Shown here one piece after another: positions 1 through 64,000 of a stretch of DNA of 64,000 nt (position 1 is the stretch's first letter; each line of letters begins with the position of its first letter). The position numbers and the translations under genes are program-made. This stretch comes from Pseudoxanthomonas spadix. GTDB lineage: Bacteria; Pseudomonadota; Gammaproteobacteria; Xanthomonadales; Xanthomonadaceae. The notes beneath the pieces were generated by a model. The model ran no database searches. It had not been told where the DNA came from and saw nothing but the letters and a program-made list of their open reading frames with translations. The stretch is taken from NCBI RefSeq assembly GCF_003703395.1, contig NZ_RDQN01000003.1, forward strand, positions 411,336 through 475,335, written 5' to 3'.

Positions 1-2709
1 CTGGACAAGGCCGGCTATCGCGCCGGCGACACGCTCAAGGTGACGCTCACCCCGCCGCACCCGGGCAAGGGCGTGCTGATGGTCGAGTCCGACCACATGC
101 TCTACGTCAGGAACATTGACGCCAAGGCCGGCAGCACCTTCCAGATCCCGGTCACCGCCGACTGGGAACGCCACGACGTATACGTGACCGCGCTGGTGTT
201 CCGCGGCGGCAGCGCGCCGTCCAGGATCACGCCCGCACGCGCGGTCGGGGTGGCGCACGTGCCGATGGACCGCAGCGCGCGTCGCGTCGCCGTCGGCCTG
301 AAGGCGCCGACCCAGATGCAGCCCGAGCAGGACCTGGCGGTCACCATCAGCGTGCCGCAGCTTGCGGGGAGGAACGCGCACGTGACCGTCTCGGCGGTGG
401 ACGTGGGCATCCTCAACATCACCGGCTATCCGGTGCCCGATGCGAACGCCCAGTTCTTCGCCCAGCGTCGCCTGGGCGTGGACAGTTACGACGTGTACGG
501 ACGGGTGATCGAGAGCTTCGAGGGCGACACCGCGCGCATGCGCTTCGGCGGCGACATGGCCCTGGGCCCGCTGCCGCAGGCCAGGCGGCCCACCGCCAGG
601 GTGCAGACGGTGGACTTGTTCGCCGCTCCGGTGAAGCTCGATGCCAAGGGCAATGCACGCATCGTGCTGCACGTGCCGGACTTCAACGGCAGCCTGCGCG
701 TGTCGGCGCTGGTGTACTCGGACGACCAGTACGGCAACCGCGACGTGGAAACCCTGGTGCGTGCGCCCGTGGTGGCCGAGGCCAGCCTGCCGCGTGTGCT
801 GGCACCGGGCGATCGCAGCATGGTCACCCTGGACGTGCAGAACTTCACCGGCAAGCCGGGCACCTTCAAGGTGCAGGTGGACGGGATTGGCCCGCTGGCG
901 ATCGGCGAGGGCAGTCGCAGCGCGCAGCTGGCCGATGGCGCCAAGACCACCCTCAGCTTCCCGCTCATGGCCAACGAGGGCTACACCACCGCGCAGGTGC
1001 GGGTGCGGGTGGAAGGCGGGGCGACCAGCTTCAAGGTGGACCGCAAGTATGACCTGCCGGTGCGCGCCGGCTGGCCCAGCGTGGTGCGCACCGAAAGCCG
1101 GGTGATCGATCCGCTGGCGCCGGTGAGCATGGGCGCGGCCTTCGGCGAGGGGCTGATGGCCGGCTCGATCAACGCGCGCATGGTGGTCAGCGCGCTGCCG
1201 CCGATTCCCTTCGCCGCGGCGCTGGAGGACCTGCTCAAGTATCCCTACGGCTGCATCGAGCAGACCACCAGCAAGGGCTACGGCACCCTGCTGCTGGACC
1301 AGGCCACGGCCGAGCTGCTGGGCACGCAGGGGCTGGATGCCAACAAGCGCCGCGAGCGCATGGAAGGCGCGTTCGGCCGCATCACCTCGATGCAGGTGGC
1401 CAACGGCAACTTCTCGATGTGGGGCGATGACAGCGACGTGGTGCCGTACCTCACCCCGTATGTCGCCGAGTTCCTGCTGGACGCGCGCGATGCCGGCTTC
1501 GCGGTGCCCGATGCGGTGCTGCAGAAGGCACTCAACCGCCTGAGCGAGGACCTGCTGTCCGGCGGCAACCAGTTCTATGGCGCCGACTTCCGCGACCACC
1601 TGCGTTTTGCCAACCAGGCCTACGAAGGCTACGTGCTGGCGCGCGTGGGCCGTGCGCCGCTGGGCACGCTGCGCGCGCTCTATGACAACGACCGGGTCAA
1701 GTCGATGACCGGCCTGCCGCTGGTGCATCTGGGCATCGCGCTGTCGCTGCAGGGCGATAGCAAGCGTGGCAGCCGGGCGATCGCGCTGGGCTTCGACAAA
1801 ACCGGCGACCGGCCGGGTTACCTGGGCGACTACGGCACCCGGCTGCGCGATGACGCGTTGATGCTGGCCCTGGTGCGCGAGCGCAAGCTCTCCCGGCCCG
1901 AATACGATGCCCGTGTGATCTCCCTGGGCCGCGAGCTGGACGAGCGCCGCAAGGCGCGCTGGTTCTACCTGAGCACCCAGGAGCAGGTCGCCCTGGCGCG
2001 CCTGGGCAAGTCGCTGCTGGCCGATGCGCAGGCCAAGACCGTCAGCGGGACCTGGGCCGCCAATGACGCCAGCGAGGTGGTTGACGGACAGCGCCTGTTC
2101 GCGCGCAGCTTCGACGGGCAGACCCTGGCCAAGGGCGTGACCTTCACCCCACGAGGCCTGTCCCCCACCGGATCGGGGAGCACGCCGCCGCTGTACGCCA
2201 GCCTGGAAATCGCCGGCGTGCCGCGCAGCGCGCCGGCCGAGGACACCTCCAGGCTCAGCGTGGTGCGCCGTTACTACACCACCGATGGCAAGGAATGGAC
2301 CGGCGGGACGTTGAAGGAGGGGCAGGCGCTGATCGTCGGCCTGCGCATCACCGCCGATACCGCCATGCCCGACGCACTGCTGACCGACCTGCTGCCGGCG
2401 GGCCTGGAGATCGAGAACTTCAACCTGTCCGACGCCAAGCAGTGGGCCGATGTGGTGGTCGATGGCATCAACATCACCGACCGCGGCGATGCGGCCGACG
2501 TCAAGCACGAGGAGTTCCGCGACGACCGCTACGTGGCCGCCCTGCGCCTGTCCGCCGGTGGCCGCGGCGCCAAGGTGTTCTACCTGGTCCGCGCGGTGAC
2601 CCCCGGCACCTACACCGTGCCACCGCCGCTGGTGGAAGACATGTACCGGCCCGAGATCCGCGGTGTGGGCGCCTCGATGCCGGCGACGATCACGGTGGTG
2701 CAGCCGTAA
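1..2709 (+). CDS. alpha-2-macroglobulin family protein, C-terminal part
   Basis: The reading frame is open from the first base, so the gene starts upstream; about 902 residues are seen. Bacterial alpha-2-macroglobulins are periplasmic lipoproteins that trap foreign proteases through a reactive thioester. The thioester motif is intact: CIEQ is encoded at 1252-1263, after YPYG. Bait and macroglobulin-like beta domains lie before it, and an alpha-helical thioester domain and receptor-like C-terminus after it. The next gene on the same strand is a PBP1C, the usual yfhM-pbpC partner. By family knowledge the pair couples protease defence to wall repair; that role here is inference. Confidence 0.9.
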   Translation: MDKAGYRAGDTLKVTLTPPHPGKGVLMVESDHMLYVRNIDAKAGSTFQIPVTADWERHDVYVTALVFRGGSAPSRITPARAVGVAHVPMDRSARRVAVGLKAPTQMQPEQDLAVTISVPQLAGRNAHVTVSAVDVGILNITGYPVPDANAQFFAQRRLGVDSYDVYGRVIESFEGDTARMRFGGDMALGPLPQARRPTARVQTVDLFAAPVKLDAKGNARIVLHVPDFNGSLRVSALVYSDDQYGNRDVETLVRAPVVAEASLPRVLAPGDRSMVTLDVQNFTGKPGTFKVQVDGIGPLAIGEGSRSAQLADGAKTTLSFPLMANEGYTTAQVRVRVEGGATSFKVDRKYDLPVRAGWPSVVRTESRVIDPLAPVSMGAAFGEGLMAGSINARMVVSALPPIPFAAALEDLLKYPYGCIEQTTSKGYGTLLLDQATAELLGTQGLDANKRRERMEGAFGRITSMQVANGNFSMWGDDSDVVPYLTPYVAEFLLDARDAGFAVPDAVLQKALNRLSEDLLSGGNQFYGADFRDHLRFANQAYEGYVLARVGRAPLGTLRALYDNDRVKSMTGLPLVHLGIALSLQGDSKRGSRAIALGFDKTGDRPGYLGDYGTRLRDDALMLALVRERKLSRPEYDARVISLGRELDERRKARWFYLSTQEQVALARLGKSLLADAQAKTVSGTWAANDASEVVDGQRLFARSFDGQTLAKGVTFTPRGLSPTGSGSTPPLYASLEIAGVPRSAPAEDTSRLSVVRRYYTTDGKEWTGGTLKEGQALIVGLRITADTAMPDALLTDLLPAGLEIENFNLSDAKQWADVVVDGINITDRGDAADVKHEEFRDDRYVAALRLSAGGRGAKVFYLVRAVTPGTYTVPPPLVEDMYRPEIRGVGASMPATITVVQP

Positions 2710-2815
2710 ATGAAAAGCGCCCGCCAGCAGTCGGGTTGATGCTGGCCGGCGCGTTGTCCACGTCCGGGACGATCAGGCTGACCGGCACGGCCGCTATCAT
2801 GCGTGGCCGCCGTGG

Positions 2816-5239
2816 ATGCCTTCACCTGCGCCATCGCTGACCAATGAGCCAGGACCCGCACCGTCGATGAAGGCGCTACGCCCGCGTATCGCCATGCTGC
2901 TCAAGGTCCTGCGCTGGACCAGCGTGGGCGGGCTGCTGACGTTGCTGGTGCTGGACTTGACCTTCCCGCCGCCGTTGCCCAGGGCGGGCGACACCAGCAC
3001 CCTGGTGGTGGCGCGCGATGGCACCCCCCTGCGTGCGTTTGCCGATCGCGATGGCGTGTGGCGCTATCCGGTCCGGCGCGAAGGCGTCTCGCCGCTGTAC
3101 CTGCAGGCGCTGCTGACCTATGAGGACCGCTGGTTCTGGCGGCATCCGGGGATCAATCCCTGGGCGCTGGCGCGTGCCGGTGGCCAGCTGGCCATGCACG
3201 GGCACATCGTCTCCGGCGGCTCGACGTTGACCATGCAGGTCGCGCGCATCCTGGAGCCGCCGGCGAACAGCCGGCACACGCGCACGCCGTGGGGCAAGGC
3301 CAGGCAGCTGCTGCGCGCCGTGCAACTGGAAGTGCACCTGAGCAAGCGCCAGATCCTGGACCTGTACCTGGAGCGCGCCCCGTTCGGCGGCACCATCGAA
3401 GGGGTCGAAGCGGCCAGCTGGGCCTACCTGGGCAAGCCGGCCTCGCGCCTGTCCCATGCCGAGGCCGCGCTGCTGGCGGTGCTGCCGCAGTCGCCCAGCC
3501 GGCTGCGCCCGGACCGCCACCCGCAGGCTGCCCGTGCCGCGCGCGACAAGGTGCTGGCGCGCATGGTCTCGCTGCAGGTGTGGTCGCAGGCGCAGGTGGA
3601 CGATGCGCGGATCGAGCCGGTGGTCGCCCGTTCGCTGCAGCCACCGCTGAGCGCGGCGCTGCTGGCCCTGCGCCTGCACCAGCGCCAGCCTGCCGCCTCA
3701 CGCATCGTCTCCACCATCGACGCCGACCTGCAGCGCACCCTGGAGCAGCGCGTCACCGCGTACTTCTCCAAGCTGCCCGAACGCACCTCGGCCGCGCTGC
3801 TGGTGGTGGACAACGCGACCATGGAAGCGCGCGCCTACGTCGGCTCGGTGAAGTTTGGCGATGGCAAGCGGCTGGGCCACGTGGACATGGTCCGGGCCTG
3901 GCGTTCGCCGGGCTCCACGCTCAAGCCGTTCCTGTACGGCCTGGCGCTGGATGATGGGCTGATCCATTCACAGAGCCTGCTGGTCGATGCGCCGCAGGGG
4001 TTCGGTGGCTACCGGCCGGGCAACTTCGATGCGGCCTTCAACGGCCCGGTCGGCGCCGCGCAGGCATTGCGGCTCTCGCTCAACGTGCCGGCGGTGGATG
4101 TGCTGGACCACGTCGGCCCGTCGCGTTTTGCCGCGCGCCTGGCCAATGCCGGGATCGACCTGCGTTTTCCCGCCGGCTCCGGGCCGAACCTGGCGATGAT
4201 CCTGGGCGGGACCGGGGCGCGGCTGGAGGATCTGGTCGGTGCGTTTGCCGCGTTCAACCGCGACGGGCTGTCCGGTCGCGTGCGCTACACCCGCGACGAT
4301 CCCAAGTCCGACCGCCGCCTGCTCTCGCCCGGTGCGGCCTGGATCGTGCGCCAGATCCTGCAGGACAACCCGCGTCCGGGCTACGCGCTGGACACCTTCG
4401 ATACCGGCTCGCGCCCGCGCGTGGCCTGGAAGACCGGCACCAGCTACGGCTATCGCGATGCCTGGGCCATCGGCGGCACCGGCCGCTACACCGTCGGGGT
4501 GTGGGTCGGTCGCCCGGACGGCACGCCGTTGCCAGGCCAGTACGGCGCGGTCACCGCGTTGCCGCTGATGTTCGAGGTGATCGACAGCCTGCCGCGTGGT
4601 CGCAGCGATGCGATGACCACGCCGGCGCCGGCCACCGTGGCGCAGGTGGAGGTGTGCTGGCCGCTGGGCCTGCCGCCCGATCCACGGGCGCCGCAGCTGT
4701 GCCAGAAGCGCCTGCAGGCCTGGACCCTGGACGGCAACGTGCCGCCGACTTTCGCCGAGCGCGACGCGCGCCTGTGGCGCAGCGGGCTGGAAACCTTCCA
4801 GCGCGATGCCGTCAGTGGCAGGCGCCTGTCGGCTGACTGCACTGCGCCGCACCTGGCGCAGCCCGCGCAGATCGCACGCTGGCCGGCGCTGGCTTCGCCG
4901 TGGCTGACGGCAGCCCAGCGCAGCGCCTCGCAACTGCCGCCGTTGGCCGCCGACTGCGCTGCCGACGGCCGCGACGCCAGCGCCGCCTTGCGCATTGAAG
5001 GCCTCAATGACCGGGCCACGATCGCCCGCGCGCCGGGCAGCCCTGCGCCGGCCACGCTGCGCCTGCGGGCGCTGGGCACCGACACCGACGTGCAATGGCT
5101 GGTGGACGGCCGCTGGATCGCGCGGACCCGCGGCACGCGCGGCTTCGAGCATGGCTTCGACGCGCCCGGCGAGCACACGCTCACTGCGCTGGCCGAGAGC
5201 GGGGCATGGGCGAGCGTGCGCTTTCGCGTGCTTCGCTGA
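2816..5239 (+). CDS. pbpC: penicillin-binding protein 1C
   Basis: Bifunctional peptidoglycan glycosyltransferase/transpeptidase anchored in the inner membrane. A hydrophobic anchor lies near residues 28-50. The GT51 domain follows, with EDRWFWRHPG from residue 103 and GGSTLTMQ. The transpeptidase domain has SxxK (STLK, Ser367), SLN and KTGTS (Lys539). The C-terminus (about 680-805) is a BiPBP_C beta domain, which distinguishes PBP1C from PBP1A/1B. Length of 807 aa is normal. An ATG at 2867 (residue 18) gives a more usual N-terminus and may be the true start; neither start has a clear Shine-Dalgarno. It follows the macroglobulin gene by 106 bp. Confidence 0.93.
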   Translation: MPSPAPSLTNEPGPAPSMKALRPRIAMLLKVLRWTSVGGLLTLLVLDLTFPPPLPRAGDTSTLVVARDGTPLRAFADRDGVWRYPVRREGVSPLYLQALLTYEDRWFWRHPGINPWALARAGGQLAMHGHIVSGGSTLTMQVARILEPPANSRHTRTPWGKARQLLRAVQLEVHLSKRQILDLYLERAPFGGTIEGVEAASWAYLGKPASRLSHAEAALLAVLPQSPSRLRPDRHPQAARAARDKVLARMVSLQVWSQAQVDDARIEPVVARSLQPPLSAALLALRLHQRQPAASRIVSTIDADLQRTLEQRVTAYFSKLPERTSAALLVVDNATMEARAYVGSVKFGDGKRLGHVDMVRAWRSPGSTLKPFLYGLALDDGLIHSQSLLVDAPQGFGGYRPGNFDAAFNGPVGAAQALRLSLNVPAVDVLDHVGPSRFAARLANAGIDLRFPAGSGPNLAMILGGTGARLEDLVGAFAAFNRDGLSGRVRYTRDDPKSDRRLLSPGAAWIVRQILQDNPRPGYALDTFDTGSRPRVAWKTGTSYGYRDAWAIGGTGRYTVGVWVGRPDGTPLPGQYGAVTALPLMFEVIDSLPRGRSDAMTTPAPATVAQVEVCWPLGLPPDPRAPQLCQKRLQAWTLDGNVPPTFAERDARLWRSGLETFQRDAVSGRRLSADCTAPHLAQPAQIARWPALASPWLTAAQRSASQLPPLAADCAADGRDASAALRIEGLNDRATIARAPGSPAPATLRLRALGTDTDVQWLVDGRWIARTRGTRGFEHGFDAPGEHTLTALAESGAWASVRFRVLR

Positions 5240-5277
5240 GCCCTGGTCGCGGTGATGCAATGTGCGCAAGAAGAAAA

Positions 5278-5301
5278 ACGGGCGCTGCAGGCGCCCGTTT
5301 T
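5278..5301. terminator. bidirectional intrinsic terminator
   Basis: Stem ACGGGCGC/GCGCCCGT with a 5-base loop, a T-run after it and an A-run before it, so it can act on both strands. It sits between convergent pbpC and the ferritin-like gene. Confidence 0.85.
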
Positions 5302-5324
5302 CATTCCCAGGATCCGGCGATGAA

Positions 5325-5894
5325 TTACCTGCCGGTGTAGCCTTCCAGCATGTCCGACAACTCGTCGGCATGTTGTTCTTCCTGCTCCAGGATCGCTTCG
5401 AGCAGGCGCTTGGTGGTGGTGTCCTTGTCGCCGATGTAGTTGATCATCTGGCGGTAGCTGTCGATGGCGATGCGCTCGGCGATCAGGTCTTCCTTGACCA
5501 TGTCGTGCAGGTCGCTGCCTTCCTTGTATTCGGCGTGCGACCGCTGGCTTAGCGTGTCCGGGTTGAGATCCGGCTCGCCGCCCAACTGGACGATGCGTTC
5601 GGCCAGCTTGCCTGCGTGCTCCTGCTCCTGCTGGGCGTGCTCCAGGAACTCGGCCTTGATCGAGTCGGCCAGCATGCCCTTGGCCATGAAGTAGTGGCGG
5701 TAGTAGCGCAGCACGCACACGTACTCTGTGGCCAACGCTTCGTTGAGCAGCTTGATCACCTGGTCGCGGTCGGCGGTGTAGGTGTCGGTGATCGCGCCGT
5801 CCTCGATGCGCTTGCGCGCGTTGGCGCGCAGCGTGTCCCGGTCGGACAGGGCGCTGGCGGAAGTCTTGTCGAAGGTGGCGGGCGTGTGGGACAT
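5325..5894 (-). CDS. ferritin-like / bacterioferritin-type protein
   Basis: A 189-residue, mostly helical protein. Paired carboxylate and histidine motifs typical of a di-iron four-helix bundle are visible: EY in the first helix, EHAQQEQEH in the second, LIAER in the third and EEQHAD in the fourth. Such proteins store iron or oxidise Fe(II) in the cytoplasm. The first 35 or so residues are a charged extension before the bundle. It starts with ATG preceded by AGGA. It lies next to a peroxiredoxin on the same strand, which suggests a shared role in iron and peroxide handling. Whether it is a true bacterioferritin or a Dps/rubrerythrin-like relative cannot be settled here. Confidence 0.8.
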   Translation of the reverse strand: MSHTPATFDKTSASALSDRDTLRANARKRIEDGAITDTYTADRDQVIKLLNEALATEYVCVLRYYRHYFMAKGMLADSIKAEFLEHAQQEQEHAGKLAERIVQLGGEPDLNPDTLSQRSHAEYKEGSDLHDMVKEDLIAERIAIDSYRQMINYIGDKDTTTKRLLEAILEQEEQHADELSDMLEGYTGR

Positions 5895-5932
5895 GTGTGG
5901 GTTCCTGTTTGTGCGATAGGGAAGAAAAAGGG

Positions 5933-6415
5933 TCAGGCGGGAATCTGCTGCAGCACCTGTTCGGCCGAGGACACCTTGAATTCGCCCGGCGCCTCGACCC
6001 AGATGTCCTGGACCACGCCGTCGACCGCGTACAGGGCATAGCGGCGCGAACGCAGGCCCATGCCGTTGCCGCTCAGGTCGATGTCCAGGCCCATGGCCCT
6101 GGTCAGCTCGGCGCTGCCGTCGGCCAGCAGTTGCAGGCCATCGGGCACATGCAGCGATTCGCCCCAGGCCTTCATCACGAAAGGGTCGTTGACCGCCACG
6201 CAGTAGACCTCGACGCCGCGCTTGCGGAATTCGTCGAAGTGCTCGATGAAGCCTGGCAGGTGGCGCTCGGAGCAGGTCGGGGTGAAGGCGCCGGGTACGC
6301 CGAACAGGACCACCTTGTGCGCCTGGAACAGGGTCGGCGTGTCGACCTTCTCCACCCCCTGGCGGATGCGGTTGAGGGTGATCTCGGGGATGCGCTGGCC
6401 ACGCTGGATGGTCAT
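5933..6415 (-). CDS. peroxiredoxin, Prx5 type
   Basis: Thiol peroxidase of 160 residues reducing hydrogen peroxide and organic hydroperoxides in the cytoplasm. The active-site motif PGAFTPTCS is present, with peroxidatic Cys48 counted from the ATG used here. A second cysteine, Cys72 in EVYCVAV, could resolve it. The hallmark of the Prx5 group is VPGAFTPTCSxxHLPG. A TTG two codons upstream is a less likely start. It lies 38 bp upstream of the ferritin-like gene on the same strand and may be cotranscribed with it. Unlike some relatives it carries no glutaredoxin domain. Confidence 0.92.
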   Translation of the reverse strand: MTIQRGQRIPEITLNRIRQGVEKVDTPTLFQAHKVVLFGVPGAFTPTCSERHLPGFIEHFDEFRKRGVEVYCVAVNDPFVMKAWGESLHVPDGLQLLADGSAELTRAMGLDIDLSGNGMGLRSRRYALYAVDGVVQDIWVEAPGEFKVSSAEQVLQQIPA

Positions 6416-6505
6416 GGGCAAGTCTCGTCAAGGGGCGCGCCCGCCGCGCTGGCGGGTGCATGAACGCCACCCTAGGAGCGGCCATGGGAAGGGCGCGTCA
6501 AGGCC

Positions 6506-6533
6506 CTTGAAAACTGCCTGGAGGCGCCTATCT
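6506..6533 (+). promoter_or_regulatory. sigma-32-like heat-shock promoter
   Basis: CTTGAAA at 6506-6512 matches the sigma-32 -35 element. GCGCCTATCT, about 13 bases later, resembles the CCCCATNT -10 element. It lies about 75 bp upstream of hsp20. Match by eye only. Confidence 0.6.
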
Positions 6534-6606
6534 GCTGGCCATGGAGGCCACGGGCCCCTGCCGCGCCGCAGTCGCGGAATGTCGGCAACCAAACAGGAGA
6601 CATGCC

Positions 6607-7050
6607 ATGAATTTTGTGCGCTACAACGGCTGGTCCGGCCTTCCTGCCCAGGCCGATCTGGGCCGGGTCATCGAGCGTTTCGTGCAGGCCAATCAGTCCC
6701 CCGAACAAGCCGAATGGTCGCCGCCGGTGGACGTGAAGGAAGAAGCCACCCGGTTCGTGATCTTCGCCGATCTGCCGGGCGTGGACCTGGATACGATCGA
6801 GGTGCAGATGGACAAGAATGTGCTCAGCATCCGCGGCCAGCGGGCCGCGCCGGAGGCGGGCGAAGACCAGCGCTTCACGCGCCAGGAGCGCCGCCACGGC
6901 AGGTTTGCCCGCAGCTTCACCCTGCCGGAAACCGCCGATGCCGACGGCATCGTGGCTTCGGGCCGCGACGGGGTGCTGGAAGTGGTGATTCCCAAGCGTG
7001 CGCAGGCCGCGCCGCGCCGGATCCAGGTGGGGCGCGAATCGATCCAGTAA
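6607..7050 (+). CDS. Hsp20/alpha-crystallin small heat-shock protein
   Basis: ATP-independent holdase of 147 residues that binds unfolding proteins. The alpha-crystallin domain spans about residues 38-135: it opens with the DVKEE strand and ends with the GVLEVVIPK strand, which carries the conserved hydrophobic V-I motif of the family. The start follows AGGAGA with proper spacing; an in-frame ATG 22 codons upstream lacks a ribosome site. A sigma-32-like promoter lies upstream and a DnaJ-family gene 122 bp downstream, so this is a heat-shock locus. The short C-terminal tail carries RIQV rather than a clear IxI motif. Confidence 0.92.
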   Translation: MNFVRYNGWSGLPAQADLGRVIERFVQANQSPEQAEWSPPVDVKEEATRFVIFADLPGVDLDTIEVQMDKNVLSIRGQRAAPEAGEDQRFTRQERRHGRFARSFTLPETADADGIVASGRDGVLEVVIPKRAQAAPRRIQVGRESIQ

Positions 7051-7127
7051 GCTGTACGCCGCCAGCCCGGATTGCCGGGCGCGAGTGACGGGCGTGATGT
7101 GCTGTTGAATGCATCAGGCCCAGGTTC

Positions 7128-7157
7128 AAGCCCGCGGCTGCGAGGTCGCGGGCTTTT
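7128..7157 (+). terminator. terminator-like hairpin directly before cbpA
   Basis: Stem AAGCCCGCG/CGCGGGCTT followed by TTT, ending about 6 bases before the GGAGG of cbpA. It could end the hsp20 transcript or attenuate cbpA. Confidence 0.65.
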
Positions 7158-7172
7158 CTTGCTGGAGGTGCG

Positions 7173-8054
7173 ATGGAATTCAAGGATTACTACCAGACGC
7201 TGGGCGTTGAACCCACGGCCGGCGAAGCGGAGATCAAGAGCGCCTACCGCCGCCTGGCGCGCAAGTACCACCCCGATGTCAGCAAGGAAGCCGATGCCGA
7301 GGACAGGTTCAAGGCCGTCAACGAGGCCTACGAAGCGTTGCGCGATCCGGAAAAACGCGCGGCCTACGACCAGCTGCGCGCGCGCGGCTACCGGCCTGGG
7401 CAGGAATACCAGCCACAGGATTTCGGCGGCCGTCCCGGTCAGGGCTTCGATTTCGAGGAGGTATTCGGCAGCACCGGCGGCGGCGGTGCCGGCTTCAGTG
7501 ATTTCTTCGAGAACCTGTTCGGCCAGCGCGCCCGCGGCGGCGGTCCGGGCTTTGGCGGTCAGGCGCCGCGCGGAGAGACCCGCGCCCGGCTGTCGGTGCC
7601 GCTGCGCGCGGTCTACGAGGGCAGCACCATCAGGGTGACCGTCAACGGCAGACAGCTGGACGTGCGCGTGCCCAAGGGCATCAGGCCCGGCCAGGCGATC
7701 CGGCTGGCCGGACAGGGCAGTGGCGGTGGCAACCTGCTGCTGGAGGTGGAATACGCCGCCGACCCGCAGTTCGAGGTGGATGGCAGCAACGTGATCCACG
7801 TATTGCAGGTCACACCGTGGCAGGCCGCGCTCGGCGCCACGGTCAGCGTGCCGACCTTGGGCGGGCCGGTGGAATTGAAGGTGCCGGCCGGTTCGGAAGC
7901 CGGTCGCAAGCTGCGCCTGCGCGGTCGCGGCCTGCCAGGCGCGCAGCCGGGCGACCAGATCGTGGAGCTGGAGATCACCGCGCCGCGCCCGGAGACCGAG
8001 GCCCAGCGCAAGGCCTACGAGAAGCTGGCCAAGGCGTTCGCGTCCCAAGCCTGA
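7173..8054 (+). CDS. cbpA: CbpA-type DnaJ-family cochaperone
   Basis: A J-protein of 293 residues that stimulates DnaK ATPase. The J domain covers residues 1-70 and contains the HPD motif in KYHPDVSKE. A Gly/Phe-rich linker follows (about 75-135) with repeated GGG and GF. The C-terminal substrate-binding domains begin near residue 140. The CxxCxGxG zinc finger of DnaJ is absent, so this is a class II (CbpA-like) protein. GGAGG precedes the ATG. It follows hsp20 on the same strand, separated by a terminator-like hairpin. The strict assignment to CbpA rather than another class II J-protein rests on domain layout. Confidence 0.9.
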   Translation: MEFKDYYQTLGVEPTAGEAEIKSAYRRLARKYHPDVSKEADAEDRFKAVNEAYEALRDPEKRAAYDQLRARGYRPGQEYQPQDFGGRPGQGFDFEEVFGSTGGGGAGFSDFFENLFGQRARGGGPGFGGQAPRGETRARLSVPLRAVYEGSTIRVTVNGRQLDVRVPKGIRPGQAIRLAGQGSGGGNLLLEVEYAADPQFEVDGSNVIHVLQVTPWQAALGATVSVPTLGGPVELKVPAGSEAGRKLRLRGRGLPGAQPGDQIVELEITAPRPETEAQRKAYEKLAKAFASQA

Positions 8055-8096
8055 ACCGGCCGGTGCAGAAAGACCGGATCCCGACCAGGCGTCTGT

Positions 8097-8247
8097 GTAG
8101 CGCCCCATCGCGGCCATGTCCCGAAAAGGGGATAAAGGCCTACGGGAAAGCCCATCGCGGCCGGGCCGCATCGCGGGGATTTGCCCCCTCTCCCCCGCTC
8201 GCGGGGGAGAGGGGGCTCCGAACGCGTCGAGCAGACAGTTGCTCCTA
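8097..8247. repeat. GTAG...CTAC-bounded repeat with internal long hairpin
   Basis: Intergenic sequence between convergent cbpA and the response regulator. It opens with GTAGCGCCCC, ends with GCTCCTAC and contains two copies of CCCATCGCGGCC. A 16-bp GC hairpin at 8183-8216 (arms GCCCCCTCTCCCCCGC and its complement) has no T-run; it may act as a structural terminator on both strands. Confidence 0.6.
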
Positions 8248-8262
8248 CGGGCGCCCGGCAGC

Positions 8263-8655
8263 TCAGGCGGCCGGCAATGGCGGCTCGCTGCTGGCGCTGA
8301 GGATGCGTTCGATCACTTCTGACAGTTCGTCCTCGGAAAACGGCTTGGTCAGATAGGCCTTGGCGCCCTGGCGCATGCCCCACATGCGATCGGTATCCTG
8401 GTCCTTGGTCGTGACCAGGATCACCGGAATGTGGCTGGTGGTCGCTTCGCGGCTGAGCTGGCGGGTGGCCTGGAAGCCGTTGAGATTGGGCATGACCACA
8501 TCCATCAGGACCATGTCCGGCAACTCGCGCTTGGCCACTTCAACACCCTGCGCGCCGTCCTCGGCCGTGATCGAGGCGTGCCCCAGCTTTTCCACGATGC
8601 GCTGGATGCCCAGCAACTGCGACGGTGAATCGTCGACGATCAAAATCCGTGCCAT
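8263..8655 (-). CDS. PilH-like CheY-type response regulator
   Basis: A stand-alone receiver domain of 130 residues without an output domain. Acidic pocket Asp8/Asp9, phospho-acceptor Asp52 (VLMDVVMP), the Thr of VTT and the Lys of YLTKPF are all present. The sequence around VDDSPSQ, NLNGFQATRQL and VILVTTKDQDTDRMWGMRQGA is that of PilH, the twitching-motility regulator of Chp-type chemosensory systems. No other pil or chp gene is beside it, so function as PilH proper is inference. It starts at ATG 8655. Confidence 0.75.
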   Translation of the reverse strand: MARILIVDDSPSQLLGIQRIVEKLGHASITAEDGAQGVEVAKRELPDMVLMDVVMPNLNGFQATRQLSREATTSHIPVILVTTKDQDTDRMWGMRQGAKAYLTKPFSEDELSEVIERILSASSEPPLPAA

Positions 8656-8829
8656 GCGATAACCCCCTGATTGTCCCCGCGCCGATTGTAGAGGCTGTTC
8701 ATGGACAAGGTAATACGCCGGTGACCGGTCGGCGGTGCCGATGTTCCGCTCGTCCGTCGGCGCTCCCACGCGGCCACGCGGCCGCTCTGAAAGCATGAAG
8801 ACCATCACACTTGCGGGTATCGACGGTCC

Positions 8830-9423
8830 TCATCGAACCACGCTGGCGCGTTTCTCGTCGATCCACTTCGAGGCCTGCGCCGGCGTATAGGCCTGCATCC
8901 AGCCCAGCATCGCGTCGATGTCCTCGCCGTACCACAGGTCGGCGCGCTGGTCCGGGTGCAGGAAACCTTCTTCGACCATGCGATCGATCATGCCGATCAG
9001 CGGTGCGTAGAAGCGGTCCATGTCCAGGAACGCGCACGGCTTGTTGCCGATGCCCAGCTGGCGCCAGGTGAGCATCTCGAAGATCTCCTCCATGGTGCCA
9101 AAGCCGCCGGGCAGGGTGACAAAGCCATCGGCCAGTTCGAACATGCGCGCCTTGCGCTCGTGCATGGAACCGACGACCTCCAGCCGGGTCAGGCCGCGAT
9201 GGGCGACTTCCCAGTCGGCCAGCTGTTGCGGAATGACGCCGGTGACCTGGCCGCCGGCCTCCAGGACCGCGTTGGCCACCGTGCCCATCAGACCGACGTT
9301 GCCGCCGCCATAGACCAGGCGCAGGCCGTCGGCGGCCAGGCGCCTGCCCAGTTCGGCCGCGCGCTGGGCGTAGAGCGGCTTGGAGCCGGGGTTGGAGCCG
9401 CAGTAGACGCAGATGCTTTTCAT
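8830..9423 (-). CDS. LOG family protein (TIGR00730)
   Basis: A 197-residue Rossmann-fold protein of the lysine-decarboxylase-like LOG family. It has the signature PGGFGTMEE and an N-terminal CVYCGSNPG loop. Family members with this signature hydrolyse nucleoside 5'-monophosphates, releasing ribose-5-phosphate; in plants and some bacteria this yields active cytokinins. The bacterial role is often nucleotide salvage, so cytokinin production here is not claimed. The gene lies downstream of lpdA on the same strand but is separated by heptamer repeat arrays. Confidence 0.9.
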   Translation of the reverse strand: MKSICVYCGSNPGSKPLYAQRAAELGRRLAADGLRLVYGGGNVGLMGTVANAVLEAGGQVTGVIPQQLADWEVAHRGLTRLEVVGSMHERKARMFELADGFVTLPGGFGTMEEIFEMLTWRQLGIGNKPCAFLDMDRFYAPLIGMIDRMVEEGFLHPDQRADLWYGEDIDAMLGWMQAYTPAQASKWIDEKRASVVR

Positions 9424-9431
9424 GATCAGGA

Positions 9432-9497
9432 GCCGGGACTGGGGACTGGGGTTTCGGGACCCGGGACTGGTTTCGGGACCCGGGACCCGGGACCCGC
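9432..9497. repeat. heptamer repeat array, left arm
   Basis: Head-to-tail 7-bp units reading GGGACTG, GGGTTTC and GGGACCC on the + strand. They are the inverted counterpart of the array at 9603-9703. Confidence 0.9.
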
Positions 9498-9602
9498 AAG
9501 GCAGGATCTTTGGCCTCGCTCTCCTGTCAGGGCCTTTTGAAGCAATTTGCATCCGGACCGAGAAACCGGGGCTCAACCAGTCCCGACCGGATCAGGCTCT
9601 TC

Positions 9603-9703
9603 CGGGTCCCGGGTCCCGGGTCCCGGGTCCCGAAACCCGAAACCCGAAACCCGAAACCCGAGTCCCGAGTCCCGAGTCCCGAGTCCCGAGTCCCGAGTCC
9701 CGG
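9603..9703. repeat. heptamer repeat array, right arm, block structured
   Basis: Fourteen perfect 7-bp units in three blocks: 4 x CGGGTCC, 4 x CGAAACC and 6 x CGAGTCC. The array abuts the lpdA stop codon. With the array at 9432-9497 it forms an inverted pair. Confidence 0.95.
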
Positions 9704-9706
9704 CCT

Positions 9707-12518
<2,812 letters not shown>

Positions 12519-12567
12519 GCGGGGAGCGTCCTAGATGTCTCGTCGGTAGGGATTGGATTGCGGTGTT

Positions 12568-15396
<2,829 letters not shown>

Positions 15397-15490
15397 GGTG
15401 ATTGCCTGCGGCGTCTTTTGTGGGGTTGGAGAGCCCGCGGAGGCAGCGAAACAGGCCGGTCAGGGCGCGCTGGAGCCGCGAAACCAGAAA

Positions 15491-15496
15491 ATTATA
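15491..15496 (-). promoter_or_regulatory. candidate -10 box of the sucA operon
   Basis: Perfect TATAAT on the minus strand inside a small AT-rich patch, implying a 5' UTR near 90 nt. No convincing -35 hexamer at 16-18 bp. Confidence 0.5.
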
Positions 15497-15591
15497 GGCC
15501 TCGCCCTGAACCCCGGCGGTCACGCGTGCCGGATTGCCGGAACGCACCAAGGCAATGCCCCACTATGCGGGACATTGCCTGTGGCCGGCTT

Positions 15592-16062
15592 TCACAGCCC
15601 CAGGGCGCGCAGTTCGGTGCAGGGCCGGGCGCGTTCCCAGAAGCGGCCAAATTCATCGCGCAGCTGGCGACTGCGCCCCGGTGCGGCCAGCTCGGCCTGG
15701 CCCTCGAAGCGATGGCCGAGCGGGCGGAAGTAATAGCCGCCGCCATCGCTGGCGACGAACGCACCGGCATAGCTGCGGTCGACCGGCTCATCGACCGCGC
15801 GCAGGACAAAGCTGCTGGGCAGGCGCTGGGCCAGGGTCAGCAAGGCCGAGCCGGCGCGCTGCGGCACCAGCGGGTCCTGCAACAGGATGCGGATCTGTGC
15901 GCCACGATGGTGCACGGCCAGGGCGCGCAGGGCATCGAGCACGGCCGGCGCATCGAGCAGGCCGGGGTCCAGTTCGCGGCTGTAGATGCACAGCAGGCTG
16001 CGGGTGTCCTGGGCCAGGGCCGCCACGGTCTGGATGGCCTGGGCCTGGTGTTCGACTTCCAC
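15592..16062 (-). CDS. conserved hypothetical protein, possibly DUF7931-type
   Basis: About 156 residues from a GTG start four bases after the GNAT stop. I do not recognise the function. The protein is soluble, with an N-terminal helical AIQTVAALAQDTRSL segment, alternating strand/helix up to RILLQDPL, and a conserved-looking C-terminal GGGYYFRPLGHRFEGQAE then FWERARP. The fold pattern recalls one half of a phospholipase D-like domain, but no HKD motif is present. Tight linkage to roxA and the GNAT gene suggests one transcript. I recall a DUF7931 label for such neighbours of GNAT genes but cannot verify it here. Confidence 0.6.
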   Translation of the reverse strand: MEVEHQAQAIQTVAALAQDTRSLLCIYSRELDPGLLDAPAVLDALRALAVHHRGAQIRILLQDPLVPQRAGSALLTLAQRLPSSFVLRAVDEPVDRSYAGAFVASDGGGYYFRPLGHRFEGQAELAAPGRSRQLRDEFGRFWERARPCTELRALGL

Positions 16063-16066
16063 CGCC

Positions 16067-16519
16067 TCAGCCCTTGAGCTTGAGCCGCATGAACTGGTGT
16101 TGGATGCCGACGTCGTCGAAGGGTTCGCCTTCGACCACGAAGCCGTGCCGGGTATAGAAGCCTTCGGCAGCCACCTGCGCATACAGGATCAGTTCGGACC
16201 AGCCGTGACTGCGGGCCTTGTCGATCATGGCCAGCAGCAGCGCCTGGCCGACACCCTTGCCGCGCCAGGGCTTGAGCACCGCCAGGCGGCTGAAGCGACC
16301 GTCCGGGGTGAGCCGGGCGGTGCCGATCGGCGCGCCGTGGGCATTGACCGCCAGGATGTGTTCGGCGACCGGGTCCATCGAATCCCATTCGGTATCCATC
16401 GGCGCGTGCTGCTCGGTGACGAAGACCGTCTCGCGCACCGCCCGCAAGGCCTCGCGGTCGGCGATGAACGAGGCAGGGCGCAGGGTGAACTCAGCGGTGG
16501 TCGTTGTACTCATCGGCAT
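16067..16519 (-). CDS. GNAT family N-acetyltransferase
   Basis: A 150-residue single-domain acetyltransferase. Motif A with the acetyl-CoA pyrophosphate loop is RGKGVGQALL at about residue 85, preceded by FSRLAVLKPW. The C-terminal FYTRHGF motif is typical of the ElaA/YjcF branch. Substrate unknown. The start overlaps the end of roxA by 29 bp, or 23 bp if the ATG at 16513 is used. A two-step link to the downstream gene (4-bp gap) shows a translationally coupled trio. A role in ribosome or protein modification would fit the roxA context but is only inference. Confidence 0.88.
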   Translation of the reverse strand: MPMSTTTTAEFTLRPASFIADREALRAVRETVFVTEQHAPMDTEWDSMDPVAEHILAVNAHGAPIGTARLTPDGRFSRLAVLKPWRGKGVGQALLLAMIDKARSHGWSELILYAQVAAEGFYTRHGFVVEGEPFDDVGIQHQFMRLKLKG

Positions 16520-17720
16520 TGGCTTCGGGCAGCACGTAGTGGCCGGACGTTATCAGAACCAGGACCGCCTCGCGGCCTTGTTCGCCCAAGGTCTGGTACA
16601 GCGCGGCGTCGATCCGCTCGGCCGCCGCCAGGGCGCGCGCGTCGCGCACCGCCATCGGCAGCGCCTGGCCGCTGGCGAACAGCACCGCGCCCTTGCTGGC
16701 CCGGCGCCAGGCCATGCGGGTCATCGGGTGGCGCTGCAGCGTGGCGCCCTGGCTCAGCGCGAACTGCAGCTGGATCAGCGACGGGGCCTGCGCTGGCGCT
16801 GCGGCCTGCCCGGCGCTGCGGTAGGTGGTGATGAAGCGGCCGAACCACTCGCCCAGCCGGTCCGGGTCATTCATGCGCAGCGCATTGAGTGCCTCGACCA
16901 CCCGGCCCATGGCGGTGGCGTCGATCTCGTTGGGATCGGTCGGCGGGGCCAGGTCGGGGTCCCGATAGCGGATCGCCTCGTCGGCCTCGGCCACCAGGGT
17001 GTCCAGGTAGTCGGCAATCAGTTCGGCCGAGGAGGGCGCGCGCATGCCCACCGAGAAGGTCAGGCACGGGTCCTGGGCCACCCCCAGGTGGGGCACGCCC
17101 GGCGGCAGGTACAGCATGTCGCCCGGACCCAGCACCCAGTCATGGGTCGGGGTGAACTGGCGCAGCAGCTTGAGCTCGACATCGTCACGGAACTCCAGCG
17201 GCGGATTGTCCGAGGCGTCGATCTGCCAGCGGCGCTGGCCGTGGGCCTGCAGCAGGAACACGTCGTACTGATCCACGTGCGCCCCGACCGAGCCGCCGGT
17301 CGCCGCGAAACTGACCATGATGTCGTCGATGCGCCAGCGCGGCAGGAAGTCGAAGGCGTCCAGCAACGCGGCCACGTCCGGGTCCCACTTGTCCACGTCC
17401 TGCACCAGCAGGGTCCAGTCGTGGTCGGGCATGGTCGGGAACTGGTCTTCCTCGAACGGGCCGCTGCGCAGCGACCAGCCGTCGCTGGCGCGGTCATGGG
17501 TGATCAGCCGCGAGAGCGCGGCTTCCTCGCAGGCCAGTCCGGCCAGCTCGTCCGGCTCGATCGGCGAGACCAGGCCGGGGAAGGCGTTGCGGACCAGCAA
17601 CGGGCGCTTCTGCCAGTAACGGCGCAGGAACAGCTGTGGCGGCATGCCCAGCGGCGGCCGCCTGGACGCGTCGACTTCGATCGGCGGCAGGGTGGGGGAC
17701 TTGGCGGTTTTTTTGGTCAT
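16491..17720 (-). CDS. roxA: cupin/JmjC ribosomal oxygenase (YcfD/RoxA type)
   Basis: Fe(II)/2-oxoglutarate oxygenase of 409 residues. E. coli YcfD hydroxylates an arginine of ribosomal protein L16 (uL16). The HxD metal motif is GAHVDQYDVFLLQ and the distal metal His is in PPGVPHLGVAQ. The QRRW and DWVLGPGDMLYLPPG segments match this family. A C-terminal winged-helix-like region follows, as in YcfD. Length is slightly above the E. coli homologue. It heads the group with the GNAT and unknown genes on the minus strand. Confidence 0.9.
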   Translation of the reverse strand: MTKKTAKSPTLPPIEVDASRRPPLGMPPQLFLRRYWQKRPLLVRNAFPGLVSPIEPDELAGLACEEAALSRLITHDRASDGWSLRSGPFEEDQFPTMPDHDWTLLVQDVDKWDPDVAALLDAFDFLPRWRIDDIMVSFAATGGSVGAHVDQYDVFLLQAHGQRRWQIDASDNPPLEFRDDVELKLLRQFTPTHDWVLGPGDMLYLPPGVPHLGVAQDPCLTFSVGMRAPSSAELIADYLDTLVAEADEAIRYRDPDLAPPTDPNEIDATAMGRVVEALNALRMNDPDRLGEWFGRFITTYRSAGQAAAPAQAPSLIQLQFALSQGATLQRHPMTRMAWRRASKGAVLFASGQALPMAVRDARALAAAERIDAALYQTLGEQGREAVLVLITSGHYVLPEANADEYNDHR

Positions 17721-17782
17721 CGACGTGGGCGGCAGAGGTGGGAGAGACGCATCGGCTGTACCAGAGGTGGCGGTCGGCTGTT

Positions 17783-17854
17783 GTAGGAGCGCACCGCAGG
17801 GGCGCGAGGGGCTTTACCGGCAAAGCCCCTCGCGGCCCTGCGGTCCGCTCCTAC
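17783..17854. repeat. GTAG-type palindromic repeat (SMAG-like)
   Basis: 72-bp imperfect inverted repeat opening with GTAGGAGCGCACCGCAGGGG and closing with its near complement ending GCTCCTAC. The centre is GAGGGGCTTTACCGGCAAAGCCCCTC. Palindromes with a terminal GTAG are known as SMAG/REP elements in Stenotrophomonas. It sits between roxA and purB and ends 3 bp from the purB stop codon. Confidence 0.75.
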
Positions 17855-17857
17855 GGG

Positions 17858-19327
<1,470 letters not shown>

Positions 19328-19424
19328 TCACGCGCCGGGGGCGTATCCTGCGCCGCTTCAAGCCAGCCGTTGCGGACTGACCACCGCGTGCCAGCCGTAA
19401 CCTTGTCCACAAGGAAACACGCTG

Positions 19425-20834
<1,410 letters not shown>

Positions 20835-21022
20835 TCGAACGCCTAAGCGTGCGACGCGGGGCCGGACGCGCGCGGTCGACCGGTGGCAGAGGCAATGACG
20901 ACTTACGTGGCGGAACTGCCGCGCGGGTTGCCGAGGCAGGCGCCCACCGGGGCGTGATGGCTGTCGCCAAGCGCGACCGGGTGCGTTAAAACAGGGGGCT
21001 TGCCGACCGAAGGGGAAACTCC

Positions 21023-23245
21023 ATGTCGATCCGTTCCGCGTCCCGCGCGCCGCGACACCCTGCCCGCATCGCCACCGCGGCGCTCGCACTGGTCATTGGC
21101 CTGCTGGGCGGCGCACCGGCCCATGCCAGCGACACCGCGCAGGCGCGCATGCAGCGCCAGGCGCAGGCGGTGACGATCACCCGCGACGACTGGGGCATCG
21201 CCCACGTGCGCGGCACCACCGATGCCGACGCCGTGTTCGGCATGGCCTACGCGCAGGCCGAGGACGACTTCCACCGCGTGGAAACCAACTACCTGCTCTC
21301 GCTCGGACGCATGGCCGAGGTCAAGGGCGATTCTGCGATCTGGCTGGACCTGCGGCAGAAGCTGTTCATCGATCCGGTGGAGCTGAAGAAGCTTTACGCG
21401 CAGAGTCCGGCCTGGCTGCGCCGGCTGATGGACGCCTGGGCCGATGGCCTGAACCACTACCTCGCCACCCATCCGCAGGTGCACCCCGAAGTGATCACCC
21501 ACTTCGAGCCGTGGATGGCGCTTTCCTTCACCGAGGGCAGCATCGGCGGCGACATCGAGCGGGTCGACCTCAAGCAGCTCAAGGACTTCTACGGCCAGAG
21601 CGGCGATGCGCCGTTGGCGACCCTCCAGACGCATCCGAGCTGGGTCGAGCCGACCGGCTCCAACGGCATCGCCATCGCGCCCAAGCTCACCGCCGACGGC
21701 CACGCCCTGCTGCTGATCAATCCGCACACCTCGTTCTTCTTTCGCTCCGAGCTGCAGATGTCCAGCGACGAAGGGCTCGACGCCTACGGCGCGGTCACCT
21801 GGGGCCAGTTCTTCATCTACCAGGGCTTCAACCAGCACGTGGGCTGGATGCACACCTCCACCGGACTGGACGCGGTGGACGAGTTCGCCGAGACCATCGT
21901 GCGCAAGGACGGCAAGCCGTTCTATCGCTACGGCAGCGAGCTGCGCGCGGTCACCACGCGCCAGATCAGCGTGCCTTACCGCACCGCGGACGGCACGCTG
22001 TCCCGGCGCAGCTTCACCGCGTACTTCACCCACCACGGCCCGATCGTGCGCAAGGACGGCGAGAAGTGGATTGCCCAGGCGCTGATGAACACGCCGATCC
22101 CGGCGCTGCAGCAGAGCTGGCTGCGCACCAAAACGCACGACCTGGCCAGCTACATGAAGGTGGCCGAGCTCAAGGCCAACTCGTCCAACAACACGCTCTT
22201 GGCCGACGACAAGGGCCAGATCGCCTTCCTGATGCCGCAGTTCGTGCCCCGGCGCGACGACCGCTTCGACTACACCAAGCCGGTGGACGGCGCGGACCCG
22301 GCCACCGACTGGCGCGGCCTCACCCCGCTGGACCAGCTGCCGCAGGTGGTGAACCCGCCGAACGGCTGGGCCTTCAACACCAACGACTGGCCCTACTCGG
22401 CCGCCGGGCCCAACAGCCCCAAGCAGGCCGACTTCCCGCGTTACATGGACACCTTCGGCGAGAACCCGCGCGGCCTGCACGCCACGCGCCTGCTCACCGG
22501 TGCCAGGGACGTGACGCGCTCGTCGCTGATCGCCATGGCATTCGACCCCTACCTGCCTGCGTTCGCGCGCCAGTTGCCGGTGCTGATCGGCGACTACGAT
22601 GCGCTGCCGGCCAGCGACCCGCTGAAAGCGAAGCTGCGCGGCCCGATCGCCCTGCTGCGCCCGTGGGACTACCGCTGGGGCATCGCCTCGATGCCGACCA
22701 CGCTGGCGGTGTTCTGGGGCGATACGCTGTGGGACGAAGTGAGCAAGGCGGACACCGCCGAAGGCCTGTCGATCTACGAGGTGATGGCCGAAAAGGCCGG
22801 CCCGCAGCAACGCCTGCATGCGCTGGCCGAAGCGGTGGACCGACTGCAGCGCGACTTCGGCCACTGGGGCGTGCCGTGGGGCGAGGTGAACCGCTTCCAG
22901 CGCCTCACCGGCGCCATCGGGCAACCGTTCGACGACGGCAAGCCAAGCACCCCGGTACCGTTCACCTCCTCGCGCTGGGGCTCGCTGGCCTCCTTCGGCG
23001 CGCATCGCTGGCCGGGCACCCGGCGCTACTACGGCACCAGCGGCAACAGCTTCGTGGCGGTGGTGGAGTTCGGCCCCAGGGTGAGCGCCCGCGCGATCAC
23101 CGCTGGCGGCGAGAGCGGCCAGCCGGAATCGAAGCACTTCAACGACCAGGCCGAGCGCTACACCATCGGCAACCTGCGCGAGGTGTACTTCTGGCCGGAG
23201 CAACTGAAGGGCCACACCGAGCGCAGCTACCATCCGGGCCAGTGA
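21023..23245 (+). CDS. penicillin acylase family (Ntn-hydrolase) exported protein
   Basis: Exported precursor of 740 residues with a signal peptide ending near AHAS (residue 36). The family makes one chain that self-cleaves into alpha and beta subunits, the new beta N-terminus being the nucleophile. The site is EPTG|SNGIAI with Ser213 as the predicted nucleophile. An N-terminal VTITRDDWGIAHVRG and the later HHGPIV segment support the family. Members hydrolyse beta-lactam side chains, acyl-homoserine lactones or other amides, so the substrate cannot be named. GGGGAAAC precedes the ATG. It appears monocistronic. Confidence 0.88.
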   Translation: MSIRSASRAPRHPARIATAALALVIGLLGGAPAHASDTAQARMQRQAQAVTITRDDWGIAHVRGTTDADAVFGMAYAQAEDDFHRVETNYLLSLGRMAEVKGDSAIWLDLRQKLFIDPVELKKLYAQSPAWLRRLMDAWADGLNHYLATHPQVHPEVITHFEPWMALSFTEGSIGGDIERVDLKQLKDFYGQSGDAPLATLQTHPSWVEPTGSNGIAIAPKLTADGHALLLINPHTSFFFRSELQMSSDEGLDAYGAVTWGQFFIYQGFNQHVGWMHTSTGLDAVDEFAETIVRKDGKPFYRYGSELRAVTTRQISVPYRTADGTLSRRSFTAYFTHHGPIVRKDGEKWIAQALMNTPIPALQQSWLRTKTHDLASYMKVAELKANSSNNTLLADDKGQIAFLMPQFVPRRDDRFDYTKPVDGADPATDWRGLTPLDQLPQVVNPPNGWAFNTNDWPYSAAGPNSPKQADFPRYMDTFGENPRGLHATRLLTGARDVTRSSLIAMAFDPYLPAFARQLPVLIGDYDALPASDPLKAKLRGPIALLRPWDYRWGIASMPTTLAVFWGDTLWDEVSKADTAEGLSIYEVMAEKAGPQQRLHALAEAVDRLQRDFGHWGVPWGEVNRFQRLTGAIGQPFDDGKPSTPVPFTSSRWGSLASFGAHRWPGTRRYYGTSGNSFVAVVEFGPRVSARAITAGGESGQPESKHFNDQAERYTIGNLREVYFWPEQLKGHTERSYHPGQ

Positions 23246-23301
23246 ATGGCCGCGTCTGCTGCGGCCACGCGCGGGCAGGCTAATGCCTCACGCCACACGC
23301 C

Positions 23302-23630
23302 TCACGCATCGCGGCGAAACAGGCGAGCAACAGCGCCATTGGCCACGCTCGCCGCGCTGAAGGTGCCGGTGAGCATGCGCAGGCCCAAGCGCTCGCGCGC
23401 CGGCGGGTTGCAACGCACTTTCGCCGGCTCGTCGTGGAAACGCGGGCCGATCCAGACGTTCGCTGGCGTGCTGCTGCGATCGACCAGGCTCGATGAAAGT
23501 TCTGGTTGCGGCCGGGCGCGAGGGCAGCGCCCGGCGGCAAGGTGTCGCCGACGGTCACCGTGGGCGTCGGCGCGGTTTCCTGGGCCCAGGTGCCGCCAGG
23601 AGGCAACGCCAGCGCGAACGCGAACAACAT
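23302..23630 (-). pseudogene. frameshifted small exported protein remnant
   Basis: Reading from ATG 23630 gives a signal-peptide-like start (MLFAFALALPPGGTWAQ) then a proline-rich stretch to GRNQNF. A coherent protein-like C-terminus (ANVWIGPRFHDEPAKV ... GAVARLFRRDA, stop at 23302) continues in another frame. The frames meet near 23495-23510, so one frameshift would join them. Function not recognised. It could be a real short protein with a sequencing error. Confidence 0.4.
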
Positions 23631-23724
23631 GTCGAGCGTCTCTGGTGGTCCAGCCTGGTCTGGCGCCTTCCTTACCGCCAGCGCATCGTGCTGCGCCCGC
23701 AGGAGATCTCCAACCACGCCGAGA

Positions 23725-23815
23725 TCAGGTCCAGCCGCGCACCAGCGGCGCCGGCAGCTGGCTGCCGATCAGGAAGCCGCTGAGCACGAAGAAGATGTCC
23801 ACGCCCACCCAGCGG
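23725..23815 (-). pseudogene. fragment of an OafA-type acyltransferase
   Basis: About 29 codons read VGVDIFFVLSGFLIGSQL, the first conserved membrane motif of acyltransferase-3 (OafA/YrhL) proteins, then a stop. The flanking several hundred residues of such a protein are missing. The fragment begins right at the cytochrome c stop, so a deletion junction lies there. Confidence 0.65.
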
Positions 23816-23816
23816 G

Positions 23817-24269
23817 CTACTGCGGCCGAAAGCGCTGGGGATCGGGTGGCACCTCGGGCGGCAGCGCGAGAATCCATTGCGCCAACTCGCGCGCCTGCGC
23901 CGGGGGCACCGCAAGGTTCGGCATCACGCCGCCCCAGGGCCCCCCCTGCCCACCCTGCGTGATGAATGACGCCACCGCGTCCTGGGCACCGGGCTGTCCC
24001 TGATAGCGCCATGCGATCCAGGCAAACGCCGGCCCCACACCGCCATCATGCAGCGCGTGACAGGAGCTGCATGCGTACTGGTCGAGCGCCGCCGGCGCAT
24101 CGACGGGAACAGCCTCGCGAGGCCGCCCCATCATGCCGTGCATGCCATGGTGCATGCCCTGGAATTGTCCGGCGTGCGATCCAGGCCACCATCCGGTATC
24201 CGTGCCGGTCACGCCGGCCCAGGCCGCCAGCACGACGACAATCAAGACGAACAAGGCGAGATATTTCAT
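23817..24269 (-). CDS. small membrane-anchored or exported cytochrome c
   Basis: A 150-residue monoheme c-type cytochrome. An N-terminal hydrophobic helix (about 3-20) targets or anchors it to the periplasmic face. The heme site is CSSCH in QYACSSCHALHDGGVGPAFAW. The distal Met ligand is probably that of GGVMPNLAV. The linker is rich in Met, His and Gly (GMHHGMHGMM), which might bind copper. Partner unknown; no oxidase genes adjoin it. Context downstream is decayed, so it may be the surviving part of a former cluster. Confidence 0.85.
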   Translation of the reverse strand: MKYLALFVLIVVVLAAWAGVTGTDTGWWPGSHAGQFQGMHHGMHGMMGRPREAVPVDAPAALDQYACSSCHALHDGGVGPAFAWIAWRYQGQPGAQDAVASFITQGGQGGPWGGVMPNLAVPPAQARELAQWILALPPEVPPDPQRFRPQ

Positions 24270-24808
24270 TGGCCGGCCTGCTGACGGTGGATGCCCGAAA
24301 TCCAGACGCTTCCACTTCTACGCCAAGCCAGTGGCAACAACAAGCACGGCCGCCGCCACCGCGGAGCGGACGGCACGCGCACCAAGGCATCCCCCGTCCT
24401 TCACGCCCATCTCGTTTCGGCCTGTGCGCGCGAGAACCATGAACGCACCGCGAAATGACATCCGTCGCGGCGGTGGAATGGCGTCAGGCGTTCGCGCAGG
24501 GCAGTATTCATTCGGCCGGTGCTGGTGAGTCCTCGACAACTCCATCATGCCTTCAATGACAACACCCGCTCTACTCTTTTCACCGCTATCGCCGGTGAGA
24601 AAATCAGCCTCGTCGGGGAATTTCGCAAGAGGCTCACCAGGCTTTTGAAAAGCATCTCCCGTCTGCGCGGGAATGACGATCGCACCGTTCGACGCGTGCC
24701 GATCCACGCCCCTTGTCGCCGCGCGGAGGAGCCGGGGCGTTCGACCGACCCGAAAAAAGCCGGCGTCAGCACCGGCTTTTGCACTCGCGTCCAATGCGCG
24801 GCAATCGC
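24270..24808. other. 539-bp region without a recognisable gene
   Basis: No coding pattern is convincing on either strand. It holds an inverted motif of the type GTCATTCCCGCGCAGxCGGGA at 24656-24677 (minus orientation), shared with 32186-32207, and the terminator of the lipoprotein gene at 24753-24780. The middle part (24500-24650) is lower in GC than its surroundings. Confidence 0.6.
24753..24780 (-). terminator. intrinsic terminator of the envelope operon
   Basis: Stem AAAAGCCGG/CCGGCTTTT with an 8-base loop and a T-run on the minus strand, 29 bp after the stop at 24809. Confidence 0.85.
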
Positions 24809-25246
24809 CTATCGCGCTTCCAGCCGGATGGTTTCAAGACTGTCCTGGTAGGGGCGCAGCTCGGGGAAGTCGGCCATCAGCCGTTCCTGCAGCGGCTTGA
24901 GCTGGGCATCGGGCGCGATGGTGACCGGCATGCCGCCGCTGGCCTGCAGCTGCGGCAGCGCCTGCTGGCGGCGCATCTGCAGCTGGCCGAAGTAGTTCTG
25001 CAGCTGCTGCCGTTTTTCCGGCGGTTGCGGCAACACCACATCGTCGATCTTCAGCGTGCCGTCGGGGCCGATGCTCACCGCCGCGCCGGGCGGCTGGCGC
25101 ATGGACACCTGCATCGTCGTCACCGAGGTGGCAGGCCTGGCGCGCTCGGCGCGCGACAGTGCGGCCTTGTCGTCGCCGCCACCGCAGGCTGCCAGCGAGA
25201 GGGCGGCCAGGGCGGCAAGCAGAAAGGGCTTGGTCGGAATGTGCAT
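24809..25246 (-). CDS. small lipoprotein of unknown function
   Basis: 145 residues with a lipobox LSLAAC (Cys about 21), followed by GGGDDK. An acidic residue at +2 is not present (Gly), so outer-membrane sorting is likely by the usual rule. The mature part is Gln- and Pro-rich with a short predicted helix QLQNYFGQLQMRRQQALPQLQ. I do not recognise the family; it is the distal gene of the minus-strand run 24.8-29.3 kb. The next lipoprotein gene starts 55 bp upstream of it. Confidence 0.7.
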   Translation of the reverse strand: MHIPTKPFLLAALAALSLAACGGGDDKAALSRAERARPATSVTTMQVSMRQPPGAAVSIGPDGTLKIDDVVLPQPPEKRQQLQNYFGQLQMRRQQALPQLQASGGMPVTIAPDAQLKPLQERLMADFPELRPYQDSLETIRLEAR

Positions 25247-25301
25247 GGGCCGATTGTAAGCGAGCCATCGACCGGGACCTGCGCAAACGTCCCGGCCGCT
25301 G

Positions 25302-25934
25302 TCACAGGTTGACGATGCCCTTGTCCTTGCAGTCATCCACGTCAGACTGGTCCATCGTGGCGTAGGGGCGAAACTCCGGCTGCGCCGCGGCCCAGGCCTG
25401 CTGGGCCTGGAGCAGTGCGGGCAGGCGCGCGCACAGGCGCGCGACCTGCGGCTGGATCCGTTCCCTGGCGATGGCTTCGGTCTGCTTGCCGGCCGCTTGG
25501 CCGCCATCGCCGTTCATCAGGCCCTTCAGCGCCGCAGCGGCCGCATCGATGCCCAGCCTGGCGCCTTCCATGCCGATGGCGATGCCATCGCTGGCCACGC
25601 CCTGCAGCTGGGTGCGATAGGCCAGGCCCAGCGCCTTCTGCGCAGGCGTCATCGCCACCGGCTTGCCATCGACCAGCAGTTCGCCGGCGGGCGTGACTTC
25701 GGCCTTGGGCAGGCCGGGGCGACTGTCGCCGAGCGACATGTTCTCGGTGTCCAGCTTGTGCTGGGCCTGGGCGATTTCCTGCCTGGCGTTCTCCATTTCC
25801 TCGGAGGCTTTCTGCAGGCCCTTCTGGGCTTGGTTGATGCCTTGGGCGAGGCCGCCGTTGCCGGTGCTTGGCTGGCATGCGGCCAGGGTCAGCAGAGTGG
25901 TCGCCAGCAGGGTGCGCAACAGTTGGGTGGTCAT
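25302..25934 (-). CDS. YggN-like (DUF2884) lipoprotein
   Basis: 210 residues with lipobox LTLAAC at about residues 15-20. A helical, Gln/Ala/Glu-rich segment (QKGLQKASEEMENARQEIAQ) after the anchor looks like a coiled coil. The C-terminal half includes ALGLAYRTQLQGVASDGIAIG and two late cysteines (LCARLP and DDCKDKG) that might pair. This layout resembles the periplasmic DUF2884/YggN family, whose function is unknown. It sits between the GSG-repeat protein and another lipoprotein in the same orientation, suggesting a common envelope role. Confidence 0.65.
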   Translation of the reverse strand: MTTQLLRTLLATTLLTLAACQPSTGNGGLAQGINQAQKGLQKASEEMENARQEIAQAQHKLDTENMSLGDSRPGLPKAEVTPAGELLVDGKPVAMTPAQKALGLAYRTQLQGVASDGIAIGMEGARLGIDAAAAALKGLMNGDGGQAAGKQTEAIARERIQPQVARLCARLPALLQAQQAWAAAQPEFRPYATMDQSDVDDCKDKGIVNL

Positions 25935-25970
25935 GGCGTGGTGCTCCTGGTGGTAGGAAACAGCGGAAGA

Positions 25971-26819
25971 TCAGTGTTCTTCGGGCACCTGGACCGTGCC
26001 GGTCACGCCGCGCTGGTCGAGGTCGCCGCTGCCGCGGCTGTGGACGGTCAGATTGCCGCGCACGTTGCGGATGGTCAGCTCGCCCGAGCCGATCGCGCCA
26101 ACCTCGACATCGCCGGTGACATCGTGCAGGTCCACGTCGCCCGAGCCGATCGACCTCAAGGAGACGCCGCCACCGACGCCATTGAGGGTCAGATCGCCGG
26201 AGCCGACGCTGCCGAGCTCGGCCTTGCCGGCGACGCGGGCGGCTTCCAGCTCGCCCGAGCCGATGCTCAGCACCTTGAGCGCACCGGCGCCATTGAGTTT
26301 CAGGGCGCCCGAGCCGATCTTGGCGGTGACCAGGCCGGCGATGTCGTGCAGGTCGACATCGCCCGAGCCCACGTCGGCGCTGGCGGCCCTGGCGCCGCTG
26401 AGGGTCGCATCGCCCGAGCCGACGTCCAGCTGGACCAACACGTCGTTGGGCACTGCGCCCGTCAGGTCCAGGTAGGAATAGCTGCTGCCGAAGCTGATCC
26501 TGATGGGCCGGTCCTCGGTCAGGCTGACAATGAGTTTGTCGTCCGACCGCTTCTGGGTCACGATCAGGCCCTTGAGCAGGTCCTGGCTACTGGCGCAGGC
26601 CCGGCCAGCCAAGGCATTGTCGGCGCCCGCGGCGGCCTTGAGCTTGAGGCCACTGGAGCCGACCTCGAACAGCACGGACGTGGCCCCGGCAAGGTCCAGC
26701 TTCAGCGAACGCGGCTCTGAGAACTTGCAGTGCCCGTCCTCGGCGCTGGCCAGCAGTGGGGCGGCCAACCATGCGGCCGCCAGGGCCGGGATCAGCAGGA
26801 AACGGTTCGTGGACTTCAT
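25971..26819 (-). CDS. exported beta-helical protein with GSG repeats (DUF2807/DUF4097-like)
   Basis: 282 residues with a signal peptide ending near ASA-EDG. After an N-terminal beta region there are eight imperfect repeats of roughly 18-20 residues. Each begins with [VIR]GSG[DAE] and continues with a short strand (examples VGSGDVDLHDIAG, IGSGELTIRNVRG), which is the pattern of a right-handed beta-solenoid. Auto-transporter adhesin head (GIN) domains show this. No autotransporter barrel or sortase signal is present, so it is periplasmic or loosely surface bound. It follows the ABC permease gene by 20 bp in the same run. Confidence 0.75.
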   Translation of the reverse strand: MKSTNRFLLIPALAAAWLAAPLLASAEDGHCKFSEPRSLKLDLAGATSVLFEVGSSGLKLKAAAGADNALAGRACASSQDLLKGLIVTQKRSDDKLIVSLTEDRPIRISFGSSYSYLDLTGAVPNDVLVQLDVGSGDATLSGARAASADVGSGDVDLHDIAGLVTAKIGSGALKLNGAGALKVLSIGSGELEAARVAGKAELGSVGSGDLTLNGVGGGVSLRSIGSGDVDLHDVTGDVEVGAIGSGELTIRNVRGNLTVHSRGSGDLDQRGVTGTVQVPEEH

Positions 26820-26839
26820 GGTCAAGCTCCCTGGAAGGT

Positions 26840-27835
26840 TCAGGCGTCGTCGCGGCGACGGCGGACGATCACGGCCAGCGTGATCAGGACGATGCCCACC
26901 ACCACGCCGATCCACAGGTCGGGGTTGGCATAGATGGACGGATTGCTGGTGTGGTGCAGGACCATGTCCAGCATGCCGGCCGGGCTGTCGATCTGGCGGC
27001 TGGCACTTTCCACCGTCTCGTGGCGGGCCGTTTCGGCCGGAATCCAGGTGCCCGGCAGCACGCTGAGCAGGCCGCGGTACATCACCACGTACCACACCCC
27101 ACCCAGTGGCAAGCTCAGACCGGGCATGGCGCCCATGATGCTGATCACGATGCAGGCCAGCAGCGGCACCAGCACCGCCCACAGGAACGGCACGCGCCTG
27201 GCCCAGGCCGAGCACAGCATCAGCCAGCCGATGGCCGGCAGCGACCACAGCACATAGATCGGCAGGGTCGTCAGCATGGTGCCGATCACCCGGAACGGAT
27301 GGGAGGCGGTAAAGATCGCGCCGGCCCCTGGCATCCCGGCGAACGATGAGGACAGGGCGATGATCACCCACAGCCCCAGGCCGATCAGCAGGCCGACCAC
27401 CAGCGAGATGATCTGGGTCAGCAGCAGGGCCCAGGTCAGCTTGGACGCCACGGTCATCGCATCGGACACCGGCAGCGACTTCCAGAACAGCACGCTGCGG
27501 TCGTTGCGGTCGTTGTACAGGCTGCCTAAGCAGTAGAAGAACACCACGAAGGCGACCACGACCCCGGCGATGGCAAAGCCGGCCAGCAGGGCGAAATCGC
27601 CGGTGGCGCCGAAGCCCTGGGCCAGTCCGTCGAAGTTGGAGGGGACCGAGTCGCCCGGCATCTTGCCGCGCAGCTGGATCGCACCAATCACCGCACCCAG
27701 CGCGGCAAACACCAGGATGATGCCGGCGGTGATCAACTGGGCCCAAAGGAAGCCGCCGCGGTTTTCCCAGTATTCGCGGCGCAGCAGCCAGCCGAACACG
27801 CCGGGCTTGGTCAGAGTGCGGGCAGGGGCGTTCAT
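26840..27835 (-). CDS. ABC-2 type transporter permease
   Basis: 331 residues with about six hydrophobic helices (near 30-55, 95-125, 145-175, 195-220, 225-250 and a C-terminal one ending before RRRRDDA). A YNDRNDRSVLFWKSLPVSD segment after the second helix is typical of ABC-2 permeases linked to YtrA-type regulators. A large loop of about 50 residues precedes the last helix. Its ATG overlaps the ATPase stop as ATGA, so the two are translationally coupled. It should form the membrane half of an exporter; the cargo is unknown. Confidence 0.88.
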   Translation of the reverse strand: MNAPARTLTKPGVFGWLLRREYWENRGGFLWAQLITAGIILVFAALGAVIGAIQLRGKMPGDSVPSNFDGLAQGFGATGDFALLAGFAIAGVVVAFVVFFYCLGSLYNDRNDRSVLFWKSLPVSDAMTVASKLTWALLLTQIISLVVGLLIGLGLWVIIALSSSFAGMPGAGAIFTASHPFRVIGTMLTTLPIYVLWSLPAIGWLMLCSAWARRVPFLWAVLVPLLACIVISIMGAMPGLSLPLGGVWYVVMYRGLLSVLPGTWIPAETARHETVESASRQIDSPAGMLDMVLHHTSNPSIYANPDLWIGVVVGIVLITLAVIVRRRRDDA

Positions 27836-28731
27836 GCATAGGTTCCTTTCATGATGGCCACGAACAGGTCGGCCAGGCCGGGGTTGCGGGTTTCGCCGAA
27901 CGCGGCGAGTTGTTCGCGGGTCACCCCCGAAGGCGTGCCATCGGGCAACTGGCCATCGAACAGCATCACGGTCTTGCCAAAGGGCAGGGCGCGCTGGTCG
28001 ATGGGATGGAGGGCACGCGCCTGCGCCGCGGCGGCCTCGGACACCAGCACCTCGGTGTAGCGGGTGGCGACCTGGTCCATGCTGGCGGCCAGGGCGATCC
28101 TGCCGTCGCGGATGAACATCACGTCGGTCAGGATGTGCTCGATCTCCTCCACCTGGTGGGTGGTGACGATGATGGTCTTGTGCTCGTCGAAGTAGTCCTC
28201 CAGCAGACGCTGGTAGAACTGCTTGCGGTAGAGGACGTCCAGGCCCAGGGTCGGCTCGTCCAGGACCAGCAGGCGCGCGTCGATGGCCATCACCAGGGCC
28301 AGGTGCAGCTGCACGATCATGCCCTTGGACATTTCGCGCACGCGCAGGTTGGGCTTGAGCTGGGTACCGGCCAGAAAGCGCTCGCACCTGGCGCGATCGA
28401 AGCGCGGATGCACGCCGTCGACGAAGTCGATCGCCTCGGAAACCTTTATCCAGCGCGGCAGCACGGCCACGTCGGCGATGAAGCACACATCGTTCATCAG
28501 CGCGTCGCGGCTGCTGCGCGGGTCCATGCCCAGCACCTGCAGCTCGCCCTGGAACGGGGTCAGGCCCAGGATGGCCTTGAGCGCGGTGGTCTTGCCGGCG
28601 CCGTTGGGGCCGATCAGGCCCACGATGCGCCCGGCTTCGATGGTGAAACTGGCGCCGTCCAGGGCGGTCTTGTTGCGGTAGGTCTTGCGCAGGCCCTGGG
28701 CCTGCACGACCGGTGCGATCGCCGCGTTCAT
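27832..28731 (-). CDS. ABC transporter ATP-binding protein
   Basis: 299-residue ATPase. Walker A is GPNGAGKTT near residue 40, the Walker B is RLLVLDEPTLGLD, and the H-loop is TTHQ. The signature motif is the variant MSKGM in place of LSGGQ, as is usual in this exporter group. A C-terminal extension of about 80 residues after the core follows LAASMDQ. It overlaps the GntR regulator gene (ATGA) upstream and the permease downstream. It energises the permease encoded next. Confidence 0.92.
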   Translation of the reverse strand: MNAAIAPVVQAQGLRKTYRNKTALDGASFTIEAGRIVGLIGPNGAGKTTALKAILGLTPFQGELQVLGMDPRSSRDALMNDVCFIADVAVLPRWIKVSEAIDFVDGVHPRFDRARCERFLAGTQLKPNLRVREMSKGMIVQLHLALVMAIDARLLVLDEPTLGLDVLYRKQFYQRLLEDYFDEHKTIIVTTHQVEEIEHILTDVMFIRDGRIALAASMDQVATRYTEVLVSEAAAAQARALHPIDQRALPFGKTVMLFDGQLPDGTPSGVTREQLAAFGETRNPGLADLFVAIMKGTYA

Positions 28732-29087
28732 GGTTTGTCTCCCTTGGGCAGGTCTTCCAGCTTCAGTCCCAGGCGCGCGATGCGCGTGGCCACGGCCGGC
28801 CATTCTTCGGTCAGGAAGCGCACCCGCTCGGTGGCCAGCAGTTTCCTGGCCGCCTGCTCGGTGACGAACATGCCCAGGCCGCGGCGTTTCTCGACCAGGC
28901 CTTCGTCGGCCAGTTCCTGGTAGGCGCGCGAAACGGTGATCGGGTTGAGCTGGTAGTCGGCCGCGACCTGGCGCACCGAAGGCAGCGCATCGCCGGGCTT
29001 GAGTTCACCATCGAGCATCATGGCGATGACTTTCTCCTTGAGTTGACGGTAGATGGGAGCGCGGTCGCTCCACTGGACGGATGTCAT
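28728..29087 (-). CDS. GntR family regulator, YtrA subfamily (HpaR1-like)
   Basis: 119 residues: a GntR winged helix-turn-helix (about 10-75; LPSVRQVAADYQLNPITVSRAY) plus a short C-terminal helical tail, too small for a ligand-binding domain. That is the YtrA subfamily, which normally represses its own ABC-transporter operon. Xanthomonas HpaR1 belongs to this subfamily and affects virulence; orthology here is possible but untested. Its stop overlaps the ATPase start. A perfect-arm palindrome at 29370-29389 in front of the operon is a plausible binding site. Confidence 0.88.
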   Translation of the reverse strand: MTSVQWSDRAPIYRQLKEKVIAMMLDGELKPGDALPSVRQVAADYQLNPITVSRAYQELADEGLVEKRRGLGMFVTEQAARKLLATERVRFLTEEWPAVATRIARLGLKLEDLPKGDKP

Positions 29088-29092
29088 GGGTT

Positions 29093-29344
29093 TCAGCTCC
29101 CGGGTCGCAACAGACGGGCGAATGAGAAGTAGGGCATCGACAGTGCGGGACGCCGAGGGTGGGCGGCGTCCTGGGCGGGGGAAGGGCGCGTGCCCGGGCG
29201 GGTGTCCAGCACCGGTTGCAGCACCGTCTCGGTCGTGGCGGCGGCCTGCTGCCGATGGACCTGTGCCATCAGGCCGGCCACGGCCAAGGCCAGCAAGGTC
29301 AGGCCGAGCCAGATCGTAGCGGAGCGTTTGCGGCTGCTGTCCAT
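29093..29344 (-). CDS. small single-span membrane protein, first gene of the GntR operon
   Basis: 83 residues with a charged N-terminus, one hydrophobic helix (TIWLGLTLLALAVAGLMA, about 10-27) and a Pro/Arg-rich tail ending in SMPYFSFARLLRPGS. The function is not recognised. It ends 5 bp before the GntR start, so it shares the operon. An N-in topology would put the tail in the periplasm. It may be an accessory subunit or sensor for the ABC exporter, which is only a guess from position. Confidence 0.65.
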   Translation of the reverse strand: MDSSRKRSATIWLGLTLLALAVAGLMAQVHRQQAAATTETVLQPVLDTRPGTRPSPAQDAAHPRRPALSMPYFSFARLLRPGS

Positions 29345-29369
29345 TGCGTCCCCTGCCCTGGATTAATGG

Positions 29370-29389
29370 TGTTGTAGTAAACTACAACA
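29370..29389. promoter_or_regulatory. palindromic operator for the YtrA-type regulator
   Basis: Arms TGTTGTAGT and ACTACAACA, perfectly complementary, separated by AA. It lies 26-45 bp upstream of the first operon gene in an AT-rich patch. A possible -35 (TTGTGT) and -10 (CATTAAT) on the minus strand bracket it, so binding would block RNA polymerase. Confidence 0.75.
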
Positions 29390-29572
29390 CAAGGAGACAG
29401 GTCGTCAACAGGGGCGAAGGCTTGTGCTCGGCAAGGGCAGGGCGGGGCGCATCGGGCGCCAGCCCGCATGGACGCAAGTGGCCGGCTCACTCGCAAACCC
29501 CGGGGCCTGGCCTTCACTACAGGCCGGCGATTCTGCCTGCCGCATGCGCCCATGCCACAATATGCGCCTGTC

Positions 29573-29597
29573 GCGCCGGGATGCTCCGGCGCTTTTT
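29573..29597 (+). terminator. hairpin with T-run in the FKBP leader
   Basis: Stem GCGCCGG/CCGGCGC, 6-base loop, then TTTTT, only 22 bp before the chosen FKBP start. It may end an upstream transcript or attenuate the gene. Confidence 0.6.
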
Positions 29598-29618
29598 GCC
29601 GCATGAGGAATGCACCGG

Positions 29619-30548
29619 ATGAAATCGTTTGGCACTTGGGTGGCGGGCGTGTGCCTGGCCTCGGCCCTGATCGGAGGAAACGCAGTGGCGCAGGAGAAGC
29701 AGACGCTGGACACCCAGCGCGAGAAGGTCAGCTATGCCATCGGCATGGACATCGGCCGCTCGTTCGCCCCGGTCGCCGACTATATCGATCCGGCCAGCCT
29801 GCAGACCGCGCTGCAGGGCGCCCTCAAGGGCGAGCAACCGACCCTGAGCGAAGCCGATGCCCAGGCCACCGACGCCGCGCTGCGCGCCAACCTGGCCGCC
29901 AAGGCCGGGCAGACGCCGCCGGGCCAGCCGCCGGGCAGCCAGCCTCCGGCCGTCAACAAGCAGGACGTCGGTGCACTGATCGGCGGTTACATGATCGGCC
30001 CCAAGCTGGCCCCGCTGAAGGATGAAGTGGACCTGCCGGTGGTGATGCAGGCCGTGCGCACCGTGTTCGCCAAGGGCAACACGCTGTTGACCGAGGACCA
30101 GGCGCGTCAGGCCGTGCAGTCCTACGCCAGCGAGCGCCAGGCCGGCCAGGCGCAGCGCAACCGCGACGAAGGTGCCGCGTTCCTGTCAAGGAACAAGACC
30201 GCCAAGGGCGTGGTCACCACCCCGTCGGGCCTGCAGTACATGGTCCTGCGCGCCGGCAGCGGCGAGCGTCCGACCGCCGCCAGCACCGTGCGCGTGAACT
30301 ACGAAGGCAAGCTGCTGGACGGTACCGTGTTCGACAGCTCCTACCAGCGCGGCGAGCCGGCCACCTTCCCGTTGGCCAACGTCGTGCCGGGCTGGACCGA
30401 AGGCCTGCAGCTGATGCCGGTTGGCTCCAAGTACCGCTTCTGGATTCCCGCCTCGCTGGCCTACGGCCAGGCCGGCACCCCGGGCGGTCCGATCGGCCCG
30501 GATGCCACCCTGACCTTCGATGTGGAACTGATTGGCATCGTCAAGTAA
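29619..30548 (+). CDS. FKBP-type peptidyl-prolyl isomerase, exported
   Basis: Periplasmic prolyl isomerase and chaperone of 309 residues. The signal peptide ends near GNAVAQ-EKQ. The N-terminal dimerisation domain (about 30-200) matches FkpA/Mip proteins (KVSYAIGMDIGRSF, VGALIGGYMIG), followed by a long helix. The C-terminal FKBP domain starts near GVVTTPSGLQYMVL, with VNYEGKLLDGTVFDSSY, VPGWTEGLQLMPVGSKYRFWIP and DATLTFDVELI. GAGGA lies 9 bp before ATG 29619; an ATG at 29610 overlaps that ribosome site and is less likely. A Gln/Pro-rich insert interrupts the N-terminal domain. Its stop overlaps the slyX start. Confidence 0.93.
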   Translation: MKSFGTWVAGVCLASALIGGNAVAQEKQTLDTQREKVSYAIGMDIGRSFAPVADYIDPASLQTALQGALKGEQPTLSEADAQATDAALRANLAAKAGQTPPGQPPGSQPPAVNKQDVGALIGGYMIGPKLAPLKDEVDLPVVMQAVRTVFAKGNTLLTEDQARQAVQSYASERQAGQAQRNRDEGAAFLSRNKTAKGVVTTPSGLQYMVLRAGSGERPTAASTVRVNYEGKLLDGTVFDSSYQRGEPATFPLANVVPGWTEGLQLMPVGSKYRFWIPASLAYGQAGTPGGPIGPDATLTFDVELIGIVK

Positions 30549-30784
30549 TGCAGCCGGCCGACCCTGCCCTGCCCGAGGCGCTGGAGCAACGCCTGGTCGA
30601 GCTGGAGACCAGGCTTGCCTTCCAGGAACACGCCCTGGCCGAGTTGAGCCAGGCCCTGGCCGATGCACGTGCGGAAGGCAACCGCAACGCGGGCATGATC
30701 GGCCACCTGCTCGCGGACCTGCGCAAGGTCCGTACCGAACTCTATGCAGACCCGGGCGAAGAGCCGCCGCCCCCGCACTACTGA
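30548..30784 (+). CDS. slyX: SlyX family protein
   Basis: 78-residue coiled-coil protein of unknown function. Heptads run through LEQRLVELETRLAFQEHALAELSQAL, and it ends with the PPPPHY tail typical of SlyX. It overlaps the isomerase stop (TAATG), the same fkpA-slyX linkage seen in E. coli. Expected to be cytoplasmic. Confidence 0.92.
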   Translation: MQPADPALPEALEQRLVELETRLAFQEHALAELSQALADARAEGNRNAGMIGHLLADLRKVRTELYADPGEEPPPPHY

Positions 30785-30799
30785 TCCAGAGCCGGACCG

Positions 30800-31519
30800 A
30801 TGACAGACTCACTGCGAGACCAGCTGCTGGGGCTGGGTTTCAAGCCGGCGCCCAAGCCTGAGCCCAAGTCCGAACGCCCGGCCGAGCGCAAGCCCGGGGG
30901 CAAGCCCCCGGGTCGCCCGCAGCACCCGGCGCGGGGCCCGCGCCCGCCGGGCGCCAGGGACGAGCGCCGTCAGCACGCCGGTGGCAAGCCGGGTGGCAAC
31001 CCGTCGGGCAGCGGTGCTGCGCCAGGCAACAAGGCGACGCCGCAGGGCCGTCCCGGTGGCCAGCGCGGGGCAAACAGGCCGGCGCGTTCGCGCGAGGACA
31101 TCGACCTGGCCAAGGCCTACGCGATCCGCGCCCAGCGCGAGAAGCAAGAGCGCATCGAGGCCGAGCGGCTCAAGCAGGAGCAGGCCCGCCTGCGCCGCGA
31201 GGCGCGGGCCAGGGTCGACGCCCTGATCGAAGGCAAGACGCTCAATGACCCGGCTGCCGAGCTGGTGCGACACTTCCCCTACGGCGGCAAGATCAAGCGC
31301 ATCCACGTCACCGCCGAACAGCTCGGCGCGCTCAATGCGGGCCAGTTGGGCATCGTCCAGCAGGCCGGCCGCTACCTGCTGGTCACTGCCGCCCTGCTGG
31401 ACGAAGTGGAAGCGGTGTTCCCCCCGGCCGTGGCCCTGCGCGTGGACCCCAATGCCACCGCCGAGGAAGATCCGTATGCCGACCCCAAATACCAGGTGCC
31501 GGACGATCTGATCTGGTAG
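30800..31519 (+). CDS. DUF2058 (YaiL-like) protein
   Basis: 239 residues. A conserved MTDSLRDQLLGLGFK start is followed by a long low-complexity Pro/Gly/Arg/Lys-rich linker (about 17-95) likely to bind nucleic acid. A charged helix then runs through EKQERIEAERLKQEQARLRREARARVD in part as a coiled coil. The conserved C-terminal DUF2058 domain contains HFPYGGKIKRIHV and ends YADPKYQVPDDLIW. The family is annotated as nucleoprotein/polynucleotide-associated; function unproven. Its stop TAG is formed by the GTAG end of the adjoining repeat. Confidence 0.85.
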   Translation: MTDSLRDQLLGLGFKPAPKPEPKSERPAERKPGGKPPGRPQHPARGPRPPGARDERRQHAGGKPGGNPSGSGAAPGNKATPQGRPGGQRGANRPARSREDIDLAKAYAIRAQREKQERIEAERLKQEQARLRREARARVDALIEGKTLNDPAAELVRHFPYGGKIKRIHVTAEQLGALNAGQLGIVQQAGRYLLVTAALLDEVEAVFPPAVALRVDPNATAEEDPYADPKYQVPDDLIW

Positions 31520-31713
31520 GGCGGGTCTTGACCCGCCATGCGCGGTTCAACGGCCATGGCGATGTGGGGTTTCGATCGCCATGCCAGGTTCAACGGCCAT
31601 GGCAATGGCGGGTTTCGATCGCCATGCCAGGTTCAACGGCCATGGCAATGGCGGGTTTCGATCGCCATGCAGGTTCAACGGCCATGGCAATGGCGGGTCA
31701 AGACCCGCCCTAC
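31516..31713. repeat. GTAG...CTAC palindrome enclosing four 42-43-bp tandem units
   Basis: The ends are GTAGGGCGGGTCTTGACCCG and its complement at 31692-31713. Between them are four tandem copies of a unit containing GGTTCAACGGCCATGGC and GGGTTTCGATCGCCATGC, with period 43, 43 and 42 bp; the first copy is the most diverged. The left end supplies the TAG stop of the DUF2058 gene and the right end that of sufE. Confidence 0.9.
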
Positions 31714-32165
31714 GGTTTTTTGGGGGGCGGCGCGGCGGCCTGGGCGGTCTTGCGGATGAAGGCCAGCAGCGAGGCCAGGCCGTTGCTGCGGGTGGGCGAG
31801 AGGTGCTTGGCCAGGCCGATGTCGGCGATGTAGTCCGGTTCGGTGGCCAGGATCTCGGCCGCCGGCCGGCCCGAGTACACGCGCAGCGCCAGGAAGATCA
31901 GGCCCGAGACGATGGCCGAATCACTCACCGCTTGGAACTCCAGCCGCTGCGCGTCGCCCTGCGGCACGATCCAGACCATCGACTGGCAGCCGAGCAGGCG
32001 GTGCTCCTCGGTCTTCCACGCGTCGGGGAACGGGGGCAGCTTGCGGCCCAGGTCGATCAGGTACTGGTAGCGTTCGGCCCAGTCGGAGAAGAACGCAAAT
32101 TCTTCCTTGATCGCCGCCTGTGCCTGGGCGGCGGTGGGTTCCATCGGAAACACGGTGTCATTCAC
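31710..32165 (-). CDS. sufE: SufE-type cysteine desulfuration protein
   Basis: 151 residues from a GTG start (an ATG at 32144 is an alternative). SufE accepts persulfide sulfur from SufS for Fe-S cluster assembly. The acceptor cysteine is in HRLLGCQSMVW. The N-terminal FAFFSDWAERYQYLIDLGR and the later VSDSAIVSGLIFLALRVYSG segments are diagnostic. No suf operon adjoins, so it may act with a desulfurase elsewhere. Its stop lies inside the flanking palindromic repeat. Confidence 0.92.
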   Translation of the reverse strand: MNDTVFPMEPTAAQAQAAIKEEFAFFSDWAERYQYLIDLGRKLPPFPDAWKTEEHRLLGCQSMVWIVPQGDAQRLEFQAVSDSAIVSGLIFLALRVYSGRPAAEILATEPDYIADIGLAKHLSPTRSNGLASLLAFIRKTAQAAAPPPKKP

Positions 32166-32185
32166 AGCCGGAATTCTCTCGAGTC

Positions 32186-32207
32186 GTCATTCCCGCGCAG
32201 GCGGGAA
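32186..32207. repeat. short palindromic repeat
   Basis: GTCATTCCCGCGCAGGCGGGAA between sufE and cysS in two parts: GTCATT then a CCCGC..GCGGG hairpin. An inverted, slightly changed copy lies at 24656-24677. Confidence 0.6.
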
Positions 32208-32247
32208 GCCAGCGAGGCCTTGGCCTCGGGATGGGCGCGGCTGAAGC

Positions 32248-33612
32248 TCATGCGCGTTTCCAGCGCACGCCCTGGGCGGTGTCTTCCAGCAATACGCCTT
32301 GTTCGGCCAGTTGCTGGCGGATCGCATCGGCCCGGGCGAAGTCGCGCGCGGCCTTGGCGGCGCTGCGTGCCTCCACCAGCGCCTGGATGCGCGCATCATC
32401 GTCGCCGGAGGTGCCGCGGCTGAACCATTCGGCCGGCGCCTGCTGCAGCAGGCCCAGCGCCAGGCCGGCGCCGAGCAGCTGCGACTTCAGCGCCGCGCGC
32501 CCATCGCCGCTGGCCCTGCGCACCTGACCGGCGATGCGCGCCAGCTCGGCCAGCGCCTGCGGCGTATTGAGGTCGTCGTCCAGCGCCGCCTCGATGCTGG
32601 CCGGGATCACGCCTTCGGCCCGCACATCGGCCACATCGCGCAGCGTCCCGTACAGGCGGTCCAGGGTACGCACGCTCTGCTCGATCAGGCCATCGGACCA
32701 CTCCAGCGGCTGCCGGTAATGCGCCGACAGCAATGCGTAGCGCAGCGCCTCGGGCGGGTGCTGCTGCAGCAGGTCGTGCACGCGTTCGATGTTGCCGATC
32801 GACTTGCTCATCTTGGTGCCGCCGAAGTTGAGCATGCCGTTGTGCAACCAGAACCGGGCGAAGGTCTGGCCGCCATGCGCGCACTCGCTCTGCGCCACTT
32901 CGTTTTCGTGATGCGGGAACTGCAGATCCACGCCGCCGGCATGGATGTCGAGGGTCGGGCCCAGATGCGCGGCGGCCATCGCCGAGCATTCGATGTGCCA
33001 GCCCGGGCGGCCGCGGCCCCACGGCGAATCCCAGCCGGGCAGTTCCTCGGTGGAGGGCTTCCACAGCACGAAGTCGCCGGCGTGCCGCTTGTACGGTGCC
33101 ACCTCCACCCGCGCGCCGGCCAGCATCTCGTCCGGATCGCGGCGCGAGAGCTGGCCATAGCGGTCGAACGAGTCCACCGAGAACAGCACGTGGCCGTCGG
33201 CAGCGTAGGCGTGGCCGCCTTCGATCAGCTGCTCGATCATCGTGATGATCTGCGGGATGTGCGCGGTGGCGTGCGGCTCGATGTCCGGCGGCGCCACGCC
33301 CAGGGCGGCCATGTCGGCGCGGTAGGCGGCGGTGAACCTGTCGGTGATCGCGGCGATCGGCACGCCCTGTTCGGCAGCGGCGGCGTTGATCTTGTCGTCC
33401 ACGTCGGTGATGTTGCGCGCGTAGCGCAGGTTTCCGTAGCGCCGACGCAGCAGCTGGGCCAGCACGCCGAACACCACCGGGCCGCGGGCGTTGCCGATGT
33501 GCACGTAGTTGTAGACCGTCGGGCCGCACAGATACATGGTGGGGCAGGCCGGGTCCAGCGGGGCGAACGGTTCGACGGTGCGCGACAGGGTGTTGAACAG
33601 CTGCAGGGGCAT
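32248..33612 (-). CDS. cysS: cysteinyl-tRNA synthetase
   Basis: Class I synthetase of 454 residues charging tRNA-Cys. The HIGH-like motif is HIGNARGPV after [12 protein letters not shown]. The zinc-binding residues include Cys29 and [10 protein letters not shown] with the downstream HHENE. The KMSKS loop is in [11 protein letters not shown]. The C-terminal DALR-type helical domain ends in GVRWKRA. Normal length for the family. It reads toward sufE. Confidence 0.97.
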
Positions 33613-33751
33613 GGGGGCCGTACGTGAGAGGCAGATCCGCGATTCTAGCGACCCGCCAGGATCGCTGACAGCCCGGATTCAGCCCCGGGTGTTTCGCGCT
33701 GCCTACACTGTGCCGTCGTCGACCTGGTCGTCCGCTGCTTAGTGTCGCTGC

Positions 33752-34276
33752 ATGCCCCCCCGAGCTTTCCGTGCCCTCCTGCTTGCCTGCCTGTCGGCCC
33801 CGCTGCCGGCCGCGTTTGCCCAGCAGACGACGGTGGTTCCCATGGAAAACGTGCGCATCGACTACGCCCAGGTGCTCTCGGTCGAGCCGGTCTACCAGGT
33901 CCTGCGTGCCAGCCGCAACGAGCAGCAGTGCGATCGGCCGGCCGATGCGCCCAGCGTCGATGCCGACGCCGACAAGCCCAGGGAAGAAGGCCGCATTGCG
34001 CGCATGGTCGATTCGGTCAAGGGCATCTTCGGCAGCGATGACAAGGATGCGGCCGAGCCCAACCCGCAGGCGGCCACGCCGCCGGCGCCCGGGCAGAACT
34101 GCAGGATGGTCACGGTCGAGCGCGAGTTCCGCCGGCCGATCGCCTACGACGTGGATTACGTCTACAAGGGCAGCAAGTACCGCTCGCGCCTGGCCGAGGA
34201 TCCGGGCAACCGGTTGCGCATCCGGGTGTCGGTGATGCCCTATGCGCCGGGCCAGATCCGCGCGGGCAATCCATAA
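33752..34276 (+). CDS. exported protein of unknown function
   Basis: 174 residues with a signal peptide ending near AFAQ-QTT. A conserved-looking N-terminal VVPMENVRIDYAQVLSVEPVYQ and a C-terminal REFRRPIAYDVDYVYKGSKYRSRL ... GNRLRIRVSV flank a variable acidic/Pro-rich middle. These flanks resemble exported xanthomonad proteins related to the 17-kDa antigen group, but the glycine-zipper helix of that group is absent. It precedes the arginine operon leader and is probably a separate unit. Confidence 0.65.
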   Translation: MPPRAFRALLLACLSAPLPAAFAQQTTVVPMENVRIDYAQVLSVEPVYQVLRASRNEQQCDRPADAPSVDADADKPREEGRIARMVDSVKGIFGSDDKDAAEPNPQAATPPAPGQNCRMVTVEREFRRPIAYDVDYVYKGSKYRSRLAEDPGNRLRIRVSVMPYAPGQIRAGNP

Positions 34277-34339
34277 ACCCCGCGCACCCGGCGCCAAGCC
34301 TTGCGCCGCAACATGCGCACGTGCGAGGATTCGCGCCCG

Positions 34340-34429
34340 ATGAAGACCTCTTCGCACCAGCACGCAAGTTCGGCCCGGATGGCCTCGGGCATGACCTCGC
34401 GTGCCCGTCGACCGGACGCCTGCAACTAG
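34340..34429 (+). CDS. candidate arginine-rich leader peptide of the arg operon
   Basis: A 29-codon frame that no longer ORF explains. GAGGA lies 10 bases before its ATG. Arginine is encoded at codons 13 (CGG), 21 (CGT), 23 (CGT) and 24 (CGA), the last three as R-A-R-R six codons before the stop. Internal in-frame ATGs at codons 14 and 18 are alternative starts. The UAG stop (34427-34429) touches the 5' strand of a hairpin that competes with the terminator downstream. This geometry is that of an attenuation leader peptide. Arg codons are common in GC-rich random frames, so coding is inferred from position and structure. Confidence 0.6.
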   Translation: MKTSSHQHASSARMASGMTSRARRPDACN

Positions 34430-34492
34430 CTGGGTTACCGGAGGTCGTCTTGCATTTACCGGGAAAACCCAGCCAGCAGGCTGGGTTTTTTC
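34429..34492 (+). promoter_or_regulatory. transcription attenuator (mutually exclusive hairpins) of the arg operon
   Basis: Three segments: 1 is GCTGGGTT (34429-34436), 2 is AACCCAGC (34466-34473), 3 is GGCTGGGTT (34479-34487). Segments 1 and 2 pair over 8 bp, with CCGG/CCGG inside, giving an antiterminator. Segments 2 and 3 pair over 9-11 bp around an AGCA loop, followed by TTTTT, giving an intrinsic terminator. Both cannot form together. The acetylornithine carbamoyltransferase start is 73 bp further on. Confidence 0.75.
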
Positions 34493-34564
34493 GTTTTTCC
34501 GTGACAGAAAGGTTTCGCCCGCAACCGCGCATCGCGCGCCGCCCTCGCCGCAAAGGATGATTCG

Positions 34565-35617
34565 ATGGCCCTGAAGCACTTCCTGAACACCCAGGACTGG
34601 TCCCGTGCGGACCTGGACGCCCTGCTCACCCAGGCTGCGCTGTTCAAGCGCAACAAGCTGGGCAACGAGCTGAAAGGCAAGTCGGTGGCGCTGGTGTTCT
34701 TCAACCCGTCCATGCGCACCCGCACCAGTTTCGAGCTGGGGACCTTCCAGCTGGGCGGACACGCGGTGGTGCTGCAGCCGGGCAAGGATGCATGGCCGAT
34801 CGAGTTCGACCTGGGCGCGGTGATGGACGGCGAGGCCGAGGAGCACATCGCCGAGGTGGCGCAGGTGCTGGGCCGATATGCCGATCTGGTCGCGGTGCGT
34901 GCATTCCCCAAGTTCGTGGATTGGGCGATCGACCGCCAGGACCGGGTGCTCAAGAGCTTTGCCAGGTACTGCCCGGTGCCGGTCATCAACATGGAGACCA
35001 TCACCCATCCGTGCCAGGAACTGGCCCACATCATGGCGCTGCAGGAACACTTCGGCAGCAGCGACCTGCGCGGCAAGAAGTACGTGCTGACCTGGACCTA
35101 CCATCCCAAGCCGCTCAACACTGCGGTGGCCAACTCGGCCCTGACCATCGCCACCCGCATGGGCATGGACGTGACCCTGCTGTGCCCGACGCCCGAGTAC
35201 ATCCTTGATGAGCGCTACATGGGCTGGGCGCGGGACAACGTCGATGAAAGCGGCGGCTCGATCCAGGTCAGCCACGACATCGACAGCGCCTACGCCAATG
35301 CCGACGTGGTCTACGCCAAGAGCTGGGGCGCGCTGCCGTATTTCGGCAACTGGGAGCGGGAAAAGCCGATCCGCGAGCAGTACAGGCACTTCATCGTGGA
35401 CCAGGCCAAGATGGCCCTGACCAACAACGGCGTCTTCAGCCACTGCCTGCCGCTGCGCCGCAACGTCAAGGCCACCGATGCGGTGATGGATTCGCCGCAG
35501 TGCATCGCCATCGACGAGGCCGAGAACCGACTGCACGTGCAGAAGGCGATCATGGCGGCCCTGGTCGCGCAGGGCGCGACGACTCGGGGCCCGGGGCCCG
35601 GGACCCGGGACCGGTAA
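34565..35617 (+). CDS. argF': N-acetylornithine carbamoyltransferase
   Basis: 350 residues. This xanthomonad-type enzyme carbamoylates N-acetylornithine to N-acetylcitrulline. Carbamoyl-phosphate contacts are in [15 protein letters not shown] and [10 protein letters not shown], and the acyl-substrate loop HCLPLRRN is present. A Trp/Lys-rich [15 protein letters not shown] segment replaces the usual ornithine-enzyme residues. AAAGGA lies before the ATG. The last residues ([14 protein letters not shown]) are encoded by a heptamer repeat array and look like an added tail. First gene of the arginine-proline operon, behind the attenuator. Confidence 0.95.
35583..35614. repeat. heptamer array at the 3' end of argF'
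   Basis: Units of the type CGGGGCC, CGGGGCC, CGGGACC, CGGGACC lie inside the last codons of the gene, directly before its stop at 35615-35617. Inverted partner at 35703-35729. Confidence 0.85.
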
Positions 35618-35673
35618 AGCCCCATCGCCGTTCTGGCCTTTCGCTTCGCTACTTTCCCTTCTGGAGTTTTCCG

Positions 35674-36945
35674 ATGTCACAGCACCCAGCCAGCCCCTCC
35701 AATCCCGAGTCCCGAGTCCCCAGTCCCGGCTCGAAAGACATCGTGCTGGCTTTTTCCGGCGGCCTGGACACCAGCTTCTGCATTCCCTACCTGCAGGAGC
35801 AGGGCTACGCGGTGCACACCGTGTTTGCCGATACCGGTGGGGTGGATGCCGACGAACGCGATTTCATCGAAAAGCGTGCCGCCGAACTGGGCGCGGCCAG
35901 CCACGTGACCGTCGATGGCGGCCCGGCGATCTGGAACGGCTTCGTCAAGCCGTTCGTGTGGGCCGGGGAGGGCTACCAGGGCCAGTATCCGCTGCTGGTG
36001 TCCGATCGCTACCTGATCGTCGAGGCCGCGCTCAAGCGCGCCGCCGAGCTGGGCACCAAGGCCATCGCGCACGGCTGCACCGGCATGGGCAACGACCAGG
36101 TGCGCTTCGACCTGGCGATCAAGGCGCTGGGCGATTACCAGATCGTCGCCCCGATCCGCGAGATCCAGAAGGAGCACACCCAGACCCGCGCCTACGAGCA
36201 GAAGTATCTGCAAGACCGTGGCTTCGGCGTGCGCGCCAAGCAGCAGGCCTACACCATCAACGAGAACCTGCTGGGCCTGACCATGTCCGGCGGCGAGATC
36301 GACAGGTGGGAAGCGCCGGGCGAAGGCGCGCGCGGCTGGTGCGCGCCGCGCGCGGCCTGGCCAGAAAGCCCACTGTCGGTGACCCTGACCTTCGTCAACG
36401 GCGAGGCGGTGGCGCTGGATGGCGAAAAGCTGGCCGGCGAGAAGCTCCTGGCCAGGCTCAACACGCTGTTTGCGGCCTACGGCGTGGGCCGCGGCGTGTA
36501 CACCGGCGACACCGTGATCGGGCTGAAGGGCCGGATCGTGTTCGAGGCCCCGGGCCTGGTCTCGCTGCTGACCGCGCACCGGGCGCTGGAAGAAGCGGTG
36601 CTGACCAAGCAGCAGAACCGCTTCAAGCCGGAAGTGGCGCGCAAGTGGGTGGAGCTGGTCTACGAGGGCTTCTATCACGACCCGCTCAAGACCGATCTGG
36701 AGGCGTTCCTGCAATCCTCGCAGGCCAAGGTCAACGGCGAGGTGGTGCTGGAAACCCGCGGCGGTCGCGTCGATGCGGTCGCGGTCAAATCGCCGCACAT
36801 CCTCAACGCCAAGGGGGCCACCTACGCGCAGTCGGCCGACTGGGGTGTGGAAGAGGCCGAAGGCTTCATCAAGCTATTTGGCATGAGTTCCACGCTGTAT
36901 GCGCAGGTCAATGGCGCCGATGCAGGGGTGAGGAGTGAGGAGTGA
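35674..36945 (+). CDS. argG: argininosuccinate synthase
   Basis: ATP-dependent ligase of 423 residues; in this pathway it acts on citrulline made by ArgE. The PP-loop is [24 protein letters not shown] and the ATP/citrulline-binding TMSGGEID segment follow. Residues 9-20 ([11 protein letters not shown]) before the conserved [10 protein letters not shown] are encoded by a heptamer repeat array, so the N-terminus is extended compared with the core. CTGGAG precedes the ATG. Second gene of the operon. Confidence 0.95.
35703..35729. repeat. heptamer array inside the 5' end of argG
   Basis: Units CGAGTCC, CGAGTCC, CCAGTCC and a terminal CGG, in the orientation opposite to the array at the end of argF'. 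It encodes the ESRVPSPG part of the ArgG N-terminus. Confidence 0.9.
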
Positions 36946-37100
36946 GCGTGTCGTTGCATGTCGCGTTGGCGGTTCTTCATTCGGTTCGCACTGTGCTTGC
37001 TTTGATTTCCAAACCCATGGCAATCGACACGACCCGCAGGGATATGCGTGTGTAGCCGCCGGCCGCGGCCTGACCCGTTGCACCACTTGAGACCTTGTTG

Positions 37101-38195
37101 ATGACTTGCCTGCTCGAGCACACGCTGAAGCATCTGGAAAAGCTGGTGTCCTTCGACACCCGCAACCCGCCGCGTGCGATCGGCACCGGCGGCATCTTCG
37201 ATTACCTGCGCGCGAACCTGCCCGGCTTCAACGTGGAAGTGATCGACCACGGCGCCGGCGCGGTCAGCCTGTATGCGGTGCGTGGTGCGCCCCGGTACCT
37301 GTTCAACGTGCACCTGGACACGGTGCCCGATTCGCCGCACTGGAGCGCCGATCCGCACGTGTTGCGGCGCGCATCGGACCGCGTGATCGGCCTGGGCGCG
37401 TGCGACATCAAGGGCGCGGCCGCCGCGCTGCTGACTGCGGTCAACGCCGGCCAGGGCGATGCGGCGCTGCTGTTTTCTTCCGACGAGGAAGCCAACGATC
37501 CGCGCTGCATCGCCGCGTTCCTGGCGCGCGGCCTGCCCTACAGGGCGGTGCTGGTGGCCGAGCCGACGATGGGTGAGGCAGTGCTGGCCCATCGCGGGAT
37601 CAGTTCGGTGCTGATGCAGTTCGCCGGCCGCGCCGGGCATGCGGCGGGCGAGCAGGATCCGGCGGCCAGCGCGCTGCACCAGGCCATCGGCTGGGGCTGC
37701 CGGGCGCTGGATCATGTGCAATCGCTCAGCCACGCGCGTTTTGGCGGACTGACCGGGCTGCGCTTCAACATCGGCCGGCTCGAAGGCGGGATCAAGGCCA
37801 ACATGATCGCGCCGCAGGCCGAGCTGCGCTTCGGTTTCCGCCCGTTGCCATCGATGGACGTGGACCAGCTGCTGGAAACCTTCGCAGGATTGGCCGAACC
37901 GGCCGCGGCCGGCTTCACCGAAACCTTCCGCGGGCCGAGTCTGCCGGCCGGCGACATCGCCCGCGCCGAGGACAAGCGCCTGGCTGCGCGCGAGGTGGCC
38001 GATGCGCTGGACCTGCCGATCGGCAACGCGGTGGATTTCTGGACCGAGGCCTCGCTGTTTTCGGCCGCTGGCTACACCGCGCTGGTCTATGGCCCGGGCG
38101 ATATCGCCCAGGCGCACACCGCCGATGAGTTCGTGGCCCTGGCACAGCTGCAGCGCTACGCCGAATCGGTGCATCACATCATCAACGGGCGCTGA
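37101..38195 (+). CDS. argE: N-acetylcitrulline/acetylornithine deacetylase
   Basis: M20 metallopeptidase-family deacetylase of 364 residues. In Xanthomonas the ortholog removes acetate from N-acetylcitrulline. Zinc-ligand segments are [17 protein letters not shown] and FSSDEEAND, with the catalytic Glu in the EE pair. The dimerisation domain contains [19 protein letters not shown]. The start ATG has only a weak ribosome site, and 155 bp of unexplained sequence separates it from argG. The pairing with an acetylornithine carbamoyltransferase supports citrulline-type substrate use. Confidence 0.92.
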
Positions 38196-38259
38196 GTCTC
38201 CAGCGCGCCAAGCCGGCCTGCGCGCCGCCCGCCACCTTCTTAGAGCCCCACCGCACACC

Positions 38260-39585
38260 GTGAACATTCCCGCCAGCCACGCCCAGACCCGCCAGACCAT
38301 CGTCCGCCTGCTTTCGAGCATGGCCAGCGCCAAGGAAATCAGCCAGTACCTCAAGCGTTTCTCGCAGCTCGATGCCAAGCGCTTTGCGGTGGTCAAGGTC
38401 GGCGGCGCGGTGCTGCGCGACGAGCTGGACGACCTGACCTCCTCACTGACCTTCCTGCAGGAGGTCGGCCTGACCCCGATCGTGCTGCACGGCGCCGGCC
38501 CGCAGCTGGATGCGGAACTGTCGGCCGCCGGGATCGAGAAGCAGACCATCAATGGTCTGCGCGTGACCTCGCCCAAGGCCCTGGCGATCGTGCGCAAGGT
38601 GTTCCAGGCGTCCAACCTCAAGCTGGTCGAGGCGCTGCAGGCCGCCGGCGCGCGTGCCACCTCGATCACCGGCGGGGTGTTCGAAGCCGACTACCTGGAC
38701 CAGGACACCTATGGCCTGGTCGGTGAGGTCAAGGGCGTCAACCTGGCGCCGATCGAGGCCAGCCTGCAGGCCGGTTCGATCCCGGTGATCACCAGCCTGG
38801 GCGAAACCCCGTCCGGGCAGATCCTCAACATCAACGCCGACTTTGCCGCCAACGAGCTGGTGCGCGAACTGCAGCCGTACAAGATCATCTTCCTCACCGG
38901 CACCGGCGGCCTGCTGGACCAGAACGGCAAGGTGATCGACTCGATCAACCTGTCCACCGAGTACGCGCACCTGATCGCCCAGCCGTGGATCCACGGTGGC
39001 ATGCGGGTCAAGATCGAGCAGATCAAGGACCTGCTGGACAAGCTGCCGATGGAATCCTCGGTGTCCATCACCCGCCCGGCGGACCTAGCCAAGGAGCTGT
39101 TCACCCACAAGGGCTCGGGCACCCTGGTGCGGCGCGGCGAGCGCGTGCTCAAGGCCACCTCCTGGGATGAACTGGACCTGCCCAGGCTCAGGGCGCTGAT
39201 CGAATCCAGCTTTCGCCGCACCCTGGTGCCGGATTACTTCGACAAGACCCCGCTGCTGCGCGCCTACGTCAGCGAGAACTATCGTGCCGCGATCATCCTC
39301 ACCGAGGGCGCGGGCATGGTGTACCTGGACAAGTTCGCGGTGTCCGACGACGCGCAGGGCGAAGGCCTGGGCCGTGCGGTCTGGAACGTGATGCGCGAGC
39401 AGACCCCGCAGCTGTTCTGGCGCTCGCGCCACAACAATCAGGTCAACATTTTCTACTATGCCGAGTCCGACGGCTGCTTCAAGCAGGAGAAGTGGAAGGT
39501 GTTCTGGTATGGCATGGACGACTTCGACCAGATCAAGCGGTGCGTGGCCCACTGCGCCACGCGCGTGCCGACCCTGGAGGGCTGA
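38260..39585 (+). CDS. argB: bifunctional N-acetylglutamate synthase/kinase
   Basis: 441 residues from a GTG start. It carries out the first two steps of arginine synthesis. The amino-acid kinase domain (about 1-285) has [22 protein letters not shown] and the NINADFAAN segment. A GNAT-type synthase domain follows (about 295-441) with [33 protein letters not shown] and [12 protein letters not shown]. Such fusions are known in Xanthomonas and relatives and resemble the vertebrate NAGS. Arginine commonly acts as feedback inhibitor. Its stop directly precedes the argC start. Confidence 0.95.
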
Positions 39586-40542
39586 ATGACTTCCAAGACG
39601 CGCTTTACCGTGGGCATCATCGGCGCACGCGGCCATACCGGCGCCGAGCTGATCAAGCTGATCGCCCACCATCGGCAGCTGGAACTGGCGTTCGTGTCCT
39701 CGCGCGAACTGGCCGGACAGCCGGTCGCCGACCACAGCGATGCCTACGCCGGCCCGCTGCACTATGAAAACCTCGATCCCGATGCGGCCGCGGCCAAGGG
39801 CGCCGACGCGGTGATCCTGGCGCTGCCCAACGGCAAGGCCGAGCCCTACGTCAAGGCGATCGACGCCACCGCGCCACAGACGATCATCGTCGACCTGTCG
39901 GCCGATTACCGCTTCGATCCGGGCTGGTACTACGGCCTGCCCGAGCTGACCCGTGGCAAGTACGCCGGGCAGCGGCGCATCAGCAATCCGGGCTGTTATG
40001 CCACCGCGATGCAGCTGGCGATCGCGCCGCTGCTGGACCAGCTGGCCGGCCCGCCGGTGTGCTTTGGCGTGTCGGGCTATTCCGGCGCCGGCACCACGCC
40101 TTCGGACCGGAACGACCCGGCGCTGCTGCGCGACAACCTGATGCCGTATGCGCTGACCAACCACCTGCACGAACGCGAGGTCTCCGCGCAACTGGGCCTC
40201 CCGGTGGAGTTCATGCCGCACGTGGCGCCGCATTTCCGCGGCATCACCATGACCGTCAACCTGTGGCTGCAGCAGCCGATGACGCGCGAGGACATCAAGG
40301 CGCGCTACCAGGCCCGTTACGCCGGCGAGCCGCTGATCGAGGTGATCGATGAAGCGCCGTGGGTCAGCCGCATCGCCGGCCGCCACGGCGTGCAGATCGG
40401 CGCGTTCGCCACTGCGCCGGGCAACAAGCGCGTGGTCATCGTCTCGACCCTGGACAACCTGCTCAAGGGCGCGGCCACCCAGGCCATGCAGAACCTCAAC
40501 CTGGCCCTGGGCCTGGATGAGCTGACCTCCATTGCGCATTGA
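39586..40542 (+). CDS. argC: N-acetyl-gamma-glutamyl-phosphate reductase
   Basis: NADPH-dependent reductase of 318 residues. The N-terminal dinucleotide site is [15 protein letters not shown]. The active cysteine is in [14 protein letters not shown] and the catalytic His in [10 protein letters not shown]. The gene begins immediately after the argB stop with no gap, so the two are coupled. A 66-bp palindrome follows before argH. Confidence 0.95.
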
Positions 40543-40546
40543 AATC

Positions 40547-40612
40547 GTGGGCGCCGCTTCAGCGGCGATGGGCTGTCCCCTCGGACCCCATCGCCGCTGA
40601 AGCGACTCCCAC
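40547..40612. repeat. REP-like palindrome between argC and argH
   Basis: Imperfect inverted repeat from GTGGGCGCCGCTTCAGCGGC to its complement ending GACTCCCAC, with CGATGGG/CCCATCG inside. It may stabilise upstream mRNA in the operon. Confidence 0.8.
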
Positions 40613-40669
40613 ATCAAGCAAGACACAGGCATCGATGCTGGCAATGGCCGGCATCGCAGGAGAACACCA

Positions 40670-41968
40670 ATGACCAACCTGCTCTGGCAAAAGCCCGGCG
40701 TTGCAGTGGACGCGAAGATCCAGGCCTTCCTGGCCGGTGACGACGTGATCCTGGACCGCGAGTTCTTCCTCTACGACATCGCCGCCAGCACCGCCCATGC
40801 CGAGGGCCTGCAGCACATCGGCATCCTCTCGCCGGAAGAACTGGATGGGCTCAAGCGCGAACTGGCCATACTGGCCGACGATTTCCGCAGCGGTGCGTTC
40901 GTGCTGGATGAGCAGTACGAAGACTGCCATTCGGCCATCGAGGCGCGCCTGACCGAACGCCTGGGCGATGCCGGTCGCAAGATCCACACCGGGCGCAGCC
41001 GCAACGACCAGATCCTGGTGGCCACCCGTCTGTGGCTGAAGGACAAGCTGCAGGCCGTGGCCCAGCTGAGCCGCGAGGTCGCCAAAGTGGCGCTGGACCG
41101 CGCGGAGGCGGAAAAGGACCTGCCGATTCCCGGCTACACCCATATCCAGCGCGCAGTGGTGTCCTCGGCGGGCATGTGGTGGGCCGGCTGGGCCGAAGGC
41201 TTCATCGACAACGCGGTGCGCGCGGCCGATACCTTGCGGCTGGTGGACTGCAATCCGCTGGGGACCGCGGCCGGCTACGGCGTCAACCTGGCACTGGACC
41301 GTGCGCACACCACGGCCGCGCTGGGCTTTGCGCGGATGCAGGTCTCACCGATCTACGCCCAGCTTTCGCGCGGCAAGTTCGAACTGGCCGCACTGGAAGC
41401 CCTCGGCGCGGCCACCCTGGACCTGCGCCGCATCGCCTGGGACCTGTCGCTGTTCACCAGCGCCGAGTACGGCTTCGTGGCGCTGCCGGCGCAGTACACC
41501 ACCGGCAGTTCGATCATGCCCAACAAGCGCAACCCGGACGTGATCGAGCTGATGCGCGCCACCCACGCCAGCGTGGCCGCCGCGCGCACCGGGATCGAAC
41601 AGCTGCTGTCGCTGCCCTCGGGCTATCACCGGGACCTGCAGGGCAGCAAGGGCGCGATCGTGCATGGCTTCGGCCGCGGCCTGGCGGCGCTGGAACTGCT
41701 GCCGGCGCTGCTGGCCAACCTGGAGTGGCGGCCCGACAAGCTGCGCGCGGCGATCGATTCGGGCATGTATGCAACGGACGTGGCGGTTGAGGCAGCCATT
41801 GCGGGCGTGCCGTTTCGCGAGGCGTACCGGGCCGCTGCGGCGGCTTCGGACACTGCCGGGCAGGGGCGTACGCCGGAAGCCAGCCTGGCGGCGCGGGTGT
41901 CGCCGGGGGCGGCAGCGGACTTGAAGCTGGAGGTGTTGCTGGCGCGGTGGGAGGGGTTGGAAGGGTGA
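40670..41968 (+). CDS. argH: argininosuccinate lyase
   Basis: Last step of arginine synthesis, 432 residues. The superfamily signature [12 protein letters not shown] is intact, along with [15 protein letters not shown] and the active-site YTHIQRAV. It belongs to the same lyase superfamily as purB and fumC in this window. AGGAG lies 8 bp before the ATG. Shorter than the E. coli enzyme at its C-terminus by roughly 25 residues. Confidence 0.95.
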
Positions 41969-42080
41969 GGGGCGAAGCCGGCCCGAAGGGCAGGCACATG
42001 GATGTGCCGAGTCGAACTGATAATGGAATACGCCGCCTGACACGCGGCATCGCAATCCACCCCTCCCATCGATCGAGCGC

Positions 42081-43271
42081 ATGAACGACACCGCTTCCCT
42101 GGTTGCCACGCCTTTCACCCCGCAGCCGATCCCGACCTGGCGGCGGGCGGTGCTCAAGGTGGGCAGCAGTCTGCTGGCCGCCGATGGCGTGGGCCTGTCG
42201 CCGCGTTTCGCGCTGGGGTTGGCGCAGTTCGTCTCGGCGCACGTGCAGGCCGGGCGCGAAGTGGTGATCGTGTCTTCCGGCGCGGTCGCGGCCGGGCGGG
42301 CGATCGTGCCCAGGGTGGCCGACGCGGGCGGGGCGATCGCCGCGCGCCAGGCGCTGGCCGCGTTGGGTCAGGCGCAGCTGATCGCGCTGTGGCAGCGTTT
42401 TTTCGAACGTCCGGTCGCCCAGGTGCTGCTGACCCACGACGACCTGCGCAATCGCCGCCGCTACCTCAATGCGCGCGCCACGCTGCTGGAATTGCTGCGA
42501 TTGGGCACCCTGCCGGTGATCAACGAGAACGACACCGTCTCGGTGGACGAGCTCAAGCTGGGCGACAACGACAACCTGGCGGCCATCGTCGCCGCGCTGG
42601 TCGATGCCGATGCCCTGTTCATCGCCACCGACATCGATGGGCTGTACACCGCCGATCCGCGCAGCAACCCGGCCGCGCGCCCGCTGGATGAAGTGCAGCT
42701 GCTGACGCCGGAGGTGTTGGCCATGGCCGGCGGCAGCGGCAGCAGTGTCGGCACCGGCGGCATGCGCACCAAGCTGGAGGCCGCCGCCAAGGCCGGTGCG
42801 GCCGGCGTGGAGACCTACCTGTTCAACGGCCGCAATGCCGAGGTCGTGCGCGGCCTGGCGCAGGACCGACTGAGCGGCACGCGCATCCATGCCGCGCAGA
42901 CCCGCATCGCCGCGCGCAAGGGCTGGCTGCGGCACGCGCCGGTCGAACCGGGCGCGATCCTGATCGATGCCGGCGCCGCCGCGGCGCTGGTCGAAAAGGG
43001 CGCATCGCTGCTGCCCGGTGGCGTGACCGGCGCCGAAGGCGATTTCCGCCGCGGCGACATGGTGCTGGTGCGCACCGGCGACGCCGACGGTCAGCGCCCG
43101 CTGGCGCGCGGCATCGCCCAGTATTCGGCGGCCGACATCCGCCGCATCGCCCGCCGCCATTCGCGTGACATCGAGGCCGTGCTGGGCTACAGCTATGGTG
43201 AGAACGTGATCCACCGCGACGACCTGGTGCTGTTGGCCAGCGCCGCTCCACTTCCGAGGACTCCACGATGA
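42081..43271 (+). CDS. proB: glutamate 5-kinase
   Basis: First enzyme of proline synthesis, 396 residues. Amino-acid kinase domain (about 20-275) with [46 protein letters not shown] and [13 protein letters not shown]-terminal PUA domain (about 290-375) contains [25 protein letters not shown], as in most proteobacterial enzymes. Its last codons overlap the proA start (ATGA). Placing proBA after argH in one run links proline and arginine synthesis, both starting from glutamate. Confidence 0.95.
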
Positions 43272-44530
43272 GCGACATCAAGACCCAGGCGCTGGCCTGC
43301 CGCGAAGCCTCGCTGACCCTGGCCCAGCTGTCCTCGGCCGACAAGGCCGCGCTGTTGGAGGCGATGGCCTCGGCCCTGGAAACCCAACAGGACGCGATCC
43401 TGTCGGCCAACGAACAGGACCTGCAGGCCGCGCGCGAAAAAGACATCGGCAGCGCCATGCTCGACCGGCTCATGCTCAATCCCGAACGCATCGCCGGCAT
43501 CGCCGCGGCCTTGCGCGAGGTGGCCGCCTTGCCCGATCCGGTCGGCCAGGTCACCCGCAGCGACACCCGTCCCAACGGCATCCAGGTCAGCAAGGTGCGG
43601 GTGCCGCTGGGCGTGATTGCGATGATCTACGAGGCCCGGCCCAACGTGACCGCCGATGCGGCAGCGCTGTGCATCAAGGCCGGCAACGGCGTGATCCTGC
43701 GCGGTGGCTCGGAGGCGATCCATTCCAACACCGCCATTGCGCAGGCCCTGCAAGGCGCGCTGCGCCAGGCCGCAGTCCCCGAAGCCGCATTGACCCTGGT
43801 CACCGACCTGCGCCGGCAGACCATGCTCGAGCTGCTGCAACTGAGCGACATCGTCGACCTGGCCATCCCGCGCGGCGGCGAAGGCCTGATCCGCTTCGTC
43901 GCCGAGCACGCGCGGGTGCCGGTGATCAAGCATTACAAGGGCGTGTGCCACCTGTTCGTCGATGCCAGCGCCGATGTCGATCTGGCGCTCAAGCTGCTGG
44001 TCGATGGCAAGGTCTCGCGCCCGAGCGCCTGCAATTCATTAGAAACGCTGCTGGTGCACCAGGACATCGCGCCGGTGTTCCTGCCGCTGGCGGCCAGGGC
44101 GCTGCTGGCGCGTGGCGTTGAACTGCGCGGCGATGAGGCCACCCGCAGGCTGGTGGCTGAGGCCAAGCCCGCCTCGGAGGAGGACTACGCCGCCGAATTC
44201 CTGGACCTGATCCTGGCCGTGCGCGTGGTCCCGGACCTGGCCGAGGCGATCGCCCACATCCGCCATTACGGCTCGGACCACACCGAGGTGATCGCCACCG
44301 CCGATGAAGCCAACGCCACCGCCTTCGTCGCGGCACTGCGCGCGGCGGTGGTGATGGTCAACGCGTCCTCGCGGTTCTCCGACGGCGGCGAGCTCGGCCT
44401 GGGCGCGGAGATCGGCATTTCCACCACGCGCCTGCATTCCTACGGGCCGATGGGCCTGGAAGCGCTCACCGTCGAGCGCTTCGTCGTCCACGGACAGGGC
44501 CAGACCCGGGTGCCGATCCGCGTGGACTGA
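43268..44530 (+). CDS. proA: gamma-glutamyl phosphate reductase
   Basis: NADPH-dependent reductase of 420 residues in the aldehyde-dehydrogenase superfamily, giving glutamate-5-semialdehyde. [26 protein letters not shown] is the family signature. The catalytic cysteine is in [24 protein letters not shown] and [18 protein letters not shown] are also diagnostic. Translation is coupled to proB through ATGA. Last gene of the operon. Confidence 0.96.
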
Positions 44531-44592
44531 AACCCGCTGCGGCAGAGGCCACCTGGCTGCGGATCGCTCTCGCGCATGGATGTTGTGCATTG

Positions 44593-44675
44593 CGTCAAAT
44601 AGTGACGTATGTCGCATCTTCACGGCGCTGACACCAACCGCGAATCAAGCGCTTGAATTTGGCATGAAACATGCG
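44593..44675 (+). promoter_or_regulatory. sigma-54-like promoter with two upstream dyads
   Basis: TTGGCATGAAACATGCG at 44659-44675 has GG-N10-GC spacing, as in -24/-12 promoters. A perfect palindrome TCAAGCGCTTGA abuts it at 44645-44656. Further up, CGTCA-N5-TGACG at 44593-44607 is an activator-type dyad at typical enhancer distance. The glycosyltransferase start used here is about 32 bp downstream of the -12. Confidence 0.5.
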
Positions 44676-44706
44676 TAAGCGAGGCACCCCCTCGCTTGGC
44701 AAGGCC

Positions 44707-46116
44707 ATGCAGCAACCTGAAACTTATACCCCCGTCTTTGGCGTGGAAGCCGCCCCCACGGCGCCAGGCGGAGCACCGGTGCCCGTGCGACGGCCCCGGC
44801 ACTTCTATGTCCCGGTCCGCGCGAAATTCGCGCTGGTCCTGGTGGTGGCGCTGCTGTGGACGGTGCTCAGCGTCGTGTTGTCCATGCGCTGGCTGCATGA
44901 CCTGTCCCAGCCGCTGGGCCTGGCGCTGGCACTGCTGGTGATCGCGTTCATTGCCTATGTCCCGGGCTTCATGAACGCATTTCTGATCGGTTCGATCCTG
45001 GCCGACCGGCGCCCGCCGCGGCGGGCGCTGGCTGCCTATCCGGACATCTGCGTGCTGGTGGCCTGCTACAACGAGGGCAACAACATTGCCGAGACCCTGG
45101 CCAGCTTCGCCCGCCAGGATTATGCGGGAGACGTGGAAGTGGTCGTCATCGACGATGGATCCACTGACGACAGCCTGGTGATCGCGCAGGCAGCCGCGCG
45201 CATCCACACCCGGCCCGGCCTGCAGATCCGGGTGCTGGCCCAGCCACGCAACGGGGGCAAGTCCAAGGCGCTGAACCGTGGACTGAGGGAAACCGCGCGC
45301 GAACTGGTCATCACCGTCGATGGCGACTGCTGCCTGCGCGCGGACGCACTGCGCAAACTGGTCGGCCGTTACCTGTCCGATCCACCCAACACCGTGGCCG
45401 TGGCTGGTGCGGTCCTGGTGGCCAACTCACGCGAGAACCTGCTCACGCGCGCGCAGGAGTGGGACTACTTCCATGGCATCGCCGCGGTCAAGCGGGTGCA
45501 GAGCATGTACCACGGCACCCTGGTCGCCCAGGGCGCGTTCTCCTTGTATACGCGCACCGCCTTGAACCAGGCCGGGGGCTGGCCCGAATGCGTGGGCGAG
45601 GACATCGTCCTGTCCTGGGCGCTGCTGAAGACCGGCGCGCGGATCGGCTATTGCGAGGACGCCTGCCTGTTCACCAAGGTGCCGCCCACGCTGAGGCAGT
45701 TCTCGCGCCAGCGCCAGCGCTGGTCGCGCGGCTTGATGGAGGCCTTCGCCCGCCATGGCGGCCTGCTGCTGAAGCCGCGCATGAGCACGCTGTTCATCTG
45801 GTGGAACCTGCTGTTCCTGCCACTGGACCTGATCTACACGCTGGCCTTCATCCCCGGCCTGGTGCTGGCGCTGTTCGGCGTGTACTGGATCGCCGGGCCG
45901 ATGACCTTGCTGGTGCTGCCGCTGGCGATGATCTGGAACCTGGTGATCTTCCGCGTGCAGGCGATGATGTTCCGCAGAGAAGGCCTGAAGGTGCGGCGCA
46001 ACTTCACCGGCTTCCTGTTCTACAGCCTGGCCTACACGATGATCCTGCAGCCGGTGTGCGTGCTGGGCTACGCCAAGGAGGCCCTGGGCCTGCGCAAGAC
46101 CTGGGGAACGAAATGA
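44707..46116 (+). CDS. membrane-bound family 2 glycosyltransferase (PgaC/HmsR-like)
   Basis: Processive polysaccharide synthase candidate, about 469 residues from ATG 44707 (AAGG before it; an ATG at 44671 lacks a ribosome site). Two N-terminal membrane helices precede the catalytic domain. GT2 motifs: ACYNEGNNI, VVIDDGSTDDS, VDGDC, GEDIVLSW and the product-binding QRQRW. Three or four C-terminal hydrophobic helices follow. This layout is that of poly-N-acetylglucosamine or cellulose-type synthases. Its stop overlaps a beta-barrel gene, suggesting synthesis coupled to export. Confidence 0.88.
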   Translation: MQQPETYTPVFGVEAAPTAPGGAPVPVRRPRHFYVPVRAKFALVLVVALLWTVLSVVLSMRWLHDLSQPLGLALALLVIAFIAYVPGFMNAFLIGSILADRRPPRRALAAYPDICVLVACYNEGNNIAETLASFARQDYAGDVEVVVIDDGSTDDSLVIAQAAARIHTRPGLQIRVLAQPRNGGKSKALNRGLRETARELVITVDGDCCLRADALRKLVGRYLSDPPNTVAVAGAVLVANSRENLLTRAQEWDYFHGIAAVKRVQSMYHGTLVAQGAFSLYTRTALNQAGGWPECVGEDIVLSWALLKTGARIGYCEDACLFTKVPPTLRQFSRQRQRWSRGLMEAFARHGGLLLKPRMSTLFIWWNLLFLPLDLIYTLAFIPGLVLALFGVYWIAGPMTLLVLPLAMIWNLVIFRVQAMMFRREGLKVRRNFTGFLFYSLAYTMILQPVCVLGYAKEALGLRKTWGTK

Positions 46117-47027
46117 GCCATGCATTGAAGGCGCTGGCGATGGTGTGCGCGCTGGTGCCGGCCGCCGCGGCGGCCCAGGCGCAGGACCGGCAGGCTGCGC
46201 GGGCAGGGGTGATGGCCAGTTCCGACTCGGACGGCAACCACACCACCAAGACCAGCCTGGGCTGGGACTGGCGCTACGCCGCCCCCGACCAGTGGAGCGG
46301 CGTGCAGGTCCAGGACGCGCGCTTTTCCGGCGATGGCTGGCGCAAGCAGGAGCAGCGTGTCTACCTGGACGCCGCTGGCGCGGCGCGCAGCTGGCGCTGG
46401 GAGGGCAAGGTGGGTAGCAACGGCCACCGACTGCTGGGCAGCGGCACGATCCATAGCCAGGATGCCTATCGCAAGGAATTTTTCGCCGAGCGTGACGTGC
46501 TGGAGACGCGCCAGGGCGTGCGCCATGGCTGGGTCCAGACCTATGCCGGCGCGGCGCTGGACCTGCCCCTGTCCGAGCGCTGGAGTGGCACCGTGCTTGG
46601 CGGGCTCCAGGACTTCGGCGTCGGCGACAACCTGCGCACGCACGTGCGCGCCAACCTGACCTTCGCATTGTTGCCGCAGCAGGGCCTCAGCCTGCAACTG
46701 CGCACGCGCTACTTCCACGACAGCCACACCGGCGAGGCCGACTACTTCGCTCCCGGCGACTACCGGCAGGCGTTGGGCGTGCTGGCCTGGCGCCGCTACG
46801 TGGGGGGCCACCAATGGTTTGCCCGCGGCGGCCTGGGCCGGCAGCGCAGCGGTGGCGATGGGTGGCGACAGGCACGCCTGCTTGAGTTCGGCGTGGACAC
46901 CGCGCGCTGGAAACAGGCGTGGCTGCGGCTGGACGCCGGCTACAGCGACATGCCGGCCATCAACGGCAGTACCGATAGCGGTTACGACTACCGCTATGCC
47001 CAGCTACAGCTGCGCTACGCATTCTGA
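46113..47027 (+). CDS. outer-membrane beta-barrel protein
   Basis: 304 residues with a signal peptide ending near AAAQAQ. The rest shows alternating amphipathic strands rich in Trp, Tyr and Arg (for example WRWEGKVGS, WFARGGLGRQR) and ends YRYAQLQLRYAF, a terminal aromatic typical of barrel insertion. It resembles the barrel part of PgaA or YaiO-type proteins without TPRs. The ATG overlaps the GT2 stop (ATGA), so it probably exports or modulates the same polymer. No deacetylase (PgaB) gene is present. Confidence 0.75.
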   Translation: MSHALKALAMVCALVPAAAAAQAQDRQAARAGVMASSDSDGNHTTKTSLGWDWRYAAPDQWSGVQVQDARFSGDGWRKQEQRVYLDAAGAARSWRWEGKVGSNGHRLLGSGTIHSQDAYRKEFFAERDVLETRQGVRHGWVQTYAGAALDLPLSERWSGTVLGGLQDFGVGDNLRTHVRANLTFALLPQQGLSLQLRTRYFHDSHTGEADYFAPGDYRQALGVLAWRRYVGGHQWFARGGLGRQRSGGDGWRQARLLEFGVDTARWKQAWLRLDAGYSDMPAINGSTDSGYDYRYAQLQLRYAF

Positions 47028-47177
47028 CGCGGGTCCCCCAGACCTGCCGGTGCGCGCGACGCATCCACCCCGAAGCGGATCTCTGTGCGGGCGGCAGGGG
47101 TGCCATCAGTGGGGTCCCCAGGGGGAATCGCCGCGCATAGACTGTCGGCTCGGTCATCTTGCAGGAACGCCCCCACG

Positions 47178-49100
47178 ATGCGTCAGTCCGCGCTGCTTCC
47201 TTCGCTGTTGTCCCTGCTGCTTGCCGCGGCCCTGCCCGTGGCCGGCCTGGCGCAGACCGCGCCGATGACCCCGGACATCACCGGCAAGGACTTCGTCGCA
47301 CCCGATGCGGCCAACGATTACCTCAAGCGCGTGGTGGAGATCCCCATGCGCGACGGGGTCAAGCTGCACACCGTGATCGTGATCCCCAGGGGCGCCACCC
47401 ATGCGCCGATGCTGCTCACGCGCACCCCGTACAACGCCGATGGCCGCACCGCGAGGATGGAGTCGCCACACATGCGCAACCTGCTGGCGCAGGGTGATGA
47501 GGTGTTCGTCGATGCAGGCTATATCCGGGTGATCCAGGACGTGCGCGGCAAGTACGGCTCGCAGGGCGACTACGTGATGACCCGGCCGCTGAGGGGGCCG
47601 CTCAACGGCACCGACGTGGACCATGCCACCGATGCGTGGGACACCATCGACTGGCTGGTCAAGCACGTCCAGCAGTCCAACGGCAAGGTCGGCATGCTGG
47701 GCTCATCGTACGAAGGCTTCACCGTGGTGATGGCACTGACCGACCCGCATCCGGCGTTGAAGGTCGCCAGCCCGATGAGTCCGATGGTCGATGGCTGGAT
47801 GGGCGATGACTGGTTCAGCTATGGCGCGTTCCGCCAGATCAACTTCGACTACTTCACCGGCCAGCTGTCCAAGCGCGGCAAGGGCAGCCGCATCGCCCGC
47901 CAAGGCTACGACGACTACAGCAACTTCCTGCGTGCCGGCTCGGCCGGTGACTACGCCAGGGCCGCCGGGCTGGAGCAGCTGCCGTGGTGGCACAAGCTGA
48001 CCGAGCACCCCGCCTACGACGCGTTCTGGCAGGAACAGGCGCTGGACAAGGTGATGGCCAGGACCCCGATCAGGGTGCCGACCATGTGGCTGCAGGGCCT
48101 GTGGGACCAGGAGGACATGTACGGCGCCAACCACAGCTACGCGGCGATGGAGGCGCGCGACAAGGGCAACGACAGGAACTACCTGGTCATGGGCCCGTGG
48201 CGCCACAGCCAGGTCAACTACGACGGCAGCAGCCTGGGCGCCCTGAAGTGGGATGGCGACACCGCGCTGCAGTTTCGCCGCGACGTGCTGCTGCCGTTCT
48301 TCAACCAGTACCTGGTCGACGGCGCGCCCAGGGCCGACACGCCGCCGGTGCTGATCTACGACACCGGCGCCAACCACTGGGATCGCCTGAAATCCTGGCC
48401 GCAAGTGTGCAGCGAAGGCTGCAAGGCCAAGCCCAGGGCGCTGTACCTGGGCGCAGGCGGCAAGCTTTCGTTCGACGCCCCGGCCGCCGGCCAGGCCGAA
48501 TACGACGCGTACCTGTCCGACCCGGCCAAGCCGGTGCCGTTCGTGCCGCGCCCGGTGGACTTCGCCGACCGCGACATGTGGACGAGCTGGCTGGTGAAGG
48601 ACCAGCGCTTCGTCGATGGCCGGCCGGACGTGCTGACCTACGTCTCCGAGCCGCTGGCCAAACCGCTGAAGATCGCCGGCCGCCCGCAGGTCAACCTGCA
48701 GGCCTCCACCAGCGGCAGCGACAGCGACTGGGTGGTCAAGCTGATCGACGTCGGCCCGGACCAGGTCGCTTCGGATCCGAAGATGGGCGGCTACCAGCTG
48801 CCGGTGGGCATCACCATCTTCCGCGGCCGCTATCGCGAGCGCTTCGAGCATCCCAAGGCGATCACGCCCAATGCGACGCTGGCCTACGACTTCGAGCTGC
48901 CCAACGCCAACCACACCTTCGGCAAGGGCCACCGAATCATGGTCCAGGTGCAGTCCAGCCTGTTTCCGCTGTATGACCGCAACCCGCAGACCTACGTGGA
49001 CAACATCTTCTTCGCCAGGCCGGCCGACTACCAGACGGCCACCCAGCGCATCTGGCACACGCCGCAGCAGGCCAGCTTCATCAGCCTGCCGGTGGAATGA
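47178..49100 (+). CDS. alpha-amino acid ester hydrolase
   Basis: 640-residue exported serine hydrolase of the CocE/X-Pro dipeptidyl peptidase family; signal peptide ends near GLAQ. Related Xanthomonas enzymes hydrolyse and synthesise beta-lactam amides. The nucleophile is Ser177 in GSSYEG. The acid residue lies in the LWDQED segment, and the His is in MGPWRHSQVNYDG. An alpha-helical cap (residues about 220-330) and a C-terminal jelly roll with QVNLQASTSGSDSDWVVKLIDV complete the fold. A second paralog lies at 54359-56320. Confidence 0.92.
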   Translation: MRQSALLPSLLSLLLAAALPVAGLAQTAPMTPDITGKDFVAPDAANDYLKRVVEIPMRDGVKLHTVIVIPRGATHAPMLLTRTPYNADGRTARMESPHMRNLLAQGDEVFVDAGYIRVIQDVRGKYGSQGDYVMTRPLRGPLNGTDVDHATDAWDTIDWLVKHVQQSNGKVGMLGSSYEGFTVVMALTDPHPALKVASPMSPMVDGWMGDDWFSYGAFRQINFDYFTGQLSKRGKGSRIARQGYDDYSNFLRAGSAGDYARAAGLEQLPWWHKLTEHPAYDAFWQEQALDKVMARTPIRVPTMWLQGLWDQEDMYGANHSYAAMEARDKGNDRNYLVMGPWRHSQVNYDGSSLGALKWDGDTALQFRRDVLLPFFNQYLVDGAPRADTPPVLIYDTGANHWDRLKSWPQVCSEGCKAKPRALYLGAGGKLSFDAPAAGQAEYDAYLSDPAKPVPFVPRPVDFADRDMWTSWLVKDQRFVDGRPDVLTYVSEPLAKPLKIAGRPQVNLQASTSGSDSDWVVKLIDVGPDQVASDPKMGGYQLPVGITIFRGRYRERFEHPKAITPNATLAYDFELPNANHTFGKGHRIMVQVQSSLFPLYDRNPQTYVDNIFFARPADYQTATQRIWHTPQQASFISLPVE

Positions 49101-49289
49101 AACCCCGCGCCAGCGGCATCCGCACGGCCGTGCCGTGACGCGTCGCCGGCGGAGTGCGGCGCAGTCCAGGGCGCGGTTGCCGCTGCCGAACGCATTCCGT
49201 TTTTCGTGACGTGACACGCCGGTAAAACCCTGGAGCCGGCATGCAGCGCAGTTCAGCGTTGCCAAAGGCGATTCATGCCGCTGCCTGGA

Positions 49290-51369
<2,080 letters not shown>

Positions 51370-51481
51370 GCCATCCCCGCGGGCGTGGGAATGAATTCAG
51401 CCCAATTTGGTCCGATTTCGTTGTGCCAGCGGGATGCGGGTGGTTAAATAGCGAGAATCGTTCCAGATTCGGGATGGCGCC

Positions 51482-52453
51482 ATGCAAGACCTCAATGACC
51501 TCTATTACTTCGCCATGGTCGTGGACCACGGCGGCTTCGCCGCGGCCGAACGTGCGCTGGGCATTCCCAAGTCGCGCCTGAGCCGGCGCATCAGCCAGCT
51601 GGAAACCGACATGGGGGTGCGCCTGCTGCAGCGCTCCACGCGCCGTTTCGCGGTCACCGACGTGGGCATGAGCGTGCATCGCCACGCCCAGACCATGCTG
51701 GCCGAAGCCCAGGCCGCGCGCGAAGTGGTCGATCGGCTCTCGGCCGAGCCACGCGGCGTGGTCCGGGTCAGCGTGCCGGTGGCGGTGGCGCAGATGCAGC
51801 TGCCCAGGATCCTGCCGGGGTTCCTGGACAAGTACCCCAAGGTCCGCCTGCAGCTGCACGTCAACAACCGCCGCGTGGACATCATCAACGAGGGCTACGA
51901 CGTGGCCCTGCGCGTGCGCGCCAAGCTCGATGACGACGGCAGCCTGGTGATGCGCAGCTTCGGCCAGATCCAGGAACTGCTGGTGGCCAGCCCCAAGTAC
52001 CTGCAGCGTGCCGGCCGCCCGCAGCGTCCGGAAGACCTGGTCGAGCACGTGACCATGTCGATGAGCGAGGACGAGGCACGCCAGCGCTGGGAACTGCACG
52101 GCCCCGATGACCAGGTGCGCAAGATCGAGCTGCAGCCGCGCCTGGCCGGTTTCGACTTCCCGCTGCTCAAGGCCATGGCCAAGGACGGATACGGCATCAC
52201 CATGCTGCCGGAAACCGTGTGCGCCGACGCGGTCCGCAGCGGCGAGCTGGAGGTGGTGCTGCCCGAGTGGTCGCTGCCGCAGGGCGTGTGCCATGCGGTG
52301 TTCGCCTCGCGCCGCGGCATGCTGCCGGCGGTGCGCGTGTTCATCGACTACCTGGCCGAGCACCTGCCGCAGCAGATCGAGGACTCGCGCCTGGACTGCG
52401 GCGGCAAGTGCGTCGAACGCCTGGTCGAACTGGGCCTGCGCCAGGCCTCCTGA
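51482..52453 (+). CDS. LysR family transcriptional regulator
   Basis: 323 residues. The N-terminal winged HTH (about 1-62) reads DLNDLYYFAMVVDHGGFAAAERALGIPKSRLSRRI. The effector domain begins near residue 88 (RGVVRVSVPVAVAQ). A C-terminal tail with CGGKC (residues about 305-311) is unusual and may bind metal or redox-react. PRPs of this PecT/AaeR-like branch often repress divergent or distant targets. No divergent gene is adjacent, so targets are unknown. Confidence 0.92.
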   Translation: MQDLNDLYYFAMVVDHGGFAAAERALGIPKSRLSRRISQLETDMGVRLLQRSTRRFAVTDVGMSVHRHAQTMLAEAQAAREVVDRLSAEPRGVVRVSVPVAVAQMQLPRILPGFLDKYPKVRLQLHVNNRRVDIINEGYDVALRVRAKLDDDGSLVMRSFGQIQELLVASPKYLQRAGRPQRPEDLVEHVTMSMSEDEARQRWELHGPDDQVRKIELQPRLAGFDFPLLKAMAKDGYGITMLPETVCADAVRSGELEVVLPEWSLPQGVCHAVFASRRGMLPAVRVFIDYLAEHLPQQIEDSRLDCGGKCVERLVELGLRQAS

Positions 52454-52535
52454 GCCCACCCAGGGCCTGGGCGGTACCGGCCGGCCGGCTCGACATGCGA
52501 GAATGCAAGGGCGGAATCCCGCGTGATGTCTGACC

Positions 52536-52623
52536 GGAAGCGTGGCCGAGTGGTTGAAGGCACTGGTCTTGAAAACCAGCAACGGGCAACCGTTCGTGGG
52601 TTCGAATCCCACCGCTTCCGCCA
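52536..52623 (+). tRNA. tRNA-Ser(TGA)
   Basis: 88-nt class II tRNA. The acceptor stem GGAAGCG pairs with CGCTTCC, then G and an encoded CCA. The D arm contains TGGTTGAAGGCA, the anticodon stem CTGGT/ACCAG frames TGA (52570-52572), the long variable arm has GGGCAACCG and the T arm GGTTCGAATCC. tRNA-Ser 3' ends are common integration sites; lower-GC sequence begins right after. Confidence 0.97.
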
Positions 52624-52888
52624 TGAATCCAGTGAATATAAGGCCTTCAGACCTTCCTGGATTGCGTCTCTACCAAAGGATCTACCATAACCTTCGGTAA
52701 CGAATTGGCGGGTGGGTCGAGAGCCGGTACGACTGGATCCGATGCAGAATTGGTAGCATTTGTGAAGATTCGGAAGGCTAGGTCCGGGGCCGGACGGCTC
52801 CCAAACACACCCAATACGAACTTGGTTGGCGCCGTCTCGCGGCAGCATTGGGCATAGAGGGATACCCTTTTTCGCGAATCGAGGCGCC

Positions 52889-53011
52889 ATGGGAAATAGG
52901 ACGACCATCTACGACAAGACGGCACGGACGATACGGACGATCAAGGAAGTAAAAAACTATTCCGAAGCACACAAGACTGCGGTGTTGTGGCACGCTTGGC
53001 TCAAGCGGTGA
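52889..53011 (+). CDS. very small hypothetical protein
   Basis: 40 residues from ATG 52889 (GAGG upstream), basic and helical (TARTIRTIKEVKNYSEAHKTAV), in lower-GC sequence. It precedes the first attC-like hairpin by 19 bp, the usual place of a cassette gene. No family recognised. The 265 bp between the tRNA and this frame show nothing I can name. Confidence 0.35.
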   Translation: MGNRTTIYDKTARTIRTIKEVKNYSEAHKTAVLWHAWLKR

Positions 53012-53029
53012 CGGTACTCCGGCATCCCC

Positions 53030-53087
53030 ACCTATCAGTTCAGTCAAGCCGACTGGCTTCGCCAGTCGGCTTGACTCAGGCGTAGGC
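53030..53087. other. attC-like site A (degenerate)
   Basis: ACCTATC at the left and CGTAGGC at the right resemble diverged R''/R' boxes. Between them is a 15-bp perfect stem GTCAAGCCGACTGGC with a TTC loop. Perfect pairing lacks the unpaired bases usual in attC. Confidence 0.5.
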
Positions 53088-53113
53088 CTCACCCATCCAC
53101 CATGGAGATCCCA

Positions 53114-53518
53114 ATGAGAGGCACCGCACTGATCTTCCTCATGGCATTTGCCCTCATTGGTACTGCGAGTGCGAAACAACCGGCAAAGAAGCTCACCTGT
53201 ACAACTGCGCAAGGAATCAAGACGGAAGCAGAGCTGAGTACTGCGTCGGGGCAAAATACCAATATTGTCAATGTGGCTTTTGTTGGGAGGCGCCCAGGCG
53301 CAAAAGAGATCGATCGTATCCTTCGGGATTGCGTCAGGGCCGCGGCAAAGATCGACGGAACTAAGGACATCCTCGGAACCGCATGGCTCAGAAAGAAGGC
53401 TGGTGATGATCCGCTTGATGACGAAATCATCAATAATTACGGCGTCTTGAGCTACTTGTCCTATCAAGCCAGCACAAAGACCATTGAGGTTCGTCAAATG
53501 AAGCTCAAGGGGAAATAG
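53114..53518 (+). CDS. exported hypothetical protein (cassette gene)
   Basis: 134 residues. Signal peptide MRGTALIFLMAFALIGTASA, mature start near KQPAKK. GGAG sits 6 bp before ATG 53114; an ATG at 53102 has no such site. The mature part has two Cys (LTCTT and RDCVRAA) that may pair. Family not recognised. Codon use and GC are lower than in neighbours, and the gene ends 7 bp before a canonical attC site, so it is a mobile-cassette gene. Confidence 0.65.
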   Translation: MRGTALIFLMAFALIGTASAKQPAKKLTCTTAQGIKTEAELSTASGQNTNIVNVAFVGRRPGAKEIDRILRDCVRAAAKIDGTKDILGTAWLRKKAGDDPLDDEIINNYGVLSYLSYQASTKTIEVRQMKLKGK

Positions 53519-53525
53519 GTGTGAG

Positions 53526-53587
53526 GCCTAACAATTCATTCAAGCGGAACCTGCTTCGCAGGTCGGCTTAATTCAGGCGGTAGGGCG
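53526..53587. other. attC-like recombination site B
   Basis: Starts GCCTAACAATTCATTCAAGC, ends GGCTTAATTCAGGCGGTAGGGC, joined by the imperfect hairpin GAACCTGC-TTC-GCAGGT with mismatches. R'', L'' and L' boxes are close to consensus; R' (GTAGGGC) is slightly off. Confidence 0.85.
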
Positions 53588-53589
53588 CA

Positions 53590-53931
53590 ATGGCACCAAA
53601 CATGCACGTCGTCATTCGCTCCCTTGCAGCCATATTCTTTCTGGTCGCACCTGTTATGGCGCTCGCTCACCCTGGCGGCCTGAACGCGGAGGGCTGCCAC
53701 ACCAATCGGAAGACCGGTGAATACCACTGCCATCGCGGCGGCGCGTCGAGTTCACGCGCATCCAGCGCGCCACGGCAGAGTTTCGCGCCGTCCAGTCGGG
53801 CGGCCGGCGGGTCCCGCCCGTTTGCCAATTGCTCGGAGGCTCGTGCCGCCGGTGCGGCGCCGGTGCGTCGCGGTGACCCCGGATATGCGCCTAAGCTGGA
53901 TCGCGACAATGATGGTGTGGGGTGCGAGTGA
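53590..53931 (+). CDS. exported excalibur-domain protein (cassette gene)
   Basis: 113 residues with a signal peptide ending near ALAHPG. GCHTNRKTGEYHCH resembles YHYH-type metal motifs, then a Ser/Ala/Arg-rich linker. The C-terminus FANCSEARAAGAAPVRRGDPGY ... DRDNDGVGCE (in two parts) is an excalibur calcium-binding domain with paired Cys and a DxDxDG loop. It starts 2 bp after attC site B, so its ribosome site is within that attC (GGTAGGG), and another attC half lies 16 bp after its stop. Confidence 0.8.
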   Translation: MAPNMHVVIRSLAAIFFLVAPVMALAHPGGLNAEGCHTNRKTGEYHCHRGGASSSRASSAPRQSFAPSSRAAGGSRPFANCSEARAAGAAPVRRGDPGYAPKLDRDNDGVGCE

Positions 53932-53947
53932 TGTTTGGCGGGTTGCG

Positions 53948-53981
53948 CCCTAACAATTCGTCCAAAGCCGGCGCCGCTTTG
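53948..53981. other. half attC site C
   Basis: CCCTAACAATTCGTCCAAAG then CCGGCGCCGCTTTG matches the left half of an attC; the expected right half with GTTAGGC is missing. Sequence after it codes for the start of a toxin on the other strand. Confidence 0.7.
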
Positions 53982-54031
53982 CGGGCCTCCGCTTCTTCGG
54001 CTGCCTCAGCGAGAATCTTGAGCGTCGGCAT
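53982..54031 (-). pseudogene. truncated RelE/ParE-type toxin, N-terminal fragment
   Basis: From ATG 54031 the frame reads MPTLKILAEAAEEAEA, like the first strand and helix of ParE-type toxins, and then runs into half attC C. It starts 7 bp after the antitoxin stop, the normal position of the toxin. The catalytic part is gone. Confidence 0.5.
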
Positions 54032-54038
54032 CCTTAGC

Positions 54039-54269
54039 TTACCTTGGGCGATTGTTGAGGCGCTCGGTAAATTCTTCGCGGGAAATCGTCTTTGCCGTTC
54101 CGTTCCGCACTTGCGCGAGTCGACGGCTCACCTCCTGCTCCCAAGCCGTCGCTGCGTCGGCATCGGGTTGCCCGTCCAGGGTTGCCAGCAGGTCGTGCGC
54201 CAAACGGGCCCGGTCGGGCTCGGACAGGCTTTTCGCCTGGTTGAGGATCGTTTCAAGGTCGGCTGCCAT
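54039..54269 (-). CDS. addiction-module antitoxin (TIGR02574 type)
   Basis: 76 residues from ATG 54269 (a GTG lies one codon upstream). The helical LETILNQAKSLSEPDRARLAHDLLATLDG and the later WEQEVSRRLAQVRNGTAK followed by ISREEFTERL are typical of the small antitoxins paired with RelE/ParE toxins. The toxin gene downstream is cut to about 16 codons, so the antitoxin is probably an orphan. Confidence 0.8.
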   Translation of the reverse strand: MAADLETILNQAKSLSEPDRARLAHDLLATLDGQPDADAATAWEQEVSRRLAQVRNGTAKTISREEFTERLNNRPR

Positions 54270-54358
54270 CACTTGGTCCTCGCTCTCACGTTGCTGTCTT
54301 CATTCTACGCGGCGTGATACGGCGCTTCCTGCGACCGTGTGCCGCTTCGCAGGCCGCC

Positions 54359-56320
54359 TTACTCGGCCGCTGCCGCGCCGCCCCCGCTGACCACCGGCAG
54401 CACCAGCGCGCTGCCATCGGCACCGCCCAGCTTCACCGTGATGGTGGCCTTGCGGTAGTCCTGCGGCTGGGCCAGGAAGATGCTGGGCACATAGGTCTGT
54501 GGGTTGCGGTCGTACAGCGGGAACCAGCTGGATTGGACCTGCACCATCACCCGGTGGCCGGGCAGGAAGGTGTGGTTGGCCTGGGGCAGGGCGAAGCGGA
54601 TGCCGACCGGGGTATTGGTCGGGATCGGGCTGGGATGCTCGAAGCTGTCGCGGTAGCGCCCGCGCAAGATGTCGGCCGAGACCATCAGCTGGTAGCCGGC
54701 CATCTGCGGGTCGGCCGGCGTCTGGTCGGGATAGACATCGATCAGCTTGACCACGAAGTCGCCATCGCTGCCGGTCGTGGACAGGGTCAGCGCGACCCTG
54801 GGCGCGCCGCTGATGCGCAGCGGTGCGTCCAGCACCTGGCTGACGAAGGTCAGCACGTCCGGGCGCGTGGCCGCTTCACGCTGGTCGGTGACCAGCCACT
54901 GCGGCCAGGGGTTGTCATCGTAGCCCTGGCCCTTGACCGGGCGCGGCAGGAACGGCACCGGCTTGGCCGGATCGGACGTGTATGTGGCGCTGGCGGGCGC
55001 CGCCTGCGCCTGGAAGGCCAGCTGGCCCTGGTCCTGCAGGTACAGCGGGGTGGGCTTGATGCTGCAGCCCTCGGCACAGCCCAGCGGCCAGGCCTTCAGG
55101 TGCTCCCAGTGGTTCTCGCCGGTGCGGAACACGGTGACCGGCGCCACGTCCATCGCCGGCGCGGCATCCATCAAGTAATGGTCCAGGAACGGGCGCAGGA
55201 CCTGGCGGCGGAAGCTGGCCGAGGTATCGCTGCCGAACTTGACCGGGCCCAGCGCGCTGCCATCGGTGCGCTGGCCGCCGTGGTTCCAGGGGCCCATCAC
55301 CAGGAACACCTTGTCGTTGCCGGTGTCCTTGGGCTCGATCGCCTCGTACACGGCCAGCGCGCCATAGATGTCCTCCTGGTCCCACAGGCCATGGACCAGC
55401 ATCACCGGCACCTTGAGCGGCTCGCGGGCCAGCAGCTTGTCCACCGCCTGCTGCTGCCAGAACGCGTCGTAAGCCGGATGCGCCAGCAGCTTGCGGAAGA
55501 AGCCGTTCTGCTCCATCCCGCGCGACTTACCCAGCGCACCGGCTGAGCCGGCCTTGAGATAGAAGTCGTACTGGTCGGTGGTGGTTTCGATCCAGTCGAT
55601 GGTGTTGTCGGCCGAGTTCACCTGTTCGTAGATGTAGGGCAGGCCGAACTGGCGGAAGGCGCCGTTGTGGAACCAGTCATCGCCGATCCAGCCATCGACC
55701 ATCGGGTTCATCGGCACGGCCACCTTCAGCGCCGGATGCGGATGGAACAGCGCCATCAGGCTGGTGAAGCCATCGTAGGAGATGCCCAGGATGCCGACCT
55801 TGCCGTTGCTTTCCGGCACGTGCTTGACCAGCCAGTCGATGGTGTCCCAGGTATCGGTGGAATGGTCCACGCTGCTGTCGTTGAGCGGGCCGATCTGCGG
55901 CCGGTTCATCACGTAGTCGCCTTCCGAGCCGTACTTGCCGCGCACGTCCTGGACCACGCGGATGTAGCCGTCCTTGTCGAACAGCTCGGGAAAGTTGTCG
56001 TAGCCCTGCAGCACCGCGCCGAGCTGGTTGCTCTTGGCGTGGCTGGTCATGCCGTCGGCATCGTACGGCGTGCGGGTCAGCAGCATCGGCGCGCGCCGGG
56101 CACCGGCGGGAATCAGGATGACGGTGTGCAGCTTGACCCCGTCGCGCATCGGGATCTGGACCACGCGCCGTTCAAAATCGGCCTGCGGATCGTGGGCGAC
56201 GAAGTGCGCCGGCCGGTCGCTGGCCGCCGTCCCGGTGGTCTGTGCATGGAGCGCGGCCGCGTGGCCCAGGCTCAGCAAGGCAGCCAGGCAGAAGAGCAAG
56301 GCAGGGCGGTGCAGGGGCAT
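54359..56320 (-). CDS. CocE/NonD family hydrolase, second ester-hydrolase paralog
   Basis: 653 residues with a signal peptide ending near ALHAQ. Same architecture as the 47178-49100 protein: nucleophile motif GISYDGF, LWDQEDIYG with the acid residue, MGPWNHGGQRTDGS with the His, and the C-terminal jelly roll with LTLSTTGSDGDFVVKLIDVYPD. It differs most in the cap domain and has a Gly/Ala-rich tail. Related enzymes are glutaryl-7-ACA acylases and amino acid ester hydrolases. Substrate unknown. Confidence 0.9.
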   Translation of the reverse strand: MPLHRPALLFCLAALLSLGHAAALHAQTTGTAASDRPAHFVAHDPQADFERRVVQIPMRDGVKLHTVILIPAGARRAPMLLTRTPYDADGMTSHAKSNQLGAVLQGYDNFPELFDKDGYIRVVQDVRGKYGSEGDYVMNRPQIGPLNDSSVDHSTDTWDTIDWLVKHVPESNGKVGILGISYDGFTSLMALFHPHPALKVAVPMNPMVDGWIGDDWFHNGAFRQFGLPYIYEQVNSADNTIDWIETTTDQYDFYLKAGSAGALGKSRGMEQNGFFRKLLAHPAYDAFWQQQAVDKLLAREPLKVPVMLVHGLWDQEDIYGALAVYEAIEPKDTGNDKVFLVMGPWNHGGQRTDGSALGPVKFGSDTSASFRRQVLRPFLDHYLMDAAPAMDVAPVTVFRTGENHWEHLKAWPLGCAEGCSIKPTPLYLQDQGQLAFQAQAAPASATYTSDPAKPVPFLPRPVKGQGYDDNPWPQWLVTDQREAATRPDVLTFVSQVLDAPLRISGAPRVALTLSTTGSDGDFVVKLIDVYPDQTPADPQMAGYQLMVSADILRGRYRDSFEHPSPIPTNTPVGIRFALPQANHTFLPGHRVMVQVQSSWFPLYDRNPQTYVPSIFLAQPQDYRKATITVKLGGADGSALVLPVVSGGGAAAAE

Positions 56321-56490
56321 CAGACGCTCCGACAAGGACAGGGATGCCGCACGACCTCCAGGCCGGGACGGACGCCGGCAGCGGATGGACGTGGGAAACG
56401 GCAGCGTAGCGTGTTCCAGACTGTGGGCAAAAGCGCTTTCGCCACCCGCGTTTGCGCGGCATGGAGGCGCGCCACCGGCCCGCGCGCGGC

Positions 56491-57573
56491 TCAGGGGGCG
56501 GGCGGCAGCAGCGGTGCCAGCACCTCTTCCAGCTGCTCGCGGCGCCAGCCGGACAGCGCGGCCGGCCATTGGCCGCGCTCCATCAGTGCCTCCAGCCAGC
56601 GGCGCGAGGCCAGGATGCCGTCGGGCAGGCCGAGCGCGGCCGCTTGCCGGGCCACCGCGTCCTGCAATTTCTTCAGGCGTTGCTTGTCCTGGTCGGTGGC
56701 CTTGGCCAGTGGTGCCTCGGCTTCGTCTTCCAGGGGCGTGGACAGCGCCTCCCAGATCGCATCGGCCAGCTTCCTGGGGGCCTTGGGCTGCTGCTCCAGC
56801 CAGCGCGTCAACGCTTGGCGCGAGGCCGGCGGGTTGCGCGCCAGGGTCAGGGCCAGTTCGTTGTCCAGGATCCAGCTGCGCGGCCGATCGCTGGCCCGGG
56901 CCTGGGCCTCGCGCCAGCGCAACAGGCGCAGCAGCCGGCGCTGGGCGTCGGCATCGACAAACTGCGCACTGCGCATGGACAGGTGCGGCCAGCGTTCGCC
57001 ACCGGCGTCGCTGGCCTGGGCGACCATGCGCGCACAGTCGGCGGCCAGCCATGCGCTGCGGCCCAGCGCGTCCAGCCTGGCCGACAGGGCCTGGTAGATC
57101 GCGCCCAGGTGGGTGACATCGTCGGCGGCGTATTCCAGCTGTGCGGCTGACAGCGGCCGGCGCAGCCAGTCCGAACGGGTCTCGCCCTTGGCCAGGGGCA
57201 CGCCGGTGATCTCGGCGACCAGCTTCTGGTAGCCCAGGCCGCCGCCCACGCCGGCCAGCGCCGCGGCGATCTGGGTGTCGAACAGCGGCGAAGGCTGGGT
57301 GCCGCAGGCCCATCCCAGTGCCACCAGGTCTTCGCTGGCGCTGTGCATCACCTTGACCACATCGGGATTGGACAGCAGCGGAGCCAGCGCCTGGTTGATG
57401 CCCGGCACCAGCGGATCGACCAGCAGGATCCTGTCGCCGATGGCGATCTGGACCAGCGCCAGCTGCGGCCAGAAGGTCTTTTCGCGGATGAATTCGGTGT
57501 CCATTCCCACCCAGGCGGGCAGCTGCTGCAGGTGCGCACGCAGCGCGTCGGCGGTGTCGATCCAGAGGGTCAC
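56491..57573 (-). CDS. rnd: ribonuclease D
   Basis: 3'-5' exoribonuclease for tRNA 3' processing, 360 residues from a GTG start (WIDTADALRAHL follows). The DEDD-type Exo I motif is GMDTEFIREKTFWPQLALVQI, Exo II lies at KVMHSASEDL, and Exo III is LEYAADDVTHL. An HRDC domain (about 205-285) includes REAQARASDRPRSWILDNE. No ATG agrees with the domain start. It is divergent from the FGE-like lipoprotein gene with 84 bp between them. Confidence 0.95.
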   Translation of the reverse strand: MTLWIDTADALRAHLQQLPAWVGMDTEFIREKTFWPQLALVQIAIGDRILLVDPLVPGINQALAPLLSNPDVVKVMHSASEDLVALGWACGTQPSPLFDTQIAAALAGVGGGLGYQKLVAEITGVPLAKGETRSDWLRRPLSAAQLEYAADDVTHLGAIYQALSARLDALGRSAWLAADCARMVAQASDAGGERWPHLSMRSAQFVDADAQRRLLRLLRWREAQARASDRPRSWILDNELALTLARNPPASRQALTRWLEQQPKAPRKLADAIWEALSTPLEDEAEAPLAKATDQDKQRLKKLQDAVARQAAALGLPDGILASRRWLEALMERGQWPAALSGWRREQLEEVLAPLLPPAP

Positions 57574-57657
57574 GCAGGTCTCTTCGGTGAATGCGGGGTT
57601 TGCCGGCTCGGGCGACAATAGCCTACCGTCCTTTGCCAACCGGCTGCCCGGCCCCAC

Positions 57658-59559
57658 ATGATCGGAGCAAGATTGCGGCGCATCGTCCCCGCCCTGCTGA
57701 TGCTGGCCCTGCTGATGCTGATGCTGGCCGGCTGTGGCGAGCGCGCGGCCGATCCGGTAGCGGCGCCACAGGCCTCGCCGCCGCCCACCTCGCCGCCGGC
57801 GGCATCGGTCTCCGTGCCGCGGCGTCCCAGCGTCACCGTCAGCACCGATGCCGGCGACGAGGCCGGACTCAACTGGACCCCGCCGGCGCTGGTGCTGACC
57901 AGGGAGCAGGTGCGTCAGGCACGCCGTGATGCGGCCGCCGCCGTGCGCGCCGGCGACCTGTTCGAGGGCCCGCGTGATGCCATCCCGCTGTATCTGGCGC
58001 TGCTGCGCCTGGACCCGGAGGACCGCCTCGCCCAACGTGGCCTGGCCCGTGCGGCGAGCGCGCTGCTGGCCCAGGGCGAGCGCGCCCTGGCCGCGGCCGA
58101 GGATGACAGCCAGGCGCTGGCCCGCGCAGTGCGCATCGCAGCGGTCCTGCGCACGGTGCTTCCCGATGACACGCGCACCCAGGCCTACCTGGCCAGGCTG
58201 GACCTGGCCGAACAGCTGGCCCGGCTCAACGCCACTGGCGAGAGCCAGCTGCGCCAGGGCCTGCTGGGCGAGGGCGACGCGCCTGGCGCGCTGGACAGCT
58301 TTCGTAGCGCGCTGGAGCTGGCCCCGGGCCAGTCACGCGCCCGGCAGGGCCTGGCCGCCACCGAGAGCGCCTTCATCCGGCGCGCCGAGGACGCCGCGCG
58401 CGCCGGTGACTTTGAGGGTGCGGCGCGCTGGATGGGCTTTGCCAGCCAGGTGCGTGCCGACGCCCCGACCGTCAAGGACGCCTACGTGCGGATCGAGCAG
58501 GAGCGCGCCCGCCAGATCGCCGCCTTGCGCGATGCCGGGGTGGCCGAGCTGGCTACGCCACTGGGCCTGAAATCGGCGCGGGAAAAACTCGCTGCCGCGC
58601 TGCGCATTGCTGCGCCGGGTGATCCGGTGGTCGCCGACCTGCGCCAGCGCATCGACCTGGCGACCCATTACGGCCTGTTCCGCCCCGGCCAGGCCTTTAC
58701 CGATGCGCTCGCGGGCGGCGGACGCACCCCGACCATGGTGGTGGTGCCGCACGGCGGCTTCCGCATGGGCGCTGACGAGGACGAGCCGGGCGCGACCCAG
58801 GCCGAGCAGCCGGCGCATTACGTGCGCTTCGATCGCGGCTTCGCGGTATCGCGCCATCCGGTGACGGTAGGTGAATTCCGGCGCTTCGTGCAGGCCACCG
58901 GCCACCGCGCGCGGGCCACCCGACGCGGGCACTCGATGGTCTACGACGAGCGCAGCGGCAACTTCGTGCGGCGCAGCGGCGTGGACTGGCAGTCCGGCTA
59001 TGCCGGGGCCAGGGTCGGCGATGACATGCCGGTGCTGCACGTGAGCGTGCGCGACGCCGAGGCCTACGCCGACTGGCTGGCCGAGCAGACCGGCCACGGC
59101 TACCGTCTGCCCAGCGAGGCCGAGTTCGAGTACGTGCTGCGCGCCGGCACCCAGGGCCGCTATCCCTGGGGCAACGAGAACCCGCCACCGAAGGGCGTGG
59201 CCAACCTCGCCGGCGGCAACGACGTCTCGCCCAGCGGGCGGCGCTGGGCCAACGCCTTCGTCGGCTATGGCGACGGCTGGTGGGGGCCGGCACCGGTGGG
59301 CACCTTCAGGCCCAACCCCTGGGGCCTGTACGACCTGGGCGGCAACGTCAGCGAATGGGTGGCCGACTGCTGGCACGCCAGCTTCCGCCGCGCCCCGGCC
59401 GACGGCGCGGCCTGGTTCAACCCCGGCTGCCGGGCGCGGGTGGTGCGCGGTGGGGCATGGGCCAGTTCGCCGCAGCAGGCGCGGGCGGCGTGGCGCTCCT
59501 CGCAGGATTCGGACGTGACCAGTGCACGCGTGGGCTTCCGGGTGGTGCGCGGTATCTAA
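57658..59559 (+). CDS. FGE-sulfatase-fold (SUMF1-like) lipoprotein with TPR-like region
   Basis: 633 residues. Lipobox LMLAGC (Cys about 26), then a Pro-rich linker. A helical, Ala/Leu-rich region (about 80-340) looks like TPR or repeated helical hairpins. The C-terminal SUMF1 domain (about 355-633) has GGFRMGADEDEPGATQAEQPAH, PVTVGEFRRFV, YRLPSEAEFEYVLRAG, PNPWGLYDLGGNVSEWVADCW and GFRVVRG. The position of the catalytic Cys pair of true formylglycine enzymes reads RGGAWASSPQQAR, with no Cys. A sulfatase-activating role is therefore unlikely; relatives serve as periplasmic binding or scaffold proteins. Confidence 0.88.
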   Translation: MIGARLRRIVPALLMLALLMLMLAGCGERAADPVAAPQASPPPTSPPAASVSVPRRPSVTVSTDAGDEAGLNWTPPALVLTREQVRQARRDAAAAVRAGDLFEGPRDAIPLYLALLRLDPEDRLAQRGLARAASALLAQGERALAAAEDDSQALARAVRIAAVLRTVLPDDTRTQAYLARLDLAEQLARLNATGESQLRQGLLGEGDAPGALDSFRSALELAPGQSRARQGLAATESAFIRRAEDAARAGDFEGAARWMGFASQVRADAPTVKDAYVRIEQERARQIAALRDAGVAELATPLGLKSAREKLAAALRIAAPGDPVVADLRQRIDLATHYGLFRPGQAFTDALAGGGRTPTMVVVPHGGFRMGADEDEPGATQAEQPAHYVRFDRGFAVSRHPVTVGEFRRFVQATGHRARATRRGHSMVYDERSGNFVRRSGVDWQSGYAGARVGDDMPVLHVSVRDAEAYADWLAEQTGHGYRLPSEAEFEYVLRAGTQGRYPWGNENPPPKGVANLAGGNDVSPSGRRWANAFVGYGDGWWGPAPVGTFRPNPWGLYDLGGNVSEWVADCWHASFRRAPADGAAWFNPGCRARVVRGGAWASSPQQARAAWRSSQDSDVTSARVGFRVVRGI

Positions 59560-59754
59560 CGCGACGTCAGCGCAGGCCCGAACCGGGCCGACGGGCCTGT
59601 CCGCCGGTGCCGGGCGACGCGACGCAGCGATCGGGCCAGGCGCAACGCGCCCTGGCTGGCATTGAGGCCGCGGGTGGCAATGCCAGGATCGTGACCGCGG
59701 CGCCAGCGAGCGCAGCCCAGGACCAGCCGCTGTCAGCGCGGCGGTGGGGCCTGC

Positions 59755-60492
59755 TCAGAAGCCCATGTACAACCCGCCGTTGACCGGCAGGTTGGCGCCG
59801 GTGATGTAGCCGGCGTCTTCTTCGCACAGAAAGCGCACCGCGCGGGCGATGTCGGCCGGCTCACCCAGGCGGCCGATCGGCACTGCCGCCAGGGTCTTGT
59901 CCAAGACCGCCTGCGGCATCGCCGCGGTCATTGGCGTGCGCACGTAGCCGGGCGAGACGCTGTTGACGGTGATGCCCTTGGCGGCCACCTCGCGTGCCAG
60001 CGACATGGTCAGCCCGTGCAGGCCGGCCTTGGCCGCGGCATAGTTGGCCTGGCCAAAGTTTCCGGTCTGGCCGCTGACCGAACTGATGTTGACGATGCGC
60101 CCGTAGCCGCGCGCCACCATGCCTTGGACGGCGTAATGGCACAGCTGGAAGGCGCTGGTCAGGTTGACCTGCAGCACCGCGTTCCACTGGCCAAGGTCCA
60201 TCTTGCGCAGCGTGGCATCGCGGGTGATGCCGGCGTTGTTGATCAGCACGTCCAGTGCGCCAAAGCGCGCCTGCACGCGGGCCACCAGCGCTGCGCATTG
60301 CCCATCGTCGGCGACATCGGCCGGTTCGAAATGCACCGCCCCTGCGGTTGCCTCGGAAAATGCCTGCAGGCGCGCCGCGTCGGCGGGCAGGTCGGTGGCC
60401 ACCACCGTGTGGCCGGTTTCGGTCAGTGCGCGGCAGATCGCCGTTCCCAGGCCACCGATGCCGCCGGTGACCAGTGCGATGCGTGGAGTCAT
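59755..60492 (-). CDS. phbB: acetoacetyl-CoA reductase (SDR)
   Basis: NADPH-dependent short-chain reductase of 245 residues forming 3-hydroxybutyryl-CoA for polyhydroxyalkanoate synthesis. Cofactor loop TGGIGGLGTAI, NNAG at about 88-91, catalytic Ser in SSVSGQTGNFGQ with Tyr-x-x-x-Lys in NYAAAKAG. FGQANYAAAKAGLHG is typical of PhbB. PhaR, the PHA repressor, is encoded just upstream. No PHA synthase is in the window. The 195 bp after its end show no gene. Confidence 0.93.
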   Translation of the reverse strand: MTPRIALVTGGIGGLGTAICRALTETGHTVVATDLPADAARLQAFSEATAGAVHFEPADVADDGQCAALVARVQARFGALDVLINNAGITRDATLRKMDLGQWNAVLQVNLTSAFQLCHYAVQGMVARGYGRIVNISSVSGQTGNFGQANYAAAKAGLHGLTMSLAREVAAKGITVNSVSPGYVRTPMTAAMPQAVLDKTLAAVPIGRLGEPADIARAVRFLCEEDAGYITGANLPVNGGLYMGF

Positions 60493-60507
60493 TCGGTCTT
60501 TCCTTAA

Positions 60508-60530
60508 CAAAAAACCCGCGCCAGGCGGGT
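60508..60530 (-). terminator. intrinsic terminator after phaR
   Basis: Minus-strand hairpin ACCCGC/GCGGGT with a 5-base loop and TTTTTT. It lies between phaR and phbB, so phbB either has its own promoter or depends on readthrough. Confidence 0.85.
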
Positions 60531-60559
60531 GGGGGCGATCAAGCCGCGACGCATGTGGA

Positions 60560-61084
60560 TCAGCGGCGCGTCTTGTTCGGCTCGCGCTGCGGCGGTGGGT
60601 CCTTGCTGGGGGTCGAAGACGGCGTCGGACGGGCGCTCGGGCTGCCCATGCCGGCGGTCATGTTGCGCTGGAACTCCTTCCAGATCTCCAGGTTGCGCTC
60701 GGTCAACTGGTTCATCATGGCCCACGGCGTCTGTCCCAGCAGGTTGCCCATCTGCTGGCGGAACTGCGCCTGCTGGTCCATGAAGACCTGCATGCTGCGT
60801 TCCAGGTAATTGCCCATGAAACCCTGCAGCGAATCGCCATAGAACCGGATGATCTGGCTGAGCAACTGGGTGGACAGCACCGGCTCGCCATCCTGCTCGC
60901 GCTCGCTGATGATCTGCATCAGCACCAGACGGGTGAGGTCCTCGCCGCTCTTGGCATCGCGGACCTCGAATTCCTCACCGTCCACGATCAGCTGGCGCAC
61001 GTCCTCGATGGTGATGTAGCTGGAGATTTCGGTGTCGTAAAGACGGCGGTTGGGGTACTTCTTGATGATTCGGGTCGCAGCCAT
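60560..61084 (-). CDS. phaR: polyhydroxyalkanoate synthesis repressor PhaR
   Basis: 174 residues. The DNA-binding PHB/PHA accumulation domain opens the protein (RIIKKYPNRRLYDTEISSYIT ... IEDVRQLI). Two PHB_acc segments follow (RLVLMQIISEREQ and LLSQIIRFYGDSLQGFMGNYLE). The helical C-terminus ends in a disordered Pro/Ser/Lys-rich tail. PhaR senses PHA granules and represses phasin and its own gene. The 284 bp upstream carry its promoter region; a TTTTTTGCGGCGCAA tract is the only notable motif there. Confidence 0.95.
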   Translation of the reverse strand: MAATRIIKKYPNRRLYDTEISSYITIEDVRQLIVDGEEFEVRDAKSGEDLTRLVLMQIISEREQDGEPVLSTQLLSQIIRFYGDSLQGFMGNYLERSMQVFMDQQAQFRQQMGNLLGQTPWAMMNQLTERNLEIWKEFQRNMTAGMGSPSARPTPSSTPSKDPPPQREPNKTRR

Positions 61085-61368
61085 GTAGCGGTCACCTCAA
61101 CCAAGGTGCGCGGAGCATGCGCCCGGGTTTTTTGCGGCGCAACCATACTTTTGGAGCGTTCCAGGTTCGGAGTTTCCGTGCCTGATGTGTGTCTGGCCAC
61201 GTTTTTGCCAGCACCCGCCGGCGTTGGCCGACAGGTTGGCGGCGGTGCGGATCCGGGAGAGGACCGAGCTGCGCAGGTCCGTTGGCCTTGCCATGCGTGC
61301 CGATGCCGGGCGCGATGCGGGAAGTCATTGGGTCGATCGTTGTGCCGCAAGGCCGGGCAGTGCTGATT

Positions 61369-61536
61369 CTAGCAGTCTGTCGGACTTTGGTCGGCCGGGC
61401 TGCGAATCCGCCTGTGCGGTCCATCTTTCCGCCGCTTCTTGGCCCATAGCACCACTATGGGCCGGCGAACCGTCGAAAAACTGACCTCGCACAGCCGAAT
61501 TCTCGCCTCGACCACCAAAGCCCGACAGGCTGCTAG
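61369..61536. repeat. 168-bp long imperfect palindrome (MITE-like)
   Basis: Ends CTAGCAGTCTGTCGGACTTT and the near complement AAAGCCCGACAGGCTGCTAG. Similarity continues through both arms to a centre with perfect arms GGCCCATAG/CTATGGGCC. The right end contains the gluQ stop codon. Confidence 0.85.
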
Positions 61537-62438
61537 TCAGCCGCATCGCCCAGGCCATGGTGCGGCGCGGCGTAGAGGGCCGGCACCGCCGGCAGCCGTG
61601 CCGGATCGAAGTGCTGCCGTGCCGCTGCCAGCGCGGCATGGGTGGTGTGGGCGCGTGCCAGCGCAGCGGGTGCCTGGCCAAGCTGGCGCCAGGCCGTGCG
61701 CATCGCCTCCAGCGCATGGGCCGCGTCCAGTGGCTGGGCCGCGTCGGACTTGGACAGCTTGCGCCCGCTGCCGTCCAGCAGCAGCGGCAGGTGCAGGTAG
61801 CGCGGCGTGGGCAGGCTGAGCGCGCGCTGCAGCAGGATCTGGCGCGGCGTCGAATCGAGCAGGTCGGCGCCACGGACCACCTCGGTGATGCCCTGGTCGG
61901 CATCGTCGACCACCACCGCCAATTGGTAAGCCCAGCAGCCATCGGCGCGACGCAGGACGAAGTCGCCAACCTCGGCCTGCACATCCTGGGTCCGCACGCC
62001 CTGCAGGCCGTCTTCGAAGGTGACAATGCTGTCACCGCCAACCTTCAGTCGTACCGCCGGATCGGGCTGTTTCCTGCGTGCCACGCAGCGATGGTGGATG
62101 CCGCCGGTCGCGGCCAGATCGGCGCGGCTGCAGTGGCATTGGAACGCCAGGCCTGTCTCCAGCAGCCGGGTCAGCGCTGCCTGGTAAGCCGCATGCCGTG
62201 TGTGTTGCCACAGCACCGGTGCATCGCTGCAAAGGCCCAGGTTTTCCAGCATTTGCAGCTGCGCGCGCGCCGCACCAGGGACTTCGCGTGGCCGGTCCAG
62301 GTCCTCCACGCGGACCAGCCATTGGCCATGGGCATGGCGCGCCAGCAGCCAGCTGCCCAGGGCAGCGAGCAGCGAGCCGGCGTGCAGCAATCCGGTCGGG
62401 GAGGGCGCGAACCGGCCCCGGTAGCAAGTCGATGGCAT
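61533..62438 (-). CDS. gluQ: glutamyl-Q tRNA(Asp) synthetase
   Basis: 301-residue truncated GluRS paralog that attaches glutamate to queuosine of tRNA-Asp. HIGH-like motif is PSPTGLLHAGSLLAAL; the KMSKS equivalent is GRKLSKSD. Zinc ligands are CHCSRADLAATGGIHHRC in two parts. No anticodon-binding domain follows, as expected. ATG 62438 is chosen to match PSTCYRGRFAPSPTG; an upstream start adds 19 residues. Divergent from htpX. Confidence 0.95.
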   Translation of the reverse strand: MPSTCYRGRFAPSPTGLLHAGSLLAALGSWLLARHAHGQWLVRVEDLDRPREVPGAARAQLQMLENLGLCSDAPVLWQHTRHAAYQAALTRLLETGLAFQCHCSRADLAATGGIHHRCVARRKQPDPAVRLKVGGDSIVTFEDGLQGVRTQDVQAEVGDFVLRRADGCWAYQLAVVVDDADQGITEVVRGADLLDSTPRQILLQRALSLPTPRYLHLPLLLDGSGRKLSKSDAAQPLDAAHALEAMRTAWRQLGQAPAALARAHTTHAALAAARQHFDPARLPAVPALYAAPHHGLGDAAD

Positions 62439-62525
62439 GGGGGAAAACTTGGCAGGAATGGCTGAATGCGCGGTCAGCAGGCAGCTTGAAGTCAACCGGT
62501 GGCGTCCACAAGATTCGCTGCAGTT

Positions 62526-62540
62526 CCCCCCCCCCCCCCC
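62526..62540. repeat. 15-C homopolymer upstream of htpX
   Basis: An uninterrupted run of 15 C lies 18 bp before the htpX start and 87 bp from the gluQ start. Such tracts change length by slippage. Confidence 0.95.
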
Positions 62541-62558
62541 AATATTCCGGAGTTCCCC

Positions 62559-63449
62559 GTGTTGACCCGCATCGCGTTGTTCCTGCTGACCAACCTGGCC
62601 GTGCTGGCCCTGGCCAGCGTGGTGATGTCCCTGCTTGGCGTGAATCCATCCAGCATGGCGGGCCTGCTGGTGATGGCCGCGCTGTTCGGCTTTGGTGGCT
62701 CGATCATTTCACTGCTGATGTCCAAGTGGATGGCCAAGCGCGCCACCGGCGCGGTGGTCATCGACACCCCGCGCAACGAGTCCGAGCAGTGGCTGGTCCA
62801 GACCGTGCGCCGCCAGGCCCAGGCCGCCGGCATCGGCATGCCCGAAGTGGCCGTGTACGAGGCGCCGGAGATCAATGCCTTCGCCACCGGCGCCAACCGC
62901 AACAACGCCCTGGTGGCCGTGTCCACCGGCCTGCTGCGGCAGATGACCCAGGCCGAGGCCGAGGCGGTGCTGGGCCACGAAGTCAGCCACATCGCCAATG
63001 GCGACATGGTCACCATGGCCCTGCTGCAGGGTGTGCTGAACACCTTCGTGATCGTGCTGGCGCGGGTGGTCGGCGGGGTCATCGACAGCACCCTGTCCGG
63101 CAGTCGCGAGGGCGGCGGTCGCGGCATGGCCTACTACGCCATCGTGTTCGTGCTGGAGATGGTGCTGGGCCTGTTTGCCACGATGATCGCGATGTGGTTC
63201 TCGCGTCGCCGCGAGTTCCGCGCCGACCACGGCGGCGCCACCCTGGCCGGCCGGCAGAAGATGATCGCCGCGCTGGAGCGCCTGTCGACCAACTACGGCG
63301 CCAGCACGCTGCCTTCGCAGGTGGAAGCCTTCGGCATCAATGGCGGCGTCGGCCATGGCCTGAAGAAGCTGTTCCTGAGCCACCCGCCGCTGCCCGAGCG
63401 CATTGCCGCGCTGCGTGCGGCCCAGCAGCGCACCGGCACGGTGATGTAA
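62559..63449 (+). CDS. htpX: membrane zinc metalloprotease HtpX
   Basis: Inner-membrane heat-shock protease of 296 residues degrading damaged membrane proteins. Two N-terminal helices (about 4-25, 35-55), zinc motif [11 protein letters not shown], two further helices (about 160-215), third zinc ligand in EFRADHGGA. Start GTG 62559 follows CCGGAG. A longer in-frame form from GTG 62499 would translate through the 15-C run; with 15 C the frame stays open. Confidence 0.95.
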
Positions 63450-63519
63450 GGAGACACCGGGGTGCGGCAGCACGCGCCGCCCGATGGCTCGGCGTTGCGG
63501 ATGTGCACGGCGGCGTTTT

Positions 63520-63541
63520 GGGGCGGGTCAAGACCCGCCCC
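63520..63541. repeat. REP-like palindrome
   Basis: Perfect arms GGGGCGGGTC and GACCCGCCCC around AA; the same core as the ends of the element at 31516-31713. Confidence 0.85.
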
Positions 63542-63592
63542 ACGCTCGCCGTTTGCATGTGGCCATAGCTCATCGAAAAAGGCCAATCGGGA

Positions 63593-63609
63593 GATATGAT
63601 GGTCATATC
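63593..63609 (+). promoter_or_regulatory. operator/-10 overlap of an antitoxin gene
   Basis: Perfect dyad GATATGA-TGG-TCATATC includes a TATGAT -10 box, 19 bp before the antitoxin ATG. This is the usual site for antitoxin autorepression. Confidence 0.65.
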
Positions 63610-63627
63610 AGCAAGGGAGGCTCGCCG

Positions 63628-63866
63628 ATGAGCAGCGCGGTTCACGTCACTGAAGCGGTGGATGCCCTGGTTGGACTGCCGACCGCGACGGCGGCCGATG
63701 TGAAGCGGCTGGGATGGCGCAAGATCATGGACACCGCCCAGTCCCAGGGTGCCGTGGTGGTGACCCATCACGGCGTGCCGGAGGGTGTGGTGGTGTCTGC
63801 GGCGGAGTTTGAGCGCATGCAAGCTGCTGGCAGGGCCGCGCAGGCCACGCAGGAGCAACTGTCTTC
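63628..63866 (+). pseudogene. Phd/YefM-type antitoxin, interrupted at its C-terminus
   Basis: About 80 residues: VKRLGWRKIMDTAQSQGAVV then VTHHGVPEGVVVSAAEFERMQAA is a Phd/YefM fold, binding DNA and neutralising a toxin by its C-terminus. GGGAGG lies 8 bp before the ATG. From about residue 80 the frame enters IS110 sequence on the opposite strand. The toxin gene is not in the window. Confidence 0.75.
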
Positions 63867-64000
63867 TCAGGCTCCTGTCATTCTCCATTCAGTTTGGTCT
63901 CTGGCCATGGCGTTGAGGCGGGTGAGCAGTACCCGCATGCAGGCGGTGATGGCGACCTTGGCGCACTTGCCCCGTTGGCGCAGGGCTTCGTATCGCGTCT
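63867..64000 (-). mobile_element. IS110-family transposase, C-terminal end
   Basis: The last 43 codons before the stop at 63867 read RYEALRQRGKCAKVAITACM and then RVLLTRLNAMARDQTEW, the conserved end of IS110-group DEDD transposases. The rest lies beyond the window. Confidence 0.9.

What the first reader, a model, noticed from the sequence alone, without database searches (positions are those of the whole stretch)
34340..34492. Apparent arginine-sensing transcription attenuator before the arginine-proline operon
A 29-codon frame with a good ribosome site carries three Arg codons (R-A-R-R) six codons before its UAG. The UAG touches segment 1 (GCTGGGTT), which pairs with segment 2 (AACCCAGC); segment 2 also pairs with segment 3 (GGCTGGGTT) to make a T-run terminator. 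A ribosome stalled at the Arg codons would leave segment 1 free and give antitermination. A ribosome at the stop would cover it and allow termination. Also CGACC in the Arg codon region can pair with GGTCG at 34443-34447, a possible pause hairpin. Leader-peptide attenuation is well known for his, trp, phe, thr and ilv operons. I do not know of it for arg in this family, where control is usually ascribed to repressors.
Basis: partly seen in the sequence, partly recalled or inferred. Interest (0 to 1): 0.93.

Follow-up and report, generated by a model that had tools for sequence, protein, structure and literature searches.

The report
Arginine leader-peptide switch in Xanthomonad bacteria
Just upstream of the arginine-making genes of Xanthomonas-like bacteria lies a short, deeply conserved leader gene with arginine codons, followed by two RNA hairpins predicted to exclude each other: likely a switch in which a ribosome short of arginine would stall and turn the pathway on, made by an RNA that had been catalogued only as a small RNA.

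Summary
The 29-codon leader, its Arg codons, the three RNA segments and the T-run terminator are at the stated places, upstream of argF'-argG-argE-argB-argC-argH-proB-proA. The Arg-rich core MTSRARR lies in frame upstream of argF' in 232 of 236 fetched loci. As a DNA pattern it is in 128 of 129 genomes of the window's family, 124 of 124 of a second family and 1 of 132 in eight other families of the order. The antiterminator helix shows compensatory change (one pair is C-G in 23 and T-A in 20 of 55 genera) at a fixed 21 bases from the last Arg codon. In silico, 144 of 147 leaders form the antiterminator when the ribosome sits on that codon, and 146 of 147 have segment 1 masked when it reaches the stop. 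The leader is Rfam family Xoo5, published as an sRNA. Two surprises: the peptide is conserved residue by residue up to the last Arg, and in most sampled genera of the family the RNA appears to start almost at the AUG. No arginine response has been measured.

The parts
34301..34330 (+). predicted promoter: -35 TTGCGC (34301-34306), 18-base spacer, -10 GAGGAT (34325-34330)
   Evidence: TTGC-N18..20-GANNAT found 7-10 bases before the leader ATG in 20 of 26 genera of the family, 0.01 expected from shuffles; fits the 5' end below; the strict sigma-70 scan found nothing
34338..34455 (+). match to Rfam RF02242 'Xoo5'; 34338 aligns with model position 1. The model has 124 positions, the same length as the Xoo RNA whose 5' end was mapped by RACE (PMC3039613), so 34338 is the inferred 5' end of the leader RNA
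   Evidence: 65.9 bits, gathering score 50; Table 2 of the paper
34340..34429 (+). leader peptide frame, 29 codons plus TAG, starting 2 bases after the inferred RNA 5' end
34367..34411 (+). conserved peptide core SSARMASGMTSRARR (conservation falls off after the last Arg; Pro follows in 87% by genus weight)
   Evidence: codon table of 150 genomes in 56 genera; position-wise entropies and pN/pS
34400..34411 (+). control codons CGT-GCC-CGT-CGA (Arg-Ala-Arg-Arg); the last is CGA in 145 of 150 genomes
   Evidence: CGA is 8 of 262 Arg codons in nine window genes
34406..34423 (+). protector arm overlapping the last Arg and Pro codons; predicted to pair with segment 1 and bases after it when no ribosome covers it
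   Evidence: local folds: segment 1 paired upstream in 50 of 55 genera; mixed in longer folds
34429..34436 (+). segment 1 GCTGGGTT (5' half of antiterminator)
34460..34474 (+). segment 2 (contains AACCCAGC 34466-34473): can pair with segment 1 or with segment 3
34479..34493 (+). segment 3 with T-run 34486-34491: terminator 3' arm
   Evidence: terminator found in 147 of 150 genomes
34565..35617 (+). argF' N-acetylornithine carbamoyltransferase, first gene downstream
   Evidence: NF003384, 630 bits
35671..44530 (+). rest of the cluster: argG 35671-36945, acetylornithine deacetylase type 37095-38195, acetylglutamate kinase type 38302-39585, argC 39586-40542, argH 40670-41968, proB 42081-43271, proA 43268-44530
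   Evidence: NCBIfam equivalog models; that all are one transcript is inferred from spacing and strand

Best explanation
The element is a conserved leader frame followed by antiterminator and terminator helices predicted to exclude each other, and it likely works as an arginine-responsive transcription attenuator of the arginine-proline gene cluster. Inferred steps: RNA polymerase starts 2 bases before the leader AUG and a ribosome loads at once. With little charged arginine tRNA the ribosome would stall on the CGN Arg codons, cover the protector arm and leave segment 1, which begins about 20 bases further on, free to pair with segment 2, so that transcription continues. With ample arginine it would run to the stop, cover segment 1 and let segments 2 and 3 form the terminator. 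The conserved stretch of nascent peptide probably makes the ribosome prone to pause at the last Arg. The short terminated RNA, perhaps trimmed, would be what was catalogued as sRNA Xoo5.
For: (1) Gene context: MTSRARR-type leader in frame upstream of argF' in 232 of 236 fetched loci (many of these were fetched through RF02242 or the motif itself). In the sample fetched by ArgF' alone (the best 80 of 583, so close relatives), 79 of 80 carry it and the 80th, L050, has GITSRARRP. (2) Clade pattern: DNA pattern in 128/129, 124/124, 3/3 and 8/10 genomes of four families and 1/132 of eight others; 5 of 369 in the class, all inside the order. (3) Translation: in the core, mean entropy by codon position is 0.21/0.10/0.81 bits, against 1.60/1.50/1.36 in the N-terminal flank. 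(4) Control codons: at the three core Arg positions 168 of 168 genus-representative codons are CGU, CGC or CGA; at the neighbouring non-core Arg (-5), 10 of 40 are CGG. Window genes use CGG/AGG/AGA in 65 of 262 Arg codons. (5) RNA: terminator in 147 of 150; genus-mean z of the antiterminator energy negative in 55 of 55 genera, below -1.5 in 48; 123 of 147 genomes have at most 5 of 100 shuffles as good; fixed-offset helix 87% paired at +21 and at most 48% at eight slid offsets, 21 two-sided changes against shuffle mean 5.9 and maximum 16. (6) Geometry: segment 1 starts about +20 from the last Arg (genus medians 15-21.5) while the stop codon ranges from +6 to +30. (7) Switch logic in folds: 144/147 and 146/147. 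(8) ArgR found only in one other family (8 of 200 genomes of the order). (9) An RNA from this leader exists in Xoo: 5' RACE and Northern. (10) In 13 of 54 genera the estimated gap from terminator to argF' is 40 bases or less, little room for a promoter of its own.
Against: No measurement of an arginine or tRNA response. The published Xoo5 RNA (124 nt; Northern about 130 and 100) is shorter than the terminated leader predicted for 15 Xanthomonas-type genomes (157-165 nt), so the mapped 3' end is not the terminator. Exceptions: segment 1:2 not formed in the stalled state in L150, L163 and L197; segment 1 not masked at the stop in L202; C-A mismatch at the covarying pair in L099, L107 and L171; terminator not found in L200, L203 and L204. 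The antiterminator signal is weak in five genera, four of them in f2/f3 (genus z -0.14 to -0.89; L197 alone +0.6, 76 of 100 shuffles as good). At the fixed offset 10 of 55 genera have G on the segment 1 side of the key pair, and the number of pair types is no higher than in shuffles (254 of 500 reach it). Full-leader folds give no clear default state: segment 1 pairs upstream in 59 of 147 and with segment 2 in 86 of 147. The zero non-synonymous change in MTSRARR is partly by selection, because loci were kept by that motif. The conserved promoter arrangement is absent in the six f2/f3 genera.
Confidence: 0.85

Rival explanations
1. Ligand-sensing arrest peptide: free arginine or a pathway metabolite acts with the nascent GMTSRARR chain in the exit tunnel to stall the ribosome, as ornithine does with SpeFL or arginine with the fungal arginine attenuator peptide (both recalled). 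The Arg codons would matter as residues, not as tRNA sensors.
For: Residues that are not Arg (A-6, A-3, G-1, M0, T1, S2, A4) are 97-100% conserved by genus weight over 56 genera while most third bases vary (M0 and S2 were demanded by the motif used to keep loci); conservation falls off after the last Arg. In a branched-chain leader found upstream of ilvC in the same family, conserved residues beyond the control codons mostly keep their third bases as well, i.e. look conserved as RNA (4 sequences).
Against: Arrest at the last Arg leaves segment 1 free, so a high-arginine stall would switch the genes on, the wrong sense for feedback. The number of residues between core and stop varies from 1 to 9, against a stall at the stop codon. 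Restriction to CGU/CGC/CGA codons points to tRNA sensing.
Confidence: 0.2
2. Xoo5 is a trans-acting small RNA with its own promoter and terminator, as published; its place before argF' is incidental.
For: Published as an sRNA with 5' RACE and Northern bands of about 130 and 100 nt (PMC3039613).
Against: Leader beside argF' in 232 of 236 loci. Coding-type conservation. In 13 of 54 genera argF' starts within about 40 bases of the terminator. The mapped RNA ends before the terminator. It may still act in trans as a by-product.
Confidence: 0.06
3. A small conserved protein gene followed by an ordinary terminator, with no regulation of argF'.
For: The peptide core is strongly conserved.
Against: N- and C-terminal flanks evolve with pN/pS of 1.04 and 1.18; the terminator arm covaries with a segment outside the terminator; the distance of that segment to the last Arg is held.
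Confidence: 0.04

Closest known systems
Leader-peptide transcription attenuators of trp, his, thr, leu, ilv and phe operons (recalled)
   Same: Leader frame with control codons for the end product, protector / antiterminator / terminator helices, biosynthetic operon downstream.
   Different: Arginine as the signal, which the searches did not find in print; three control codons, all of one codon box; peptide conserved upstream of the stall; RNA appears to start almost at the AUG in most sampled genera of the family.
Rfam RF02242, sRNA-Xoo5 (PMC3039613: passages and section 6 read)
   Same: The same RNA: the window matches the model end to end at 65.9 bits.
   Different: Described there as an sRNA; the words arginine, leader, argF and ornithine do not occur in the main text, and its mapped 3' end lies before the terminator.
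Pseudomonas aeruginosa carAB leader (PMC4997734, passages read; the 1994 original is not held)
   Same: A leader peptide upstream of a gene of the arginine/pyrimidine route, with a stem-loop and a proposed attenuation.
   Different: As cited there the stem-loop serves pyrimidine control; the response to arginine persists without it.
SpeFL ornithine-sensing leader, fungal arginine attenuator peptide (recalled), TnaC (abstract in the listing)
   Same: Short upstream peptide with a conserved sequence that stalls ribosomes in amino-acid control.
   Different: No ligand known here; the stall site inferred here is inside the frame, not at the stop.
ArgR repressor control of arginine genes (PMC5343134, passages read)
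   Same: Controls the same pathway in other gammaproteobacteria.
   Different: A DNA-binding protein; in the order it was found only in another family.

Membership tests
Leader-peptide transcription attenuator | translated short frame upstream of the operon | tested here: met
   three-base periodicity of conservation and frame-shift control show a frame under coding selection; translation itself not measured
Leader-peptide transcription attenuator | codons for the pathway's end product near the end of the frame | tested here: met
   R-A-R-R in the 150 genomes tabulated (kept by a motif that demands R-x-R-R); in the sample fetched by ArgF' alone 79 of 80 match the motif and the 80th keeps RARR
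Leader-peptide transcription attenuator | intrinsic terminator before the first gene | tested here: met
   147 of 150 genomes
Leader-peptide transcription attenuator | antiterminator that excludes the terminator, with compensatory change | tested here: met
   weak in f2/f3
Leader-peptide transcription attenuator | ribosome position decides the helix | tested here: inconclusive
   geometry and folds agree in 144/147 and 146/147, no experiment
Leader-peptide transcription attenuator | read-through rises when the amino acid is scarce | not testable with these tools
   needs a reporter or RNA-seq
Rfam RF02242 Xoo5 | covariance-model score over the gathering cut-off | tested here: met
   65.9 against 50 bits
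Ligand-sensing arrest peptide | conserved nascent chain up to the stall site | tested here: met
   (stall site itself inferred)
Ligand-sensing arrest peptide | ligand-dependent stall | not testable with these tools
   needs toeprinting

The most novel reading that the evidence does not exclude
A bacterial arginine attenuator in which two sensors work together: arginine codons all from one codon box (CGU/CGC/CGA, ending in the rare CGA) and a nascent peptide, SAxMA(A/S)GMTSRARR, that is itself selected to pause the ribosome at the last arginine. It took over from ArgR in the ancestor of the Xanthomonas group and survives, nearly unchanged in peptide, in four families. An orphan 'sRNA' family is its terminated by-product.
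Probability: 0.4. Interest if true: 0.85.

Novelty: new variant of a known kind. Interest (0 to 1): 0.8.

Why it matters
If true, it explains how a large group of plant, soil and opportunistic bacteria in which no ArgR was found controls arginine and perhaps proline synthesis. It would add arginine to the amino acids sensed by leader peptides in bacteria and give a function to an orphan Rfam RNA family. It also offers a natural test of whether attenuator leader peptides can be selected as arrest sequences and not only as strings of control codons, because 263 sampled genomes of four families carry the pattern, with flanks that evolve freely in the 56 genera compared.

Tried and rejected
Rfam His_leader and Thr_leader as controls for ordinary leader conservation: 0 of 60 and 20 of 60 family genomes matched at E 0.001, none over the cut-off. 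hisG upstream regions: 1 of 30 loci with a His run, not convincing as an attenuator. ilvC upstream regions: 5 of 25 loci with a branched-chain leader and T-run. Four were read; they mostly keep the third bases of their conserved codons, so they serve as a small contrast, not a proof. The per-codon table came out empty because of an anchor error of mine; the statement rests on the four printed sequences.

A second weak RF02242 hit in G136 (L161) has no ArgF' beside it. L208 and L209 carry MTSRARR without ArgF'. The strict sigma-70 scan of 33900-34900 found no promoter. Best promoter-like scores upstream of the leader and between terminator and argF' hardly differ on the generic consensus (mean 6.4 and 6.0), so the promoter claim rests on the conserved TTGC-GANNAT arrangement, which f2 and f3 lack (0 of 6 genera).

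Dropped before counts: figures (folds), 47 and 63 leave out the 3 genomes without a detected terminator (147 of 150 used); one search leaves out L236 as well; one search uses one genome per genus (55); one per genus (56; 54 for argF'). Genus tables leave out the 80 named loci, which partly repeat the unnamed ones; some of the 236 loci are the same genome twice. The crude base scan could not read segment 1 in 13 of 232 loci.

Searches for prior art: in the open-access library: no arginine attenuator in this clade seen, no paper with RF02242 or MTSRARR. A genome-wide prediction of attenuators (PMC2965389) has no mention of arginine in its main text (passages); its supplementary tables were not seen, so a bare prediction for argF' could exist. 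Subscription papers are mostly not held.

Full report
WHAT IS THERE. The terminator is the one terminator-like site found in 33900-34900, where shuffles average 0.5. Downstream, NCBIfam models identify argF' (N-acetylornithine carbamoyltransferase), argG, an acetylornithine-deacetylase-type gene, an acetylglutamate-kinase-type gene, argC, argH, proB and proA, all on the same strand. That they form one transcript is inferred.

THE RNA IS ALREADY IN RFAM UNDER ANOTHER NAME. 34338-34455 matches RF02242, 'Xanthomonadaceae sRNA Xoo5', at 65.9 bits, once in the genome. Xoo5 was found in a cDNA library of the rice pathogen, its 5' end mapped by RACE, and two Northern bands seen, of which only the short one remained in later growth (PMC3039613, passages and section 6). 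The words arginine, leader and argF do not occur in that paper's main text. Model length and published RNA length are both 124, so model position 1 should be the RACE end; in the window that is 34338, two bases before the ATG. The terminated leader predicted for 15 Xanthomonas-type genomes is 157-165 nt, longer than the 124 nt cloned and the bands of about 130 and 100. This is unexplained; trimming, pausing or cloning bias are possible.

CONSERVATION. RF02242 was found in 163 of 398 genomes of the order, 85 over its cut-off. A DNA pattern for MTSRARR finds more: 264 of 398, which by my count of the listing is 128/129 in the window's family, 124/124 in family f12, 3/3 in f2, 8/10 in f3 and 1/132 in the other eight families. 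The reversed-pattern control hit 2 of 398 genomes. In the class it is in 5 of 369, all in this order. Of 236 loci fetched, 232 have the motif in frame upstream of argF'; the four others are L050 (one residue changed) and three without ArgF'. Many of these were fetched by RF02242 or the motif. The 80 named loci were found by ArgF' alone (best 80 of 583): 79 carry the motif.

THE PEPTIDE. In 150 genomes of 56 genera the core reads (T/S)-(S/A)-A-x-M-A-(A/S)-G-M-T-S-R-A-R-R, with A-6, A-3, M0, T1, S2, R3, A4, R5 and R6 at about 100% by genus weight; conservation drops to 87% at the next residue (Pro) and is gone after that. First and second codon positions are almost fixed while third positions vary (0.21, 0.10 and 0.81 bits over -6 to +6; N-terminal flank 1.60, 1.50 and 1.36). 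pN/pS is 0.33 for -8 to +6, 0.53 for -8 to -1 alone, 1.04 and 1.18 for the flanks, 0.37 for argF', and 1.4 and 2.7 when the core is read in the other frames. The 0.00 for MTSRARR itself is partly a product of selecting by motif. This is conservation as peptide, not only as RNA; two codons (TCG for S2, CGA for R6) are nearly fixed as codons too. As a small contrast, a branched-chain leader upstream of ilvC in the same family also conserves residues after its control codons, but there the third bases are mostly kept (four sequences).

THE CODONS. At the three core Arg positions all 168 genus-representative codons are CGU, CGC or CGA. CGG, AGG and AGA, 65 of 262 Arg codons in nine window genes, do not occur there, while the nearby Arg at -5 uses CGG in 10 of 40. 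In the full set of 150 genomes one CGG occurs at R6. The last codon is CGA in 145 of 150 though CGA is 8 of 262 in window genes. That one inosine tRNA reads these three codons is general knowledge, not tested here. CGA is also part of the protector arm, which may be why it is fixed.

THE SWITCH. The genus-mean z of segment 1:2 pairing against dinucleotide shuffles is negative in 55 of 55 genera (mean -2.85; 48 below -1.5), and 123 of 147 genomes have at most 5 of 100 shuffles as good; the weakest genera are g44, g90, g57, g34 and g33, four of them in f2/f3, and L197 alone has z +0.6. With segment 1 taken at a fixed +21 from the last Arg codon, not chosen by pairing, 87% of cells pair, against 20-48% at eight slid offsets. 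There are 21 two-sided changes against a shuffle mean of 5.9 (maximum 16 of 500 shuffles); the number of pair types does not exceed shuffles. The key pair is C-G in 23 and T-A in 20 genera, T-G in 2, and not a pair in 10; several of the last have segment 1 a few bases nearer. The third strand follows: T/A/T in 23 genera, C/G/C in 28, the wobble step T/G/C in 3 (where pairing was chosen by energy). Three loci have a C-A mismatch. Shuffles do not keep relatedness, so I rely more on the slid control and on changes recurring in both large families. Segment 1 stays at about +20 while the stop codon moves from +6 to +30: the ruler is last Arg to segment 1, as stalling at the Arg codons needs. Folding with the ribosome at the last Arg gives the antiterminator in 144 of 147 genomes; with the ribosome at the stop, segment 1 is masked (2 or fewer bases exposed) in 146 of 147. 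The 12-base ribosome reach used is a textbook value. A protector helix that hides segment 1 appears in local folds in 50 of 55 genera but competes with the antiterminator in longer folds, so what an untranslated leader does is open.

PROMOTER AND START. TTGC-N18..20-GANNAT sits 7-10 bases before the ATG in 20 of 26 genera of the family, 0.01 expected, which with the RACE end suggests a nearly leaderless leader mRNA. In f12 a similar promoter-like pair (TTGC, then NA[TC]NAT) is found in 20 of 24 genera, by eye further upstream and with a CCGGAA-like ribosome site before many ATGs. In the six f2/f3 genera neither pattern was found. In 13 of 54 genera the terminator ends an estimated 40 bases or less before argF', so a separate promoter there is unlikely.

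WHY ARGININE HERE. ArgR (PF01316) was found in 8 of 200 genomes of the order, all in one other family, f11. The attenuator may have replaced it; the order of events is not shown. An AraC-type regulator such as that of Pseudomonas was not tested.

PRIOR ART. The nearest printed case I saw is carAB of Pseudomonas aeruginosa, where a leader peptide is made, but the stem-loop serves pyrimidine control and the arginine response persists without it (PMC4997734, passages). The attenuator survey PMC2965389 does not mention arginine in its main text (passages); its tables were not seen.

VERDICT. An arginine-responsive leader-peptide attenuator is the best reading at 0.85. Whether the stall is by hungry codons alone or helped by the conserved nascent chain is open; I favour both acting together. 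Papers: PMC3039613 (passages, section 6); PMC5343134, PMC3744752, PMC4997734 and PMC2965389 (passages only); other papers only as search listings. Statements on trp-type attenuators, SpeFL, the fungal peptide and tRNA decoding are recalled.

Noticed in passing
L296, L297, L303, L304, L309 (upstream of ilvC in other genomes of the family): A second likely leader-peptide attenuator of similar build...LVLVLITSPTGAGRTG* followed by a T-run terminator, with a GTGCGGG-like segment in the last codons that can pair with the terminator arm. Found in 5 of 25 ilvC loci examined.
   Followed up: partly
34494-34564 and the same place in Xanthomonas, Stenotrophomonas and Pseudoxanthomonas loci: A GAAAGTTTCAACCGCAA-like stretch between terminator and argF' recurs in several genera (listing); window form AGAAAGGTTTCGCCCGCAACC. 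Function unknown.
   Followed up: partly
31534-31698: Tandem array of a 43-base unit, 3.9 copies, 95% matches.
   Followed up: no
33752-34276: Frame for a 174-aa hypothetical protein directly upstream of the leader on the same strand; only a weak sub-threshold NCBIfam match.
   Followed up: no
L058: A record titled Bacillus subtilis SK7B5 carries a Stenotrophomonas-like argF' and leader: probably a mislabelled or contaminated assembly.
   Followed up: no
L322 (Xanthomonas sacchari R1, NZ_CP010410.1): The leader, argF' and argG lie on a 508-kb record called a plasmid; no gene is listed at the leader. Either the pathway is on a large replicon there or the record is a piece of chromosome.
   Followed up: partly
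L202 (genus g49): Leader frame ends ...MTSRARRP* directly, so the stop is only 6 bases after the start of the last Arg codon and the ribosome at the stop would not cover segment 1.
   Followed up: partly
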